From NCBI RefSeq assembly GCF_016446285.1, contig NZ_CP054140.1:2585501-2649500 (forward strand): a stretch of 64,000 nt of DNA, read 5' to 3'. Origin of the DNA: Desulfobulbus oligotrophicus. Its GTDB lineage: Bacteria > Desulfobacterota > Desulfobulbia > Desulfobulbales > Desulfobulbaceae. This document shows, in pieces, positions 1 through 64,000 of this stretch; positions within the stretch are counted from its first letter, which is position 1, and each line of letters opens with the position of its first letter. The translations under genes and the position numbers were made by a program. The notes below the pieces were generated by a model, which made no database searches, was not told where the DNA came from, and saw only the letters and a program-made list of their open reading frames with translations.

Positions 1-315
1 CACAAGGCGCCATTTATTATCCTGCATTGATGCGACCATGTAGTCCTTCAATGACATGAGTTCCGCCCGCCCCTTATACGTGAAGATACCGCCACGAAAC
101 GATTCTGTTTTGATAACCATTGAATTTTTTCGATCCCATATCAACTCACTCGGGAGAGTAATATCCTTGATATCATCAGCAAAATTACTCAGCTGCGGTA
201 ATCCTGAAGCATCAGTTCCACCCATCCCCGCCTGTCGGGAAGCACAACCGTTTAAAAACAACAGTGCAGCCAGACTAAAAAAAACAAACCATTTCATCCC
301 TTTTGTGTGTTGCAT
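1..315 (-). CDS. Lipoprotein of unknown function (C-terminus outside window)
   Basis: The frame is open from an ATG at 315 to the window edge (105 codons). The start has a GGAGG box 9 bases upstream. The N-terminus has lysines, a hydrophobic run and the lipobox LNGC (Cys24), so it should be exported and lipidated. The mature part contains DITLPSELIWDRKNSM and FRGGIFTYKGR. A short conserved domain of this look occurs in deltaproteobacterial lipoproteins, but I cannot name the family. A second ATG at 297 would shorten the signal peptide. Function unknown; membrane anchoring is well supported. Confidence 0.75.
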   Translation of the reverse strand, partial: MQHTKGMKWFVFFSLAALLFLNGCASRQAGMGGTDASGLPQLSNFADDIKDITLPSELIWDRKNSMVIKTESFRGGIFTYKGRAELMSLKDYMVASMQDNKWRLV

Positions 316-673
316 AGAACGCATCCTCCAGTTGAAAAATTCCACTCTGAAAACTTCAAATCACTTGCATACGGGAAGAACATGCTCGCATGTCCGAACA
401 ACATCATTTTATATTTGCCTCGCACGCAGCACAGGTGTACACAGTGCTGCACATCCTCAGTGACTCCTGTCAGCTGCTGCGAACATATTCCGACCGTAAC
501 CCGCCGACCTAAGGTCTCGGGGTGACTGAAATAAAAAGAGAACCAAGTCGGTAAGTTGTAAAAAATAAAGATTTCAATGTCAACAAACATTCACTATGAT
601 ATCCGTGTGAGTCTACCCGCACCGCCAATGCCACTTCTTACAGGAAGAATCTGCACGACATCCTCCATTACCC
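316..673. other. Intergenic region between divergent lipoprotein and tatD genes
   Basis: About 360 bases with no convincing gene. Short frames on both strands lack ribosome-binding sites. It holds a small dyad ACATGC-TC-GCATGT near 379-392 and a possible minus-strand promoter at 555-583. Confidence 0.5.
555..583 (-). promoter_or_regulatory. Possible sigma-70 promoter for the lipoprotein gene
   Basis: On the minus strand a perfect -35 TTGACA (583-578) is followed after 17 bases by TACAAC (560-555), which matches 4 of 6 positions of the -10 consensus. It would give a leader of about 230 bases before the lipoprotein start at 315, which is long. Sequence match only. Confidence 0.3.
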
Positions 674-1513
674 ATGAAACATATCAATACAACTCCACCT
701 CATCCTTCAAAGCCGATAAACAACCCACAACTCATTGACACCCACTGCCACCTTGACATGATCGCTGCCCATGCAGATGTAAACACCGTTCTTTCCGAAG
801 CGGCTCAGCAAGGTGTTACACAGGTAATCACCATAGGCATTGATGTGCAAAGCTCACAGCAGGCCATACTGCTTGCGCATCGTTATCAGGATGTTTACGC
901 GACCGTCGGTGTTCATCCGCACAATGCCGGGGAGGTCAAACCGGCAGTCTTGCGAAAACTCGCCCAGCTGGCTGGTGATTCTACAGTGGTCGGCTTTGGG
1001 GAAATCGGTCTTGATTACGTCAAAAACCATGCCCCGCAAAAAATACAGCGCCGGGCATTTACAGAGCAACTGCACCTCGCCAAAGAGCTGAACTTGCCGA
1101 TCATCATCCATGATCGGGAAGCGCATGCCGATATTTACCGTCTTCTTGAAGAGGCAGGACCTTTTCCGCAGGGAGGGGTCATCCATTGCTTTTCCGGTGA
1201 CCTGGCCTTTGCTGAACAGATGGTTGCCATGGGATTTGCTCTTTCAATTCCCGGTGTTGTCACTTTTTCCAGCGCCCGTTCTTTGCATGAGGTTATCCGG
1301 CATATCGATCTTACACATCTTCTTGTCGAGACGGACAGCCCGTACCTCGCACCAGTACCTTTTCGCGGTAAGCGTAATGAGCCGAAATTTCTGATCTATA
1401 CGGCACAAAAAATAGCAGAAATAAAAGAGGTTTCCCTTGCTGCCGTTGCCCAGGCAACTACTGCCAATGCAATCCGGCTTTTTCATCTTCCTCACGCTGA
1501 TCATGATTCGTGA
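674..1513 (+). CDS. tatD: TatD-family metal-dependent hydrolase
   Basis: 279 residues, normal for TatD/YcfH hydrolases, with an N-terminal extension of about 20 residues. Metal-binding motifs are in order: DTHCHLD (about residues 23-29), GEIGLDY, HDRE, HCFSG and ETDSPYLAP near the C-terminus. The family folds as an amidohydrolase barrel and has 3'-5' exonuclease or D-aminoacyl-tRNA deacylase activities; which applies here cannot be read from sequence. No strong ribosome-binding site precedes the ATG at 674, so the true start could be slightly downstream. The last 11 bases overlap yggS, which suggests co-translation. Confidence 0.9.
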   Translation: MKHINTTPPHPSKPINNPQLIDTHCHLDMIAAHADVNTVLSEAAQQGVTQVITIGIDVQSSQQAILLAHRYQDVYATVGVHPHNAGEVKPAVLRKLAQLAGDSTVVGFGEIGLDYVKNHAPQKIQRRAFTEQLHLAKELNLPIIIHDREAHADIYRLLEEAGPFPQGGVIHCFSGDLAFAEQMVAMGFALSIPGVVTFSSARSLHEVIRHIDLTHLLVETDSPYLAPVPFRGKRNEPKFLIYTAQKIAEIKEVSLAAVAQATTANAIRLFHLPHADHDS

Positions 1514-2192
1514 AAACTTACGTCTTATACAGGCGTCGATTGCTCGAGCAGCTGAAAAATCGGGAAGAACTCCTGAGGAGATCACCCTTGTTGCTGTGAC
1601 CAAGACAGTGCCGATCGCAGCCATCCAAGAAACGATCAGATGTGGACACAACTTTTTTGGTGAAAACTATATCCAGGAGGCTGCCGGCAAAATCCCCTGC
1701 TGCCCTCCGGATACCAACTGGCATTTTATAGGTCATCTTCAAAGCAACAAGGCCAAACAGGCAGTTGAACTCTTTCAGGTTATCGAAACTGTTGACCGGT
1801 GGGAAATTGCCAGAATACTGAATAAATATGCCCGGCAACTGAACAGATATCCTTCAATTTTAATACAGGTCAACCTGGGCCGAGAACGGCAGAAGTCCGG
1901 TATTTTATCCGAGCACCTGGAAGACTTGCTCCATCGAATCGGTCAGGAAACAGCACTACCGGTCCTCGGCTTGATGACCATGCCACCCTATTTTTCCGAT
2001 CCTGAACAAAGTCGCCCGTACTTTCAGCAACTAAAAGAATTGAGCATGCAGCTTGCCAGGAAAAATCTTTTCGCTGATAATAGTAACGTTGTCCTCTCCA
2101 TGGGCATGTCAAATGATTACACCGTTGCCATTGAGGAGGGAGCAACTACTATCCGTGTTGGTTCAGCCTTATTTGGGACGAGAAACATCTAA
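1503..2192 (+). CDS. yggS: YggS/PROSC family PLP homeostasis protein
   Basis: 229 residues from the ATG at 1503 (MIRENLRLIQ), the usual family start. A longer frame from 1437 would run deep into tatD and is unlikely. The PLP-binding lysine is Lys34 in AVTKTVP. Other family signatures are GENYIQEA, WHFIGHLQSNK and MGMSNDY plus a GATTIRVGSALFG end. The family binds pyridoxal 5'-phosphate as a single alanine-racemase-like barrel with no known catalysis and buffers vitamin B6. It overlaps tatD by 11 bases and is followed 9 bases later by ugd, so the three probably share a transcript. Confidence 0.92.
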   Translation: MIRENLRLIQASIARAAEKSGRTPEEITLVAVTKTVPIAAIQETIRCGHNFFGENYIQEAAGKIPCCPPDTNWHFIGHLQSNKAKQAVELFQVIETVDRWEIARILNKYARQLNRYPSILIQVNLGRERQKSGILSEHLEDLLHRIGQETALPVLGLMTMPPYFSDPEQSRPYFQQLKELSMQLARKNLFADNSNVVLSMGMSNDYTVAIEEGATTIRVGSALFGTRNI

Positions 2193-2201
2193 GAGGAAGA
2201 T

Positions 2202-3512
2202 ATGAAAATTGTGATAGTCGGTACCGGATATGTCGGTCTGGTAAGTGGTGCCTGTTTGGCTGAATTTGGTCATGAAGTGATCTGCGTCGATAACAACCGG
2301 GAAAAGATCGAGCGACTCAAAAAAGGCATCATCCCTATTTATGAGCCCGGACTTGATATTCTTGTCAAAAAAAATATCGAGGAACACTGTTTAAGCTTTA
2401 CCACAGACCTGTCTGCGAGCATTCCGGAAGCAGAGGCTGTTTTTTTGGCTGTCGGTACACCAAGTTCACGGCGCGGTGATGGTTATGCTGATTTAACGTA
2501 TATCTATGATGCAGCACGTGAACTTGCTCCGCACCTTCGGGACTATACTGTTGTGATCGACAAAAGTACTGTCCCTGTCGGAACAGCGCGCCAGGTTGAA
2601 CGGATTATCCGGGAAGAAAACCCGCAGGCAGTCTTTGATGTTGCCTCAAATCCTGAATTTTTACGAGAAGGGGCAGCTATCAACGACTTTATGCGTCCTG
2701 ATCGCATAGTCATCGGGGTGGAGTCCGATCAGGCCGAAAAAATACTCAGAGAGATCTACAAACCTCTCTACTTACGTGAAACTCCCCTGGTCTGCACGAC
2801 TATTGAAACCGCTGAACTGGCTAAATATGCCGCCAACGCCTTTCTCGCAGTGAAAATCAGTTTTATCAATGAGATCGCCAATGTTTGCGAAGCAGTCAAT
2901 GCAAATGTCATTGATCTGGCAAAAGCCATCGGAATGGATGGCCGGATCGGCAATAAATTCTTACACCCCGGCCCGGGATACGGTGGATCCTGTTTTCCTA
3001 AAGACACATTGGCCCTTATGCGCATTGTCCAGGAGTATGGAGAAAACGTTCACATTGTTACGGCCGCAGTTGAGGTGAATGCCGCGCAAAAAGCAAGGAT
3101 GGTCAAAAAGATCAGAGAAATGCTGGGAGGAAACGAAGCAGGCAAGACCGTTGCAGTTCTTGGACTTACGTTTAAACCGGAAACCGATGACATGCGGGAT
3201 TCTCCCTCTATCACTATTATTCCGGCTTTATTGGAAAAGGGAGCAAAAATCAGAGTCCATGACCCTCAGGGAATGGAGGAGGCAAAGAAATACCTGCCCA
3301 ACACCATCGAGTATACAAGTACGGCCTATGAAGCCGCAACAGGTGCTGATTGCCTTGTTTTGCTTACTGAATGGAATCAGTATCGCGCTCTCGATTTTCA
3401 GCGCTTAAAGGAGACAATGAGATCACCGGTGTTTATCGACTTGCGAAATGTTTACGACCCTGCCACTGTACGAAATGCCGGATTTTCGTACACAGGTGTA
3501 GGCCGGAAATAA
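2202..3512 (+). CDS. ugd: UDP-glucose 6-dehydrogenase
   Basis: 436 residues, full length for the single-chain bacterial enzyme. It oxidises UDP-glucose to UDP-glucuronate with two NAD+ for capsule, exopolysaccharide or LPS sugars. Visible features are the NAD-binding GTGYVG (7-12), STVPVGTA (122-129), SNPEFLREG, the catalytic Cys264 in GGSCFPKD, and the C-terminal GLTFKPETDDMRDSPS of the UDP-binding domain. An AGAGGAAGAT box precedes the ATG, and yggS ends 9 bases upstream. A strong hairpin follows immediately, so this is probably the last gene of its unit. No glycosyltransferase genes are nearby to show which polymer it serves. Confidence 0.95.
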   Translation: MKIVIVGTGYVGLVSGACLAEFGHEVICVDNNREKIERLKKGIIPIYEPGLDILVKKNIEEHCLSFTTDLSASIPEAEAVFLAVGTPSSRRGDGYADLTYIYDAARELAPHLRDYTVVIDKSTVPVGTARQVERIIREENPQAVFDVASNPEFLREGAAINDFMRPDRIVIGVESDQAEKILREIYKPLYLRETPLVCTTIETAELAKYAANAFLAVKISFINEIANVCEAVNANVIDLAKAIGMDGRIGNKFLHPGPGYGGSCFPKDTLALMRIVQEYGENVHIVTAAVEVNAAQKARMVKKIREMLGGNEAGKTVAVLGLTFKPETDDMRDSPSITIIPALLEKGAKIRVHDPQGMEEAKKYLPNTIEYTSTAYEAATGADCLVLLTEWNQYRALDFQRLKETMRSPVFIDLRNVYDPATVRNAGFSYTGVGRK

Positions 3513-3516
3513 AGGA

Positions 3517-3553
3517 AAAAGGTTTCTTGCGAATCTTACTCAAGAAACCTTTT
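3517..3553 (+). terminator. Rho-independent terminator after ugd
   Basis: A perfect 13-bp inverted repeat AAAAGGTTTCTTG / CAAGAAACCTTTT with an 11-base loop begins 5 bases after the ugd stop. The stem ends in four T and is A/T-rich at its base. It can fold on either strand and may serve both directions. Confidence 0.7.
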
Positions 3554-3576
3554 AATATGCAGTTACATGATAAACC

Positions 3577-3600
3577 ACCTGCACCGTGGCGGTTGCAGGT
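3577..3600. repeat. Small hairpin in the ugd / PxxKW convergent gap
   Basis: ACCTGCA at 3577 pairs with TGCAGGT ending at 3600, extended by CCG/CGG next to a one-base bulge. It lies between convergent genes, so it may help end transcription from the right, but no T tract follows. Confidence 0.35.
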
Positions 3601-3662
3601 TAAGTCGTGCTGCTGAAAATTTATCCAAAAATGAGCGCTGCAGACTTTTACAAAAGGTAGCT

Positions 3663-3911
3663 TTATTTCCTTTTCTTTGCCGCACGCTTTGAAGCTTTCA
3701 AAGGATTGATACGCGTTTGAATAACGTTTGCTTCCGATTTCATATGCGTAGCAAAATTACAGACCCCCAAACGCCACTTTGCGCCTGGATTTGCATATGT
3801 CTTGCAAAACTGTTTTTCCTCCACCTCGACGATGCGATCACAGCCGGAGCACTGTTCAACAATCTGTAAAAAAGAACCGTATATATTTTTTGTGGTACTG
3901 TCTGTTTGCAT
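3663..3911 (-). CDS. PxxKW family cysteine-rich protein
   Basis: 82 residues starting at the ATG at 3911, with AGGGG 9 bases upstream. It contains CSGCDRI, a further Cys in KQFCKTY, then the PGAKW signature and the CNFATH motif, followed by a basic tail rich in Lys, Arg and Ala. The four cysteines suggest a small metal site. To my knowledge, small proteins with this P-x-x-K-W pattern are common in sulfate-reducing Desulfobacterota and have no assigned function. It stands alone, convergent to ugd and divergent from pilC. Confidence 0.75.
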   Translation of the reverse strand: MQTDSTTKNIYGSFLQIVEQCSGCDRIVEVEEKQFCKTYANPGAKWRLGVCNFATHMKSEANVIQTRINPLKASKRAAKKRK

Positions 3912-4077
3912 GTTGCCAACCCCTGTAATGATATAAACTTTTTCTTGAACCAGAAAAAAATGTTACCTAAAATAAGATGTAAACCTTTTTAATTAAGAAA
4001 TTGGTGAGCATCTGTCAACATGTATCTTATCATGAATTGGCTCACAGACTTTCAAGAAATTTTCCGGAGAACTTCTC

Positions 4078-5283
4078 ATGCCGATCTTTGTCTGGAAGGG
4101 AAAGAACAGTTACGGTGAACGACGTAAGGGTGAAATAGAGGCCGTCGATGAAGCTGGTGCGCGGGCACAACTCAGGCGAATGCGCATCGAGAACCCTACT
4201 GTCAAACTAAAGCCAAAAGACCTTTTTGAAAATCTCAAACTCTTTCAACCTAAAGTTACCGGTAAAGACCTTGTCATCTTTACCAGACAACTTTCAACCA
4301 TGATTGATGCCGGACTTCCCCTTGTGCAGTGCCTACAGATTCTGGGCAAACAGCAGAGTAATCCAACCTTTAAATCGGTACTGACCTCTATTCAGAATGA
4401 TGTTGAAACCGGAACGACACTTGCCGATTCAATGCGCAAACATCCAAAGATATTCGACAATCTCTACTCAAATATGATTGAAGCCGGTGAGCTGGGCGGT
4501 ATTCTTGACACGATCCTCTCACGACTGGCTGCCTTCAAAGAAAAATCCATGGCCCTGCAGAAAAAAATTAAAGGAGCCATGACGTACCCGATCATTTGTT
4601 TGGCAATTTCAATTCTTATATTGATTGTCATTCTGGTATTTGTTATTCCAGTCTTTGTTGAAATGTTTGCGAGCATGGATTCGAAATTACCAACAATAAC
4701 CCAACTGGTTGTTGATATGAGTAATTTTGTTAAAAGCAATATCCTCTTTGTCTTTATATTTTTTATGCTCGTCGTCTATGGTTTCAAAAAGATATATAAT
4801 ACTGAAAAAGGTCGCCTGCGGGTTGATGCTTTTGTCTTGAGAGCTCCGGTCGTTGGACCTTTGACAAGAAAAGTTGCTGTATCAAAATTTACTCGTACCC
4901 TGAGTACGATGCTGCAAAGTGGTGTACCCATCCTGGATGCGCTGCAGGTCGTTGCTCGGACTTCCGGAAACAAGGTTGTTGAACGTGCTGTTCTTCGAGT
5001 ATCGGAAAGCATTGCTGAAGGACGCCCCATTGCGGAACCTCTTGAGGAATCCGGGGTTTTTCCTAACATGGTCGTGCAGATGATCAATGTTGGTGAATCC
5101 GTTGGCGCCCTTGACACTATGCTGGAAAAAATTGCTGATTTTTATGATGAAGAGGTCGATCAGGCTGTAGAGAACCTCACTGCAATGATAGAGCCGTTTA
5201 TGATGGTTTTTTTGGGCGGCATGATAGGCGGTCTCGTTGTTGCCATGTATTTACCAATTTTTCAGATGGCAGGAAACATATAG
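4078..5283 (+). CDS. pilC: Type IV pilus / type II secretion inner-membrane platform protein
   Basis: 401 residues, full length for the PilC/GspF family. It starts with the usual MPIFVWKGKNSYGERRKGEIEA-like N-terminus and has the two tandem T2SSF domains, the first around residues 70-195 (FTRQLSTMIDAGLPL) and the second around 270-395 (FTRTLSTMLQSGVPIL). Each is followed by a hydrophobic membrane segment, and the end carries PFMMVFLGGMIGG. It anchors the assembly ATPase at the inner membrane. No pilB, pilT or pilin gene is adjacent, so it is an orphan here. A GGAGA box is 8 bases before the ATG. Eno follows 26 bases later and may be co-transcribed. Confidence 0.92.
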   Translation: MPIFVWKGKNSYGERRKGEIEAVDEAGARAQLRRMRIENPTVKLKPKDLFENLKLFQPKVTGKDLVIFTRQLSTMIDAGLPLVQCLQILGKQQSNPTFKSVLTSIQNDVETGTTLADSMRKHPKIFDNLYSNMIEAGELGGILDTILSRLAAFKEKSMALQKKIKGAMTYPIICLAISILILIVILVFVIPVFVEMFASMDSKLPTITQLVVDMSNFVKSNILFVFIFFMLVVYGFKKIYNTEKGRLRVDAFVLRAPVVGPLTRKVAVSKFTRTLSTMLQSGVPILDALQVVARTSGNKVVERAVLRVSESIAEGRPIAEPLEESGVFPNMVVQMINVGESVGALDTMLEKIADFYDEEVDQAVENLTAMIEPFMMVFLGGMIGGLVVAMYLPIFQMAGNI

Positions 5284-5294
5284 CCATCCAGTAA

Positions 5295-6602
<1,308 letters not shown>

Positions 6603-6609
6603 TCTAAAG

Positions 6610-6639
6610 TTGACAACTACCTGTGTTTCCTCCTAATAT
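6610..6639 (+). promoter_or_regulatory. Candidate sigma-70 promoter for the IHF gene
   Basis: TTGACA at 6610-6615 and TAATAT at 6634-6639 are 18 bases apart. The element sits just after the eno stop and about 60 bases before the IHF start, which suits a separate promoter. Based on consensus match only. Confidence 0.4.
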
Positions 6640-6647
6640 GTGTGATA

Positions 6648-6659
6648 TCCGTATACGGA
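6648..6659. promoter_or_regulatory. Perfect 12-bp palindrome upstream of IHF gene
   Basis: TCCGTATACGGA is a perfect 12-bp palindrome placed just after the candidate -10 box, where a repressor could act. No regulator can be named. Confidence 0.3.
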
Positions 6660-6701
6660 ACAGTTTGTATCCGCACAGAGGAAGTGACAAAGGAGGTGGA
6701 A

Positions 6702-6989
6702 ATGACTCTTACAAAGGCTGACTTAATTCAGCAGGTTTACAAGACACATCCCAATCTGACCAAGTCCCAATCTACAGATTTCGTAGAAATGTTTCTTAAC
6801 CTTGCTAAATCTTCACTGATCACCGGTGAAGATCTTCTCTTAAGTGGTTTTGGTAAATTTAATATCAAGAATAAAAAATCCAGACGTGGCCGTAACCCCC
6901 AAACCGGCACCGAACTCACCCTTGATGCACGGAGAGTGGTGACCTTTAAACCGTCTGGAATTTTACGTACACGAATCAACTCTGACTAA
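6702..6989 (+). CDS. ihfA: Integration host factor alpha-type / HU-family DNA-bending protein
   Basis: 95 residues from the ATG at 6702, chosen because a very strong AAAGGAGGTGG box lies directly upstream. An upstream start at 6642 would add 20 residues with no family match. The fold is visible as TKADLIQQVY, the LSGFGKFNIK turn, the RRGRNPQTG DNA-intercalating arm with its proline, and ARRVVTFKPS. The GRNPQTG-(T/E)-x-ARRVVTF spacing resembles IHF alpha more than HU. IHF bends DNA and would assist sigma-54 promoters such as the one proposed near 27.07 kb. The partner subunit is not in the window. Confidence 0.85.
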   Translation: MTLTKADLIQQVYKTHPNLTKSQSTDFVEMFLNLAKSSLITGEDLLLSGFGKFNIKNKKSRRGRNPQTGTELTLDARRVVTFKPSGILRTRINSD

Positions 6990-7010
6990 CAGTTTTCTTC
7001 CTGCAGATAC

Positions 7011-7039
7011 AGGCGCCGGGCACCTCCGGCGCCTTTTTT
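7011..7039 (+). terminator. Strong rho-independent terminator after the IHF gene
   Basis: GC-rich stem AGGCGCCGG / CCGGCGCCT with a 6-base loop followed by a run of T. It is 21 bases after the stop codon and is the clearest terminator in the window. Confidence 0.9.
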
Positions 7040-7143
7040 ATTCGTCGTCTTTATGGCACAGCTTTAAAGACAGACCAGATAACTGACGCCACCTGCGGAT
7101 CTGCACCACCAAAGCTGATGCTGTTTTAGACATCCGGTCCATT

Positions 7144-8082
7144 ATGCCTTCAGATTATTCTGTAAAAACACTCAACTGCAACACTCTATCCTACCAGGAC
7201 ATCTTTCTGGAAAGATTGTATGAGAGCTCTGTTGACAGCTCACTTACTGATAAATTACGTGAGTTCGGCCAGACCACGCCTCTTCTTGTTTTACAAAAAG
7301 CAGAGACAGCTTATCAGATTATTGCCAACTTTGCAGTTTATCAATCCCTAAAGACTCTTGACGTAACAGATGTATATTGTCGTATCTTACCACATTCTGT
7401 AGCATCTTATAGACGCTATTCACTACAGGTTCTTCATGGCTGGAATGAACTGCAGAATAGTCCTATCCTCCGTGCTCATCTTCTGCAACAGGTCAAAGAC
7501 AACTGCACAACAGAAGAACTGTTATCGATACTTTCCTTGATGGAGCTCCCCTCTCAACTCTATACAGTTGATGAGCTGGTCTCTCTGCTCAACCTTTCGA
7601 CCGAGACAATATTCGCTCTACATCACGGTCTTCTGACGTTGAAATCAGCAAAATTAATGCACCGGCTTTCTCATCAGGATCAGGAATATGTGATAAAATT
7701 ATTGGAACTGTATAAACCCGGGGGATCCAAGCAGTATAAACTGCTCGAGATGATCATAGAGTTGACGCGAAGGATGAATATTTCCGTTGCTGACCTTGTG
7801 CAGAAATGGCTCCCCATGGAGCAGGACAACCGCACTGACAACAATCCGCAACATCTGCAAAATATTCTCCGTGAGCTGACAGAATTGTGTTGGCCTGAAA
7901 AAATAAAACTGGAAGAACAGTTTTTACAGTTTGTTCATTCACTGGCCCTGCCGAAAAATATAACTGTTATTCCAAGCCCGTCCTTTGAAGAGAAAGGTTG
8001 CTCACTGTGCCTTCATTGTTCAACAGAGGAAGAGTTACAGCACCTGTGGAACAGGATACGACCATTTTTTCCTACAGTGTAG
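7144..8082 (+). CDS. ParB-like nuclease-domain protein, function unknown
   Basis: 312 residues. The first 90 resemble the ParB/Srx N-terminal domain: a helix, then FGQTTPLLVLQ, then a strand-turn YQIIANFAVYQSLKTL where ParB proteins have a binding-site loop, then VYCRILPHS. Residues about 135-165 (LYTVDELVSLLNLSTETI) look like a helix-turn-helix. The usual Arg-rich CTP-binding box (GERRxRA) is not present, so it may not bind CTP. It is not next to parA or an origin. No good ribosome-binding site precedes the ATG. The last 11 bases overlap the convergent ribD end. The role is unknown; an atypical DNA-binding or chromosome-organising role is only a guess. Confidence 0.7.
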   Translation: MPSDYSVKTLNCNTLSYQDIFLERLYESSVDSSLTDKLREFGQTTPLLVLQKAETAYQIIANFAVYQSLKTLDVTDVYCRILPHSVASYRRYSLQVLHGWNELQNSPILRAHLLQQVKDNCTTEELLSILSLMELPSQLYTVDELVSLLNLSTETIFALHHGLLTLKSAKLMHRLSHQDQEYVIKLLELYKPGGSKQYKLLEMIIELTRRMNISVADLVQKWLPMEQDNRTDNNPQHLQNILRELTELCWPEKIKLEEQFLQFVHSLALPKNITVIPSPSFEEKGCSLCLHCSTEEELQHLWNRIRPFFPTV

Positions 8083-9202
8083 CAGGATCGCGAACAAGCG
8101 CCCTGACAGCAATGTCATTTCCAAGACGATCCACGCTGATCTCTGTCAGTATACGCGCTTCTTCACGGCTGCCGATGCTGTATCCGTCAACCAATGGAAC
8201 ACCAATGTCGCCCACAATATAAGGTGCATACAGCAAAATCAGTTCATCCACCAGTTGCTGCCTGTAAAAAGCACCATGAATACGGGATCCCCCTTCAACA
8301 AGAACTGAAACAATATTGTTTTTACCCAGACTGGTGAGCACTGCAGTTAAATCAAGCCGACCATCTGACACTGCAGGAGTGCGACAGATCCTGACACCCC
8401 GGGCCTCAAACCCCCTTGCTTTATCTTCAGGTGCGTTCTCACTGCAGAATATCCAGGTTTCTGCAGCAGAGTTTTGCGTTATCATCTGCTGATCTGTGGG
8501 TAGACGCAAAGTTGAATCAAGAACAACTCGAAGAGGGTCACGTGAAGGTGTTTCCGATCCCTGCAGACGAGTCGTCAGCCGGGGATTATCAATGATGGCA
8601 GTTTCAACACCAATCAAAATCGCATCAACCTGGTTGCGGAGCTCGTGGACAAACTGTTGTGATTCCGGACCGGTAATCGGGCTTCCCTGTCCGGGACGAA
8701 ACGTTATCTTCCCATCAAGACTGAGACCGGCCTTCATGATGATCCATGGCAGACCAGTGGTGCTGTGTTTAATAAAAGGATAGTTTAAAGCGCGACACGC
8801 CTGTTCACTGATCCCCGAGAACACTCGCAGGCCCTGACTCTCAAGATACGCAGCTCCTCCGCCGGTAACCCCCGGGTTGGGGTCAAGCATGCCGATGACG
8901 ACGGCACGAATGCCGCTGCAAAGAATAGCCTCAGTACAAGGAGGTGTTCTTCCTGCATGATTACATGGTTCCAGGGTAACATAGAGTGTTGCTCCGCGGG
9001 CGCGGGGCCCTGCATCCATAATGGCATGCACCTCTGCATGGGGTCCCCCGGCCTTCTGATGGTATCCGCAACCAACGACCTCACCCTGGTTGACAAGTAC
9101 TGCACCAACAACCGGATTGGGTGATGTTCGTCCCAAACCCTTTCTTGCCTCCTGCAGTGCCAGCCCCATATAAAAAGTATGTTCATCCTCTCTCTTCTTC
9201 AT
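8072..9202 (-). CDS. ribD: Bifunctional riboflavin biosynthesis deaminase/reductase
   Basis: 376 residues from the ATG at 9202, which overlaps the nrdR stop as ATGA. A TTG two codons upstream is a less likely start. The N-terminal deaminase domain holds the zinc site His55-Ala-Glu57 and Cys80/Cys89 in [11 protein letters not shown]. The reductase domain follows from about residue 145 with GLSLDGKI and an [17 protein letters not shown]-binding segment. It deaminates and then reduces the pyrimidine intermediate of riboflavin synthesis. The nrdR-ribD pair is common in bacteria. Other rib genes are not in the window. Confidence 0.95.
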
Positions 9203-9669
9203 CGGCAATCTTTACCCTTCTCCCCAAGAAACTGCTTTAACTCATCCATAAACTCATTGACGTCTTTAAATTGCCGATAAACCGAGGCAAAACGAACATA
9301 AGCAACCTCATCCAGGCTCGGTAACGCCTCCATCACCCATTCACCGATCTGGCTCGTAGGTATTTCTTTGCTCCCATGATCCTGAAGCTTTTGTTCAATA
9401 GCATCAACGAAAATGTCTATATCCGTCAGGCTGACCGGAAGCTTCTCACAGGCTTTTTCCAACCCTGCAACAATTTTTCCCCTATCCCACGGTTCCCGTC
9501 GCCCGTCTTTTTTAATCAACATCGGCAACATCAACTCGATCCGTTCATAGGTGGTAAAACGTCGCTGACAGACATCACATTCACGCCGACGCCGGGTAAT
9601 GGTTTTATCTTTATTGATGCGCGAATCGATCACTCGACTATCTAAATGTCCACAGTAAGGGCATTTCAT
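9199..9669 (-). CDS. nrdR: Transcriptional repressor NrdR
   Basis: 156 residues, normal length. The N-terminal zinc ribbon has CPYC (3-6) and CDVC about 25 residues later, with the conserved RVIDSR and [18 protein letters not shown]. The rest is an ATP-cone ([18 protein letters not shown]). NrdR represses ribonucleotide reductase genes by sensing ATP/dATP. No nrd gene or obvious NrdR box was found here. It overlaps ribD by 4 bases and is separated from rpiB by a terminator, so it probably has its own promoter; a TATAGT -10-like box lies about 20 bases before the start. Confidence 0.95.
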
Positions 9670-9705
9670 ACGGCTACCTGCACTATATCAACCTCTGTTC
9701 ACCAT

Positions 9706-9742
9706 AAAAAAACCGGCAACTCCTTCATGGAAGTATGCCGGT
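9706..9742 (-). terminator. Terminator after rpiB
   Basis: On the minus strand, ACCGGCA and TGCCGGT form a 7-bp stem with a 17-base loop, followed by seven or more T. It lies about 30 bases after the rpiB stop and separates the fab-rpiB unit from nrdR-ribD. Confidence 0.75.
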
Positions 9743-9769
9743 CTTTCGATCTTTTCGTGCGGGATAAGA

Positions 9770-10204
9770 TTATCCCATAAGTTCAATCCTCCGCAAATGG
9801 CGACCGCCAGCAAAGGGCGTTGCGAGCCATGTCCTGACGATATCAACAGCAATACTCACACCAAGAACGCGAGCCCCCAGACAGAGAACATTGGCGTCAT
9901 TATGCTCTCGGCTCATTCTGGCTGTAAAGGCCTCATGGCATAAAGCCGCCCGGATATGGGGATATCGATTGGCGGCAATGGACATACCGATCCCTGTTCC
10001 ACAGATAAGGATACCGCGATGAGCATCCCCAGCAAGAATCGCCTTGCACACGGTTGCCGCATAGTGGGGATAATCGACGGATTCTTCAGAATAACTCCCG
10101 ACATCTACTACTTCGTGGCCCAGGCTCTCAAGAGTTGCAACAATGTCTTGTTTGAGAGAAAAACCGCCATGATCACATCCTATTGCAACAACAGTCACGT
10201 CCAT
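9770..10204 (-). CDS. rpiB: Ribose-5-phosphate isomerase B
   Basis: 144 residues from the ATG at 10204 ([14 protein letters not shown]). A TTG at 10225 overlaps the fabF stop and could extend it by 7 residues. Family motifs are [17 protein letters not shown], the [13 protein letters not shown] active-site loop and [16 protein letters not shown]. It interconverts ribose 5-phosphate and ribulose 5-phosphate. In many related genomes glyA follows rpiB; here it does not. Probably the last gene of the fab transcript. Confidence 0.93.
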
Positions 10205-10221
10205 TCTCACTGGATTTGAAT

Positions 10222-11460
10222 TCAACGAAATCGTCTGAAAGCAATAACTCCGTTCGTACCGCCAAAGCCAAAAGAATTTGACAGTGCGGTTTCAATGTGA
10301 GCATCCCGGGCAATCAAAGGTACATAGTCCAGGTCACAGTCCGGGTCAGGATTTTCCAGATTCACCGTTGGCGGCAGTATACCATTGTACAGGCTAAGAA
10401 CTGTAAAGGCAGCTTCAATACCACCTGCAGCTCCGAGCATATGGCCAGTCATTGATTTTGTTGAACTCACTGCCAACTTATAGGCGTGGGGCCCAAACAC
10501 CTTTTTGATCGCCAGTGTCTCACATTTATCATTTAACGGCGTTGAGGTGCCATGAGCGTTGATATAATCCACATCTTCGGGACGCAGGCCGGCATCTCGC
10601 AGAGCAGCTGCCATACAGCGGGCCGCACCCTCTCCGTCCTCAGGGGGGGCAGCAATATGATAGGCATCGCTGCTCTGACCATAGCCGATAATCTCAGCAT
10701 AAATCGTTGCCCCGCGTTGCTTTGCCATTTCCAGTTCTTCAAGGATCATCATCCCTGCTCCTTCGGATATAACAAACCCATCACGGTCGCGATCAAAAGG
10801 TCTTGATGCGGCTGTTGGATCATCATTACGTGTTGAAAGTGCTTTCATTGCACTGAATCCACCAACAGCCAGCGGGCAGATAACCGATTCTGTTCCACCG
10901 GTTACGGCAACATCGCAGTCACCATAGGCAATATGGCGAAAAGCTTCTCCCACAGCATGCGTACCTGCTGCGCAGGCAGTTGTTTGCGTAAGATTAGGAC
11001 CTTTGCACCCTATTCTCATGGAAATATGCCCGGAAGGCATATTGGGAATCACCCGGGGAATAAAAAATGGAGTGATTTTCCTCGGACCTTTTTTGGTTAA
11101 AATACTGTGATACTCTTCAATGGTCGGCAACCCACCCATCCCACAGCCGGTGATCACACCAACACGATCAATATTTTCTTCTGTAATGGACAGGCCGCTG
11201 TCTTTCCAGGCAATATCCGCCGCTGCCAGCGCGTACTGAACAAAAGTGTCAAGATTCTTCGCCTGCTTTTTCTCAAACCACTGTTCAGAGACAAAATCCC
11301 TCACCTCAGCCGCAATCTGTGATGCCTGCTCAGAAGCATCAAACCGGGTAATCGGTCCAATGCCGCTTTGCCCATTGATCAGTGCATCCCATGTTGGCGC
11401 AGTACCAATACCTAACGGCGTGATTAACCCGATCCCTGTTACAACGACCCGTCGCTTCAC
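10222..11460 (-). CDS. fabF: 3-oxoacyl-[ACP] synthase II
   Basis: 412 residues, full length. It elongates acyl-ACP by condensation with malonyl-ACP. The catalytic triad is Cys163 in [10 protein letters not shown], His in [12 protein letters not shown] and His in [15 protein letters not shown], and the end has NSFGFGGTN. The start is GTG at 11460, with ACAGGAT about 9 bases upstream; that ribosome-binding region lies at the edge of a 70-bp tandem duplication that now separates fabF from acpP. Normally the two genes are only a few bases to a few tens of bases apart. Confidence 0.96.
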
Positions 11461-11466
11461 AACTAT

Positions 11467-11608
11467 CTATCCTGTCTCAGCCTTGAATTTTTGCTACGAA
11501 ATCAATAGCATTTTGTACGGTAACGATTTTTTCCGCCTATCCTGTCTCAGCCTTGAATTTTTGCTACGAAATCAATAGCATTTTGTACGGTAACGATTTT
11601 TTCCGCCT
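11467..11608. repeat. 70-bp tandem duplication of the acpP 3' end
   Basis: Positions 11467-11538 and 11537-11608 are identical over 72 bases, a direct repeat with a 70-base period. The right copy is the genuine end of acpP (its last 19 codons, stop and a few bases). The left copy lies between acpP and fabF. Because 70 is not a multiple of three, the second copy is out of frame with acpP and is noncoding after the intact stop. Perfect identity suggests a recent event or an assembly artefact. Confidence 0.97.
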
Positions 11609-11780
11609 CTTCATCCGGAATTTCAACATCAAATTCCTCTTCCATGGCCATGATCAATTCAACCAGATCCAGAGAGTCGGCACCAAGATCGTCAACAAAA
11701 GAAGCAGCCGGAACAACCTTATCACGATCAACGCTTAATTGTTCCACAATGATATCAATCATTTTATCTTCAACAGCCAT
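11547..11780 (-). CDS. acpP: Acyl carrier protein
   Basis: 77 residues, acidic, normal size. The phosphopantetheine attachment site is Ser36 in [14 protein letters not shown], and [15 protein letters not shown] is typical of helix III. AGGAG lies about 9 bases before the ATG. It carries growing acyl chains for the surrounding Fab enzymes. Its final 19 codons are duplicated downstream, but the gene is intact and stops normally at 11547. Confidence 0.97.
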
Positions 11781-11861
11781 TACCTTTCTCCTATAGTTAG
11801 TAGTACTACGGTTTTTTTTTAGTAAAACAACGCGGAAACATAGACATTTGCACGTGCTTTG

Positions 11862-12611
11862 TCAATGCCCCATATACATACCACCATTGACATGTAATGT
11901 TTGCCCGGTCATATAGTTGCCGCCCGGTGACGCCAAAAAGGCCACTGCCGCCGCAACATCTTCAGGAGCACCCAAGGTACCCAGAGGTATTTGGGCTTTT
12001 AAACTTTCCTGCACATCCTCCTGCAGGTTATCGGTCATGTCAGTGACGATATAACCGGGCGCCACACAATTTACAGTGATATTACGCCCAGCCAACTCTC
12101 TTGCCATGGCCTTGGTCAGTCCGGTCAGTCCTGCCTTTGCCGCAGCATAATTTACCTGCCCTCCATTACCAACAAATCCAACCACTGAGGAAACGTTGAT
12201 AATCCGCCCCCATCTCTTTTTCATCATGGTTCGTACCACTGCTTTACTGCAAAGAAATGCGCCTTTGAGGTTTGTGTCAAGCACACTATCCCAATCTTTC
12301 TCGCTCATGAGAGCCACCAGGCCATCACGGGTAATGCCTGCATTGTTGACCAATATATCGATCTGACCGTATCCGGCTATTGTTTCCTTGATGCTTTGCT
12401 GAACAGCGCCCGGATCGGCAATATCAAAACGAACCATAAAACCTTTACCGCCAGCGGTCTGAATCTGCCCCAGAGTTTCTTCTGCAGCAGCAGAATTCGC
12501 GACATAGTTCACACCAACGGTCGCCCCTAAGGAGGCCAGATGGACACAAATCGCCCGACCAATACCACGGCTGCCGCCAGTCACCAGGGCTACTTTATTC
12601 TCCAGCATCAT
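11862..12611 (-). CDS. fabG: 3-oxoacyl-[ACP] reductase
   Basis: 249 residues, a classical short-chain dehydrogenase. The cofactor loop is TGGSRGIGRA, then NNAG, and the catalytic Ser-Tyr-Lys lie in VSSVVGFVGNGGQVNYAAAK. It reduces 3-oxoacyl-ACP with NADPH. The start ATG at 12611 (a second ATG follows directly) has AGGAGGTG upstream within the end of etfA, so the two genes overlap by 17 bases and are probably translationally coupled. This overlap ties the redox module to the fatty-acid genes. Confidence 0.95.
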   Translation of the reverse strand: MMLENKVALVTGGSRGIGRAICVHLASLGATVGVNYVANSAAAEETLGQIQTAGGKGFMVRFDIADPGAVQQSIKETIAGYGQIDILVNNAGITRDGLVALMSEKDWDSVLDTNLKGAFLCSKAVVRTMMKKRWGRIINVSSVVGFVGNGGQVNYAAAKAGLTGLTKAMARELAGRNITVNCVAPGYIVTDMTDNLQEDVQESLKAQIPLGTLGAPEDVAAAVAFLASPGGNYMTGQTLHVNGGMYMGH

Positions 12612-13797
12612 TTTTCACCTCCTGCAACCGTTTGATCAACTCGGGAATCACTTCAAACAGATCTCCAACCACCCCATAGGTGGCAATATCGAAAACCGGT
12701 GCATTTTTATCACGGTTAATCGCCACGACAATTTCAGCGGACTGCATACCAACAGCATGCTGGACAGCCCCTGAAATACCACAGGCAATGTATAATTTGG
12801 GGCTGACGGTTTTTCCGGTCTGCCCGACCTGATGCGCATAGGGTATCCAACCGGAATCAACAGCAGCTCGTGATGCTGCAACAGATCCACCTAATTCAAC
12901 GGCCAATTCTCTCAGTAAAGTAAATCCTTTCGCTGACTCCAACCCTCGCCCGCCGGCAACAAGTATCTCAGCCTCCTGGATATTCACCTGATCGTCGGCA
13001 CTGCTCACCGTTTCAACAACTTCAACCTGTGACTGCAGCAGTTCTTCGGTGAGAGGCAGGTGAACAACTTCACCACTTCGAGATGGATCGGGCTGAGCCG
13101 GTGCCATGACGTTGGGACGAACTGTGGCCATCTGCGGCCGGGTCTGAGGGCACTCAATGGTGGCCATGATGTTACCGCCGAAGGCCGGCCGGGTCTGCAG
13201 CAAGGTGCCGTCTTCCTCCCGAATCTCCAAGCGTGTGCAATCAGCTGTCAGGCCGGCATCAACGGCTGTTGCCACATAGGGAATAACCGATCGCCCTATG
13301 GCCGTTGCACCGGCAAGAACCACCTCCGGTTTATACTGGCGGATGACGGTCTCTAAAATGTTTGCATACACATCCTCTCGGAACTGCTCCAAAAACGGAT
13401 GTTCCGCCAAAAGTACCGTATCAGCACCTGCAGCAATAAGGCTGTCGGTATATTCAGTCACCTTGCCACCAGGCAGTATCACGATCAACTGAACACAACG
13501 TTTGTCAGCGAGTTTTCTGCCGATACCCAACAGTTCATAGCTGACAGGAGCAATTTTGCCGTGACGGTATTCAGCAAATACCATGATCCCGCTGTAGTCA
13601 CTGATATCGGTTTGCGGGTGTTTATCAATCGTGTGAATATGCAATGCGCCCTCGGGACAGTTGTCAACACATGCACCGCATAAGGTACAGGACTCATTGA
13701 CCACTGCACAATCTTCCGGCACACTGATCGCACCAAAAGCGCAACTGGTTTCACAAACTCCACAGGCTGTACATTTCTCACAGTCAATAATGAGCAT
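12595..13797 (-). CDS. etfA: Electron-transfer flavoprotein alpha subunit with N-terminal diferredoxin domain
   Basis: 400 residues. Residues 1-60 are a two-cluster ferredoxin: Cys9-x2-Cys12-x2-Cys15-x3-Cys19 and Cys37-x2-Cys40-x2-Cys43-x3-Cys47-Pro. The EtfA domain follows, with the FAD-binding C-terminal half GGRGLESAKGF, GQTGKTVSPKLYIACGISG and INRDKNAPVFDIA. Such ferredoxin-fused EtfA proteins occur in anaerobes, including lactate and caffeyl-CoA systems, where ETF couples to ferredoxin and NADH. The gene sits between etfB (32 bases upstream) and fabG (17-base overlap). Its likely partner is the acyl-CoA dehydrogenase two genes upstream. Confidence 0.93.
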   Translation of the reverse strand: MLIIDCEKCTACGVCETSCAFGAISVPEDCAVVNESCTLCGACVDNCPEGALHIHTIDKHPQTDISDYSGIMVFAEYRHGKIAPVSYELLGIGRKLADKRCVQLIVILPGGKVTEYTDSLIAAGADTVLLAEHPFLEQFREDVYANILETVIRQYKPEVVLAGATAIGRSVIPYVATAVDAGLTADCTRLEIREEDGTLLQTRPAFGGNIMATIECPQTRPQMATVRPNVMAPAQPDPSRSGEVVHLPLTEELLQSQVEVVETVSSADDQVNIQEAEILVAGGRGLESAKGFTLLRELAVELGGSVAASRAAVDSGWIPYAHQVGQTGKTVSPKLYIACGISGAVQHAVGMQSAEIVVAINRDKNAPVFDIATYGVVGDLFEVIPELIKRLQEVKNDAGE

Positions 13798-13829
13798 GGA
13801 TACGAATTCTATTTGTTGGATAAATGATT

Positions 13830-14609
13830 TTAAAGATGTGACTTAAGACGGGCGACGAGCTGGTCAACCTGCTCAGCGATACTCCCTGTAAAGATCTGCC
13901 GGTCACCTCGGGGTTCCGGTGAAAAGACACGGACAACTTTCGTTGGGGAACCGGCCAATCCGATGCACTGCGGATCCGCACCGATATGGGCTGCGGAGAA
14001 CTGCTGAATTTCAACCTTTTTGGCCCTCATCTTGCCTTTCAATGAGGCAACACGTGGTTCATTGATGTCTTTAACAACCGTTATCAAAGCCGGCAACGGA
14101 AGCCTCACAACATCAAAGCCATCATCCATCATACGCTCAACTTCGATGGTGTCATCGGTTATCTTTCGTTTTTTCTGGACACAGGCGGCATAGGGCAGTC
14201 GCAAACGCCTTGCCAGACCGGGCCCCACCTGCGCGGTATCACCATCAATGGCCTGCTTACCACATAAGATCAGATCAAAACCGCCAAGAAACTCCACAGC
14301 CTTGGCCAGGGTATAGGATGTAGCCCAGGTATCAGCTCCTGCAAAGGCACGGTCAGAAACAAGCACAGCCTCGTCAGCACCGCAGGCAACCGCCTCGCGC
14401 AAAACAGCTTCTGCCTGAGGCGGTCCCATGGTGATAACTGTCACCGAACCGCCCTGCTGCTCCTTTATAACAACCGCCTCCTCAAGAGCATGGCGATCAT
14501 AGGGGTTCATGATGGACTCTACACCTTCCCTTGCCAAGGTGTTGGTCTTCGGATCAAGACGGACATCTTTTGCATCCGGAACCTGTTTAACACACACAAG
14601 AATCTTCAT
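13830..14609 (-). CDS. etfB: Electron-transfer flavoprotein beta subunit
   Basis: 259 residues, normal length. It begins with KILVCVKQVPDAKDV and carries GKQAIDGDTAQVGP at 117-130. In the family, the DGDTAQVGP form is associated with ETFs that bind NAD(H) and can bifurcate electrons, while the mitochondrial type reads closer to DDDxNQTG. That supports an NADH-linked, possibly bifurcating ETF, but the assignment is from motif only. The gene is 12 bases after the acyl-CoA dehydrogenase and is followed by etfA. Confidence 0.93.
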   Translation of the reverse strand: MKILVCVKQVPDAKDVRLDPKTNTLAREGVESIMNPYDRHALEEAVVIKEQQGGSVTVITMGPPQAEAVLREAVACGADEAVLVSDRAFAGADTWATSYTLAKAVEFLGGFDLILCGKQAIDGDTAQVGPGLARRLRLPYAACVQKKRKITDDTIEVERMMDDGFDVVRLPLPALITVVKDINEPRVASLKGKMRAKKVEIQQFSAAHIGADPQCIGLAGSPTKVVRVFSPEPRGDRQIFTGSIAEQVDQLVARLKSHL

Positions 14610-14621
14610 ATCGTACGTCTG

Positions 14622-15770
14622 TTAGGAGTATTCTTTGTTGAGTTCCTGACCAACGACATTGCGCTGGATCTGATTGGTTCCCTCATAGATCTGGAGAATC
14701 TTCGCATCACGCATCATCTTCTCCACCGGATATTCCTTCATATAGCCATACCCGCCAAGCACCTGAACCGCATCTGTTGTCACCTTCATAGCCATGTCAG
14801 TGGCAAACACCTTACACATGGATGATGCCTTCGACATATTTTTGGGATGCATATCAATATGCTTGGCTGCTGCGTACACCAGAGCTCTCGCGGCTTCGAG
14901 CTGAATTGCCATGTCAGCCAGCATATGCTGCACCGCCTGAAAAGATATAATGGGTTTACCGAATTGAACGCGTTGCTTGGCGTAGGTAACAGCTTCGTCC
15001 AGCGCAGCCTGAGCAAGACCGACCCCCAGCGAGGCAATACCGGGACGAGACATATCCAGGGTTTTCATGACCGTAATAAAGCCTGTCCCCTTTCTGCCCA
15101 CCAGCCGATCTTTGGGGATACGACAGTCCTTAAGTATCAACTCCCGGGTTGCGGAAGAACGGATACCCATTTTGTCTTCCTTTTTTCCGTAGGAAAAACC
15201 AGGGTCGCCGTCTTCAACAATGAAAATTGATGCGCCACGAGCACCTTTTGTGGGATCGGTCATCGCGACAATGGTGTAAATCTCTGACTCACCACCATTG
15301 GTGATCCACTGTTTTGTACCGTTGAGCACCCAAAAGTCACCGTCTTCCACAGCGGTTGTTCGAATGCCGGAGGCATCACTGCCGGCATTCGCCTCGGTAA
15401 GCCCGAATGCCGCCCAGCGAGCGCCGCTTGCTATATCGGGCAAATATTTCTGCTTCTGCTCTTCACTGCCGGCAATCATCACGGGAAAAATACCTAAAGC
15501 ACTGGCAGCAAAACTCGTAGCAACCCCCACACAGCCACGCGCCAGCTCTTCCATCGCCAGAACGATTTCAAAACATCCCCCCCCAAAGCCTCCATACTCT
15601 TCAGGCACAAAAATACTGAACAAATCGGCTTTGGCAATATCCTCTAAAATTTCGCGGGGAAATTGATTTTTCTCATCGAGTTCTGCTCGCACAGGGACAA
15701 TCTTTTCGTTTGTGATCTCCCTGGCAGTATCGATAATCATCTGTTGCTGTTCCGTGAAAAAATAATCCAC
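14622..15770 (-). CDS. Acyl-CoA dehydrogenase family flavoprotein
   Basis: 382 residues from a GTG at 15770 with AAGGAGG 7-8 bases upstream. The open frame runs to 15851, but that part overlaps fabH and lacks family similarity. It is a short-chain (butyryl-CoA-like) member: FTEQQQMIIDTAREI start, LTEANAGSDASGIRTTA, KMGIRSSATREL, VQFGKPI, VQVLGGYGYMKEYPVEKMMRDAK, and the catalytic base Glu363 in QIYEGTNQIQR. FAD-dependent, it passes electrons to ETF. It starts 20 bases after fabH, inside a fatty-acid synthesis operon, so it may act on ACP- or CoA-bound enoyl or acyl chains. Substrate not determinable. Confidence 0.93.
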   Translation of the reverse strand: MDYFFTEQQQMIIDTAREITNEKIVPVRAELDEKNQFPREILEDIAKADLFSIFVPEEYGGFGGGCFEIVLAMEELARGCVGVATSFAASALGIFPVMIAGSEEQKQKYLPDIASGARWAAFGLTEANAGSDASGIRTTAVEDGDFWVLNGTKQWITNGGESEIYTIVAMTDPTKGARGASIFIVEDGDPGFSYGKKEDKMGIRSSATRELILKDCRIPKDRLVGRKGTGFITVMKTLDMSRPGIASLGVGLAQAALDEAVTYAKQRVQFGKPIISFQAVQHMLADMAIQLEAARALVYAAAKHIDMHPKNMSKASSMCKVFATDMAMKVTTDAVQVLGGYGYMKEYPVEKMMRDAKILQIYEGTNQIQRNVVGQELNKEYS

Positions 15771-15789
15771 ACGTATCCTCCTTAATATC

Positions 15790-16767
15790 TTACCAACGCA
15801 TGAGCAAGGAACCCCAAGTAAGTCCGCCACCAAAAGTACACAGCAAGACAATGTCGCCTCTCACTAAACGTCCCTGACGATGCGCCTCATCTAAAGCGAT
15901 CGGAATACTAGCGGCTGAGGTGTTACCATATTGACTTAAATTGATAAAAATCTTTTCCTCAGAAATCCCTAAACGCTCCTTGAGATTATTGAGGATACGA
16001 ATATTTGCTTGATGGGGAATCATCAGACTGATATCTTCGATAGCGGTTTTCGTTTTTCTGAGGAGAGTTTTAACCGCATCTTCCATAAGACGAACAGCGT
16101 GTTTAAAAATATCACTCCCATTCATCTGAATATGTGCCCCCTGCCAGTCTTGACGCTGTAAATCAGGATTGAGACTTTCCGGGCTGTCCATAAAGAGCAA
16201 ATTCCACAACTTCCCATCTGCTTTCAAATTACTCCCAAAGATGCCCCGTCCGTCACTTGAGCCGCTGACGATCACCGCTCCGGCGCCATCGCCGAAAAGG
16301 ACACAGGTATTGCGATCTTGCCAGTTCACACGGGCGGACAATGTTTCAGCACCGATCAGCAGGATCTTCATATCCGCACGGTTTTGAATATAGTTGCTGG
16401 CCAGATCCAGACCATACGTAAAACCGGCACAGGCGGCATTGATATCGTAGGCAAAAGCGTTGACTGCCCCCAGTTCAGCCTGCACAAAGCAAGCGGTCGA
16501 CGGCATGATCATATGCGGAGAAATGGTGGCAACAATGATCAGGTCCAGTTCTTCGGGATCAATGCCGGTCACAGCCAAAGCTCGACGAGCCGCCTTCGCT
16601 GCCAACTGGTATGTCTGTTCCCCGGCCGCAGCTATATGACGATTGCGGATTCCAGTTCTTGTGGTAATCCACTCATCAGAAGTCTCGACCATCTGTTCAA
16701 GCTCAAGGTTGGTAAGAGTCCTTGCCGGGAGGCAGGAACCGGTACCAAGAATAACCGCTCTTATCAT
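15790..16767 (-). CDS. fabH: 3-oxoacyl-[ACP] synthase III
   Basis: 325 residues, full length. It starts fatty-acid synthesis by condensing acyl-CoA with malonyl-ACP. The triad is Cys113 in INAACAGFTYGL, His in PHQANIRI and Asn in YGNTSAASIP, and the end reads LLCTFGGGLTWGSLL. It is 12 bases after plsX. The ATG at 16767 needs no adjustment. Confidence 0.96.
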   Translation of the reverse strand: MIRAVILGTGSCLPARTLTNLELEQMVETSDEWITTRTGIRNRHIAAAGEQTYQLAAKAARRALAVTGIDPEELDLIIVATISPHMIMPSTACFVQAELGAVNAFAYDINAACAGFTYGLDLASNYIQNRADMKILLIGAETLSARVNWQDRNTCVLFGDGAGAVIVSGSSDGRGIFGSNLKADGKLWNLLFMDSPESLNPDLQRQDWQGAHIQMNGSDIFKHAVRLMEDAVKTLLRKTKTAIEDISLMIPHQANIRILNNLKERLGISEEKIFINLSQYGNTSAASIPIALDEAHRQGRLVRGDIVLLCTFGGGLTWGSLLMRW

Positions 16768-16779
16768 GGATACTTTTTA

Positions 16780-17790
16780 TCAGACAACGGAGGTGTTGAG
16801 GGCACGAACGATTGCCGGGTTAACCTGATTACGCACCATGCTGGCCGCAACTTCAATGGCGTTGGCAATCGCCAGGGCATTGGAGGCACCATGGCAGATG
16901 ATACCCGTACCATCAATACCTAACAGAGGTGCGCCGCCATATTCTGCATAATCTACTTGTTTTTTAAATCCGGCAAAGGCTTCACGGATAAAAAGATAAC
17001 CGATCCTTGCTCGCCATGTCTTCATAATCTCTCGTTTTAACAGGTGCATAGCCGCTTCGGCCAACCCTTCGCTCACCTTCAAAACCGTGTTTCCAACAAA
17101 GCCATCACAGACAACAACATCAACATTCCCCTTATAAATATCACGTCCTTCGACATTACCAATAAAATTTAGGGAGCTTTTTTTAAGAAGGTCGTGGGTT
17201 TCCTTGACCAGGACATTGCCTTTGCAACTTTCCTCTCCAATACTCAACAGGCCAACTCGAGGGCTCTCACAGTTTAAGAGCAGACGAGAACAGGAAGAGG
17301 CCATGACGGCAAATTGGTACAGATGCTGCGCCCGACAATCAACGTTGGCACCGATATCCATGAGCATGACCGGCTGCTTCAACGTTGGAAAAAAACTGGC
17401 GATCCCAGGTCGAGAAATCCCTGGAAGACGACCGAGTTTTTTTATTGCGGCTGCCATAGTTGCTCCGGAATTCCCGGCAGATACAACTGCATCAGCTTCA
17501 CCATTTTTCACCAGCTCGAAGCCGACCATAATGGTCGCCTCTTTTTTTCGACGAATCGCCTCAACCGGAGATTCATCCATAGTGATAACGTCTGATGCGT
17601 GGTGAATGGTAATTCGATTAATTACCTCAGGAGATCCGGACGAACTGTCGACAAGCTGCTGTTCCAGATGAACCCGGGGACCGACAAGAATGACATGGAG
17701 ATCATTGTTTTTCCGAACCGCGGCGAGAGCACCCTGGACCGCCATTACCGTCCCCAGGTCGCCACCCATGGCGTCAAGGGCTATTCTCAC
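16780..17790 (-). CDS. plsX: Phosphate acyltransferase PlsX
   Basis: 336 residues. It makes acyl-phosphate from acyl-ACP for phospholipid synthesis at the inner membrane. Typical segments are RIALDAMGGDLG at the start, GNSGATMAAAIKKLGRLPG, DIGANVDC, LLSIGEESCKGN, VEGRDIYKGNVDVVVCDGFVGN and YGGAPLLGIDGTGIICHGASN. It lies 8 bases after rpmF and 12 before fabH, the standard rpmF-plsX-fabH order. Confidence 0.96.
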   Translation of the reverse strand: MRIALDAMGGDLGTVMAVQGALAAVRKNNDLHVILVGPRVHLEQQLVDSSSGSPEVINRITIHHASDVITMDESPVEAIRRKKEATIMVGFELVKNGEADAVVSAGNSGATMAAAIKKLGRLPGISRPGIASFFPTLKQPVMLMDIGANVDCRAQHLYQFAVMASSCSRLLLNCESPRVGLLSIGEESCKGNVLVKETHDLLKKSSLNFIGNVEGRDIYKGNVDVVVCDGFVGNTVLKVSEGLAEAAMHLLKREIMKTWRARIGYLFIREAFAGFKKQVDYAEYGGAPLLGIDGTGIICHGASNALAIANAIEVAASMVRNQVNPAIVRALNTSVV

Positions 17791-17798
17791 AGTACCGC

Positions 17799-17987
17799 CT
17801 AGTTGATATCTTCCTCAAACTGAATGACGTTGCGACCTTTATACATACCGCATCCGCCACACAACTGATGTCGCATTTTCGGTTCACCACACTCCGGACA
17901 CAAACCAACACCCGGTTTAATCAAAGCATCGTGTGAGCGTCGAAGCCGTGTTCGTGAATGAGAGTGCCTGCGTTTTGGTAAAGCCAT
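17799..17987 (-). CDS. rpmF: Ribosomal protein bL32
   Basis: 62 residues, normal size. It begins with the conserved ALPKRRHSHSRTRLRRSH and has a zinc ribbon of CPECGE and CGGCGMYKGR. It belongs to the large ribosomal subunit. It sits between yceD and plsX as in many bacteria and is likely co-transcribed with the fatty-acid genes. Confidence 0.96.
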   Translation of the reverse strand: MALPKRRHSHSRTRLRRSHDALIKPGVGLCPECGEPKMRHQLCGGCGMYKGRNVIQFEEDIN

Positions 17988-18068
17988 TTTATATGTCCTC
18001 TTCTTGTCTGTATATGCGGGCGATTCATTATCATCAGCCTGATAAAGCCCGCATACCCACGGTTAATG

Positions 18069-18587
18069 TTATTTTTTTATATGTGTCAGTATTGCAAATG
18101 GCGACTTTGAATGCTCGCGGTCACATTTGCACAAAACCTGGTTACGATTGCCGCCACACCAGGCACAAATCCCTTTACACTCTTCCGAACACAGTTTTTT
18201 CATGGGCACCATCAAAAATAACTGCTGACGAACAGCCTCGTTGAGATCAATAACCGGTTCATCTAAGATAATTGTATCAACAGCCGTTATCTTACCTTCC
18301 AGGTCCCGCAATCGCCACGATGCATCTGTCTCATACTCAAAAAGCAGCTGCAGTGCTGTATCCACCTTCAGTTCATACAAAGCTAAACAACGATCACAGT
18401 CCAGCTGAAGGATAACAGCGAGTCGTCCCTGCAACTCCGCTTTGTTCTCTCCCTTACGTTTTAACATCCCTGTCACATGCAGGGACTCCGGCATTGCCAC
18501 AACCTCGGACATCCCGTCAAATCCCTTAACACTACGCATTTCGATGTGACTGCCGCCAGGAGGGATTTCACTTAATCGAACCAACAT
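18069..18587 (-). CDS. yceD: YceD / DUF177 family protein
   Basis: 172 residues from the ATG at 18587 (MLVRLSEIPPGG). An upstream TTG at 18629 would lie before the predicted transcription start, so the ATG is preferred. It has the family's CDRCL motif followed by an acidic stretch, and a C-terminal CSEECKGICAWCGGNRNQVLCKC that probably binds metal. YceD proteins are linked with 23S rRNA synthesis or processing and almost always precede rpmF, as here. It is the first gene of the fab unit. Confidence 0.88.
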   Translation of the reverse strand: MLVRLSEIPPGGSHIEMRSVKGFDGMSEVVAMPESLHVTGMLKRKGENKAELQGRLAVILQLDCDRCLALYELKVDTALQLLFEYETDASWRLRDLEGKITAVDTIILDEPVIDLNEAVRQQLFLMVPMKKLCSEECKGICAWCGGNRNQVLCKCDREHSKSPFAILTHIKK

Positions 18588-18632
18588 TTCACTACCCCAG
18601 CCAATGCTCTCTCGATTTTTGTAAAACAAAAG

Positions 18633-18661
18633 ATTATATCAGGAAAAGAACTGTTCGCCAA
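18633..18661 (-). promoter_or_regulatory. Strong sigma-70 promoter of the yceD-rpmF-fab operon
   Basis: On the minus strand, TTGGCG (18661-18656), a 17-base spacer and a perfect TATAAT (18638-18633). Transcription should begin near 18626, leaving a leader of about 40 bases before the yceD ATG. This is the best sigma-70 match seen in the window. Confidence 0.65.
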
Positions 18662-18790
18662 GTAAAAAGAAGAATGCATGGGGCTGGGAGGAGATGTCGG
18701 CTGTATCTGTCAAACCTGGAACACCCGCGTGTCTACCTGTATGACTGCAGATGTACATCACGCATTGTGCGAGATAGCGCGGATATACGA

Positions 18791-19426
18791 TCAGGAAACC
18801 TTGTTCTCCTGTTCCAGTTCAACAATTTTTTTCCGAAGTTGATCTGTTAAACCCGAATACCCATCTTTCCGTAAAATTTCCCTGAACTGCTCCATATAGT
18901 TGCGGACGAGACTGACTCCTTCGACGATCACATCATAGGCCATCCATTCATTGCCGCGCAAAGTCATTATATAGGCAACTGGAATCGTTTTTTGCTTATC
19001 AACGAGCAGGGTTTGCACTTCTGCACGTTGCCCTTTGATTCGCTGTTGAGTAAACTCCACTTCCTGGCCTGAATAATCGTCTATTCTATCCACATAAACG
19101 TACTGCAACAGCTGAGTGAACAGCGATTCAAACTCGTCCTGCTCGCTGGGAGACAAGTCTCGCCAATATTGGCCAATGACTCGCTTACTCATCTCTCTGA
19201 AATCAAAACGTTCCCGGACAACACTGATCACACGACGACTCTTCTCCCGTTTCGACAACGTCTTGAGATCGGGATCTGCAAGTGTTGCGGTCACCTTTGC
19301 GATAAATGGTCGGAACTGTTCAGTGGGGTCCGGCGTGGCAGACGCAGCAGTTTGAATACCAAAAATACCGGCAATGAAAAGAAAACAGACTGTAAAAATA
19401 AACAATTTTATCCGACTGATATACAT
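18791..19426 (-). CDS. mlaC: Mla pathway phospholipid-binding periplasmic protein
   Basis: 211 residues. An N-terminal signal peptide (hydrophobic core KLFIFTVCFLFIAGIFGI, cut near ASA) directs it to the periplasm. The MlaC fold is recognised from FDFREMSKRVIGQYWRDLSPSEQDEFESLF, VDKQKTIPVAYIM and WMAYDVIVEGVSLVRNYMEQF. It ferries phospholipids between the MlaA and MlaFED complexes. It is the last gene of the mlaEFDAC unit, 32 bases after mlaA, with about 200 bases before yceD. Confidence 0.93.
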   Translation of the reverse strand: MYISRIKLFIFTVCFLFIAGIFGIQTAASATPDPTEQFRPFIAKVTATLADPDLKTLSKREKSRRVISVVRERFDFREMSKRVIGQYWRDLSPSEQDEFESLFTQLLQYVYVDRIDDYSGQEVEFTQQRIKGQRAEVQTLLVDKQKTIPVAYIMTLRGNEWMAYDVIVEGVSLVRNYMEQFREILRKDGYSGLTDQLRKKIVELEQENKVS

Positions 19427-19458
19427 ACCATTATCCGTGAGATATATGAGCTGAGGCT

Positions 19459-20202
19459 TTACTGATGGGTGTGATCAAACTGTTTAGCCCGGATTTGAAA
19501 ATAACCGTTCCGGAAAGCGATGTATGGATCAAAGCTCAATGATTTGGCATCTTCATATTCACCGAGGTGCAGCGACGTATAGTTTACAGAACGCACACCA
19601 TGTGCGGCCGCTGTGGTTAAAACATCATCATTCCAGGGAGTATGGGTTGTCATTGCAAACCCGTCACCTACAGTTCCCGTCAGATCCCGGAGTGTTGAAG
19701 GGCCCAGCAGGGGGACTACCAGATAAAAACCATCCCCCACTCCCCACACTGAAAACGTTTCACCAAGCGAAGCATACACCGGGCTCATTTTAAATTCATG
19801 TGCCGCTGGATCCGCCAGACCAAAAACCCCGCAGATACTGTTGATGACAAATCGTCCCAGTGTTCGGCCGGCATCATGCACCCGACCCTGCAACAGGCAG
19901 TTTACAGCCCGGACCGGCTCGCCCAGGTTATAAAAAAAATTACTGACACATTGACGGATATCTGAGGGTAGCACCTTGCTGTATCCGGTGGACACCGGTT
20001 CAAGGACCCACACGTACACCTTGTCATTGACGTTAAAAAAGAATCTGTTGACCGGTTCAAGAGGGTCGCTCACTGATGACGGTTCATAGCTCTCGTCATC
20101 AAGATAATCCACCTCCTGCCCCCAGGATATTCCATGACAAAAGACAAGTACGAGGACAAAAACGTACCGTGAAAATGTCTGACAACTCTTTCTCAGAATC
20201 AT
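19459..20202 (-). CDS. mlaA: MlaA/VacJ family outer-membrane lipid asymmetry protein
   Basis: 247 residues. Family features are SDPLEPVNRFFFNVND, the VLPSDIRQCVSNFFYNLGEP helix, GRTLGRFVINSICGVFGLADPA, GETFSVWGVGDGFYLVVPLLGPSTLRD and a TSLHLGEYEDAKSLSFDPY end. It removes misplaced phospholipid from the outer leaflet. MlaA is usually a lipoprotein, yet the signal region FVLVLVFCHGISWGQ lacks a normal lipobox (Phe before the only Cys), so it may be processed by signal peptidase I instead. It lies in mlaEFDAC. Confidence 0.92.
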   Translation of the reverse strand: MILRKSCQTFSRYVFVLVLVFCHGISWGQEVDYLDDESYEPSSVSDPLEPVNRFFFNVNDKVYVWVLEPVSTGYSKVLPSDIRQCVSNFFYNLGEPVRAVNCLLQGRVHDAGRTLGRFVINSICGVFGLADPAAHEFKMSPVYASLGETFSVWGVGDGFYLVVPLLGPSTLRDLTGTVGDGFAMTTHTPWNDDVLTTAAAHGVRSVNYTSLHLGEYEDAKSLSFDPYIAFRNGYFQIRAKQFDHTHQ

Positions 20203-20215
20203 AAGATATCGGTGA

Positions 20216-20668
20216 TTATTTATCTACCTGACCAAAGGCAAACTTAGAGATGAGTGACTCAAGATCAACAGCAGACTCAGTATCGACAACTGTATCTTCA
20301 GGTTTATACAGTTCTGAATCACCTCCCAGGGTAATCTGAATAATTTTATCACCTATGATTCCTTGAGATTTTACTGAAGCCACCGAGTCCACAGGGACAG
20401 TCACACTTCGATCAAGCTGCATGCCGACCACGGCCAGACTGTCTTCGTTCAGCTTAAGATGCCGCACCTTTCCAATTGTTACCCCTGCTATCTGAACATC
20501 AGCTCCGACTTTCACACCGGAGATGTTGTTGAACTCTGCATTGAGAATATAACTTTTTGACTCAGTCACCCACGGCACTTCCCCAAGTTGCAATGCCAAC
20601 CATCCTAAAGCCAAAAAGCCGATAATTAAAAAACTACCAACCAATATTTCAATACGGGCGCTCCCCAT
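20216..20668 (-). CDS. mlaD: Mla pathway MCE-domain substrate-binding protein
   Basis: 150 residues. One N-terminal membrane helix (FLIIGFLALGWLALQLG) is followed by a single MCE domain with YILNAEFNNISGVKVGADVQIAGVTIGKV, typical of MlaD. It should form a hexameric ring on the MlaFE transporter in the inner membrane. AAGGAG is 8 bases before the ATG. It is located between mlaF and mlaA. Confidence 0.94.
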   Translation of the reverse strand: MGSARIEILVGSFLIIGFLALGWLALQLGEVPWVTESKSYILNAEFNNISGVKVGADVQIAGVTIGKVRHLKLNEDSLAVVGMQLDRSVTVPVDSVASVKSQGIIGDKIIQITLGGDSELYKPEDTVVDTESAVDLESLISKFAFGQVDK

Positions 20669-20693
20669 TGCTTTATCTCCTTGATCAAGCAGC

Positions 20694-21470
20694 TTACTGC
20701 CCCATCACCATTCGGGCAAATTCACGAATTTCCGGCTTGGAAGAGCAGGAAATCTGTGTTGCATCTGCAAAAACATCCAACTCACCTTTATTAACCAGAA
20801 TAATTTGATCAGCAAGGGTAAAAATCTGTGGAATATCGTGACTGACGATGACCGCCGTATATCCTAAGTGTTGCTGCGTTGTCGTAAACAGTTCATAGAT
20901 CTCTTTAGTCATCACAGGATCAAGTCCTGTCGTCGGTTCGTCGAAAAGCACAATCTTGGGATCAAGTTGTAACGCTCGCGCCAAACCGACCCGTTTCTTC
21001 ATCCCCCCGCTTAACTGAGCCGGGTACTTATCTTCATGCCCAGCCAGTTCCAACTGTTCAAGGGTAGCCGCCACCTTGGTATAAATTTCATCATCTGTCA
21101 GTTTTGTTCGCTCTCGTAACGGCAGGGCAATATTTTCGAAAACGGTCAATGAATCAAACAGGGCTCCACCTTGAAACAACACTCCAAACAGCATGCGTAC
21201 CTCTTGAAGCGCTTTATACCTCATGGTGCCCACATCTTGATTGCCCACCAGAACCTGTCCGGAGTCGGGTCGCAACAACCCTAATATCAACTTCAGGATA
21301 ACACTTTTCCCCTGGCCGCTTCCTCCCGCAATCACGGTGGTTTTTCCTTTGGGTATAGAAAAACTGGCGTGCTCTAACACACGATGTCGTTTACTCCGTG
21401 TGTCAAAAGATTTACAAACATCAACAAATCGGATAGCCGACTCATGATGCTCTCTAATATCCGTATTCAC
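20694..21470 (-). CDS. mlaF: Mla lipid ABC transporter ATP-binding protein
   Basis: 258 residues. Walker A GGSGQGKSVILK, Q-loop LFQGGALFDSLTVFEN, signature LSGGMKKRVGLARAL, Walker B KIVLFDEPTTGLDP and switch His in VSHD are all present. It powers lipid movement with MlaE and MlaD. The start is a GTG at 21470 that overlaps the mlaE stop as GTGA, indicating translational coupling. Confidence 0.95.
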   Translation of the reverse strand: MNTDIREHHESAIRFVDVCKSFDTRSKRHRVLEHASFSIPKGKTTVIAGGSGQGKSVILKLILGLLRPDSGQVLVGNQDVGTMRYKALQEVRMLFGVLFQGGALFDSLTVFENIALPLRERTKLTDDEIYTKVAATLEQLELAGHEDKYPAQLSGGMKKRVGLARALQLDPKIVLFDEPTTGLDPVMTKEIYELFTTTQQHLGYTAVIVSHDIPQIFTLADQIILVNKGELDVFADATQISCSSKPEIREFARMVMGQ

Positions 21471-22288
21471 AGTAAAATTGCTGTTAAGAGATAATCAAAA
21501 ATGAGTACTGCTATAGAGGATAAAACGACGGCCTGGGTCGTGACCTTGCTCACACTTTCCGCACCGAAACCAGCCCCGCGGATTTTCTGCACAAAATAGC
21601 CTCGGCCGGTACAGATCCAGACCACAAGCAAGCCAAATACAAAAGATTTTATAACACCCAGTCGTATGTCATGGTTGGTCACACTCTGTTCCATTCCCGA
21701 AAAAAATGAACCACTGTTAACACCCATTAATTTGACTCCGGCCAAATATCCTCCCATGATGCCGACGACATCAAAAAGAGCTGTCAGGAGGGGGACCGAA
21801 ATAAGAGCAGCTAAAAATTTAGGTGAGATAAGGTAACGAAAAGGGTCAATGGCCATACATTCCAAAGCATCAATCTGTTCAGATATGCGCATTATACCTA
21901 TTTCTGCACACATGGCGGAACCAGCGCGACCAGCCACCATCAGCGCTGTCAGTACCGGGCCGAGTTCCATGATCAGAGTGAGTGAAACAGCCGATCCAAG
22001 CATACCCTCAGCCCCGAATTTATGGAGTGAATAGTACCCCTGTAAACCCAACACCATCCCGGAGGACAGAGCGGTGAAAAAAATAACTGTGACTGATCCG
22101 GCACCAATAAAACCGAGCTGCTTGATCATCTCTCTGAAACGAAACGGTTGCTTCAGTAGACCGACCAGAGCAAAAAATAAAAAAATACCCATTCGGCCCA
22201 GATCGGTCAACACGTACAACGTTCGATCGCCCAAGGCTCCCAAGAAGCGAAGCGGGGCCGGCTGCTGATGCGTTTGGTTGACTTCCAA
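21467..22288 (-). CDS. mlaE: Mla lipid ABC transporter permease
   Basis: 273 residues with five or six hydrophobic segments and the MlaE family core FFTALSSGMVLGLQGYYSL, GPVLTALMVAGRAGSAMCAEIG and MRISEQIDALECMAIDPFRYL. It is the inner-membrane permease of the retrograde/anterograde phospholipid transporter. The start is TTG at 22288 with AGGGAG about 9 bases upstream; no in-frame ATG lies before the conserved part. It is the first gene of mlaEFDAC. Confidence 0.94.
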   Translation of the reverse strand: MEVNQTHQQPAPLRFLGALGDRTLYVLTDLGRMGIFLFFALVGLLKQPFRFREMIKQLGFIGAGSVTVIFFTALSSGMVLGLQGYYSLHKFGAEGMLGSAVSLTLIMELGPVLTALMVAGRAGSAMCAEIGIMRISEQIDALECMAIDPFRYLISPKFLAALISVPLLTALFDVVGIMGGYLAGVKLMGVNSGSFFSGMEQSVTNHDIRLGVIKSFVFGLLVVWICTGRGYFVQKIRGAGFGAESVSKVTTQAVVLSSIAVLIFDYLLTAILL

Positions 22289-22388
22289 TCAACAAATCTC
22301 CCTGTTACTTGCTCTTACCGGATGATACGAAGCAGCAACATCCATGTGCAAGAACAAAATGAAAAGACTGTACACCCCTTTATGCAAC

Positions 22389-22796
22389 TTACCGAGCTGG
22401 AGTGAATTTTGAGGTAAAATCCTCAAGAAAATGTTCAGCCACACCAATGGGATCGTCTGAGGAATACAGGACCATGGTTTGTAAAAACATAAAGCTGTCG
22501 TCTTCCATATGGGTAAACTGCACCCCTGCCCCACCAGCATCTTTTCTGCATGTTCTTGCAAGGATTGTGAGTATCAAGCTGGATTTGCAGCCGGTTTCAT
22601 ACAGTTCCAGACGGAGATCCTCTCCTGTGGGAAGATCACAGGCTTCTTCTAAATACAACCCACTCAGGCTTAAGTTCCGTGCTCTGAATCGACCCTGCAA
22701 CTGATCTTTAACGTAAACTTTAACGCTACGGGTAAAAATAACTCTTGGATGTCTGCGCTTTTCCGGAGAAAAGGCCAAGGCGCCTATGGTTGTCAT
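22389..22796 (-). CDS. PilZ-domain protein (probable c-di-GMP receptor)
   Basis: 135 residues from the ATG at 22796; a TTG nine codons upstream is an alternative. The PilZ c-di-GMP site is visible as EKRRHPRVIF (RxxxR-like) and NLSLSGLYLE, the N-x-S-x-x-G motif, followed by a beta-rich part. It is a single-domain protein and could be an adaptor linking c-di-GMP to envelope or pilus functions. It lies about 100 bases upstream of mlaE on the same strand and may be transcribed with the mla genes. No promoter was identified. Confidence 0.82.
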   Translation of the reverse strand: MTTIGALAFSPEKRRHPRVIFTRSVKVYVKDQLQGRFRARNLSLSGLYLEEACDLPTGEDLRLELYETGCKSSLILTILARTCRKDAGGAGVQFTHMEDDSFMFLQTMVLYSSDDPIGVAEHFLEDFTSKFTPAR

Positions 22797-22924
22797 CTTG
22801 ATACTCGAATAAGAACTGATCAATGAAGTAGCCTGTAGTATCGCATTCCAATAAAATTATCGCAAGCAGTAATTCTCCTGGTATAACTCAGGCAGATGAA
22901 GACCCGTCAGCCCCGGCACAGAGC

Positions 22925-22956
22925 AAAAAGCCGGGGTGAAATCATCACCCCGGCTT
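22925..22956 (-). terminator. Terminator after the split TSUP genes
   Basis: A perfect 12-bp GC-rich stem AAGCCGGGGTGA / TCACCCCGGCTT with a 5-base loop, followed on the minus strand by a T run. It lies about 60 bases after the stop of the small TSUP gene. Confidence 0.85.
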
Positions 22957-23018
22957 ATTCACCGTAACGTCTATGCAAAAAAACTCACAGACTAAACATC
23001 AGCTCAACTCTGCAACAA

Positions 23019-23408
23019 TCAATATACACCTAAAAGGTTAAGTGCCAATAAAAGCAGTCCAATGCAGGCAATTCGCTTCACCACCAGTGGACTGACCCGC
23101 TTGGCAATCTGTGGAGCTAAATAACCGCCCAGAATCGCTGCGGGAAACATGGCCAGAAAAAAGTAGAGGTCAAAGTTACCAAACTGGTAATGACGCATGG
23201 TGCTGATTGAGGTGTTGAAAAAGATGGCAAGCAATGAGCTGCCGACAACCAGATACATAGGTAGACGCAAGGCAACGGTCATCAGCGGCACCATGAAAGG
23301 ACCGCCGCCAAAGCCGAACATCGAGGACATGATGGCAATTAAAAAACCGCCGATACAACCAACCACCATGTTTACTTTAAATTCTTGTCCCCAAAATTCT
23401 ATTTTCAT
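23019..23408 (-). CDS. Half-size TSUP (TauE/SafE) membrane protein
   Basis: 129 residues from the ATG at 23408, with GGAGG 8 bases upstream. It has about four membrane segments and one TSUP signature, GCIGGFLIAIMSSMFGFGGGPFMVP, plus VVGSSLLAIFFNTS. A complete TSUP carrier has two such halves in one chain of about 250-300 residues. Here the other half is encoded just upstream (23435-24673), so the two proteins probably form one carrier. The family exports or imports sulfite, sulfoacetate, taurine and other organosulfur or organic anions; the substrate is unknown. Confidence 0.8.
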   Translation of the reverse strand: MKIEFWGQEFKVNMVVGCIGGFLIAIMSSMFGFGGGPFMVPLMTVALRLPMYLVVGSSLLAIFFNTSISTMRHYQFGNFDLYFFLAMFPAAILGGYLAPQIAKRVSPLVVKRIACIGLLLLALNLLGVY

Positions 23409-23434
23409 ACTCACTTCCTCCTCGAGCGGATTGC

Positions 23435-24673
23435 TTATTTTTTACCTTGAGCAGCTTCTTCAGCACGTTTCTTGAATTCTTTAAGGATAGCCTGTTCTTT
23501 CTTGTTCTTTGCCAGATAACCAGGCGTGGTCTGCCAGAACATCAGTACCGCGAGAACAATAAGGATCCATCCAAAAGCAAACTTAAACTGATCCAAAGTA
23601 ATCATTTCAGTTAACTTCGGACCTATAAATCCACCGAGAAGCATAGCCGCTCCAATGCTGCAGCCAAGTTTCCAGTTAATAAATTTTATTTTAGAATAGT
23701 TATAAATACCGCTGCCCTGTGAGAAAAGAACAGTAGGCGTAACGGTACCGGCAACAATTGTGTGCGGCAGGGCCGGAAAAAGTGTCAGCAGGAGAGGGTT
23801 CATGATAAAACCACCACCAGCACCCATAAGAACGCCAAAGATGGCGACTACCAGGGTCAAGAAAAACGGATAAAAAATGTTGAGGCTGGTTCCGGCGTTA
23901 CCCAGGTAAACATTGGGAAAATCAATTTTATTCTCAAAGGTAACAGCTTCGCTCTTGGCATTTTTATCAGCCACTGCGACAATCTTGTACTGGCCTGGGG
24001 CCAATCCTTTACGAACGTTGATATCAGCTGTGTAAGAACCGTCCGGCTTAAGATCAATCACAGCGGCAAAAACGTTGTCAATCTTGCGAAAACGAGCCTT
24101 GACCAGCTGCATGGATCGTTTGTTATTTTCTTTAGCATCAAGGGCGGGGAGCAGATCACCGCGGCTACCGATGATACTGGCCATCAAGGTTGACTGGTAG
24201 CTGTCGATCTTGGCCTTTGCCGGTACAGAGTATGCCCCTTCAGCACCGAGGCTCTTGAGCAGTTCCGAATAACTCCATTTATTCTTTTTCTTGGCTTCTT
24301 CATCGATCTTTGCCTGCAAATCCTTGGATACAAAAATTTTATAATACGCAGGCATCTCGCTGGTTATATAAAATTTATAAGGTCGCACACCGGTCTCTTT
24401 GTCCGGATCTGCATCAAAACGGTTGGCCCGCACCATATGATCGGCAGCATAGACCTCCAGATAAACCGGCTTGCCGGCAGGTACCTGACCACTGACCTTA
24501 ATGGTTCCGCCATTATTAATCTGTGCTTTGTCAATGGTTATGGTCGGTGCATCCAGCACCGCCGATTGTCCGGATGCCTGAGAGGTGTCTTCGACGCCGC
24601 AGGCGACGTTAACACCGGCAAACATTACCATTGCCGCAACAAGCCATGGCATTATTCCTGTTTTTTTCTTCAT
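23435..24673 (-). CDS. TSUP half-carrier with large periplasmic N-terminal domain
   Basis: 412 residues from the ATG at 24673, chosen for AAAGGAG 8 bases upstream. A signal sequence (residues 1-28) is followed by about 235 extracytoplasmic residues with a beta-sandwich look (TITIDKAQINNGGTIKVSG, GQYKIVAVADKNAKSE). A four-helix TSUP half follows, with the signature GVLMGAGGGFIMNPLLLTLFP, and the C-terminal tail is Lys/Glu-rich. It is paired with the half-size TSUP gene 26 bases downstream. The extracytoplasmic domain could bind or present the substrate; I do not recognise it as a named domain. Confidence 0.8.
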   Translation of the reverse strand: MKKKTGIMPWLVAAMVMFAGVNVACGVEDTSQASGQSAVLDAPTITIDKAQINNGGTIKVSGQVPAGKPVYLEVYAADHMVRANRFDADPDKETGVRPYKFYITSEMPAYYKIFVSKDLQAKIDEEAKKKNKWSYSELLKSLGAEGAYSVPAKAKIDSYQSTLMASIIGSRGDLLPALDAKENNKRSMQLVKARFRKIDNVFAAVIDLKPDGSYTADINVRKGLAPGQYKIVAVADKNAKSEAVTFENKIDFPNVYLGNAGTSLNIFYPFFLTLVVAIFGVLMGAGGGFIMNPLLLTLFPALPHTIVAGTVTPTVLFSQGSGIYNYSKIKFINWKLGCSIGAAMLLGGFIGPKLTEMITLDQFKFAFGWILIVLAVLMFWQTTPGYLAKNKKEQAILKEFKKRAEEAAQGKK

Positions 24674-24843
24674 ACTCGCGTCTCCTTTGAGTCTGTTTGC
24701 TGAGGTCAGCTTGTAACCTCCACCACAAACGGTAAACATAATCCCATACCACTCGGATCATTAAACCCGATAAAAACCTATAATTCACATGCATTTACTG
24801 CAACAAAAAATCTTCTCATCCCTGTGTATCCCTGCAGCCCTCC

Positions 24844-26577
24844 TTAACGCCGGTCTTCAGCGTCTTTTGAATTTTGTGTCAACGATAGTATTTTACGTTC
24901 ACCGGCGTAATCCTGATCGGTAAAACCGGTCATTGATACCATCTTACTGGTTAACTCCCCAATCTGTTTTAAGTTACGAACGATAACTTCCAGCTCTTCG
25001 CGCTCTTCAGGCAGCTGAAGCTCTTCGGCCAGAAGTTCCGCAGTTCCTAAAGCGGCAAACAGGGGGCTGTTGACCTCATGGGCCACAGTGCCTGCCAATG
25101 CTAAAATTGCCTGCAACTTACCACTTTGTAAACGTTCTTCCGCCAACAGGTACTCACTGGTAACATCTCGAATAATTTCAATTACATACAAAATATTGCC
25201 ACTGTCATCATGAATGGGAAATGCTGTCCGCTCCAGCCATCGTTGTGCTTGATCCTCACCAGATGTTTGCAGAAAGGGGCGCATCTCTCTTCCCTGAAGC
25301 ACCTGTTCCACCGGACTGTCTTCAGAAGTGATATCGCACAACTCGGTATAGGACCTGTCAAGTACCTCATCTTCCGGCTTGCCAACGGTTTCAAGATAGA
25401 CCTGATTAGCAAGCACTATCCGCCGACTTTGATCAATAACCAACAACTGATGCTGTAAGCTGTCAATAATGTTTGCAAGAAACTCCTCATGCGCCTGCAC
25501 CTGTCGCATCAACCGGGTAATTTTTTGGTAGCTGCGCGCTTTACGTATGGCCGACCCTCCAACCTCTGCCAAAGTAACGGCAAACCTGACCGCAGAATCT
25601 GTAAAAACACGTGGCCTGTCACTGAGAATACGCAGGGCACCGATGACCTCACCATTGACTTTTACGGGCACTGCCAGCAGTGAACAGATGCCTTCTGTGG
25701 TCATTTGCTGATGGTATTGTATACGTGGATCACGTCTCACATCATAAATTGCCACAGGCTCCCCGTTGAGCACCACCTGAATGTTCCGCTCATGACTGAC
25801 CTCACCCCGGTGCAGATAGGCTGCCGATAGTCCATAGGAAGCGGCCAACTCCAGAAGGCCCGATTCAGGGTTGATCAAGCGCAAGGTGCAGCCTTTAGCA
25901 CCCATACTCACTGCAGCCCGCTCCACCACAACGTTAAAGATATGATCAATGTCAAGAGTGAAATTTACCAGGGTGGAGATCTCCTGAATACCATTCAAAA
26001 AGACCAGCCGCGCCTCCATCTCCTTAAACATTCGGCCATGGGAGATGGCCACTCCGATCTGTTCGGACAAACCGACAGCTAAAGCTATCTCGGCATCTGT
26101 GAACTGATGAGTTCTGCGCGTGAGTAACCGCATAATGCCAATGAGCTCTTCCTTATACAAGACAGGTACAGTCAAAATACTCTTGATACCTTCCTGAGCA
26201 GCTGCTTGACGAAACTGCGGACACGACTCCTGTGCTGCATCTTCATTGTACACAGGTGTTCCGGATCGAACCGTTGTTAGGGTCTCCTCAGTATCGATAA
26301 CTTCGCGAGAAAGATATTCCAGTGAAACACCGTGGGCAGCGCCAAGGACAAAAGTTCGGGTGGAGTGATCAAGCAATCTGATGGTACAGGCATCAACGAT
26401 CAGCAACTCCGTCAGACTCCGCACAATTGTATCCATCACCTCTTGGTGATCAAGGGTCGTTGAGATGAGACGGCTCACCTTTTGGTACACCTCCAGAAAC
26501 TGCCGGTCACGGCCTGGAACGGCTCCTCCTGATGCTCCCTGCGATGCTCCAGTCTGCATTGGCGATTCTGCGACCAC
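24844..26577 (-). CDS. GAF-GAF-PAS sensor with HisKA domain but no ATPase domain
   Basis: 577 residues from a GTG at 26577 with GGAG 5 bases upstream. Two GAF domains lie at about 30-185 and 200-345, a PAS domain at about 365-480, and a histidine phosphoacceptor helix with His500 in LAGTVAHEVNSPLFAALG. Only 77 residues follow, ending in a short acidic tail, so the HATPase_c domain (N, G1, G2 boxes) is absent. It is soluble, with no membrane segments. It cannot phosphorylate itself, so another kinase must act on it or it signals by binding. It is 2 bases downstream of the receiver gene; the stop at 24844 is clean, without a visible remnant. Confidence 0.88.
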   Translation of the reverse strand: MVAESPMQTGASQGASGGAVPGRDRQFLEVYQKVSRLISTTLDHQEVMDTIVRSLTELLIVDACTIRLLDHSTRTFVLGAAHGVSLEYLSREVIDTEETLTTVRSGTPVYNEDAAQESCPQFRQAAAQEGIKSILTVPVLYKEELIGIMRLLTRRTHQFTDAEIALAVGLSEQIGVAISHGRMFKEMEARLVFLNGIQEISTLVNFTLDIDHIFNVVVERAAVSMGAKGCTLRLINPESGLLELAASYGLSAAYLHRGEVSHERNIQVVLNGEPVAIYDVRRDPRIQYHQQMTTEGICSLLAVPVKVNGEVIGALRILSDRPRVFTDSAVRFAVTLAEVGGSAIRKARSYQKITRLMRQVQAHEEFLANIIDSLQHQLLVIDQSRRIVLANQVYLETVGKPEDEVLDRSYTELCDITSEDSPVEQVLQGREMRPFLQTSGEDQAQRWLERTAFPIHDDSGNILYVIEIIRDVTSEYLLAEERLQSGKLQAILALAGTVAHEVNSPLFAALGTAELLAEELQLPEEREELEVIVRNLKQIGELTSKMVSMTGFTDQDYAGERKILSLTQNSKDAEDRR

Positions 26578-26579
26578 GC

Positions 26580-26960
26580 TTACTCCGATCCCTGATCAGC
26601 GTGCGCTGCCAGGACCTTTTCTACTTTTTCCTCCAACTCTGTCCGATCAATTGGTTTTACACAGTATTCATCAGCCCCCAAACTAATAGCCTCACGCGCC
26701 GTCTCCACAGTCGGGTAACCGGTGAGCATAATGGCACCGATATTGGGCTTTGCCTCTTTCATGATCGCCAGAACTTCAATGCCGCTCATCTTTTTGAGTT
26801 TTATATCCAGGATAACGAGGTCAACAAAAGATTGCCGTACAAAGGCGATAGCCTCATCTTCATCCGTAAATGTATGGACGACATGTCCTTTCTTCCTCAG
26901 AATTTTACCTATTAATACGGTCGCATCAAGAACATCATCTAAAGTAAGTATTTCAGCCAT
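26580..26960 (-). CDS. Single-domain response regulator (receiver only)
   Basis: 126 residues from the ATG at 26960; a GTG two codons upstream is possible. The receiver has acidic Asp8/Asp9, phosphoacceptor Asp52 in VDLVILDIKL, Thr in IMLTGYP and Lys in EYCVKPID. There is no output domain, so it acts as a phosphate relay or by protein binding. It is separated from the sensor gene by two bases and is preceded by a candidate sigma-54 promoter. Confidence 0.9.
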   Translation of the reverse strand: MAEILTLDDVLDATVLIGKILRKKGHVVHTFTDEDEAIAFVRQSFVDLVILDIKLKKMSGIEVLAIMKEAKPNIGAIMLTGYPTVETAREAISLGADEYCVKPIDRTELEEKVEKVLAAHADQGSE

Positions 26961-26982
26961 TTCCACGCCATTGTAAAATTAC

Positions 26983-27014
26983 AAACATGTGCATACGTCC
27001 GCATGCACATGTTT
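26983..27014. repeat. Perfect 12-bp hairpin in the receiver-gene leader
   Basis: AAACATGTGCAT and ATGCACATGTTT are perfect inverted arms with an 8-base loop. It lies between the sigma-54 element and the receiver start. On the plus strand it ends in several T; on the minus strand it would be a leader stem-loop or attenuator. Confidence 0.6.
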
Positions 27015-27066
27015 TTGTTAAAAAACGAACCGATCATCGTAGTCCTTATCTTAACAGGTCAACATT

Positions 27067-27082
27067 TGCATGTTCAATGCCA
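27067..27082 (-). promoter_or_regulatory. Candidate sigma-54 promoter of the receiver-sensor pair
   Basis: On the minus strand the sequence reads TGGCATTGAACATGCA. GG and GC are separated by exactly 10 bases, and it matches the TGGCAC-N5-TTGCA consensus at all but two specified positions. Transcription would start near 27055, about 95 bases before the receiver ATG. An NtrC-type activator gene lies immediately upstream. Confidence 0.6.
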
Positions 27083-27187
27083 GGTTCGCACCATCACTAT
27101 ATTCATAAAATTCTTTTAATATCATTTAGTTAAAAATGACATATCCAGCAGAACAACACGTTAATTAATGGATGGGCACACTCTAAA

Positions 27188-27222
27188 GCAACAAAAATGT
27201 TGCAGAGCAACAAAATAATTGC
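27188..27222. promoter_or_regulatory. Two tandem 16-bp dyads, possible activator-binding sites
   Basis: GCAACAAAAATGTTGC (27188-27203) and GCAACAAAATAATTGC (27207-27222) are similar dyads with centres 19 bases apart. They lie about 140-160 bases upstream of the predicted sigma-54 start, the usual place for enhancer sites of NtrC-type activators. The first could also form a weak terminator for the gene ending at 27276. Confidence 0.5.
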
Positions 27223-27275
27223 ATGGGCAAAGAGCTGCGATAGGAGAAAAACAGAACCCTTTGTCGAGAAATCGT

Positions 27276-27674
27276 CTAACGTTTCTCAAGCAGAACTGTG
27301 AAAAGACCCTGCTCAATACGTGGTTGAATACTGCTGAGCAGCTCAGAACTTTCCAGATACGGACAGGGTTTAGCATAAGGAAATTCCCGACACTGCCGGG
27401 GTCGAGCCTCATGAATTGTGCAGCGTTTACTCAACCGATCGTCGGCAAGCAGAAGACATGATCCGTCTTCCTTGATTTTGAAGGTATTCCTGTTCTCAAG
27501 ATAACGTGTCCGCACCTCACCATCACTGATGTTGAAATAACGTGCAATCCGATTGATATCTGCGGCATCAAGGTACAGGGTGGCTCCGGGTAAGCGATAA
27601 CAGCAATACCCTGGACAAAAATTACAAAACGATTTGTTGCGAGCCAATACATACTCGCCTCTCTGACCTGACAT
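27276..27674 (-). CDS. YkgJ-family cysteine-cluster protein
   Basis: 132 residues. The cysteines follow the YkgJ (zinc- or iron-chelating) pattern: CNFCPGYCCYRL near the N-terminus, then CLLL, CTIHEARPRQCREFPYAKPCPY. Function of the family is unknown; metal binding is inferred. Its ATG overlaps the stop of the NtrC-type gene (TGATG), so the two are translated together. A second cysteine-cluster domain of the same kind is fused to the phosphatase upstream. Confidence 0.85.
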   Translation of the reverse strand: MSGQRGEYVLARNKSFCNFCPGYCCYRLPGATLYLDAADINRIARYFNISDGEVRTRYLENRNTFKIKEDGSCLLLADDRLSKRCTIHEARPRQCREFPYAKPCPYLESSELLSSIQPRIEQGLFTVLLEKR

Positions 27675-29101
27675 CAGCGAAAACTCCTTGATTCAATCCT
27701 GTATCGTCGCAAGAGACGCTGCAGGGCCTGTCGTTCCATGCCGCAAATCCGGGCAGCGGCCGTAACATTTCCTGCTGTTGTTTTTAAGGCTGCAGTTAAA
27801 TAAGCGTCATTGAACTGTTGCAGCACCTGATTTTTAGCATCCTGGTACGATAGGTGAGTAACTGAGGTGGTGTCGATTGAGTCATGCACGACTGATCTTT
27901 TTCCCGCTGTTCCCTCTTCTGACGCATCGTTCCACAGATCGCGCCGTTCAATTATTGTCTGCTCATTGAGTAGAGCGCATCTGTTAATAATATTCTGCAA
28001 CTCCCGAATGTTCCCTTGCCATTGGTGCTGCATCAAGGCCTGCAGGGCATCGGCTGTAAATTCCATGGATGGGCGGCCATGCTCAAGACAGTACCGTTCA
28101 AGAAAATGCTGGGCCAACAGCGGAATGTCTGTTGCCATGGCTGCCAGGTTCGGCATGGTTATGGTCATGACATTTAAACGGTAAAAGAGATCCTCACGAA
28201 ACTCTCCCCGTTGAATCTTTGCTTCGAGATCCTGATTAGTTGATGCAATCACGCGGACATCTACTTTGAACGTACGATTCTGTCCCAGCGGCTGCACCTC
28301 TTTCTCCTGGAGCACCCGAAGCAACTTGGTCTGCACACTCACCGGAATATCGGCAATTTCGTCCAGAAAGATGGATGATCCGTCGGCCGCTGCAAAAAGC
28401 CCGGTTTTATCACGATCAGCCCCTGTGAACGCGCCCCGCCGATAACCAAACAACTCGCTTTCTAAAATATGCTCCGGTAATGCCGGACAGTTCACAGTGA
28501 CCATGGGCCGCTGATTCCGGGGTGAAAGATTATGCAGTGCTCTTGCCGCAAGCTCCTTACCGGTTCCGGATTCTCCACGGATTAATACTGTTACCGAACT
28601 GGGTGCAACCCGTCGTATCAATGCCACGGTTTCAACAAGTTTCCGGGATCGGCCAACAAAACCAAGCCTGTGGTCATGCCCGGAAAGCTGATGGTGCAGT
28701 TGAATATTTTCGCGGAGCAATCGTGTGCGTTCAACAGCGCGACGGATGGTCTGCAAAATATGTTCGTTATCAAAGGGTTTTTCAACAAAGTCATAGGCAC
28801 CGTCCTTCAATGCCCTGACCGCCATTTCAATGGTGCCATGCCCGGTCATTAAAATGATCGTCATGGTTGGATCAGAAGCACACAACCGCTGGAGTAATGC
28901 CAGACCATCCATGCCCGGCATTTTGATATCGGTCAGAACAACATCCGGAGATTCGGCCTGAACGTTTGTTAAAGCCTCCTCGCCGGATGCAGCACTCATA
29001 ACCACATACCCGCATTTTTTGACCAGCATCTTACTGAGAAAAACGAGCATGTCTTGTTCGTCGTCAACAACTAGAATTTTCGGACAGACACCCGTACTCA
29101 T
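27674..29101 (-). CDS. Sigma-54-dependent two-component response regulator (NtrC/DctD type)
   Basis: 475 residues. Receiver domain (10-125) with Asp58 in DVVLTDIKMPGMDGL; AAA+ domain with Walker A GESGTGKELAARAL, the sigma-54 contact loop RRGAFTGADRDKTG, Walker B IFLDEIADIP and an arginine-finger region; C-terminal Fis-type helix-turn-helix (TTAGNVTAAARICGMERQALQRLLRR). All parts look functional. It begins 6 bases after the phosphatase gene and overlaps the YkgJ gene. A plausible target is the adjacent sigma-54 promoter near 27.07 kb. No complete sensor kinase is encoded nearby. Confidence 0.95.
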   Translation of the reverse strand: MSTGVCPKILVVDDEQDMLVFLSKMLVKKCGYVVMSAASGEEALTNVQAESPDVVLTDIKMPGMDGLALLQRLCASDPTMTIILMTGHGTIEMAVRALKDGAYDFVEKPFDNEHILQTIRRAVERTRLLRENIQLHHQLSGHDHRLGFVGRSRKLVETVALIRRVAPSSVTVLIRGESGTGKELAARALHNLSPRNQRPMVTVNCPALPEHILESELFGYRRGAFTGADRDKTGLFAAADGSSIFLDEIADIPVSVQTKLLRVLQEKEVQPLGQNRTFKVDVRVIASTNQDLEAKIQRGEFREDLFYRLNVMTITMPNLAAMATDIPLLAQHFLERYCLEHGRPSMEFTADALQALMQHQWQGNIRELQNIINRCALLNEQTIIERRDLWNDASEEGTAGKRSVVHDSIDTTSVTHLSYQDAKNQVLQQFNDAYLTAALKTTAGNVTAAARICGMERQALQRLLRRYRIESRSFR

Positions 29102-29107
29102 AATTCT

Positions 29108-30145
29108 TTATTCGCTGTTTTTTCCAGTCATTGCCTGAAAATAAAGTTGAACAAACCTGCCTGAAATAGTGTCGGCTGAACTGAAACGCAAATCTGCCGC
29201 CGACATTTTGCTCCCGGTGAGTATCTGAAAGGCCTGCATCGAGAGTTCAACAACCTGGTCCTCGACATCACGCATACTGCTCTGTTCATCCTTCGTCCAG
29301 CAGAGACATCGCCTTGGTCGTTCTGTAAAGATCAGGCACCGGCCATCTTCCAACAGGGGACAGACAAGATTTTCTTCTGGGAAATGTGCAGCCAACGTCT
29401 CAGTGGACAATCCGGGAACCTGCCGATGCAGCTCCTTCATATGCCGGGCAAGGACAAGCGCCCGATCGATCACCGCCTGTCGCTGCGCATGTGGAAGAGT
29501 TCTGTTGACCACCTCACTGAGGTGCATACTTTCAATCAGATGCAATTCAAAAGGGCTATGACAACAGGGATGATTGTTTTGGCCACAGACTTCTTCGTCC
29601 CGGGAGGTTTCATCCTCTACACGAGCGAGCAGTTGTGCGTATATTGCCAGTAAAGGGGCAACATCCGTACTTGGGCGGTTATCGATTTTAGGGGCCGCGG
29701 TTTGCAGTGATCCTGTCTGTTTCCCATACCGTTTTAAAAATTTACGCTGCTCATAGGTTGCAGGGTTGGCGTTTCGCCCTTTCATTGCTTTTTGTGCCAG
29801 TTTAAAATCAAAACCACGCCGCAACAGATACGCCGCAATAAATGTACCGGTACGCCCATGACCGAGTCGACAGTGTACAAGTACTTTTTTATTTAAATAG
29901 ATACTCTCATCCAGCCAGTCGAGCGCCTTTTCCATGGCTTCAAGATCAGGTGCACATTCATCAACGACCGGCAAATAGTACACTTCAAAACCACTGCCCT
30001 CTTCTATCTCATGCAGATCGCAGAATTCTCCACATAAGTTAACAATGGCGCGAATTCCCTGCTCTCTGATGGAGTCCAGGTCCTCGTAGGACATCGGTGC
30101 ATGACCCGTGGCCAGATGATCTGTAATCCAGTGCATTTGGTACAT
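29108..30145 (-). CDS. Dual-specificity phosphatase fused to a YkgJ-like cysteine cluster
   Basis: 345 residues. The N-terminal 150 are a cysteine phosphatase: general acid candidate Asp62 in PVVDECAPD and the P-loop HCRLGHGRTG with Cys92 and Arg98. After a linker, the C-terminal half has a cysteine-rich pattern, VCGQNNHPCCHSPFEL and CPLLEDGRCLIFTERPRRCLCW, resembling the YkgJ metal-binding family. The combination suggests phosphatase activity governed by a metal or redox signal, but this is inference. It lies between the PEP-synthase-like gene (15 bases upstream) and the NtrC-type gene, so it is a natural candidate to reverse phosphorylation made by that enzyme. Confidence 0.85.
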   Translation of the reverse strand: MYQMHWITDHLATGHAPMSYEDLDSIREQGIRAIVNLCGEFCDLHEIEEGSGFEVYYLPVVDECAPDLEAMEKALDWLDESIYLNKKVLVHCRLGHGRTGTFIAAYLLRRGFDFKLAQKAMKGRNANPATYEQRKFLKRYGKQTGSLQTAAPKIDNRPSTDVAPLLAIYAQLLARVEDETSRDEEVCGQNNHPCCHSPFELHLIESMHLSEVVNRTLPHAQRQAVIDRALVLARHMKELHRQVPGLSTETLAAHFPEENLVCPLLEDGRCLIFTERPRRCLCWTKDEQSSMRDVEDQVVELSMQAFQILTGSKMSAADLRFSSADTISGRFVQLYFQAMTGKNSE

Positions 30146-30160
30146 GGCAAACGATCCGGT

Positions 30161-32701
30161 CTAATGTTTTTCGTGATCGGCAGTGTCGCCGATCTCAGCA
30201 AAAAAATCCTGAACAAAGGGGGCAATATCTTCAATCTGCATACTCATGTCGAGTAACTTGGTCTTTCCGAGCAGGTATCCCACCTGGGTCAGTACACTCA
30301 TAAGTCTGGGCGCGGCCAGAGCCTGTATTCGGGCATCAAGAAGATCGCCACGGACACGAACTTCGAAATCCAACTGTTCGAGAATCCGTTGCAGCAAAAC
30401 AATTCGAATCACCTTTCCCTGATAGTCACCACCGCCGCCGGCAAACCGCAGCTGACAGTAATTGGCCCTGCTCACCGAGCCGCACAGACAGTCAAGCAGG
30501 GCAAAGTGAAAGCCGAAACGCATATTTAGATTTAAATAATCCGGGCTGACGATGGCATAGGAAGCATACTCTTTGGTTACGCCGACGCTGATACCTCCGG
30601 AAAGAGCTGCATCGCTGAATCCTTTCCAATCAAAATGCAAGTGATTGTCCCAATCAACCCTGGGATGACTGAGCCCCTTCCAGAGCGCCAGAAACGGCTC
30701 AGAATGCAGTTCCCGGGGGGTGATCTCTTCACTGCCCTCCTGATGAAAGGCTCCACCAACATCAAGCAGATAAATATCAAGCGGGATATCGGTCGTCAGT
30801 TTTCGACAACGGGACGACGCACTGCCGGCCATGCTCCCAAGACCGAACATGATCTGGACGGCCTTTTCATGACTGAAACGGATAATATCGTGCAAAGAGC
30901 GGCACGATTGTGCCCGAAACTCAGGCGATGCAGGATCCAGAAGGTGGAGCGGGGTGATGTGATCAAGCATTGACCGCAGCTTGCGTCGATAAGCTGAATC
31001 AGGGAGATCTTTCTTCTCCTCCAGGCCGGTGAGAAGCTGGTCAACCCTGCCCGGATACACACAGCCCCTGAAGCCGTCCACCGTCACCTCCGTGCCCTCG
31101 TTTAACACGGTCAGTGCTCCCTGAGCCTCAACCAGCAGTGCCACCTGAAACTCTCGACAGACTGTGGCAAAATGACCGGTTACAGAACCCTGCTCACAGA
31201 CAACAGCAGCAAGTTTAGGAATATATCGAGCCAGACTGGGCGGAATATGTCGTGTGACAAGTATGGTTTGTTCTGCTGTATCAATCCCGCCTCCAGGTTG
31301 AAGGTGTTGAACAATGCCGTGGGCAACTCCCTTTGATGCGATACGGGCATGCACAAGCAGTGGCGAAATATCTGGAATTTCAACCGTCTGAGATTCTTCA
31401 ATCTCCCTATTATCTTCCACTGCCAACGGACGGGCTTGCAAAATATACAGATTATCCTCACCATCGATCGCCCATTCAATATCTTGCGGCACACCGAAAA
31501 ACTGTTCAATCTCGCGAGAAATCCGCGCTATGTGCACAGCCTGATCTCTATGTAACGATGAAGAATGACTTGATGTGCAGCGAGCGGGTGCTCCTCTGCC
31601 TCCCTTGTTTTTCTCATCTGTTCCAGAGTGTTTATACGTAGCAGCAGTCTCTTCAACCGGCGTTAAACTGCCCGCAGCAAAGCAAAACGTATCAGGCACC
31701 GCCTCTCCGCCGACAAGGGCCAACCCAAGGCCTGGTACAGCATGCACCAACAGCTCTCCACTTCCAGCTGCAACCGGATTACGGGTGTATACCACCCCAC
31801 TGGTTACTCCATCAATCATCCTCTGTACCATAACTGCCATGGCTGCATCTTCGTCACTGATACCGGCATGTATTCTATACAAAAGGGCCTGTGGAGAGTA
31901 CTTAGAAGCACACACCTCAAGGTACGCTGCCAAGAGCCCTGCCCGGTCAACCCCTAATACAGAGTGATACTGACCGGCAAAACTATGTTCTCCATCTTCA
32001 TGCAAGGCTGAAGAACGCACGGCAACCGTGAAAAAAGAGCTCCATTCGTTATTGGCCAACGCATCGTACTCTGCCAGAATAGCTTCAGTGATATGACTCG
32101 GGATCTCCATGTTTTGCACCAAGGTCATCAGTGCCTGGGAGATCTGGTCCAAACTTGCCGGAGTATTCAGGTCAAGACCGGCCAGTAGAAGGTCTATTGC
32201 CGGCCGCAACTGATTATGTGCGACCAGGAGATCGTAGGTGGTGGCACTGATTGTAAAACCTTCAGGGACACGAATTTCCAGACCATGCTGAAGGGCTGTC
32301 AGGTTATAACTTTTGTTCCCGGCCAGTCCAGGGTCAACAGGGGTGTCATGATCAAGAACAAACGGTGGAATTAAAAATTGTTCCGGAGGAGCCAGAAGTA
32401 ACGTTATATAGAAATCATATTTGGAATAGTACTCCCGTAAAGGGCCTGCCATCCCGGGTTGCATCTGCTCCAGGGACGTGATCATACCCGAAACTGCAGC
32501 GGCAAATCGGCGATACTGACTACGGATCCGAGCAAAATCCTCCGGCTTGTGCTCATAGTAGAGAGCCTCCAGGTCCGCCATCAGCTCATGGCTCCTGCCA
32601 TTAAAATCAAGAAGCTCCTTAAATGCTTCATATGTCTGTTGAACAACCCGGTCAGGTGCCAACAGCCGCATCGACCAATGCTTTAGAGCTGCTCTAACCA
32701 C
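30161..32701 (-). CDS. PEP-synthase/PPDK-like phosphotransferase without a PEP barrel
   Basis: 846 residues from a GTG at 32701. Layout: helical N-terminal part (1-105); PPDK-type ATP-grasp domain (about 115-430) with VPEGFTIS, VRSSALHEDGEHSFAGQY (228-245), SGVVYTRNP and DIEWAIDGEDNLYILQARP (407-425); phosphohistidine swivel domain with GSVTGHFATVCREF, catalytic His510; then about 290 residues that do not resemble the PEP/pyruvate barrel. It should transfer phosphate from ATP to His510 and on to an unknown acceptor, as in rifampin phosphotransferase or glucan-dikinase relatives. A Lys/Gly/Ser-rich insert at 355-390 looks disordered. It is co-transcribed with the phosphatase and NtrC-type genes. 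Confidence 0.8.
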   Translation of the reverse strand: MVRAALKHWSMRLLAPDRVVQQTYEAFKELLDFNGRSHELMADLEALYYEHKPEDFARIRSQYRRFAAAVSGMITSLEQMQPGMAGPLREYYSKYDFYITLLLAPPEQFLIPPFVLDHDTPVDPGLAGNKSYNLTALQHGLEIRVPEGFTISATTYDLLVAHNQLRPAIDLLLAGLDLNTPASLDQISQALMTLVQNMEIPSHITEAILAEYDALANNEWSSFFTVAVRSSALHEDGEHSFAGQYHSVLGVDRAGLLAAYLEVCASKYSPQALLYRIHAGISDEDAAMAVMVQRMIDGVTSGVVYTRNPVAAGSGELLVHAVPGLGLALVGGEAVPDTFCFAAGSLTPVEETAATYKHSGTDEKNKGGRGAPARCTSSHSSSLHRDQAVHIARISREIEQFFGVPQDIEWAIDGEDNLYILQARPLAVEDNREIEESQTVEIPDISPLLVHARIASKGVAHGIVQHLQPGGGIDTAEQTILVTRHIPPSLARYIPKLAAVVCEQGSVTGHFATVCREFQVALLVEAQGALTVLNEGTEVTVDGFRGCVYPGRVDQLLTGLEEKKDLPDSAYRRKLRSMLDHITPLHLLDPASPEFRAQSCRSLHDIIRFSHEKAVQIMFGLGSMAGSASSRCRKLTTDIPLDIYLLDVGGAFHQEGSEEITPRELHSEPFLALWKGLSHPRVDWDNHLHFDWKGFSDAALSGGISVGVTKEYASYAIVSPDYLNLNMRFGFHFALLDCLCGSVSRANYCQLRFAGGGGDYQGKVIRIVLLQRILEQLDFEVRVRGDLLDARIQALAAPRLMSVLTQVGYLLGKTKLLDMSMQIEDIAPFVQDFFAEIGDTADHEKH

Positions 32702-32706
32702 GTATC

Positions 32707-33720
32707 TTAGCCCTCATCTTTCTCTCGGAAATGATCAAACCCCTGATAGGTTATAACTTTTTCTTCCTGTGTACCGTCAGCCTGTGTACGAATCAGAGTC
32801 ACCTCCCTGCCGGCAACGATGGTACCAACAGGTGACAGCTGGAGACCGCAACTGCTGCCAATGGCCAACAACTGATCACCGGCATCAGCAGCAGTGGTGA
32901 ACAACAGCTCGTAATCGTCGCCACCTCTGACGGCCCACTCTTCAGGGTCCCCACCGATCGCATCGGCAACCTCTTTAAGTGCACCAATACCCGGCAGCGC
33001 CTGAAAAGAAATTTTCGCACCTACCCCGGACTGCCTGCATAAATGCGCCAGATCTGTGGCCAACCCGTCGGAAAGATCCATCATCGCATGCACAAGACCA
33101 CTTGCGCCCAACTTTTGACCAACCTCCACCCTGGCGACAGGATCAAGGTGTTGCTCACGAAACGGTTGCCAGCGTCTATTATGCGGCTCGAACGTACGTT
33201 GCAATAACGCCAGACCAGCCGCTGCAAAGCCAAGAGAACCACTGACCCAGACCGTATCCCCCGGCCGGGCGCCATGACGGTAAACAACCAGATCAGGTGC
33301 AACCTCACCGATCACCGTCAGGCTGCAGACCAATCCGTTGGGATTGGCAACAGTGTCACCACCGATTAACTGACATCCATACTCATGACAGGCATCCATG
33401 ATACCGCGGACAAATGACTTAAACCAGGTCGCGTCAAACCCTGCAGGCATGCCGATCGAGAGCAGCATAAACATCGGTTTACCCGCCATGGCAGCAATAT
33501 CACTGATGTTGACGGAAACAATTTTGCGCCCAAGTTTGTCAGGTGAATGAAACGCTGCATCAAAATGAACGCCTTCAACCAAAGTGTCCATTGTCAACAA
33601 CCAGACAAGATGATCGTCTTTTTGAATAACCGCACAATCATCTCCAATGCCCCTTATAAGCCCCTTTGTGTCCGGCGTTATAAAGGTGGTCAGATATTCG
33701 ATAAGTTGTCGCTCGTTCAC
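32707..33720 (-). CDS. thiL: Thiamine-monophosphate kinase
   Basis: 337 residues from a GTG at 33720 (NERQLIEYLTTF), which fits the family length. The open frame continues upstream to 33819 with residues unlike ThiL. Motifs: GIGDDCAVI, MDTLVEGVHF, VNISDIAAMAGKP, GGDTVANPNGL, MMDLSDGLATDLAHL and GGDDYELLFT. It phosphorylates thiamine monophosphate to the active diphosphate, the last step of thiamine cofactor synthesis. The end is 5 bases before the PEP-synthase-like gene, so they may share a transcript, though a functional link is not obvious. Confidence 0.93.
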   Translation of the reverse strand: MNERQLIEYLTTFITPDTKGLIRGIGDDCAVIQKDDHLVWLLTMDTLVEGVHFDAAFHSPDKLGRKIVSVNISDIAAMAGKPMFMLLSIGMPAGFDATWFKSFVRGIMDACHEYGCQLIGGDTVANPNGLVCSLTVIGEVAPDLVVYRHGARPGDTVWVSGSLGFAAAGLALLQRTFEPHNRRWQPFREQHLDPVARVEVGQKLGASGLVHAMMDLSDGLATDLAHLCRQSGVGAKISFQALPGIGALKEVADAIGGDPEEWAVRGGDDYELLFTTAADAGDQLLAIGSSCGLQLSPVGTIVAGREVTLIRTQADGTQEEKVITYQGFDHFREKDEG

Positions 33721-34116
33721 TGCTGATAGTACTCTGAAAAGTAATATAGTGCCAACATCCTGGTCATCCCCACACTGCTGTAAGCACTGGTGAATGGTTC
33801 TTAAAAAAAACTGAGACATGAGTCATGAGCAACTGTCTGCTCTTACAACTCACCAATATACAGACTGCCCCCATCGGACGGAATAAAGGGTACCGGTCAT
33901 TCACTGTACAATACAACCTCGGACCTTGTTCCAAAGAGCAGCACACATATGGACACCTGTGTATACGTCAATGCAGGTATCAGAAAACCAATGGAAAAGA
34001 TCTCGCCCAAGAGTACAGCAATGTGCAGTTCCCTGAGAGAGTATTATAATCAACAGCCATTTACCGACCCGTAGCAGGAGTTACTTTTCACCCGGGGGTA
34101 AACATCTCCCGACACC
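33721..34116. other. Intergenic region upstream of thiL, no gene seen
   Basis: About 395 bases. Short frames on either strand have no ribosome-binding site or recognisable sequence. A TATAAT box occurs on the minus strand near 34044-34049 without a convincing -35. Promoters for thiL are expected here but cannot be fixed. Confidence 0.4.
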
Positions 34117-34491
34117 TCATTTCACAATACGCAGACCACGCGTTCGAGCAGTATCTTGTATCTGATCACCCGACTCCAGGGAAGGTTGCGGTTCCGGCGA
34201 GTGTATCTGAACAGCTTGAACAAAGCGTTCTTTTCCTTCCATGGTAAAGATCTCCTGTCCGGTGAACTGAGGGGTTCTCAATGTCCAGGTCAGTGTCTGT
34301 ATCGGCACAGACAGGAGGTGCAAGGTAACATGCCACCATTCATCCCGCCGGGTACGATCACGCACGATATCGCCGACAAAAGCATAGACAAGCAGCCTTG
34401 GCTCCTTGGCAACGATGAGTACAATGTCACCAATACCAGTTGCCGGTTTAAAAGGTAAAATTTTCTTCAATTCAGTAATCAGTTGTTCCAT
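34117..34491 (-). CDS. Hypothetical protein, 124 residues
   Basis: Not recognised. The N-terminal part is hydrophilic with KKILPFKPATGIGDIVLIVAKEPRLLVYAFVGDIVRD, then EWWHVTLHLLSVPIQTLTWTL (beta-like) and an extended polar tail. No signal peptide or membrane segment. It is 41 bases downstream of the anchored protein at 34533-36251 on the same strand and may form a unit with it. The coding frame is clean and codon use looks normal, so the gene is probably real. Confidence 0.6.
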   Translation of the reverse strand: MEQLITELKKILPFKPATGIGDIVLIVAKEPRLLVYAFVGDIVRDRTRRDEWWHVTLHLLSVPIQTLTWTLRTPQFTGQEIFTMEGKERFVQAVQIHSPEPQPSLESGDQIQDTARTRGLRIVK

Positions 34492-34532
34492 TGTAGATGC
34501 CCTCTGCTTGAGTCGATTTCAGCACCGGCATG

Positions 34533-36251
34533 CTATTTACCGGTAACTTTCTGCACAGGTTTAAGGGAAAAGTCGACACCAACAGAGACACTACTACTGG
34601 TGACACTACCACTTAAACTAAACGTCGCATACTGCTGCAGTGCTGTCAACAGGGGTATGACGTATCGGCGTAGTTTCAGTCGTGTCTCCGGAGAAAACAT
34701 TCTCTTTGGATCGCGATTTTCCCTGGCAGCCATAGAAAGCAAGGGTAAAAATCGTTCGATCAGACCATCGGGACGAGTAAAGAGGAATATATTACCGCGA
34801 TCCCTTTGGAAACCAAGTAAATCCTGGTAATCATGGTGCTCATCAAGAACGAAATAGTGCTGAGCCTGGTCAATCAAGCCGGCATTATCGGCAATGATCA
34901 ATCGATTCTTCTCCAACATATACGCCGGCTGCAGCAACCCCCCTGCGAGCATCACCGTATAGACCTCAGTTTTGCCGGATTGGATGCTGATAACCTGTAA
35001 ATCTTTGGTTAGTCGTCTGATAAGACGTTCAACTTTGTCCCGATCTTTGATTTCTATTGATAAACAGCCCAAAGAACGATTGGCTTGATAGGAGATCTGA
35101 TGAGCATCCATAAATATACCGAATCGTTGGCCGAACAGATCAAAAAAATTGTCAATTGCAAGTCCAGTCTGTTCGGGGACGGAGAGTTCCATCACTGAAA
35201 AGAAGCTGGAAATCTCAACAGGTGCTGTTTGAACGATAAATTTCCATAATCTTTTAAAATCAAACCAGTTTGTCCAAAACAACAGAGAGGTGGACGAAGA
35301 GACATCAACCGGTAGTGGACCCTGTGGCTGAGGAAGATGGTACAGAACGTCGACCGCTGTTCCAGCACCTCGGTTAATCGTCGCTATACCGCCAAGTTTT
35401 GTGATCTGATCCCTGGTGTGCTGATACAAGGCGACCTGTTGAAGTTGCAGTACATCAAACTTATGAACCAGGTGGCCTATCCACGGGACATTTTTTTGCA
35501 AACGGGTCAGATCCAGATAACAAAACACATCAACAGGAAATGCATCATGGACCTTTAAAGGCTGGACAGCAGGGTTGTCCAAGAAACTCGGGTAATGGCG
35601 AATTTTCTGTTGAAGGTACAGTTGAATACATTGATGAAGAAGTGACGCATTTTTCGCATAGAGAAGAACGTCTGACCTTTGCCAGCAAACAATTTCTTCT
35701 CCATTAGGCATCTTCAGATGTTCAATTATCTCTCCTTGAAACAGAGACGTGGTTTCTAACTTCAACCAATTGGAGAAATCAGGATGGTTTTGCATGGAGA
35801 CAGCCGTGCCTGTCTGCACAGCCAATACCGATTGCTCCAGGAGAAATTTTGGCGGAAGATCCTGATGATCGTTACCCGGCAGCACAGCCAGAGCCACTGG
35901 TACGTTAGTCAGAAGGTGCATAAACGGAAGATCGGCGACAGCGTCATACTGTGCTATTAAACTGTCGATTTCCTTAAAAAATGGAAACAACAGCTCCTGC
36001 TTATCAAATAAATGAAAAGAGTTTGATAATATTTCTCTGCTCTCCGGCCAGTTTTTCCGCCAGCGCTGCCAATTTTTACCGGCATGGTCCCATTCCACGA
36101 CCAGTAAAGAGTCTTTGGGAAATACGCCTAATAAATGAAGCGTAGGTCCTGGTCGTTCAACTAAAAGAAACCAGCTTGTACCGAAGACGACAAAAACGAA
36201 AAGCAGGGTAGCAAGACGAACAAATACTTGAATATGTCTTTTATTGTTCAT
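34533..36251 (-). CDS. Membrane-anchored hypothetical protein (DUF3352-like)
   Basis: About 572 residues from an ATG at 36251; ATG at 36272 and TTG at 36287 are alternatives, and none has a clear ribosome-binding site. A single N-terminal membrane segment (LATLLFVFVVFGTSWFLLV) leaves the rest outside the cytoplasm. The mature part begins with GVFPKDSLLVVEWD, the kind of opening seen in DUF3352-type bacterial proteins whose large beta-rich domain is of unknown role, and it contains repeated blocks (about 190-300 and 350-520) of similar texture. Function unknown. It is followed by the small hypothetical gene. Confidence 0.65.
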   Translation of the reverse strand: MNNKRHIQVFVRLATLLFVFVVFGTSWFLLVERPGPTLHLLGVFPKDSLLVVEWDHAGKNWQRWRKNWPESREILSNSFHLFDKQELLFPFFKEIDSLIAQYDAVADLPFMHLLTNVPVALAVLPGNDHQDLPPKFLLEQSVLAVQTGTAVSMQNHPDFSNWLKLETTSLFQGEIIEHLKMPNGEEIVCWQRSDVLLYAKNASLLHQCIQLYLQQKIRHYPSFLDNPAVQPLKVHDAFPVDVFCYLDLTRLQKNVPWIGHLVHKFDVLQLQQVALYQHTRDQITKLGGIATINRGAGTAVDVLYHLPQPQGPLPVDVSSSTSLLFWTNWFDFKRLWKFIVQTAPVEISSFFSVMELSVPEQTGLAIDNFFDLFGQRFGIFMDAHQISYQANRSLGCLSIEIKDRDKVERLIRRLTKDLQVISIQSGKTEVYTVMLAGGLLQPAYMLEKNRLIIADNAGLIDQAQHYFVLDEHHDYQDLLGFQRDRGNIFLFTRPDGLIERFLPLLSMAARENRDPKRMFSPETRLKLRRYVIPLLTALQQYATFSLSGSVTSSSVSVGVDFSLKPVQKVTGK

Positions 36252-36955
36252 ATGCAATGCACAGTAGTCCATCAAATATCTGATCAATACTGCTTGAAAA
36301 TAAATTGAAAATCAAAGATGACAATTGCTCATTATCCATACCAGGTTCTGCCTGGTCAAAGAATAGGGATAACCGCACCGTGACGTTATCAGAAATGAAG
36401 GGCTTTTCATATGAAAACTACTTCTTCTCTGTAAGTTGATAACCCCTCTTGCATCTTGTGATACATGACGGGTGTAAAAGCCAGGGGTAACGTTATGAGC
36501 AAAGAGGTGAAAACGATAAAAATCCGAATATTGCGACAAAATAACCGGAGTATGGACATCCATATGCAGGTTTGATGCTTCCCTGTAACAGATTGAGCCA
36601 GGATTTCGGATTGCTGAACAGGATACTGCAACGCAGGAGAGAATTTAAATTATCCAGCAGGAAACAACGAGAAGGGGAAGAAAACTGCGAGATAGACCGG
36701 CTGATCTGTGTGTGATTTTAGCTCTGACCGTGTCTGATAATAAAGAGCGTCATCACTACGCAAGTTTCCATTGCTTACAGCAAAATATTGAAAGGTGCGG
36801 TGAGTAAAAATCAGGACACGAGCAAAGACGCAGGAGCAGAAGAGATGCTCAAAGCTGATCTGACAGATACCATCGGCAATGATATCTGTCAGATCAAGTA
36901 GAGTGTACGAGGCAAGGAACTTCGTACGACACGAAAAAGGGAGACCGATAGAAAA
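36252..36955. other. About 700-base gap without a convincing gene
   Basis: Only short frames lacking ribosome-binding sites are present, including a 74-codon TTG-start frame at 36407-36631 with one hydrophobic segment. The one striking element is a perfect 14-bp inverted repeat at 36856-36896. The length of the gap leaves room for a small RNA. Confidence 0.5.
36856..36896. repeat. Perfect 14-bp inverted repeat, stem-loop
   Basis: TGATCTGACAGATA and TATCTGTCAGATCA pair perfectly with a 13-base loop. It lies about 60 bases beyond the stop of the CBS gene. No T run follows on either strand, so it is not a standard terminator. It may be an operator, RNA element or fold-back terminator. Confidence 0.75.
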
Positions 36956-37399
36956 TCAGCCTGGATATTTCCCTTCAATGTAATCGATTAAATACTTATT
37001 TTCGACCTCACGTTTACTGATCTGTGCATTAACCACGTCACCAATGGATATAAGCCCAATGACCTCTTTTTTATCCATTATCGGAATATGACGTACACGA
37101 TTTTCTGTCATGACAGCTTGAATGTAATCAACTGTATCTTCATCTGAAGCACAGATAACGTTTTTAGTCATCACCTCTTTAACTTTCTGCAACGCACAAT
37201 TTTCGGTACACCCTTCGTGGATAGCTTTCAGAATATCGTTGGGAGATATTATGCCAACGAACTCATTACTATCGTTTAATACAACCAGAGAGCCGATTTT
37301 ATTACTAAAAAACTTTGCAGTTGCTGCCATCAGAGTAGCGTCTTCAGAGACAGTATAAACTTTACTCCCTTTTACCTTTAATATGTCCTTAATTTTCAT
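36956..37399 (-). CDS. CBS-pair domain protein
   Basis: 147 residues, essentially two CBS motifs: VYTVSEDATLMAATAKFFSNKIGSLVVLN with GIISPNDILKA, and VICASDEDTVDYIQAVMTENRVRHIPI with GLISIGDVVNA. CBS pairs bind adenosyl ligands and act as energy or redox sensors. No effector domain is attached. It stands 41 bases downstream of the nuoN stop, so it could be the last gene of the complex I transcript and act as an AMP/ATP- or NAD-responsive partner, but this is not shown by sequence. Confidence 0.88.
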   Translation of the reverse strand: MKIKDILKVKGSKVYTVSEDATLMAATAKFFSNKIGSLVVLNDSNEFVGIISPNDILKAIHEGCTENCALQKVKEVMTKNVICASDEDTVDYIQAVMTENRVRHIPIMDKKEVIGLISIGDVVNAQISKREVENKYLIDYIEGKYPG

Positions 37400-37440
37400 A
37401 GCTGTTAGTCTCGCAAGGGTAATCGGTTACACAACAAACA

Positions 37441-38859
37441 TCAGATCATGATCGGATACAGGCTGATCGCAAAAACACATACTACCAGTGCTAAGGTACA
37501 GGCCGGGGCAAAAGAAGACAGCACTGGTTCGTTAAATTGTTCCTCGGCATTATAAAAGTACATATTAACAATCAGCCGCAGATAGTACCAGATGGAGATT
37601 ATACTGCTCAGAATACCGAGTACAGCAAGAGTTACCTGGCCGGCATTTATGGCTGAGGTGATGATATAAAATTTCCCCATAAACCCTGCAGTCGGTGGTA
37701 TTCCTGCCATGGAAAGCAGAAAAACGGTAATTGCTGCGGCTGAATATGGACGGGACTGCGCCAGACCTTTAAAATCGTCAAAAGTCTTACGGGTTTCATT
37801 TGCCCCACCCAGATACGAAAGGGCACAAAAGATACCCAGTGTACCGGCAGCGTAGGCAGCAAGATAGTAGGCAATAACACTTCCTGTAAACTCTGTACTG
37901 CCAACGGCTACCAAAGCGATCAGCAGATAACCTGAATGCACGATTCCTGATGCTGCCAGCATACGTTTCAAGGACTGTTGTCCGATGGCGATCAGGTTAC
38001 CGGCAAACATAGTCAATACGGCAATATAAAACAGAAAAGTTATCCACTTTTGCTGCAGTGCACCGTCGGTGACAAGAAAATTGGCAAAGACTGCAAAGAT
38101 GGCGGTCTTTAAACCTGTGGCCATATAACCGGTAACAGGAACACTGGCACCATCATAGACATCAATCACCCAGGCATGAAAAGGAAAGGCTGCCGCTTTA
38201 AACAACAGTGCCACAAAGATGAAGAAGGCACCACCAATCATAAGCGGTGATTGTGTGAGGCCGACACTGGCAATATACTCACCGATCTTAACGAATTTGG
38301 TACTGCCGACCGCACCGTAGATCAAAGCACTTCCCATAGCCAGGAAGGTTCCGGCAAAGGCACCCAGGATAAGGTACTTAAGCACGGCTTCCGCGCTGAT
38401 CACATTATCACGATCGTAGCCGACAAGGATATAAATAGCTAAAGACATGATTTCAAGAGCGATAAAGATCGTAATCAGCTCTTGAGCCATTGTCAGGAGT
38501 AACATGCCGGCAGCAGCATATGCAATCAGGCAGTAGTATTCTGTACTGCAGAAATCGTTTTGCTTAAAATAACTTTGTGAGCTCAGAGCTGTAAAAAAAC
38601 CACAGGCAAGAATGATCAGGCCTGCAGCTTTTGAAAACTTGCTCGCCACTAGTATGCCACTGAAGATATCAGAAAAAAGAATGGTATCCCCTGCGATACA
38701 AGAGGTCACTTGCACCAGAAAGGCAAGGGCAAACAGTCCTGCAGTCACGAAAGCGGCAACTTCGTGTGAGAGCTTGTTGTATGTTGAGGCAATCATAAGG
38801 GTGATTGCCCCGACACCAACAACAATCAATGGCATCAATAGCATTAAATCGTTTGTCAT
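37441..38859 (-). CDS. nuoN: NADH-quinone oxidoreductase subunit N
   Basis: 472 residues, mostly membrane helices, an antiporter-like proton-pumping subunit. Conserved parts include the glutamate helix TIFIALEIMSLAIYILVGYDRD, lysines in AAAFPFHAWVIDVYDGA and KRMLAASGIVHSGYLLI, and GIPPTAGFMGKFYI. It is the last subunit gene of the nuo operon, 18 bases after nuoM. Confidence 0.95.
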   Translation of the reverse strand: MTNDLMLLMPLIVVGVGAITLMIASTYNKLSHEVAAFVTAGLFALAFLVQVTSCIAGDTILFSDIFSGILVASKFSKAAGLIILACGFFTALSSQSYFKQNDFCSTEYYCLIAYAAAGMLLLTMAQELITIFIALEIMSLAIYILVGYDRDNVISAEAVLKYLILGAFAGTFLAMGSALIYGAVGSTKFVKIGEYIASVGLTQSPLMIGGAFFIFVALLFKAAAFPFHAWVIDVYDGASVPVTGYMATGLKTAIFAVFANFLVTDGALQQKWITFLFYIAVLTMFAGNLIAIGQQSLKRMLAASGIVHSGYLLIALVAVGSTEFTGSVIAYYLAAYAAGTLGIFCALSYLGGANETRKTFDDFKGLAQSRPYSAAAITVFLLSMAGIPPTAGFMGKFYIITSAINAGQVTLAVLGILSSIISIWYYLRLIVNMYFYNAEEQFNEPVLSSFAPACTLALVVCVFAISLYPIMI

Positions 38860-38877
38860 GATTACAATCCGGGTCTA

Positions 38878-40395
38878 TTACTTTTCAGTTGTAAGCTCAA
38901 GTTTCAGGGCATTTTCTGCAGGTGCATGAGCTAGGGTGTGCGTCGGTTGATTAAATTGTAATGCTGTTGAAGGCGTAATTTTACTTAAAAACGGCTGGGG
39001 GTAGATACCCATAAGCAGGATCAGAACAATAACAGGCAAAAAGGTGAGGCCCTCTACCAGAGACAGATCTTTGAACTGTTCGGTACGAGGGTTACCTTTT
39101 TCAAAAAACACCCGCTGAAACAGCCACAACATATAACAAACACCTATAATCAATGTTGTACCAGTGAGGACTCCGATGATTGCATTGAATTTAATGGCTC
39201 CCAAAACGATCATGAACTCACCGATAAAGCCACTGGTTCCTGGAAGACCAACTGAAGCCAACATCGCAATAGCAAAGTAGACAGCAAACACCGGAGCCTT
39301 AGAAGCAATCCCACCGAAGTCACTGATTGTTCTCGTATTGGATCTTTCTTCAAGAATCCCCAGCAGTAAGAAGAGAACACCCGTACTGGTGGCGTGGGCG
39401 ATTATCTGATAAATACTTCCAGTAAGCGCCTGTATATTCATGCAGAATGCGCCAACTGCAATAACACCCATGTGGGATGCTGACGAAAATGCGAGCATTC
39501 GTTTAAAGTCCTTTTGCGCTATTGCCGCCAATCCACAGTACATCATCCCTATCACACCCAGATAGGTCAAAAGAAGGGCAAATCTGGCGAATTCATAGTC
39601 AAAGACAGGTATAACAAAACGTATAACTCCGTATACACCGATTTTGGCCATGATGGCAGAAAGCACAAAGGTGGTTGCTGTCGGAGCTTCTGTATAGGCA
39701 TCCGGCAGCCAGGTGTGAAACGGGAACAAGGGGATTTTGATCGCAAATGCAATCATGAACCCCAAAAAGGCAATTGCTGCAATTTCTCCTGTCAGGTTTA
39801 ACTGCGCCATTTTTTCCATGGAAAAATTCCATTCATTAAATTGCGCATGATAACTCACACCCAGATACACAATCGCAGCCAGCATGAGCAGTGAGCCGGC
39901 AATTGTATACAGAGTTATCTTAAGTGTGGCCGGTAGTCGTTTCGCCCCACCGTAGAGCCCAAGCATAAAGAAAACGGGCAGCAGCATGACTTCCCAGAAG
40001 ATGTAGAAGAGAATCATGTCTGCAGCACAGATTGCACCGGTCATGGCCCCTTGCACTATGAGAAGGTTGGCATAGTATCCCTTCTCTCTGGTCCCGAAAA
40101 TAAAGTAGACCATTGGGAGAAGAACAGATGCAGCCATCAGGATAAAAAGGCTTATTCCGTCTATCCCCAGGTAGTAGGAGATGCCAAGCGAAGTTATCCA
40201 GGGCACTTTTTCAACAAATTCGAGGTACCCTGTCGACTGGAATCCCGTATAGAGATCAAGGCTTAACACCAGTGCTGCTAAAGAAACAGCCATACCAGTG
40301 AACCGAGAGACGGTCCTACTTGCCGGTGAAACCAAGAGCAGTAGGCCTGCGACTATGGGCAGGAAGATAATTACGGAAAGTACATGTTCGAACAT
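38878..40395 (-). CDS. nuoM: NADH-quinone oxidoreductase subunit M
   Basis: 505 residues, about 14 helices. Antiporter-like motifs: ILFYIFWEVMLLPVFFMLGLYGG with its functional Glu, KIPLFPFHTWLPDAYTEAPT, KRMLAFSSASHMG and LPGTSGFIGEFMI. It pumps protons in the distal membrane arm. It follows nuoL by 12 bases. Confidence 0.96.
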   Translation of the reverse strand: MFEHVLSVIIFLPIVAGLLLLVSPASRTVSRFTGMAVSLAALVLSLDLYTGFQSTGYLEFVEKVPWITSLGISYYLGIDGISLFILMAASVLLPMVYFIFGTREKGYYANLLIVQGAMTGAICAADMILFYIFWEVMLLPVFFMLGLYGGAKRLPATLKITLYTIAGSLLMLAAIVYLGVSYHAQFNEWNFSMEKMAQLNLTGEIAAIAFLGFMIAFAIKIPLFPFHTWLPDAYTEAPTATTFVLSAIMAKIGVYGVIRFVIPVFDYEFARFALLLTYLGVIGMMYCGLAAIAQKDFKRMLAFSSASHMGVIAVGAFCMNIQALTGSIYQIIAHATSTGVLFLLLGILEERSNTRTISDFGGIASKAPVFAVYFAIAMLASVGLPGTSGFIGEFMIVLGAIKFNAIIGVLTGTTLIIGVCYMLWLFQRVFFEKGNPRTEQFKDLSLVEGLTFLPVIVLILLMGIYPQPFLSKITPSTALQFNQPTHTLAHAPAENALKLELTTEK

Positions 40396-40407
40396 TCTCT
40401 CACCCTA

Positions 40408-42321
40408 TCAGTTCAACGATTGAGAAAGTACTAGGCTCATAATACTTAATCCTAGGACCATGTAGATCGCATAGACCCGGACATAGCCAACCTGCAAGAC
40501 CTTGAAAGCCGCCCCAAGTAACATATACAGTTTAGATACACTTTTGACGGGGGCATCGGTGACATTCGGTTCGATCATATTCCAGATAACGGCACCAATA
40601 GCCTTGTACGGGCGAACAATGACTCTATCATAGAGTTCATCGACATAAAATTTATGGTAGGCAAAACTTGCGAACCCTTTAAAGGAAGGTTCCGCAGCGC
40701 CATGTGCAAATCTGTTGTAGGCTATCTTAATACCAATGGCGAAAGCAATAACACTTGCAGCAATAACAAACATTTCAAGTCCGACACTGCTCGGAGCATG
40801 CTGTTCGGTGAGGCTGGGAGCAAGCCAGTGTGAGATAATCTGATCACCTCCAAAGATGGAGGGCAGGTTAAGAAAGCCTGCAAACAGGGCACCGACAGCG
40901 AGAATGATAAGCGGGACAGTCATTACAGCGGGCGACTCCTGAGCATGTTCGTACGCTTCAACGTCTCGCGGCTCGCCATGAAACACCACAAAGATCATCC
41001 GGAAAGTATAGTAAGCGGTCATCCCGGCCACCAACAGTCCTATCGCCCAGATGCCAAAATGTCCTGTTGCCAATGCACTGTAGAGAATTTCGTCCTTACT
41101 GAAGAAACCGGAAAATGGTGGACAACCTGCAAGAGCCAGGGACCCTATCAGCATGGTGATATAGGTTTTAGGCATCTTAGCTTTCAGGCCCCCCATCTTC
41201 CAGATATTCTGTTCATGATGCAGGGCATAAATAACAGAACCTGCTCCAAGAAAAAGCAAGGCTTTGAAAAAAGCATGCGTGAAAACATGAAATATTCCGG
41301 CAGAATAGGCAGCCACCCCTACTCCTGCAAACATGTAACCCAACTGGCTCACGGTCGAGTAGGCCAGAATTTTCTTGATATCGTCTTGAAACATACCGAA
41401 AATCGCAGCTAAAAGAGCTGTCAGTATACCGACCCAGGCGATGATGTTGCCGGCTATCTCAACACCTGCATAGAGGAAACTGAAGCGGGCAACCATATAG
41501 ACGCCGGCAGTGACCATTGTTGCGGCATGAATAAGAGCAGAGACCGGGGTTGGACCGGCCATTGCATCAGGCAACCACACATAAAGCGGTATTTGAGCTG
41601 ATTTACCGGTTGCACCGATAAAAAGAAGCAGACAAACCGTTAAGGCGATGGCCGGCTCAAGGTTGTGAACGTTGGCTTTTAAAGAGAGATAATCAAACCC
41701 GCTTGCCCCAATTCCCCAGAAGAGGAAACACATACCAAGAACAAAGCCAAGGTCGCCGATACGGTTGACGATGAACGCCTTGTTTCCGGCAAGAACATTT
41801 TCGCGATCTTCGTTGTAGTAGCTGATAAGGAGATAGGAACAGAGCCCCACACCTTCCCAGCCGATGAACATGACCACAGGACCGTCCCCAAGAACCAGGA
41901 TAATCATGCAGCCGAGGAACAGATTCATATAGGCGAAGAATTTCCCGTAACTTTTATCGCCACCCATGTAACCGATCGAGTAAATGTGGATGAGTGAACC
42001 GACAAACGTTACAAATAACAGCATGAGGCAGCTTAACGGATCACCGAGAAACCCCATGTTCACATGAAGATCCCCCACGCTAAACCATGTGAAGGCATTA
42101 TAAACCAGTAGACGGGATGCCTCAGGCATTGCCCTCAGCGCCACCCATACTTTCAAAGCCAGGACAAAGGAGAGAACCGGGCCGATACAAGCCAGGAGGC
42201 CGTATATTTTTTCTGCCACCTTAATACGGTTGCATGTGAAAACATGCAACAATCCAATGAACACCGCTCCCAGTAACGGAAAGAGCGGAATAAGTCCCAA
42301 ATAGTTTACACTTTGTTCCAT
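40408..42321 (-). CDS. nuoL: NADH-quinone oxidoreductase subunit L
   Basis: 637 residues, full length including the long lateral helix and C-terminal membrane segment. Motifs: MFIGWEGVGLCSYLLISYY, KSAQIPLYVWLPDAMAGPTPVSALIHAATMVTAGVYM, KKILAYSTVSQLGYMF, PPFSGFFSKDEIL. It is the distal proton-pumping subunit, and its lateral helix couples the membrane arm. It follows nuoK by 4 bases. Confidence 0.96.
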   Translation of the reverse strand: MEQSVNYLGLIPLFPLLGAVFIGLLHVFTCNRIKVAEKIYGLLACIGPVLSFVLALKVWVALRAMPEASRLLVYNAFTWFSVGDLHVNMGFLGDPLSCLMLLFVTFVGSLIHIYSIGYMGGDKSYGKFFAYMNLFLGCMIILVLGDGPVVMFIGWEGVGLCSYLLISYYNEDRENVLAGNKAFIVNRIGDLGFVLGMCFLFWGIGASGFDYLSLKANVHNLEPAIALTVCLLLFIGATGKSAQIPLYVWLPDAMAGPTPVSALIHAATMVTAGVYMVARFSFLYAGVEIAGNIIAWVGILTALLAAIFGMFQDDIKKILAYSTVSQLGYMFAGVGVAAYSAGIFHVFTHAFFKALLFLGAGSVIYALHHEQNIWKMGGLKAKMPKTYITMLIGSLALAGCPPFSGFFSKDEILYSALATGHFGIWAIGLLVAGMTAYYTFRMIFVVFHGEPRDVEAYEHAQESPAVMTVPLIILAVGALFAGFLNLPSIFGGDQIISHWLAPSLTEQHAPSSVGLEMFVIAASVIAFAIGIKIAYNRFAHGAAEPSFKGFASFAYHKFYVDELYDRVIVRPYKAIGAVIWNMIEPNVTDAPVKSVSKLYMLLGAAFKVLQVGYVRVYAIYMVLGLSIMSLVLSQSLN

Positions 42322-42325
42322 GGAT

Positions 42326-42622
42326 TCACCCTTTGAGTAAACTGAACACGTTAGTGTCGAGTTTGCTTCTGTGTTTGTGCAGTAAAATAACTACGGCCAA
42401 TGCTAAGGCAGCCTCGGCTGCGGCAACTGCCATCACCATCATAGCGAGCACGTGACCTTCCATACTCTCGTGCATGCGTGAAAAGGCAATAAATACAAGG
42501 TTGGCAGCATTCAGCATCAGCTCAACAGACATAAACACTGTGAACACATTCCGTCTGGCAACGATGCCGACTATACCAAGACAAAAGAGAATAATGCTTA
42601 AGTATAAGTAACTATGCATCAT
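42326..42622 (-). CDS. nuoK: NADH-quinone oxidoreductase subunit K
   Basis: 98 residues, three helices. The two functional glutamates are in [14 protein letters not shown] and [13 protein letters not shown], as in E. coli NuoK. ATG at 42622 overlaps the nuoJ stop by 4 bases. Confidence 0.95.
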
Positions 42623-43128
42623 CTTTTGATCCCCCTCTTCCCTGCTAAGATGACAGCGCCAATCAAGGAGACCAGCAACAGTAACGAAATGATCTCAAAC
42701 GGAACAAGCCATTCTCGAAAGAGCAGCTGACCAACTTCTTTTGCACCACCAAAATTATTTCCGACGATCGAGGTCGAATGCTCCGGCAAACTACGGACGA
42801 TTTTTGCGAGGAACAAACCTATCGGAAGAACAACCACACCGCCTCCAAGTGTATAGAGCAGTCTGTTTTCTTCCTTTGGGAGGTCTTCATCCTGAATGTT
42901 CAAAAACATTATGATAAAGACAATCATTGACATGATCGCGCCTGCGTACACGATGAGTTGCAGTGCAAAGATCAATTTTGCAGAAAGCAACGCATAGAGG
43001 CCGGCCAAGGAGATAAGAGTAACGACAAAGCTCATAGCTCCGTTCATCGGGTGACGAAATAAGATCAGGCCAACCGCACCCAAGACCGCCAAAATGGCAA
43101 AAATTAGAAAAAGCCCACCGGCAAACAT
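42619..43128 (-). CDS. nuoJ: NADH-quinone oxidoreductase subunit J
   Basis: 169 residues from the ATG at 43128 ([15 protein letters not shown]), which lies 4 bases after the nuoI stop. A frame starting at 43173 would overlap nuoI. It has five predicted helices, the third with the conserved [22 protein letters not shown], and an acidic loop. It contributes to the proton channel near the quinone site. It overlaps nuoK by 4 bases. Confidence 0.93.
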
Positions 43129-43132
43129 GGTA

Positions 43133-43657
43133 TCAAGCGCCCCCTTTTTTGTACTCTTCTTCGGTAAATGCACCTGGTGTCGCTAGGAGTGCATCGAGTC
43201 TCATTACGAAGGATTCCCGTTCCTGTCCAGTGACTGAAAAAATACCTGTATCCATACGGATAGCGTCTTTAGGACAAGCCTCCACGCAAAACCCGCAGTA
43301 GATACATTCCAGCAGATCGATTTCAAATCGAACCGGCATTTTTTCACTCCTGCCATCAAACCGTTCACCTGCTTCAATCATGATACAGTTGGCAGGGCAG
43401 TTCGTTTGACACAGAAAACAGGCAACACATTTCATGGTTCCGTCTTCATGTGTTGTCAATCTGTGACGACCACGCCAGCGTGGTGTGATCTCGGGTTTAA
43501 TCTCTGGATAATGACGAACGTAAAGCTTGGAATTATCAAGGAAATTGGTGATAAAATGTCGGAATGTCACTGCCATTCCCTTGAAAATCTCAACCAGGTA
43601 CAGCCGCTCGTAAAAATCCTTGCCTTTTCGCTCTAGTATTTTTGCTTTTCCACTCAT
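43133..43657 (-). CDS. nuoI: NADH-quinone oxidoreductase subunit I
   Basis: 174 residues. Two [4Fe-4S] motifs, CVACFLCQTNCPANCI and CIYCGFCVEACPKDAI, carry clusters N6a and N6b. The N-terminal amphipathic helix docks to the membrane arm. It is 13 bases after nuoH and 4 before nuoJ. Confidence 0.95.
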   Translation of the reverse strand: MSGKAKILERKGKDFYERLYLVEIFKGMAVTFRHFITNFLDNSKLYVRHYPEIKPEITPRWRGRHRLTTHEDGTMKCVACFLCQTNCPANCIMIEAGERFDGRSEKMPVRFEIDLLECIYCGFCVEACPKDAIRMDTGIFSVTGQERESFVMRLDALLATPGAFTEEEYKKGGA

Positions 43658-43670
43658 TGCAAACCCTCAA

Positions 43671-44954
43671 TCAGCTCAATGCAACAACAACTGCACTGGT
43701 TACAAAGATATTCAGCAGAGACAGTGGCAACAACGTTTGCCAGCCTAGTCTCTGAAGTTGATCATATCTGAAGCGAGGCAAAGTCCATCGAACCCATACG
43801 TAGACAAAACACATTATGGTTGTTTTGATCAGAAAGGTAGCGATCTGTAACAATGCCACAAGGATATTTGCTGCAGCGCCGGCAGAGAGGACCATAAAGA
43901 ACAGCAAGAGCACTTCAATGCCACCAACAACAATCCAAAGTAATTTTGTGTATACAGCAGTTTCACGGATGTTCGGATCATCGGCCATTGCATAGGGCCG
44001 TTTATTATTTTTCTGCATCCATAATGAAAACAGAAAGGCAAAAGCCGGGACAATCAGCATAAGTAAAAAGCTGACAATGCCTGCATGATTCACCAGTGTC
44101 TCCGTCGTAAACCATGGAATCTGGTAACCGCCAAAATAAAGGGTTACGATGATGGCACTGGATGTGAACATGGCAACGTATTCACCCATGAAAAACATCC
44201 CGAATTTCATTGAGCTGTACTCAACATGAAAACCTGCAACCAGTTCACTTTCACCTTCAGCAAAATCAAAAGGGATTCGGTTTGACTCTGCAAAAGCTGC
44301 TACAATGAAAATAATTGCCCCTAAAGGTTGAAGAACTATGCCCCACATCGGGATAAAACCAAACAGCAATTGCCCCTGATACTGGGTGATTTCCGTCAGA
44401 TTAACAGTGCCATAGACAATCAGTGCACTGATAACAGCCAGAACCAGTGGTATTTCATAACTGATCACCTGTGCGGCTGCACGGAGCCCCCCTAACATTC
44501 CATATTTGTTATGGGAGGACCATCCGGCCAGGATGATGCCGTAGACCGCGAAACCGGCTATAGCCAGGAACCACAGGATCCCCAGATCCGTTGGAATAGC
44601 CTGCATAATGTACTGTTTGCCATTAATAACAAGGATGTCAGCAAAGGGAATGGCAGCAAAGGAGAGCAGAGATATGAAGAAGACAATGACCGGTGCCAGT
44701 ACAAAGTAAAATCGGTGTCTGACATGATCGGGAATGATATCTTCTTTGGTTATCAGTTTTATTGCGTCTGCGAGGTTCTGGACAAGACCTGCAGCTCGAA
44801 AACCGAAGATATTTGCCCGGTTGGGGCCGGATCTATCTTGAATAAAGCCGGCACCTCGCCGCTCCATCCAGACGAGCACCGCAATAAAACAGAGCGGGAC
44901 TAAAGCTCCGAAGGCAACTCTTAAGACTAAAAGGAGAATATCAAGCTGCGACAT
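43671..44954 (-). CDS. nuoH: NADH-quinone oxidoreductase subunit H
   Basis: 427 residues, about 80-100 longer than E. coli NuoH. Conserved parts: ERRGAGFIQDRSGPNRA, AESNRIPFDFAEGESELVAGFHVEYSSMKF (loop with glutamates at the quinone site) and VWVRWTLPRFRYDQL. The extra length sits near residues 300-360, with LWMQKNNKRPYAMADDP and an added membrane segment. Such long NuoH forms occur in several deltaproteobacteria. Its start overlaps the nuoG stop by 14 bases. Confidence 0.94.
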   Translation of the reverse strand: MSQLDILLLVLRVAFGALVPLCFIAVLVWMERRGAGFIQDRSGPNRANIFGFRAAGLVQNLADAIKLITKEDIIPDHVRHRFYFVLAPVIVFFISLLSFAAIPFADILVINGKQYIMQAIPTDLGILWFLAIAGFAVYGIILAGWSSHNKYGMLGGLRAAAQVISYEIPLVLAVISALIVYGTVNLTEITQYQGQLLFGFIPMWGIVLQPLGAIIFIVAAFAESNRIPFDFAEGESELVAGFHVEYSSMKFGMFFMGEYVAMFTSSAIIVTLYFGGYQIPWFTTETLVNHAGIVSFLLMLIVPAFAFLFSLWMQKNNKRPYAMADDPNIRETAVYTKLLWIVVGGIEVLLLFFMVLSAGAAANILVALLQIATFLIKTTIMCFVYVWVRWTLPRFRYDQLQRLGWQTLLPLSLLNIFVTSAVVVALS

Positions 44955-46503
44955 GGGCGACCTCGTTTTCAGTTAATGCGATCCCATCACCGGGGACCTG
45001 ATCCAAATCTATATCCTTTAACTTCGGCACGTTGGCTTGCAGTCCTTCACGGGCCTCCTGATGAGAAACAATCCCCCCCCCCAGCATGTTGATGGCTGCT
45101 ATCATGGACGGCATCGGCTCATTTTTAATGACTGCCGCATCATAACGCTGCAATCGGCCATCACAGTTGATAATGCTTCCACTATCCTCACTGAAAGAAG
45201 CGACCGGTAACTTTATCGAGGCCTTGGTAACGAAATCGTTTTGCCGGCTGCCGACAGTTATCAGCTTAACCTGACCCAACAGTTGATCGAGGTCGGTCTG
45301 CGGTAACGAGAGGCTGAGATCGTTATCAAAACTCAGCAAAAGATCAGCGCCGGCCACGGCGGTATCGAATCCGGCTCTTGTATCATCAATTCCCAGCAGG
45401 TGAAAGGTTGCCCGGTTTGCTGATTTATCGTCTTGAATCAAAAAGTCGTCACCATCGCCATTCTTAATGTAGCCATCACTAAAACCACTGACCTGGGCAT
45501 TGATAGTTCCGGCAAACTGCTGCAACGCATACATCTGTTCCAAAGACGCATTTGGTGAAACAAGTATCACAGTTTTTGCAGCTTGACTAAGCTCCCGTCG
45601 CACCGCCTCGACCGCCTCATTGAAACCAGTCTCACGTTTATCGATCATGGCACCCAGGAGACGGTTATCATTTTCCAACTTGTAGGTCATCCGGCCATCA
45701 TCGCACATAAAGTACCCATTGACCTTCTCGTTATGACGCGGCCTGAATCGGTAAATGATGTCATCTTTGTATTTTTCACGGTTGTGATCGATAAAGATAT
45801 TACACCCTTTACTGCAACCATGACAGATAGATGGACTTTTTGTCAAAAACCAGACGCGCTGCTTGAACCGGAAGTCTTGACTGGTCATCGCACCAACCGG
45901 GCAAAGATCAACAACATTTAAAGCATAGCGGTTATTGAGCGGTCGCCCGGGGAAAATCTCCACGCGTGCATAATCAGTGCGATTGACAATGCCGAGTTCA
46001 CCGGTTTTCGTTATCAAACGGGTGAAACGTACACAACGAGCGCAAAGCACACAACGCTCCTGATCGTGAACAACCCCACAGCCAAAATCAAGTTTCTTTG
46101 ATTTCAGAACCTGCTTAACAGTCATGCGACTTGGCTGAGCATCATAGCGCATATAATAATCCTGCAGCTTGCACTCACCAGCCTGATCACAAACAGGACA
46201 GTCAATGGGATGGTTGATCAGTTCAAACTCCATGATGTCCTGCTGGATCTTTTTGATTTTCCCGGTATCCAGCTGAACTTTCATTCCTTCAGCAACACGC
46301 GTTTTGCATGCCGGTACCAACGGCGGTCGGCCGTCTTCAATACCAACCAGGCAGAGTCGACAGTTACCATCCGCTCCTAATGCAGGATGGTAGCAGAGAT
46401 GGGGAATTTCAATACCGATTGCACCTATGGCATCAATCAGATTTTTCCCTGACTCCACTTCAACTTCTTGACCATTAACAAACAGTTTTACCTTTTCAGC
46501 CAT
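44941..46503 (-). CDS. nuoG: NADH-quinone oxidoreductase subunit G (short form)
   Basis: 520 residues, shorter than the 700-900 of many NuoG proteins. The [2Fe-2S] ligands Cys37, Cys48, Cys51 and Cys66, His98/Cys102/Cys105/Cys111, the four-Cys cluster at 151-201 and CHGCSKGC near 230 are all present. The C-terminal part is only a reduced molybdopterin-oxidoreductase-like domain with no Mo site. NADH electrons pass through these clusters towards NuoB. Overlap with nuoH is 14 bases. The end (EVAHVAA) looks like a natural terminus. Confidence 0.93.
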   Translation of the reverse strand: MAEKVKLFVNGQEVEVESGKNLIDAIGAIGIEIPHLCYHPALGADGNCRLCLVGIEDGRPPLVPACKTRVAEGMKVQLDTGKIKKIQQDIMEFELINHPIDCPVCDQAGECKLQDYYMRYDAQPSRMTVKQVLKSKKLDFGCGVVHDQERCVLCARCVRFTRLITKTGELGIVNRTDYARVEIFPGRPLNNRYALNVVDLCPVGAMTSQDFRFKQRVWFLTKSPSICHGCSKGCNIFIDHNREKYKDDIIYRFRPRHNEKVNGYFMCDDGRMTYKLENDNRLLGAMIDKRETGFNEAVEAVRRELSQAAKTVILVSPNASLEQMYALQQFAGTINAQVSGFSDGYIKNGDGDDFLIQDDKSANRATFHLLGIDDTRAGFDTAVAGADLLLSFDNDLSLSLPQTDLDQLLGQVKLITVGSRQNDFVTKASIKLPVASFSEDSGSIINCDGRLQRYDAAVIKNEPMPSMIAAINMLGGGIVSHQEAREGLQANVPKLKDIDLDQVPGDGIALTENEVAHVAA

Positions 46504-46519
46504 GGTAACTCTATCCTCG

Positions 46520-47791
46520 TTACATCGTGGCGTGTTTCGAAGCGCTGTGAGCTATATAGGCCTCGAATTCACTCCGGAATTTGTTGAGATAACTGCGTGT
46601 CGACATGGTACAGGCTGCCGAAAGTACGCAGACAGTCTTCATTTCGATGTTATCGCACAGTTCAAGTAACAGATCAATGTCTGCCATTGTGCCTTCATAG
46701 TTCAGTATTTTCTGCACTATTTTCAGCATCCAGCCTAAGCCTTCCCGGCAGGGTGTACATTGTCCGCAGGACTCGTGATGGTAAAAATGAATCAGGTTTT
46801 CAACGAGTTTGACGATGTCAACCGTATCATCAAGGACAACAATCCCACCAGAGCCGAACATCGTGCCGTGTGCCGCCATGGACTCGTAATCCAGAGTAAC
46901 GGTTTTGGCTTCCTCTGCCGTCAGCACCGGAGTTGAACTACCGCCTGGAATAATCCCCTTCAACGTGCGGTTATCACGCAACCCGCCCGCTACCTGTTCA
47001 AGAACATCCAGTATGGGCAACCCAAACGGCAACTCATACATGCCGGGCTTTTTAACCAGGCCCGAGATGCCGAACAGATGGGTTCCGGCACTCTTCTCGG
47101 TTCCATACGCCTTATAAGCCGCCGCTCCATTGGCCAGAATGAAAGGCAAAGATGAGATACTCTGCACATTGTTAATGATGGTTGGGCAACCGTATAAACC
47201 TTCAACTGCTGGAAAGGGGGGTTTACTGCGCGGCTGACCTTTTTTGCCTTCAACAGATTCGAGCAGGGCAGTCTCTTCACCACAGATATACGCCCCTGCC
47301 CCCCTGTGCACAGTGACATCAAGCTGAAAGTCGAAGCCGGCGACTGATTCGCCAAGATAACCAGCTGCATACGCTTCATCTATCGCTGCCTGCAACACCT
47401 TGACCTGGCTGGTGTATTCACCTCGAATATAGATGTAAGCAGCATGACTTCTGATAGCATAACAGCAGATAATGATCCCTTCTATTAGTAAATGGGGATC
47501 ACGGACAAGGATATATCGATCTTTGAAGGTAGCCGGTTCAGACTCGTCGGAGTTGACGGCAAGATACACCGGTTTATCCGTATCTTTGGGTAGAAAAGTC
47601 CATTTCAGCCCCGTGGGAAAACCAGCCCCGCCACGACCACGCAAGCCACTTTCCTTGACAATTTCAGTGACTTCTTCCGGTTGCATGGCAAAAATTTTAT
47701 CGAGCGTCGCATAGGCCCCGTGTTTTTTGGCAACCTCAAGAGTGTTGGCGTCTGGTATATCAAACTTGGCACTAAGTACCTTTACTTGCAT
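46520..47791 (-). CDS. nuoF: NADH-quinone oxidoreductase subunit F
   Basis: 423 residues. NADH site [20 protein letters not shown] site GAGAYICGEETALLESVEGKKGQPR and the N3 cluster ESCGQCTPCREG plus a later Cys in VCVLSAACTMS. It accepts electrons from NADH. The related hoxF lies 10 kb away in the same window. It is 13 bases after nuoE. Confidence 0.96.
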   Translation of the reverse strand: MQVKVLSAKFDIPDANTLEVAKKHGAYATLDKIFAMQPEEVTEIVKESGLRGRGGAGFPTGLKWTFLPKDTDKPVYLAVNSDESEPATFKDRYILVRDPHLLIEGIIICCYAIRSHAAYIYIRGEYTSQVKVLQAAIDEAYAAGYLGESVAGFDFQLDVTVHRGAGAYICGEETALLESVEGKKGQPRSKPPFPAVEGLYGCPTIINNVQSISSLPFILANGAAAYKAYGTEKSAGTHLFGISGLVKKPGMYELPFGLPILDVLEQVAGGLRDNRTLKGIIPGGSSTPVLTAEEAKTVTLDYESMAAHGTMFGSGGIVVLDDTVDIVKLVENLIHFYHHESCGQCTPCREGLGWMLKIVQKILNYEGTMADIDLLLELCDNIEMKTVCVLSAACTMSTRSYLNKFRSEFEAYIAHSASKHATM

Positions 47792-47804
47792 AGCGTGGCT
47801 CTCC

Positions 47805-48311
47805 TTATTGCAGCGTGGCCAAGAGTTCTTCGAGTTTCTCCACCGTCATGTTCTCGTAGAACTCACCGTTTATCTGGACAACGGGTGCAGAGCCGCAATG
47901 CCCCAGGCATTCGACCTCTTCAAAACTGTAAAGGCCATCTGCTCGCACTTCACCGGGCCTCACATCCAAATGCTCGATGATGTAGTCAACAATTTCCTGC
48001 TTGCCCAAAAGATAACAGGAGAGTGTCCGACAGACGCAGATGTGATATTTTCCCTTGGGTTGAAGGTGATACATGGTGTAGAAGGTTGCAACCTCATACA
48101 CTTTACTGGCAAAGGTCCCGATTCGATCGGCAACATAGGCCATTGCCTCAGCACTGATCCACCCTTCCTGCTCCTGAACAAGCCAAAGAGCCGGTAAAAT
48201 CATTGATTCTCGAGAGGGGTACCGTTTAATCAACCGCTCAAACTCAGCATCTCGCTGTGCATCAAAGTTAAACGGTTGTCCTGTTTCTATCAGTTGTGAT
48301 CGGTCACTCAT
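47805..48311 (-). CDS. nuoE: NADH-quinone oxidoreductase subunit E
   Basis: 168 residues, thioredoxin-like [2Fe-2S] protein with Cys in [12 protein letters not shown] and [15 protein letters not shown] (cluster N1a). The N-terminal part has the [19 protein letters not shown] helix. ATG at 48311 overlaps the nuoCD stop by 4 bases. Confidence 0.95.
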
Positions 48312-50023
48312 CTGTCCAACTCTCCGCCAATTATATTGATACTGCCGAGGTTGATCACAGCATCGGCAATCATGTGTCCTTCAACCATTTCGTGAAAAGC
48401 GCCCATTATGTAAAAACATGGTGGCCGAACCTTACACTTGTACGGTTGTCCGGAACCGTCGGAAACGAAATGGAAACCAAGTTCTCCATTGGCGGCCTCA
48501 AAGGAATCATACCACTCCCCGGTTGGTACCTTTACGCCTTCAAAGACAAGCTTAAAATGACTGGCCAGCCCCTCAATGTTATCGTACACCTCTGACTTGG
48601 GCGGGAGTGTCACTCTATTATTCTTGACGTTGACTGATCCCTGAGGTATGCGTTTCATGGCCTGGCGAATGATACGGATACTCTGGAAAATCTCTTCATA
48701 GCGGACCATCATACGGTCGTAGATGTCGCCTTTGGAACCAAGCGGGATGGTGAAGTCAAAAGTATCGTAGAAGTAATAGGGGTTGTCCTTTCTTAAATCA
48801 AAAGGCACCCCGCTGGCCCGCAAACACGGTCCGGTAAAGCCGAAAGAGAGTGCTGCTTCCGGAGACAGAACACAGACATTCTGGGTTCGTTCATGGACGA
48901 TTCTATTTTTCTGCACCAGTTTCAATGAATCACTGACACCCTTGGCGATGGCCTCCAGATGAAACTCCATATCATCTTCCCAACCATCATAGAAATCGCG
49001 GTACATGCCTCCGATCCGCGTAAAGGAGCTGGTGAGTCGTGCGCCGGTCAGGCGCGCGATTAAATCGTACGATGCTTCTTTTTCGTTATACAGATACCAG
49101 TAGTTGGTCAGACCACCCATATCGACCAGGTTTGCCGCCAGACAAACGAGATGGTCCTGAATGCGGAAAAACTCTGCAAGAATAACCCGCATAAATTTGG
49201 CTTTTTCGGTGATTTCAATACCAAGCCAGGATTCCACCGCCTTTGCGTACGCTATATTGTTCATCAGTGCCGAACAGTAGTTCAGCCGGTCGGTCAGCGG
49301 CACAACCTGGTTGTAGGTCCGGTTCTCAGCGGTCTTCTCAAAACCACGGTGGAGGTAGCCGATCTCATTGACATTGGCAAGAATGGTTTCACCGTCAAGG
49401 GCGGCAAGAATCCGGATTGCACCATGTGTTACCGGGTGCGACGGACCAAGGTTGAGAAACATGATTTCAGTATTGATGTCTTCCATTACAGCCTGGTCAA
49501 CACCTTTAAGCTCCAAACGGGCCTTGATCTCATTTTCAAGACTGTCTGTCTCGTAACAGACCTGTCCTTTTTCAATCGGATAATCTTTCCTCAGCGGATG
49601 ACCCTGAAACTGCCAATGGTTCAAAATTCGGCGAAGATCCGGGTGACCGGAAAAATGAATTCCGTACTGATCATATGTTTCACGTTCACCCCAATTGGCG
49701 GAATCCCACAGGGATGTTGCCGACGGAATACCAACTTCAGGATCTGTAACAGGTACCCGCACCTGGACCAACAGATTTCGTTTCCAGTTGCGAAGCGTAT
49801 ACACAACAGCAAAACGAGTTGGTTGCGGAACAGGATACTCCAGATAATCGATCGCAGTTACGTCCAAGAGTAATCCAAAGTCGAGCTCCGGGTCGTTTTT
49901 CAGGCGAGAAAGCGTTGTCTCAAGTTGCTCTGCCTGCACAGTTAAGACCACCGCGTCAACCGCAGCTGTGCAGGACACCTCCGGAAACGCGGCCTGGATA
50001 AGTTCAAGCGCCGTTGTATTCAT
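48308..50023 (-). CDS. nuoCD: Fused NADH-quinone oxidoreductase subunits C and D
   Basis: 571 residues from the ATG at 50023 ([13 protein letters not shown]). The NuoC part (about 1-150) has [18 protein letters not shown] and [22 protein letters not shown]; a linker leads to NuoD with [50 protein letters not shown] and the C-terminal [15 protein letters not shown]. NuoD forms the quinone pocket with NuoB. Fusion is known in E. coli and other bacteria. It begins 3 bases after nuoB ends. Confidence 0.96.
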
Positions 50024-50025
50024 AA

Positions 50026-50538
50026 TCAATCCAAAATCCCTTTGAAGTCTTTGTGGCGATCGTTTAACACACTCTCACCCCTGATCTGCGCCTGAATTTT
50101 CATGAGCGCATCCAAAACCGCCTCCGGTCGCGAGGGACAGCCTGAGATGTATACGTCCACCGGGATAATGGTATCGATCCCCTGCACCGTACAGTAGTTA
50201 TCGTAGATACCACCGGAACTGGCACAGGCGCCCATGGCGACAACCCATTTGGGCTCAGGCATCTGCTCATAGATCTGTTTGAGAATCGGAGCCTGCTTGT
50301 AACTGATGGTGCCGGCAACAAGCAGAAGATCAGCCTGCCGGGGAGAGAACCGAACGACCTCAGCTCCCCATCGTGAGATATCATGCTGACTTGCCGCAGC
50401 ACTCATAAACTCAATTGCACAGCAGGCAGTTCCGAATACAAATGGCCACAAAGAGTACTCCCGACCCCAATTGATAACCGCATCAATCTTCGTGGTGAGT
50501 ACCGAATCACCTAGACTTGCTTCTAATCCTAACGCCAA
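50026..50538 (-). CDS. nuoB: NADH-quinone oxidoreductase subunit B
   Basis: 170 residues. Cluster N2 ligands are in TACCAIEF (adjacent cysteines), GACASSGG and ISGCPSRPE. No ATG is available at the right place; the only fitting start is TTG at 50538 with AGGGG 7 bases upstream, overlapping the nuoA end by 10 bases. N2 passes electrons to quinone. Confidence 0.94.
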
Positions 50539-50888
50539 TTGAGCACCCCTTTCCTAATAATGTAAATAAGACCGGAGAAAAGCAGTATCATGAAAGTCAT
50601 CATCTCGACAAATCCGAACCAGCCCAGTTCGCGCACGCCAACTGCCCACGGATACATGAACACTGCCTCAATATCAAACAACAGGAAGAGTATGGCCAGC
50701 AGATAGAACTTGACACTGAACTTCTGTTCCACAAAGCCTATCGTTCGTTTAACACCGCTCTCATACGGCTGATTCTTGATCGAGCCACCGGCTCGTGGCC
50801 CAAAAACCGTCGTTGCCAGCATGAACAGCGGGATAACGAGAGCAATTCCAATCAAGGCTATCGCAGATAGTACCAGTTCCGTAACCAT
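50529..50888 (-). CDS. nuoA: NADH-quinone oxidoreductase subunit A
   Basis: 119 residues from the ATG at 50888, chosen for GAGAGG 8 bases upstream; an ATG at 50912 is possible. Three helices and the conserved loop NQPYESGVKRTIGFVEQKFSVKFYLLAILFLLFDIEAVFMYPWA. It is the first gene of the nuo operon. Confidence 0.94.
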   Translation of the reverse strand: MVTELVLSAIALIGIALVIPLFMLATTVFGPRAGGSIKNQPYESGVKRTIGFVEQKFSVKFYLLAILFLLFDIEAVFMYPWAVGVRELGWFGFVEMMTFMILLFSGLIYIIRKGVLNWR

Positions 50889-51447
50889 GAATCCGACCTC
50901 TCCCTCAAGCATAGATAAACAAACATAAATATTTTATGAACAGGACCTAACACCGACTAAAGAATGAACGGCTATTCATTACCGGTGCAGATGCGATCTG
51001 TCAAGAAAAATAGTGTTGTCAATAAATTCACCACCACCCGGCAGACCAGACCAGCCCCTTTCACACTTGTGCAAATGTTGCCAACTGTTCGACGACAGCC
51101 TGTACTAAAAGACACCTCTTTTTGCAACCAGTACCCTTACCTGGCCTGAGGCGCAAGTTTCCAAACCGCCATGCAACCAATTCATCAACAGACCATGTCC
51201 AGGTGCATAATCCGCCCAACTTGCACTGTCCCAGTGCCAGGGAATACCAGAAAACTCTTTACTGCTGCTGCCATAAAAAACGTCCTGCGTGCTGTCTTCC
51301 CATCGCCGCAATACTTCTGATGCCGGGGCACCGACCTCTGATTTTAACCAGCATCCAAAACCTCACGGCTTTGACTTCCCTTCGCCCATGAGCAACAAAC
51401 CTGAATAACCGGAGGGTATTCAGGTTTGCAAGCAAAGAGACAGTCCG
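50889..51447. other. Gap between nuoA and ssb, likely nuo control region
   Basis: About 560 bases without a convincing gene. Upstream of nuoA on the minus strand two TTGACA boxes (50999-51004 and 51017-51022) stand 18 bases apart, but neither has a good -10 at the right distance. A 12-bp perfect stem occurs at 51396-51428. Confidence 0.45.
51396..51428 (-). terminator. Possible terminator after ssb
   Basis: CAAACCTGAATA / TATTCAGGTTTG form a perfect 12-bp stem with a 9-base loop, about 20 bases after the ssb stop. Few T residues follow, so termination is plausible but not certain. Confidence 0.5.
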
Positions 51448-51867
51448 TTAAAAAGGCACATCATCACCAACGGAATGGGGCTCCTGATATGAATCACCAC
51501 CAAACCCTGATGGCGGTCCGTACTCTCCCCCGCCTCCACTTGTTCGCGGTGAAAGCATCTTCATTTCGTTGGCAACAATCTCAGTGGTATAGCGGTCGTT
51601 CCCATTCTGATCCTGCCACTTCCTCGTTTGCAGTTTACCCTCTATGTACACCCGTGAACCTTTTGAAAGGTACTCACCACATATTTCCGCCAGCCGTCGC
51701 CAGGCAATAATTCTGTGCCACTCCGTCTGATCCTGCATCTGTCCATCCTGGCCTTTCCAGCGCTCGGTTGTAGCCACGCTGAATGTGGCCATGGGCGTAC
51801 CATTCTGTGTATAGCGCAACTCCGGATCTGCCCCCAGATTGCCTATTAAAATCACCTTGTTAATCAT
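51448..51867 (-). CDS. ssb: Single-stranded DNA-binding protein
   Basis: 139 residues. The OB fold is recognised from [62 protein letters not shown] and [19 protein letters not shown] Gly-rich linker leads to the acidic C-terminus GDDVPF that binds partner proteins. AGGTGG precedes the ATG. Transcribed alone. Confidence 0.97.
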
Positions 51868-52176
51868 TATCCACCTGTTACGAAAAGTTGTCGTAGATTC
51901 AACATACCAACACAGATTGCCTTAACTATGCGGCGCACAATAAACCACTTGTACGTTGATTGCAAACCTCTACCTGAAGCGAAATCTTCAGCAACAACAA
52001 TTTGTACCAGCGCGTACAGTAGAGTGGCACAGACACCCATGACCGCATCGCTTTATTGAACTCTCGCAACAGCAAAAAGTCCGTCACCCAGGTTGAACAA
52101 GATCTCTGCCGACAACCCGACACCTGTTACTGATCATGACCAGGAAGATGGGATTACAATGAACTGTGCACATCCA
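51868..52176. other. Gap between fmdE-like gene and ssb
   Basis: About 310 bases with no gene. It contains the possible ssb promoter at 51937-51965. The part nearer 52176 would hold the terminator of the ABC-FmdE unit, but no clear hairpin with a T run was found. Confidence 0.45.
51937..51965 (-). promoter_or_regulatory. Possible sigma-70 promoter of ssb
   Basis: Minus strand: TTGCAA (51965-51960), 17-base spacer, TATTGT (51942-51937). Both boxes match 4 of 6 positions. It would start ssb transcription about 65 bases before the ATG. Confidence 0.35.
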
Positions 52177-52788
52177 TCAGATCTTCTGTTCGACCTTCCC
52201 AAAACAGGGGATACAGAGAGTTTGGCCGGCAAAACGACGGGTACGCGATTCCATGGTCTTTTCGCCGCAGTGCTCGCAGACCAGACTCTGGAGAACTCGA
52301 GCCGGCCGGGGCGCTCCCTGTTGAAGTTCTGTCACCACAAACATCTCCGCCAGCGGCAATGTCATCAATCTGGTCTGTGCTGCAGACCGCAGATCACCCA
52401 GACGCTTTATTTCATCCTCAGTGGCGTTTCCGGTGCTGTTTTTTTTCGACAACTCGCTCATCTCTTCATCCATATCACTGCGAGCCGCCGGATTCAGCAC
52501 AGCACGGAACCCCTCGCCTGTGACCTTATGGAAAAAAGAAAAGGCCATCTTACCGTAATCACGATGGATGAGATTACCTTTTCCCATGGTGGCACCGGTT
52601 AAAAACTGGATGGCATCAACACCGCACATATCTGTTTCCACAACAGCGACAATTTCCTTGTCCGATGGATTGCCAAACTTTTGCAAAGCCAACTCAGCCG
52701 CCCGGATACCAATGGCCAGACCAGGACAGGAGTGGCCGTGAAAGGCGATTGTTTTGTTGATACGTTCCTCGGAAATCTGACAGCTCAT
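52177..52788 (-). CDS. FmdE-family protein with C-terminal zinc ribbon
   Basis: 203 residues from the ATG at 52788, preferred because AAGGAG lies 6 bases upstream; an ATG at 52803 overlapping the ABC gene stop is possible. The FmdE domain has FHGHSCPGLAIGIRAAELAL and ETDMCGVDAIQFLTGATMGKGN; the C-terminus has CEHCGE and CIPCF. FmdE is named after the formylmethanofuran dehydrogenase operon, but most bacterial members are uncharacterised. Its position at the end of a metal-type ABC importer operon suggests it handles the imported metal or cofactor (for instance molybdenum, tungsten or iron), which is inference. Confidence 0.85.
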   Translation of the reverse strand: MSCQISEERINKTIAFHGHSCPGLAIGIRAAELALQKFGNPSDKEIVAVVETDMCGVDAIQFLTGATMGKGNLIHRDYGKMAFSFFHKVTGEGFRAVLNPAARSDMDEEMSELSKKNSTGNATEDEIKRLGDLRSAAQTRLMTLPLAEMFVVTELQQGAPRPARVLQSLVCEHCGEKTMESRTRRFAGQTLCIPCFGKVEQKI

Positions 52789-52799
52789 ACACAACTCCT

Positions 52800-53552
52800 T
52801 CATGTTTGCGGCAGCACCACAGGCTGCCCATCAAGACGATGAATATGCACCGGCAGGCCGTAGACCTGTCTGATCATTTCGGCAGTAACCCTGTCCGGTG
52901 TGGTTATGGCGTGAATACCGCCCTTTTTTAAAAAAACAGCCCGATCCGCATAGCGCAGCGCCATGTTCACGTCATGCATGGTCATTATCACGGCAAGACG
53001 ACGCCCGTTGACCAGTCGACGGATCATCTGCATCATTTCGACCTGATTTTTCAAATCAAGTGCGCTGGTGGGTTCATCAAGCAGCAGCAGCGACGGTTCC
53101 TGAACCAGGGCCCGGGCGATGCAAACCTTTTGAACTTCGCCGCCGCTCAGTGTATCCATATACCGCATGCACAGATGCGTCAGGCCGAAAGAATGGATAA
53201 CAGCAGAGACTTTATCGAGATCATCCCGATGCATCCGCCAGCGGATATGGGGAGAACGACCCATGAGAACAGCGTCAAACACTGTTAATCGTGAAGCTTC
53301 ATTTTTCTGGGAAACATAGCCGATGTCACGGGCTATGCTGGCCGGCGGCAGGGTGAGAATATCTTGTTCTTCCATGAGCACAACGCCTGCGGATGGCCGC
53401 TGCATAGCATTCATGCATTTAAGCAGCGTGGTCTTCCCCACCCCGTTCGGCCCGAGAACGGCAAGAAGTTCGCCACGTTCTACAGAAAAATTGATATCAG
53501 TCAGAATCGGACGCCCGTTGTAGGCAAAGTGCAGATCACAGACTGTAAACAT
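52800..53552 (-). CDS. FecE-type ABC transporter ATP-binding protein
   Basis: 250 residues from the ATG at 53552, which overlaps the permease stop by one base (TAATG). Walker A GPNGVGKTTLLK, Q-loop YVSQKN, signature LSGGEVQKVCIARAL, Walker B LLLLDEPTSALD and switch His in MTMHD. It belongs to the iron-siderophore/cobalamin class. It energises import with the adjacent permease. Confidence 0.93.
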   Translation of the reverse strand: MFTVCDLHFAYNGRPILTDINFSVERGELLAVLGPNGVGKTTLLKCMNAMQRPSAGVVLMEEQDILTLPPASIARDIGYVSQKNEASRLTVFDAVLMGRSPHIRWRMHRDDLDKVSAVIHSFGLTHLCMRYMDTLSGGEVQKVCIARALVQEPSLLLLDEPTSALDLKNQVEMMQMIRRLVNGRRLAVIMTMHDVNMALRYADRAVFLKKGGIHAITTPDRVTAEMIRQVYGLPVHIHRLDGQPVVLPQT

Positions 53553-54616
53553 TAGGCTCGCTGTCCACGAATGATCATCCACAGAAAAGTCGGCGCACCG
53601 AGAAAAGCGGTCAGCACCGACACCGGTACCAGATGCGGCGTCAGCATCAGCCGGGCAACTGTATCGGCAAGCAGTAACAGCAGTGCCCCGCCGCCCAAGG
53701 AGGCGGGCAGTAAAAAACGGTGGTCCGCACCGATGAGACGACGAAACATATGCGGAATCACCAGACCGACAAAACCAATGATACCAAGAAAGGCTATGAT
53801 CACCGCGGTGATCAGGCTGGCCAGGAACATGCCGGTCATCCGTACACGTTCCACCCGCACTCCCAACCCCCTTGCCGTTTCATCACCGGCAGCGATCGCA
53901 TTGTAACTCCAGCTGTTGGTCCAGAAGTAAAAAAAGCAGACCAGCGTGACCGTGCCTGTGATACCCAGTTGCGTCCAGGAAGCCCGGCCGGTATCACCAA
54001 AAGTCCAAAACACCATGGCAGCCAGCTGCACGTCCGAGGCAAAAAACTGAAGAAACATCGTGGCGGCGGTAAAAAGCGCACCAAGGGCAACGCCTGCCAG
54101 AATCATCGTTTCCGGCGTGGAGCCACGCAAGCGAGCGATAAAGATGATGACAGCCGAGGCAACCAGACTGGTCACAAATGCTGCTGCCGTCGTGACAAAA
54201 GGGCCAAGGATGGTCACCGCACCCTGTCCGGATGAGGTGAAACCAGTGCCAAGCATAACTGCAAAAGCAGCACCAAAAGCAGCGGCATGGGAAATACCCA
54301 GAGTAAAAGGCGAACCCAACGGATTACGGAGAATAGCCTGCATCACCGTCCCGGCCACGGCCAGTCCGCCACCGGCCACAACAGCCGTCAAGGCCTGGGG
54401 AAGACGAATGCCCCGTACAATGGCATCAACACGCGGATCAGGGCTCTTGCCGACCAGGACGGCAACAACATCGGCAACCGGCACCTTTGCCGCTCCCAGT
54501 CCCAGAGAAAGAACAACGACCAGACCAAGGGCGACAAAAATCAACCCGATGATCATGGTCTTCCAGCCTAAATAGCGGAAGTATTCCTCAGGAACCTGGC
54601 CTCGGTTCACCTGCAT
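53552..54616 (-). CDS. FecCD-type ABC transporter permease
   Basis: 354 residues with about ten hydrophobic segments. FecCD motifs: VRGIRLPQALTAVVAGGGLAVAGTVMQAILRNPL, GIIGFVGLVIPHMFRRLIGADHRFLLPAS and ADTVARLM. It forms the import channel as a homodimer. ATG at 54616 overlaps the stop of the binding-protein gene by one base (TGATG). Confidence 0.93.
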   Translation of the reverse strand: MQVNRGQVPEEYFRYLGWKTMIIGLIFVALGLVVVLSLGLGAAKVPVADVVAVLVGKSPDPRVDAIVRGIRLPQALTAVVAGGGLAVAGTVMQAILRNPLGSPFTLGISHAAAFGAAFAVMLGTGFTSSGQGAVTILGPFVTTAAAFVTSLVASAVIIFIARLRGSTPETMILAGVALGALFTAATMFLQFFASDVQLAAMVFWTFGDTGRASWTQLGITGTVTLVCFFYFWTNSWSYNAIAAGDETARGLGVRVERVRMTGMFLASLITAVIIAFLGIIGFVGLVIPHMFRRLIGADHRFLLPASLGGGALLLLLADTVARLMLTPHLVPVSVLTAFLGAPTFLWMIIRGQRA

Positions 54617-55704
54617 CAGCGTACCAGCAGACGGGTAAAGATCAGGTTGGAGAACATGGTGTTCATGGTGGAAAATACCGGCTTACCGATCACGGATGTG
54701 TAGATTTCATCGGTCTTGACAGCAGGATCGATGTCTTGAAACCTGTCCGGATACAGGGTTTTACCGATAAAGTAGGCGTTGGCGAGAATGGATTCGAAAT
54801 TCTGAGCGTACCAGTTGTAGGGAAGCACACCGAACACCTGTCCATCAGTAACCGCACGTAGCGTGGCATATGCCGGATCTGTGCGTAACTCATAAAGACC
54901 ACCGGCCTTCTCCCCCATCTGTAACGTGGACAGATCGACAAACAGATAGTCCGGATTCCAGCTGACAATCTGCTCCCTGGCAATAATAGAATGACTCAAA
55001 CTTTTGCCTGCCCCCTGCAGGGCAAGATTACGGGCGCCGATAAACGTAAAAGGCGGATAGGCGGGTTCTGTGGACTGCAATCCATGCGGGCCTTTGAAGG
55101 CGACCCCGCTCAGATAGACGGAAGGTTGTTCATCCACAGAAATACCGGCAGTACGGGCCTGCAGATCGTGGATGGTTTTTTCAAAGTACGCAATAACTGT
55201 TTCAGCTCTCTCACTCCGACCGACAACTTCACCCATAAGCCGCAGTGCGGCCTGAAACTGGGGTCGACGGGCACCCAGATCACCGCTGTCGATCGCTACA
55301 ACCGGAATACCGGTTTTTGCCTGCAGTTTGTCGGGTCTGTCGCCCAGGCCCATAAAAATCTTGAAGATGACCTGCGGAGCCGGATCAAGGGTCAGGATTA
55401 TCTCTGGATTGTCCAGACCGCGAAATTGCCCAAAAACCGGCATGTCTTTAAACTGCGGGTTAGCCAGGGCATAGGGACGGGCGTCAAACGCACTGTGTCT
55501 GGTTTCAATATCATCCACAGCCACCACTCGGTCCTGGGCTTGCAGATAACAGAGTAAGCGTAAACAACCCGAACCCGAACAGATAACCCGTTTCACTGTA
55601 TCGGGGAGGACAACGGTACGCCCTGATGCATCGGTGACAGTACGGCCCTGAGCAACCTGCACAGCAAAAAGCAACAGCAAGAGAACCAAAGCACGATAGA
55701 TCAT
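54616..55704 (-). CDS. Periplasmic metal- or cofactor-binding protein of the ABC importer
   Basis: 362 residues from the ATG at 55704 with GAGGG 6 bases upstream; the frame further upstream lies in the leader. Signal peptide IYRALVLLLLLFAVQVAQG, then a FecB/BtuF-like fold: RTVTDASGRTVVLPDTVKRVICSGSGCLRLLCYL, VVAVDDIETRH, GLDNPEIILTLDPAPQVIF and WNPDYLFVDLS. No lipobox. The two Cys after RVIC are unusual. The ligand is unknown; linkage to FmdE fits a molybdenum, tungsten or metal-cofactor substrate. Confidence 0.88.
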   Translation of the reverse strand: MIYRALVLLLLLFAVQVAQGRTVTDASGRTVVLPDTVKRVICSGSGCLRLLCYLQAQDRVVAVDDIETRHSAFDARPYALANPQFKDMPVFGQFRGLDNPEIILTLDPAPQVIFKIFMGLGDRPDKLQAKTGIPVVAIDSGDLGARRPQFQAALRLMGEVVGRSERAETVIAYFEKTIHDLQARTAGISVDEQPSVYLSGVAFKGPHGLQSTEPAYPPFTFIGARNLALQGAGKSLSHSIIAREQIVSWNPDYLFVDLSTLQMGEKAGGLYELRTDPAYATLRAVTDGQVFGVLPYNWYAQNFESILANAYFIGKTLYPDRFQDIDPAVKTDEIYTSVIGKPVFSTMNTMFSNLIFTRLLVR

Positions 55705-55725
55705 GACACCCTCTTGAACTGCAGA

Positions 55726-55758
55726 CAGGTACCCTGTACTCCGTACAGAACGTACCTG
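55726..55758 (-). promoter_or_regulatory. Nested hairpin in the importer mRNA leader
   Basis: On the minus strand CAGGTAC pairs with GTACCTG (7 bp), enclosing CTGTAC-GGA-GTACAG (6 bp with a 3-base loop). It lies 22 bases before the ATG at 55704. Its position suits control of translation of the binding-protein gene. Confidence 0.55.
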
Positions 55759-55951
55759 GAACAGGGTTTTATACACAGACGGGGATACAGATTGCCTCAC
55801 TCCTGTTCCTGCACAGGTGCTGAAGCAGCAGGGACAACAGCAGAATCACCTCTCGCCGACCCGGTTTCCCGGTGAAGCTGAGACAGCACCGGTATAACAC
55901 GTACTGAAAAACAATAACACCTTAGTCGTCGCGCACAGATTTACAAGAAAA

Positions 55952-55978
55952 ATGTTACACAACATGCAGACATGTTAC
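55952..55978. promoter_or_regulatory. Dyad with repeated ATGTTAC, possible operator
   Basis: ATGTTAC occurs at 55952 and again 20 bases later at 55972, and AACATG-caga-CATGTT (55961-55976) forms a dyad between and over them. Position between glnB and the importer suggests a regulator site. Confidence 0.35.
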
Positions 55979-56129
55979 CTGGTTTTATGTCACCGCGATG
56001 AACCGGCAAATGACCGATCAACAGCCTGTTGAGCTGCAACCTTTGCACTGCAGGATTCTGCCGGCCGGCAGGAAGAGAGACAGGCAGATTCGGCAGACGA
56101 CACTCATCGACCGGCAAAATATCTGTTGA

Positions 56130-56468
56130 TCACAGCGCTTCACTGCCGACCTCGCCGGTACGGATTCGCATGACATGCTCAAGATCAAAGACAAAAATTT
56201 TGCCGTCACCGATCTTGTCTGTCCAGGCAGCCTTCTGAATGCCCTCAACCACCCGGGTGAGCTGGCTCGCATCAATCGCCACCTCTACCTTCAGTTTTGG
56301 CAAAAATTCAACAGCATACTCTGCACCACTGTACATTTCAGTGTGGCCCTTCTGTCGGCCAAACCCTTTCACCTCGGTCACCGTCATCCCTTTAACGCCT
56401 AAAGATGTGAGGTTTTCCCGAACTGCATCCAGCTTCGCCGGTTTAATAATTGCAACAACCAACTTCAT
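56130..56468 (-). CDS. glnB: Nitrogen regulatory protein P-II
   Basis: 112 residues from the ATG at 56468 with GGAGAG 5-6 bases upstream. The T-loop has GRQKGHTEMYSGAEY with the uridylylation Tyr51, and the C-terminus TDKIGDGKIFVFDLEHVMRIRTGE is the ATP-binding signature. It senses 2-oxoglutarate and ATP/ADP and controls glutamine synthetase, ammonium transport or nitrogen regulators. No amtB or glnA is next to it, so the target is not shown. Confidence 0.95.
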   Translation of the reverse strand: MKLVVAIIKPAKLDAVRENLTSLGVKGMTVTEVKGFGRQKGHTEMYSGAEYAVEFLPKLKVEVAIDASQLTRVVEGIQKAAWTDKIGDGKIFVFDLEHVMRIRTGEVGSEAL

Positions 56469-56830
56469 ATATCTCTCCATTGTAAACAGTTACATACATC
56501 ATTCATTTTGCTGATAAGCTGCCTGTGGTTCTCCAGGTAGAGCACCAATCATACCCTGTCCGGCCCCGGGTATCCGACCTGTTCAATACAACAAAAATAC
56601 ACGGAATAAACCTTGTAAGACGCTACGTTTTTAAAAAATGTTTCTTTTTTACCGGCTGAACAGCCGGATAGAGTGCAGACGATGTCCCTGCAGCGATGAG
56701 CGCACCACAGCGTCCTTTCGGTGTTGACAGTCTCAATAAATAAAGAATCATTGCGCAGCAACGAAAAATAGAGGAGTCTATAGTCAGCATTGGATTTCCT
56801 TCTCCTCACCCAAGAAGTTGAGGCCATCAC
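56469..56830. other. Divergent control region between glnB and hoxE
   Basis: About 360 bases without a gene. A short palindrome CCGGCTG-AA-CAGCCGG occurs at 56652-56667, and TTGACA at 56724-56729 faces hoxE, but the -10 (ATCATT, 17 bases on) is poor. A long minus-strand frame (56549-57157) overlaps hoxE and is rejected as a gene. Confidence 0.45.
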
Positions 56831-57328
56831 ATGCCCACCGTTACCCGCCAACCGATTGATGACCGCCGCTGGCAACGCATCGTCCAAACCATGCAGCGTC
56901 ATAACAACCGACCCGACGCCCTCATCGAAACACTGCATACTGTACAGGACATCTATGGTTACCTGGACAGCACCATCCTCTCTGCTGTTGCCAATCACCT
57001 CAAAATCCCTCCTGCCCGGGTGTTCGGGGTTGCCACCTTTTACAATCACTTCAGTCTCAAGCCAAAGGGCGACCACACCCTGGTGATCTGCACCGGCACA
57101 GCCTGCCATGTCAAAGGCAATGATCAGGTCCTTGCATGGATGCACGAACACCATCACCTTGCTCCCGGAGAGACCAGTGCAGACAATCGTCTTTCGCTGG
57201 TTGAGGCCCGTTGTGTCGGTGCCTGTGCCCTGGCGCCGGTTATCCTGTGTGATGGAGTACTGACGGGCAGAAAGACTTTTGAAGAGACAACCATGGTCAT
57301 TGAGGAGTGGTTAGGCAATGCATCGTGA
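56831..57328 (+). CDS. hoxE: Bidirectional NiFe hydrogenase diaphorase subunit HoxE
   Basis: 165 residues, NuoE-like thioredoxin [2Fe-2S] protein. Cluster Cys are in TGTACHVKG and CVGACALAPVI. GAGG is 8 bases before the ATG. It is part of the diaphorase that exchanges electrons with NAD(P)H. It overlaps hoxF by 11 bases. NuoE of complex I is the closest relative in the window. Confidence 0.92.
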   Translation: MPTVTRQPIDDRRWQRIVQTMQRHNNRPDALIETLHTVQDIYGYLDSTILSAVANHLKIPPARVFGVATFYNHFSLKPKGDHTLVICTGTACHVKGNDQVLAWMHEHHHLAPGETSADNRLSLVEARCVGACALAPVILCDGVLTGRKTFEETTMVIEEWLGNAS

Positions 57329-58934
57329 AAAGATAGACCGGATCATAACGGAGCACCGACAGTTTCTCGACCAATTCAACCACCATGTCTTCGTCTGCTC
57401 CGGTCTTGGTTGTCCTCGGAATGATGAGATAAGACGAGCCCTTGAGCGAGCTGTACAAACGCAACACCTGCAGGACGCCGTCCTCATCCGCAAGGTTGGT
57501 TGCATGGGGTTGTGTTCTGCCGGCCCGCTTGTTCTGATCCAGCCTCAGGAACTGATGTACCAGGGTGTGCAGCCGGAAGACGCAGAAGAAATCATTGCCT
57601 CTCTTGGTAAAAGTCCGATACAGCGGCTGCTGCTGCCGGCAGACCTGGCTTTTTTTACCCGGCAGCATAAGAATGTCCTCCGCCTTTCCGGCCGTATTGA
57701 TCCTGAAAGCCTGCCCGATTATCTGGTTGCCGGCGGCTATCAGGCACTGCTGAAAACCCTTGCCACGCTGCAGCCGCCGGATATTCTTCGCTCTATCCAG
57801 GACAGCGGACTGCGCGGCCGCGGTGGTGCCGGCTATCCCACCGGTCTGAAATGGGCCACTGTTGCCAAGGCACAGGGTTCGCCGAAGTACCTGATCTGTA
57901 ACGCCGATGAGGGTGACCCCGGCGCGTTCATGGATCGTTCACTTCTGGAGAGTACACCGCATGCCATCCTGGAAGGGATGATCATGGCAGCCTATGCTGT
58001 TGGTGCCAGCCAGGGATTTATCTATATCCGGGCCGAATATCCGCTGGCTGTCCAACGGTTGAAACGGGTCATCCGTGATGCCGAGCAAAACAACCTCCTG
58101 GGGCATTCCATCTGCGGTTCAAACCTCAACTTCCACATACAGATCCGTCTTGGAGCAGGTGCCTTTGTCTGTGGTGAGGAAACCGCTCTGATCCGGTCGA
58201 TTGAAGGGAAACGCGGCCTGCCCCGGCCCCGGCCGCCCTACCCTGCTGAAAAAGGGCTATGGGGGTGTCCGACCCTGATCAACAATGTGGAAACCTATGC
58301 CAACATACCACCGCTTATCACCCATGGACCTGAATGGTGCGCCAACCTCGGTACCGACAAAAGCAGGGGAACCAAAGTGTTTGCCCTCACCGGCAGAGTC
58401 CGGCACACCGGTCTTATTGAAGTGCCGATGGGTATGCGGTTGCGGGAGATTGTCGACGATATCGGTGGCGGTCTGACGGAAGGTCACACCTTGAAAGCCG
58501 TGCAGACCGGTGGACCGTCGGGCGGCTGTATCCCCGCCGCATTACTCGACACACCGGTCAGCTATGAGAGCTTAAACGAGCTGGGATCGATCATGGGTTC
58601 CGGCGGCATGATCGTTATTGACGAAACATCCAGCATGGTTGATATCGTCACCTACTTCATGGCCTTCTGCCGGGATGAATCCTGCGGCAAATGTACGCCG
58701 TGCCGCGTGGGTACGGCCCAAATCCACAACCTGCTCATCAAATTTCAAAACCACCGGGCCACCATGGCGGATCTGGAGATGTTGGAATGGTTGTGCGATC
58801 TGCTCAAGAATACCAGTCTCTGCGGCCTTGGTCAGTCAGCTCCAAACCCGGTGCTCAGCGCCCTGCGCTTTTTCCGCCGGGAGTTTCTCGATTGCATCGC
58901 AACCGAACAGGCCCATGAAGAGGTGAAACCATGA
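57318..58934 (+). CDS. hoxF: Bidirectional NiFe hydrogenase diaphorase subunit HoxF
   Basis: 538 residues. An N-terminal thioredoxin-like domain (about 20-110, [11 protein letters not shown] and [11 protein letters not shown]) precedes a NuoF-like domain with the NAD site [17 protein letters not shown], the FMN site [20 protein letters not shown] and the cluster motif [13 protein letters not shown]. This two-part layout is typical of HoxF and of NADH-linked hydrogenases. It carries NAD(P)H oxidation/reduction. It overlaps hoxE by 11 and hoxU by 4 bases. Confidence 0.94.
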
Positions 58935-59644
58935 CCACGCCGATTCTTACCCTGACCATCGACGGAAAAGAGGTCAGCGGCCTTGCCACCGAAACCATCC
59001 TGCAGGTCGCCCGGGAAAATGGTTTTTCCATCCCGACCCTCTGCTGGCTGGAGGGACTGACCAGTGTCGGTTCCTGTCGTCTCTGCATGGTTGAGCTCCG
59101 TGGCAGCACAGCATTGCACCCGGCCTGTATCACACTGATCCAGGAGGGTATGACGGTGACCACCTCTTCGGAACGGTTGCTGCGGTATCGCCGTGCCATT
59201 ATCGAGCTGCTTTTCTCCGAGCGCAACCATGCCTGCGCCGTCTGTGTGGTCAACGGCCACTGCGAACTGCAGAGTCTGGCTCAACAGCTGGGGCTTGATC
59301 ATATCAGCTTTCCCGGTCTGTATCCCGCGCTTCCCGTCGACGCATCACACAGCCGGTTTGTCATGGACCACAACCGTTGCATCCTGTGCACGCGCTGTGT
59401 CCGTGTTTGCAGCGAAATTGAAGGTGCCCATACCTGGGATGTAAAAGATCGAGGTATTCGCAGTCGAATCGTTGCCGACCTTGATACTCCCTGGGGTGAC
59501 TCAACCACATGCACCGGCTGTGGCAAGTGTGTACATGTGTGCCCCACCGGCGCCCTGTTTGAAAAGGGGAAATCAGTGGCGGAAATGTTCAAAAAACCAC
59601 CTGCCCTCCCCTATCTCAAGGCAACCCGAGCCCAGGAGGTGTGA
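58931..59644 (+). CDS. hoxU: Bidirectional NiFe hydrogenase diaphorase subunit HoxU
   Basis: 237 residues, NuoG N-terminal homologue. [2Fe-2S] ligands in [20 protein letters not shown], the [15 protein letters not shown] cluster, then [11 protein letters not shown] and [15 protein letters not shown] for two [4Fe-4S] clusters. It joins the diaphorase to the hydrogenase. ATG at 58931 overlaps the hoxF stop by 4 bases, and its stop overlaps the hoxY start. Confidence 0.94.
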
Positions 59645-60177
59645 TGAAAAAACTGCGACTTGCCACCCTCTGGCTTGATGGCTGTTCAGGCTGTCACATG
59701 TCACTGCTGGATGCGGATGAACGACTGCTTGAACTGACTGCTTTTTTTGATATCGTGTACAGTCCGCTTGTTGATGTAAAGCAGTTTCCCGAAAAGGTGG
59801 ACATCACCTGTATTGAGGGGCCCATCAGCTCACCGGAGGATGAACGTTTGCTTGCCGAGGTGCGAAAACGTACCCGCCTGTTGGTTGCCATGGGTGACTG
59901 TGCGGTCACCGGGAACATCCCGGCCATGCGCAACATCGAGGGCGCACCTGCCATGCTGCAAAACATCTACACCGGCCAAGAGCTCCTGCAGCCGCAGGTT
60001 CCGGGGACCGATATACCAATCTTAAACGACAAGGCATTACCGATCCATCACTTTGTTCCGGTTGACCTGTTTATCCCCGGCTGCCCGCCGAGTGCCGACA
60101 CGCTGTTCACCACTCTGACAGCTCTGGTAAAAGGGGAAACCGATCAGATCCCTCTGCCGGCCTGTTTTGGTGCGTAG
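59644..60177 (+). CDS. hoxY: NiFe hydrogenase small subunit HoxY
   Basis: 177 residues from the ATG at 59644 (TGATG overlap with hoxU; GGAGG close upstream). The small-subunit cluster ligands are Cys14 and Cys17 in DGCSGCHMSLL, the Cys in MGDCAVTGN and the one in PGCPPSA. No twin-arginine signal, so it is cytoplasmic, as expected for group 3 enzymes. It passes electrons from the NiFe site to HoxU. Confidence 0.93.
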   Translation: MKKLRLATLWLDGCSGCHMSLLDADERLLELTAFFDIVYSPLVDVKQFPEKVDITCIEGPISSPEDERLLAEVRKRTRLLVAMGDCAVTGNIPAMRNIEGAPAMLQNIYTGQELLQPQVPGTDIPILNDKALPIHHFVPVDLFIPGCPPSADTLFTTLTALVKGETDQIPLPACFGA

Positions 60178-60185
60178 GAGGCGCC

Positions 60186-61607
60186 ATGCAACAGATTACC
60201 ATTGCTCCGGTCACCCGCATTGAAGGTCATGCATGCATCCGTCTGTTTGTAGATGACAACGGTGGTGTGTGTGATGCCCGGTTTCAGGTGACCCAGATCC
60301 GGGGCTTTGAACGATTTATCACGGGCCGTCCTTTTTTTGAAATGCCTTCGCTTACAGCCCGTATCTGCGGCATCTGCCCGGTCAGTCATCAACTGGCATC
60401 AGCCAAGGCCTGTGACCAACTGCTGGCTGTAACCATCCCGGCCACCGCTGCCCGGTTACGTGCCATTCTCAACTTTGGACAACTGATACAGTCCCATGCC
60501 CTCAGTTTCTTTTACCTCTCTGCACCGGACCTGCTTTTAGGCATGGACCACCCGGTTGCCACCCGTAACTTCTTTGGTGTAGCGGAAAAAGATCCGCAAT
60601 TCGCCCGCGATGGTATCGAATTGCGCAAGTTCGGCCAACAGGTGATTGAACGTCTGGCCGGTCGACGCATCCATCCGACCTGGGCTGTTCCCGGCGGAGT
60701 ACGTTCCCCACTGGAACATTCAGCCCGCGACGCCATACTCAGCGATCTGCCGGCCATGCAGACGCTCGTTCGCAACCACCTGCAACGCTTCCGGGATTCA
60801 CTGAGCCGCTATCAGGAGTATGCCGACAACTTCGGTAGTTTCCCCAGCCTTTTTCTCAGCCTGGTGGGTGATCAGGATCAGCTGGAACATTACCACGGCA
60901 ACCTGCGCTTCATTGATGCCCACGGCACAACGATTATCAACGACCTTTCCCCGGCAAACTATCAGGAGTATATCGGCGAAGCGGTCGAACCCTGGACGTA
61001 CCTCAAGTTCCCCTACTACCTCCCCCAGGGATATCCTGACGGCATGTACCGGGTCGGCCCCCTGGCCCGTTTAAATGTCAGCCGGTGCTGCGGCACCCGG
61101 CATGCCGACTCTGAACTCAACCTGTTTAAACAGCTGGCCGCAGGCAAACCCGTGCTGAACTCCTTCCATGCCCACTATGCCCGACTGATCGAAGTGCTCT
61201 ACGCCCTTGAGATGATGGAGCAGCTGCTGGCCGATTCTTCAATCCTCGACCCCCATGTCCGGGCCGTTGCCGGTGTCAACCAGTTTGAGGGCATTGGTGC
61301 AATTGAGGCCCCCCGCGGCACCTTAATCCACCACTACAGGGTTGATGCAGATGGCCTCATTGTCCGGGCCAACCTGATCATTGCCACAGGGCATAACAAC
61401 CTGGCCATGAATAAGGCGATTCTTCAGGCAGCACGCCGATATATTGTCAGCAATCGTCTTGAAGAGGGAATGCTCAACCGGGTTGAAGCAGTGATCCGCA
61501 CCTTTGATCCCTGCCTGTCCTGCTCTACCCATGCAGTGGGGAGCATGCCTTTTGTGATTGAACTCATTGCCCCTGACGGGCAGTGTATTGATCGGATCCG
61601 GCGCTGA
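60186..61607 (+). CDS. hoxH: NiFe hydrogenase large subunit HoxH
   Basis: 473 residues. The NiFe ligands are Cys61 and Cys64 in [10 protein letters not shown] and Cys443 and Cys446 in DPCLSCSTH. After His449 a 24-residue tail ([12 protein letters not shown]...) remains that a maturation protease must remove. AGGAGG precedes the ATG. The set matches group 3d NAD-linked hydrogenase. The HoxW protease and Hyp proteins are not in the window, so they must be encoded elsewhere. Confidence 0.95.
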
Positions 61608-61750
61608 TCAGAGAAAAGACCACCTGCTGCAAGAGGTTCTCGCCGATTTTTCTTTACAGTGATGTGTTTGTTTTCGTCCAGGCAGGGCAACCGTCCGGCG
61701 GCAGCGATTTTCTGAAGGCCATGGCAAAATCGTCAACCACCGGCCTTTCT

Positions 61751-63898
61751 TCAGGTCTTCCCCTGATCAATGGTCACTGTAAAATCCTCCAGCTGCACTA
61801 AACCGTCCTTTCCCTCACCAACGAGGAAAAAGGACACGGATTGTCGCTGTTTCGGATTATAGAAGGAAAACTCCACACGCCCCTCCTCACCGGTATGGAG
61901 CACGGGAAAGTTGTCAAAGGGAAAGGCCTGACTATCCTCATTCCATTCCTTGACAAGCAGGTTCAGGGTAACTCCCCTGGTCGGTGCCTTGACGGCCTTC
62001 ACCCGCACCGAAACGTGTACCGTTGATTTGGCCGGAAAATCAAGGTACTGGGCCCCAACCAGATTTTCATACCACTCATTGGCCATCTTTTCCGGAAGTT
62101 TGAGCACTTCACCTCTGGCAAACCGAAGGACCCGCGGCCCTGCCTGTGTTTGCAGTTTGTTATCAAGGAGGCGGGCAATGGCAAGGATCTTTGCTCCCTG
62201 ACCGCTGGTATCCCGCTGAAACTCCGCAGGCGGATCACCAAGAATGCTCGTTGCCTTTCCCACCCGGCAACTCCCGCTGCCGGTGGTGCACTCATAACGC
62301 AGATTGTCCTCGGTCAACCAGCGCAGCTTGGAGGCCGTGTACGACACCATGTCGCGCGGCCGCTCATAGTCACGAAAAAAACTGCGTCCTATAAGAGAGG
62401 ACGGCACAGGCAGCTGCAGATAATCCAGCACAGAGACAGTGATATCAACCAAACCATAGCCACCGGTTTTGATGCGCGGCAGCTGCTTTTGTTCGGGGGC
62501 CAACACAATACCCAGGCCCCAGCTGCTGATCCAGTCCGCCACTGCTGAACCATGAGATTCATCGGACGTGAACACGACCAGCGTATCTTTAAACACCCCA
62601 TCCTGGCGCAGCTCTCTGATGAACCGCCCCACTGCCCGGTCAAGGGCGACAACACTGGCCATCCGCCGCGAGCCGTACCGCTCTGCCGCCTCATCGGTCA
62701 CCCCATAGGGCTGGTGGGTGCCCACTGTCAGCAGGGTCAGCATCCAGGGAGCCTTCTTGTTGCGTAGTTCACGGATATAGGTACGGGCACCACGGAAAAA
62801 CACGTCATCAATCGGGCCCCATTCAAAGGCAAAGGGATTGGGCTCGGTGAACCACTCACTGCCATGGACCTGCTGAAACCCGATCACCTCCATAACCTTG
62901 TCCTTTGCCATGAACTGCAGTCCGGCAGCCTGGAGATAATGGGTTGACCACCCATTGTCTGCCAGCTGGGCAGGCAGACATTCACCTGCCCGGGCAGGGT
63001 CGAGCAACAGTTCAAAGGCCTTTGGGGTATCAAAGGAGAGCTTACTGTAATCGCCGCACAGGATCGAATAAAGACCGCGGATTGTCTGGTGACTGTGCAC
63101 CGAAAAGTCGGGGATAAGCATGGCCTGGGTCGTATTTTTCGCCAGGTTTTCCATGGTTAACGTATCAGACTCCACTGCCATGGCATGGCGTAATTCGGGA
63201 TAATAGTAGTTAGAAACCCCTTCAAGCACCACAATGAGCACATTTTTGGCCTGCCCCTTTTCACTGAGCAAAGCCGTACCCATCAGATCAGATCGCTGCA
63301 ATGTTTCAGGTAAGGTTGCCTCTTCCGAACCTTGGGTCAAATAAAATATCATCGAAGATACAGCATCTTCAGCAAACCACTGCAACCCGTTATACCGGTC
63401 GGCCACCGGCTGTTCATCATATCGACCGCCTGCCACGCCCTGGGCAAGAAACAGGCATAAGGCTGCAGCACCGACCAGGATCCCCCCCTTGAGGCGGGAA
63501 CGCGGCGCAGGCCGTACAGCAACCAAAATCGGTAAAACGACCAGCGCCCCCACAACCCAGGGAGCAGAGAGCTTGAAACCGGCAACACTGGCGCCGACAA
63601 AGTCAGCATCTGTCAGATAATGCAGGTCCTGCCAGGTGGGCAACCGCTGCAGCGCTGCAAACAACTCGATGCTTGTCGCCTGAAACACACCCCACAAGAT
63701 GACCAGCGGGACCCGCAACCAGGCAGGACTGCAGCGGGCAATCGCATACAGCAAAACCCCGACAGCGATGTCGGAAAGCAGACCAATGGGCCGGCTCAGA
63801 CCGCTTGTTGAAAGACGGAAGAGCGCCGGTAACATACACACCGCTGTCAGAGCGACCGGTGAAAGAAATCGTACGGCTTTTTTTAACGCATTCATCAT
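61751..63898 (-). CDS. Sulfatase-fold phosphoglycerol/phosphoethanolamine transferase (LTA synthase/MdoB-like)
   Basis: 715 residues. Four to five N-terminal helices (to about 155) precede an extracytoplasmic sulfatase domain: metal Glu226 in VLIVVLEGVSNYYYP, nucleophile Thr272 in HSHQTIRGLYSIL, WMLTLLTVGTHQPY and TSDESHGSA. A C-terminal beta-rich domain of about 170 residues follows. Members transfer phosphoglycerol or phosphoethanolamine from lipids to glycans or lipids on the outer face. The exact acceptor is unknown. It is convergent to hoxH and has no clear ribosome-binding site. Confidence 0.85.
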   Translation of the reverse strand: MMNALKKAVRFLSPVALTAVCMLPALFRLSTSGLSRPIGLLSDIAVGVLLYAIARCSPAWLRVPLVILWGVFQATSIELFAALQRLPTWQDLHYLTDADFVGASVAGFKLSAPWVVGALVVLPILVAVRPAPRSRLKGGILVGAAALCLFLAQGVAGGRYDEQPVADRYNGLQWFAEDAVSSMIFYLTQGSEEATLPETLQRSDLMGTALLSEKGQAKNVLIVVLEGVSNYYYPELRHAMAVESDTLTMENLAKNTTQAMLIPDFSVHSHQTIRGLYSILCGDYSKLSFDTPKAFELLLDPARAGECLPAQLADNGWSTHYLQAAGLQFMAKDKVMEVIGFQQVHGSEWFTEPNPFAFEWGPIDDVFFRGARTYIRELRNKKAPWMLTLLTVGTHQPYGVTDEAAERYGSRRMASVVALDRAVGRFIRELRQDGVFKDTLVVFTSDESHGSAVADWISSWGLGIVLAPEQKQLPRIKTGGYGLVDITVSVLDYLQLPVPSSLIGRSFFRDYERPRDMVSYTASKLRWLTEDNLRYECTTGSGSCRVGKATSILGDPPAEFQRDTSGQGAKILAIARLLDNKLQTQAGPRVLRFARGEVLKLPEKMANEWYENLVGAQYLDFPAKSTVHVSVRVKAVKAPTRGVTLNLLVKEWNEDSQAFPFDNFPVLHTGEEGRVEFSFYNPKQRQSVSFFLVGEGKDGLVQLEDFTVTIDQGKT

Positions 63899-63930
63899 AG
63901 AAAAAGTTGATCATAAAAAAGAGGAAAACA

Positions 63931-64000
63931 TTGAAAAGACAACAGAATAAAACCGTTGCACGAAAGACACAGGTACCATCCGGAGGTGGTTATCGTATCT
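63931..64000 (+). CDS. Possible start of a divergent gene, cut by the window edge
   Basis: A TTG at 63931 with AGAGG about 6 bases upstream opens a frame to the edge (MKRQQNKTVARKTQV...). The short basic start is too small to identify. A real gene is likely but not certain. Confidence 0.35.
   Translation, partial: MKRQQNKTVARKTQVPSGGGYRI

Follow-up and report, generated by a model that had tools for sequence, protein, structure and literature searches.

A Predicted Sigma-54 Promoter with Tandem Activator Dyads Ahead of a Receiver and TauE/SafE Transporter Gene Cluster in Desulfobulbus oligotrophicus and Its Relatives

Genes at the Locus

The stretch of 64,000 nucleotides analyzed here (the window) contains a series of minus-strand genes from the genome of Desulfobulbus oligotrophicus. 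In the direction of transcription, the order is a PEP-synthase-like gene, a DSP phosphatase gene, an NtrC-type activator gene, ykgJ, the promoter, a receiver (REC) gene, a GAF-GAF-PAS-HisKA gene, and a split TauE/SafE transporter gene. The genes are as follows.

30161-32701, minus strand: PEP-synthase-like gene (Pfam PPDK_N and mobile domain); conserved neighbor by synteny
29108-30145, minus strand: DSP/PTP-like phosphatase (Pfam DSP-PTPase, 7e-18); conserved neighbor by synteny
27674-29101, minus strand: NtrC-type activator (Pfam Sigma54_activat 1e-68, Response_reg, and HTH_8; GAFTGA in the translation)
27276-27674, minus strand: CxxCxxCC protein (YkgJ), putative zinc/iron-chelating (Pfam CxxCxxCC, 7e-10); between the activator gene and the promoter, syntenic in relatives
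26580-26966, minus strand: receiver (REC), a single-domain response regulator (Pfam Response_reg, 2e-23); first gene behind the promoter
24844-26577, minus strand: GAF-GAF-PAS-HisKA protein (Pfam domains)
23435-24739, minus strand: first half of the TauE/SafE transporter, carrying an additional domain at the N-terminus (Pfam TauE positions 2-113 of 237)
23019-23414, minus strand: second half of the TauE/SafE transporter (Pfam TauE positions 126-237 of 237)

The likely start of the receiver is the ATG at 26960, and its relatives start at the equivalent ATGGCT. No HATPase_c domain was detected by Pfam in the protein encoded at 24844-26577, even at an E-value of 0.1. Having HisKA alone, this protein is thus not a complete kinase. 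Its orthologs have similar lengths in 22 relatives, and it may be a phosphotransfer, signal-input, or signal-integration protein. The TauE/SafE transporter is split into two adjacent genes (23019-24739), and the split is retained in relatives. A lone dyad-like site (24799-24816, 16 bits) is located just ahead of the TauE gene, in an intergenic gap so short that no sigma-54 promoter would fit between the site and the gene.

In the leader between the predicted transcription start and the receiver gene, a perfect 14-bp stem with a 4-base loop was observed at 26983-27014. The fold of the leader has a z-score of -4.6, with no shuffled sequence equally stable, and the tail after the stem has no clear T-run. 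This stem-loop was found neither in the nearest relative nor in the other leaders.

The Promoter Element and the Tandem Dyads

Three features were recognized in the intergenic region between ykgJ and the receiver gene.

27206-27223, minus strand: promoter-distal activator dyad (predicted), TGCAATTATTTTGTTGCT, 18 bp; 19 bp from the proximal dyad
27187-27204, minus strand: promoter-proximal activator dyad (predicted), TGCAACATTTTTGTTGCT, 18 bp; center 127 bp upstream of the -12 GC
27064-27083, minus strand: sigma-54 -24/-12 promoter element (predicted), CTGGCATTGAACATGCAAAT, with GG at -24 and GC at -12

A first-pass annotation, made from the letters of the window, had proposed a GG-N10-GC element on the minus strand, and this element is present at 27067-27082 and is the best on its strand. 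The core TGGCATTGAACATGCA occurs only once in the window. The sequence CTGGCATTGAACATGCAAAT is the top minus-strand match in the window to the profile of the relatives (20.1 bits, the next being 12.0), and it has the GG-N10-GC at -24/-12 of TGGCAC-N5-TTGCA-like sigma-54 elements. The two similar 16-bp dyads of the same annotation are likewise there, an exact one (GCAACAAAAATGTTGC) at 27188-27203 and one with two mismatches (GCAACAAAATAATTGC) at 27207-27222, and their centers are 19 bp apart as it had described. With profiles made without the window, the proximal and distal dyads are the best (24.3 bits) and the second best (21.6 bits) sites of the window; the center of the distal dyad is 146 bp above the -12 GC. 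When the transcription start is predicted near 27056, about 12 bp after the -12 GC, the dyad centers are about 140 and 159 bp upstream of it, in agreement with the 140-160 bases estimated before. Two or more dyads on one helix face, about 80-200 bp upstream, characterize the tandem upstream activating sequence (UAS) of an NtrC-type activator, and the two dyads of the window have this arrangement.

The whole arrangement was evaluated with a profile trained on the promoters of 24 relatives, from which the window and its nearest relative were left out. A pattern inspired by the window had yielded roughly half of these training promoters, and gene order had yielded the remainder. The window site scores 65.0 bits, while no other independent site in the window exceeds about 7, and the maximum over 200 simulated 64-kb strands is 33.4 bits. 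Promoters outside the training set, from six species (G012, G023, G006, G017, G009, and G018), score 47.6-65.9 at the syntenic place. Scores above 40 were observed only at such dyad promoters when the 1.3 Mb of retrieved DNA were scanned in full. From this arrangement, the minus-strand region 27064-27223 is almost certainly a sigma-54 promoter equipped with a tandem enhancer. By number, dyad-like matches are uninformative about the promoter site (53 in the window against 37 expected). No IHF consensus above chance was found between the dyads and the promoter in the window, and full IHF matches are present in the promoters of G020, G001, and G002.

The consensus of the proximal dyad in the profile of the relatives is TGCAtCTTTTTTGTTGCA, and that of the promoter is cTGGCATngattnTGCA. 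Across the family, the dyad has the consensus TGCATC-TTTTTT-GTTGCA, its TGTTGC half being strong. Conservation is weak in the promoter-distal half of each dyad, and therefore perfect two-fold symmetry is not the rule; an exact palindrome is unusual. Compared with this consensus, the palindrome GCAACA-N4-TGTTGC offered as a search pattern by the first-pass annotation is too strict; its exact form matches one place in the 3,102,012-bp genome. The scan for further targets that it recommended was performed in the own genome by patterns. A looser tandem pattern, and the tandem pattern combined with a downstream TGG, each match only the promoter locus, and no second copy of the tandem dyads was found by this search. 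A search for single dyads with three mismatches yields at least about 1,200 matches in the genome and is unusable for defining a regulon.

Conservation in Related Genomes

The gene cluster was found, whole or in part, at the loci of 22 relatives. The conserved order is NtrC-YkgJ-[promoter]-(MP-HK2)-REC-...-TauE-SafE, where MP is a membrane protein of about 155 aa and HK2 is a full kinase of 520 aa. In most relatives, the intergenic DNA contains tandem dyads and a -24/-12 element like those of the window. In the pairwise alignment with the nearest relative, the dyads and the -24/-12 element stand out as conserved blocks while the remaining intergenic DNA is divergent. The conservation in close relatives on which the first-pass annotation had staked its reading is thus observed. 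The nearest relative has CTGGCATTGAtCATGCA as its -24/-12 element, and most of the other relatives have TGGYAY...TGCW. Among 27 promoters, the dyad spacing is 18-22 bp (in 19 promoters, it is 19 or 20 bp), and the proximal center is 106-165 bp upstream of the -12 GC, with a median of 139. In the window, this distance is 127 bp; for the same promoter, the promoter table contains an automatically chosen, overlapping element of equal score at 116 bp.

In G004 and G001, the gap between ykgJ and the membrane protein gene is too small for a promoter, and the promoter is found instead at separate REC-TauE-SafE units. The second REC-TauE unit of G004 (L119, 8277) has the dyads, but no sigma-54 element was recognized after them.

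Genes Downstream of the Promoter

In most relatives, the genes for MP and HK2 are located between the promoter and the receiver gene. The promoter is directly before the receiver gene in the window genome, G016, G008, G013, and G002. G002 retains only the receiver and the transporter behind the promoter, and G006 only the transporter. In G009, the same promoter is followed by a different, unsplit TauE-family protein. These variants, together with those of G001 and G004, indicate that the TauE-family transporter is the most constant output. Some loci, such as that of G008, are without an orthologous TauE. As judged from gene order, the TauE/SafE-type (sulfite-exporter-type) transporter is the predicted constant target of the promoter across relatives, with some losses. 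The target had been described earlier as a receiver-sensor pair. The receiver is the first gene as described, but the supposed sensor is without an ATPase domain, and the constant target is the transporter.

A second copy of the promoter was found in G008, G021, and G018 before an operon of molybdopterin oxidoreductase, ferredoxin, and nuo genes. In these three relatives, the gap between ppk and the molybdopterin oxidoreductase-ferredoxin-nuoABCD genes contains tandem dyads and a sigma-54 element (L120:6448-6473, L122:2208-2234, and L125:1034-1060). No such site was found at the orthologous nuo/molybdopterin operon of the window genome. In other genera, a related molybdopterin oxidoreductase gene is inside the cluster, as in G024 between the receiver gene and the HisKA gene.

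The Candidate Activator

The product of 27674-29101 has a receiver domain, an AAA+ domain with GAFTGA, and a Fis-type HTH, the composition of NtrC-type sigma-54 activators. The genome contains one rpoN, the gene with Sigma54_DBD (E-value 1.3e-62). The nearby NtrC-type activator claimed by the first-pass annotation is thus confirmed in its domains, and its ortholog accompanies the site. It scores 414 bits against the NtrC equivalog TIGR01818, whose cut-off is 558.6, and therefore it is not the nitrogen regulator NR(I). The activator gene precedes the promoter, is encoded on the same strand, and is outside the transcript that the promoter would start. Thus, the control is not strictly autogenous, contrary to the autogenous-style control once suggested.

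Within the order, 153 of 258 genomes have an ortholog of the activator. When the 7-base center was required to contain three or more T, tandem sites were found in 35 genomes, and the ortholog is present in 30 of these (Fisher p 0.0007, a value that ignores relatedness, which confounds the association). The other five include G018, whose genome is fragmentary. The strict tandem pattern has no match in many of the ortholog-bearing genomes. Co-localization of activator genes with the sigma-54 promoters they regulate is frequent in Desulfovibrio vulgaris, and the regulons mostly comprise one to four operons (PMC4641369). In that study, co-localized activators were usually assumed to be the correct ones, and the assumption was correct in the tested case. 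The window genome encodes 22 full sigma-54 activators, and therefore the neighboring one is the best candidate and not the sole one. It is probable, from position and co-occurrence, that this NtrC-type regulator is the activator of the promoter.

Sensor Kinases

Neither MP nor the HK2 ortholog was found anywhere in the window genome, nor in G016, G008, G013, and G002. The gene content indicates the loss of both genes in the lineage of the window genome. In the genomes without HK2, the nearest HK2-like kinase is SUBK, a protein of about 690 aa, with 42-46% identity over the PAS-HisKA-ATPase part. The HisKA helix region is very similar between the two, and the sensor of SUBK is Cache/HAMP. In the window genome (G000), it is located as follows.

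2689850-2691925 of G000: SUBK kinase, about 77 kb from the promoter

A gene for a phosphonate-binding-type lipoprotein (Pfam Phosphonate-bd, 2e-60) precedes and overlaps the SUBK gene, and no sigma-54 activator gene adjoins SUBK. The pair is retained in all five genomes checked. SUBK contains a Cys-rich insert, and the pair occupies L208:5848-8848 (G000:2689847-2692847).

Within the genus, SUBK is present in 12 genomes and HK2 in 10, and none has both (Fisher p 7e-5, ignoring relatedness). The absence of HK2 comes from an HK2 query in six of the 12 SUBK genomes and from the SUBK search in all 12, and three of the 12 are less than 75% complete. Two genomes of the genus have neither kinase, and the activator ortholog was not found in these either. 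Outside the genus, G049 from another family has both SUBK and HK2. On the activator tree, the kinase exchange needs three changes, two of which are forced by well-supported branches. The tree thereby places the switch between HK2 and SUBK within the genus at least twice.

The HK2-like core and the mutual exclusion in the genus make SUBK a plausible replacement input, and it is probably the kinase that now feeds the regulator in place of HK2. A broader reading is that the input of the Desulfobulbus circuit was swapped repeatedly, at least twice, from the local MP and HK2 to the unlinked SUBK with its HK2-like PAS-HisKA-ATPase core, Cache/HAMP sensor, and phosphonate-binding-type partner, while the activator, the tandem enhancer, and the TauE/SafE output were retained. 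The chances for and against this reading are judged to be about even.

Proposed Mechanism and Alternatives

The phosphorylated NtrC-type regulator (27674-29101) would bind the two TGCANC-N6-GTTGCA dyads. The bound regulator would loop to the RpoN polymerase at -24/-12 and open the promoter by ATP hydrolysis. The predicted transcript comprises the receiver gene, the GAF-PAS-HisKA gene, and the split TauE/SafE transporter. In most relatives, the promoter would drive MP and HK2 first, and both are missing in the lineage of the window. SUBK, paired with the phosphonate-binding-type protein, would signal to the regulator.

The sequences themselves show the conservation of the promoter and the dyads, the gene order, the absence of the sensor genes, and that SUBK and HK2 exclude each other within the genus. 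DNA binding, phosphorylation, activation, and the link to SUBK are the predicted parts of the mechanism. The whole explanation, with the sigma-54 promoter and tandem UAS, the neighboring activator, the receiver/HisKA/TauE-SafE transcript, the sensor loss, and the SUBK input, is given a probability of about 0.82.

It is rather unlikely that the sigma-54 promoter and the dyads are real and are bound by another of the 22 activators instead of the neighbor. The number of full Sigma54_activat genes in the genome and the presence of the element at loci distant from the NtrC gene are in line with this. However, the NtrC ortholog stays adjacent to the site in most relatives while the downstream genes vary, and the D. 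vulgaris precedent of co-localized activators usually taken as right, and right in the tested case, points to the neighbor (PMC4641369).

It is improbable that the site is a relic which worked with MP and HK2 and has been unused since the sensor loss. The absence of MP and the orthologous HK2 from the whole genome would fit a relic. However, the score of the window site is inside the range of the HK2-bearing relatives (45-76 bits), the dyads and the -24/-12 element were kept relative to the nearest relative while the other intergenic DNA diverged, and the receiver behind the promoter is 95% identical to its ortholog. Least likely is a chance resemblance, in which the receiver gene would be transcribed from a sigma-70 promoter (for instance, the weak match at 27062-27033), as the four sigma-70-like matches in the region are near chance (mean 2.2 and sd 1.5 in shuffles) and the sigma-54/dyad arrangement is far above chance and conserved.

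Control by the neighboring NtrC-type regulator is thus the preferred reading. With it, the binding motif, the regulator, and the target can be predicted for a sigma-54 circuit that is widespread in Desulfobulbus and its relatives and apparently new to the literature; no description of the circuit was found in open-access publications. The prediction therefore helps to address when these sulfur-cycling bacteria express a TauE/SafE-type transporter. The promoter itself is of a known kind and well explained, and the added interest is in the repeated change of the sensor with the enhancer and the output retained. If the kinase swap is true, it represents a repeated natural experiment in two-component rewiring with a constant output, and it makes testable predictions on phosphotransfer specificity.

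Comparison with Known Systems

Classical enhancers of the NtrC/glnA type are tandem dyads spaced by roughly two turns of the helix and situated 100-160 bp before a GG-N10-GC element. The tandem dyads and the GG-N10-GC of the window are the textbook arrangement for NtrC-type control. The sequence of the sites, the target genes, and the signal are different from the classical promoters, and the activator is below the NtrC equivalog cut-off.

The NtrC-family sigma-54 regulons of D. vulgaris (Kazakov et al. 2015, PMC4641369) are similar in the co-localization of activators with promoters, the half-site motifs upstream, and the small size of the regulons. D. vulgaris belongs to a different bacterial order, and the text of the paper includes neither a TGTTGC or TGCAAC motif nor a TauE target.

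The arsenite-sensing AioXSR system consists of a PhnD-related periplasmic binding protein, a histidine kinase, and a sigma-54 regulator of the AtoC family, and acts on an RpoN promoter with an upstream regulator site (PMC5908839). The three genes of AioXSR are together, whereas the kinase pair here is about 77 kb from the regulator to which it is putatively linked, and the output here is a TauE/SafE transporter. The proposed SUBK pair resembles AioX-AioS in having a PhnD-like binding protein adjoining its kinase.
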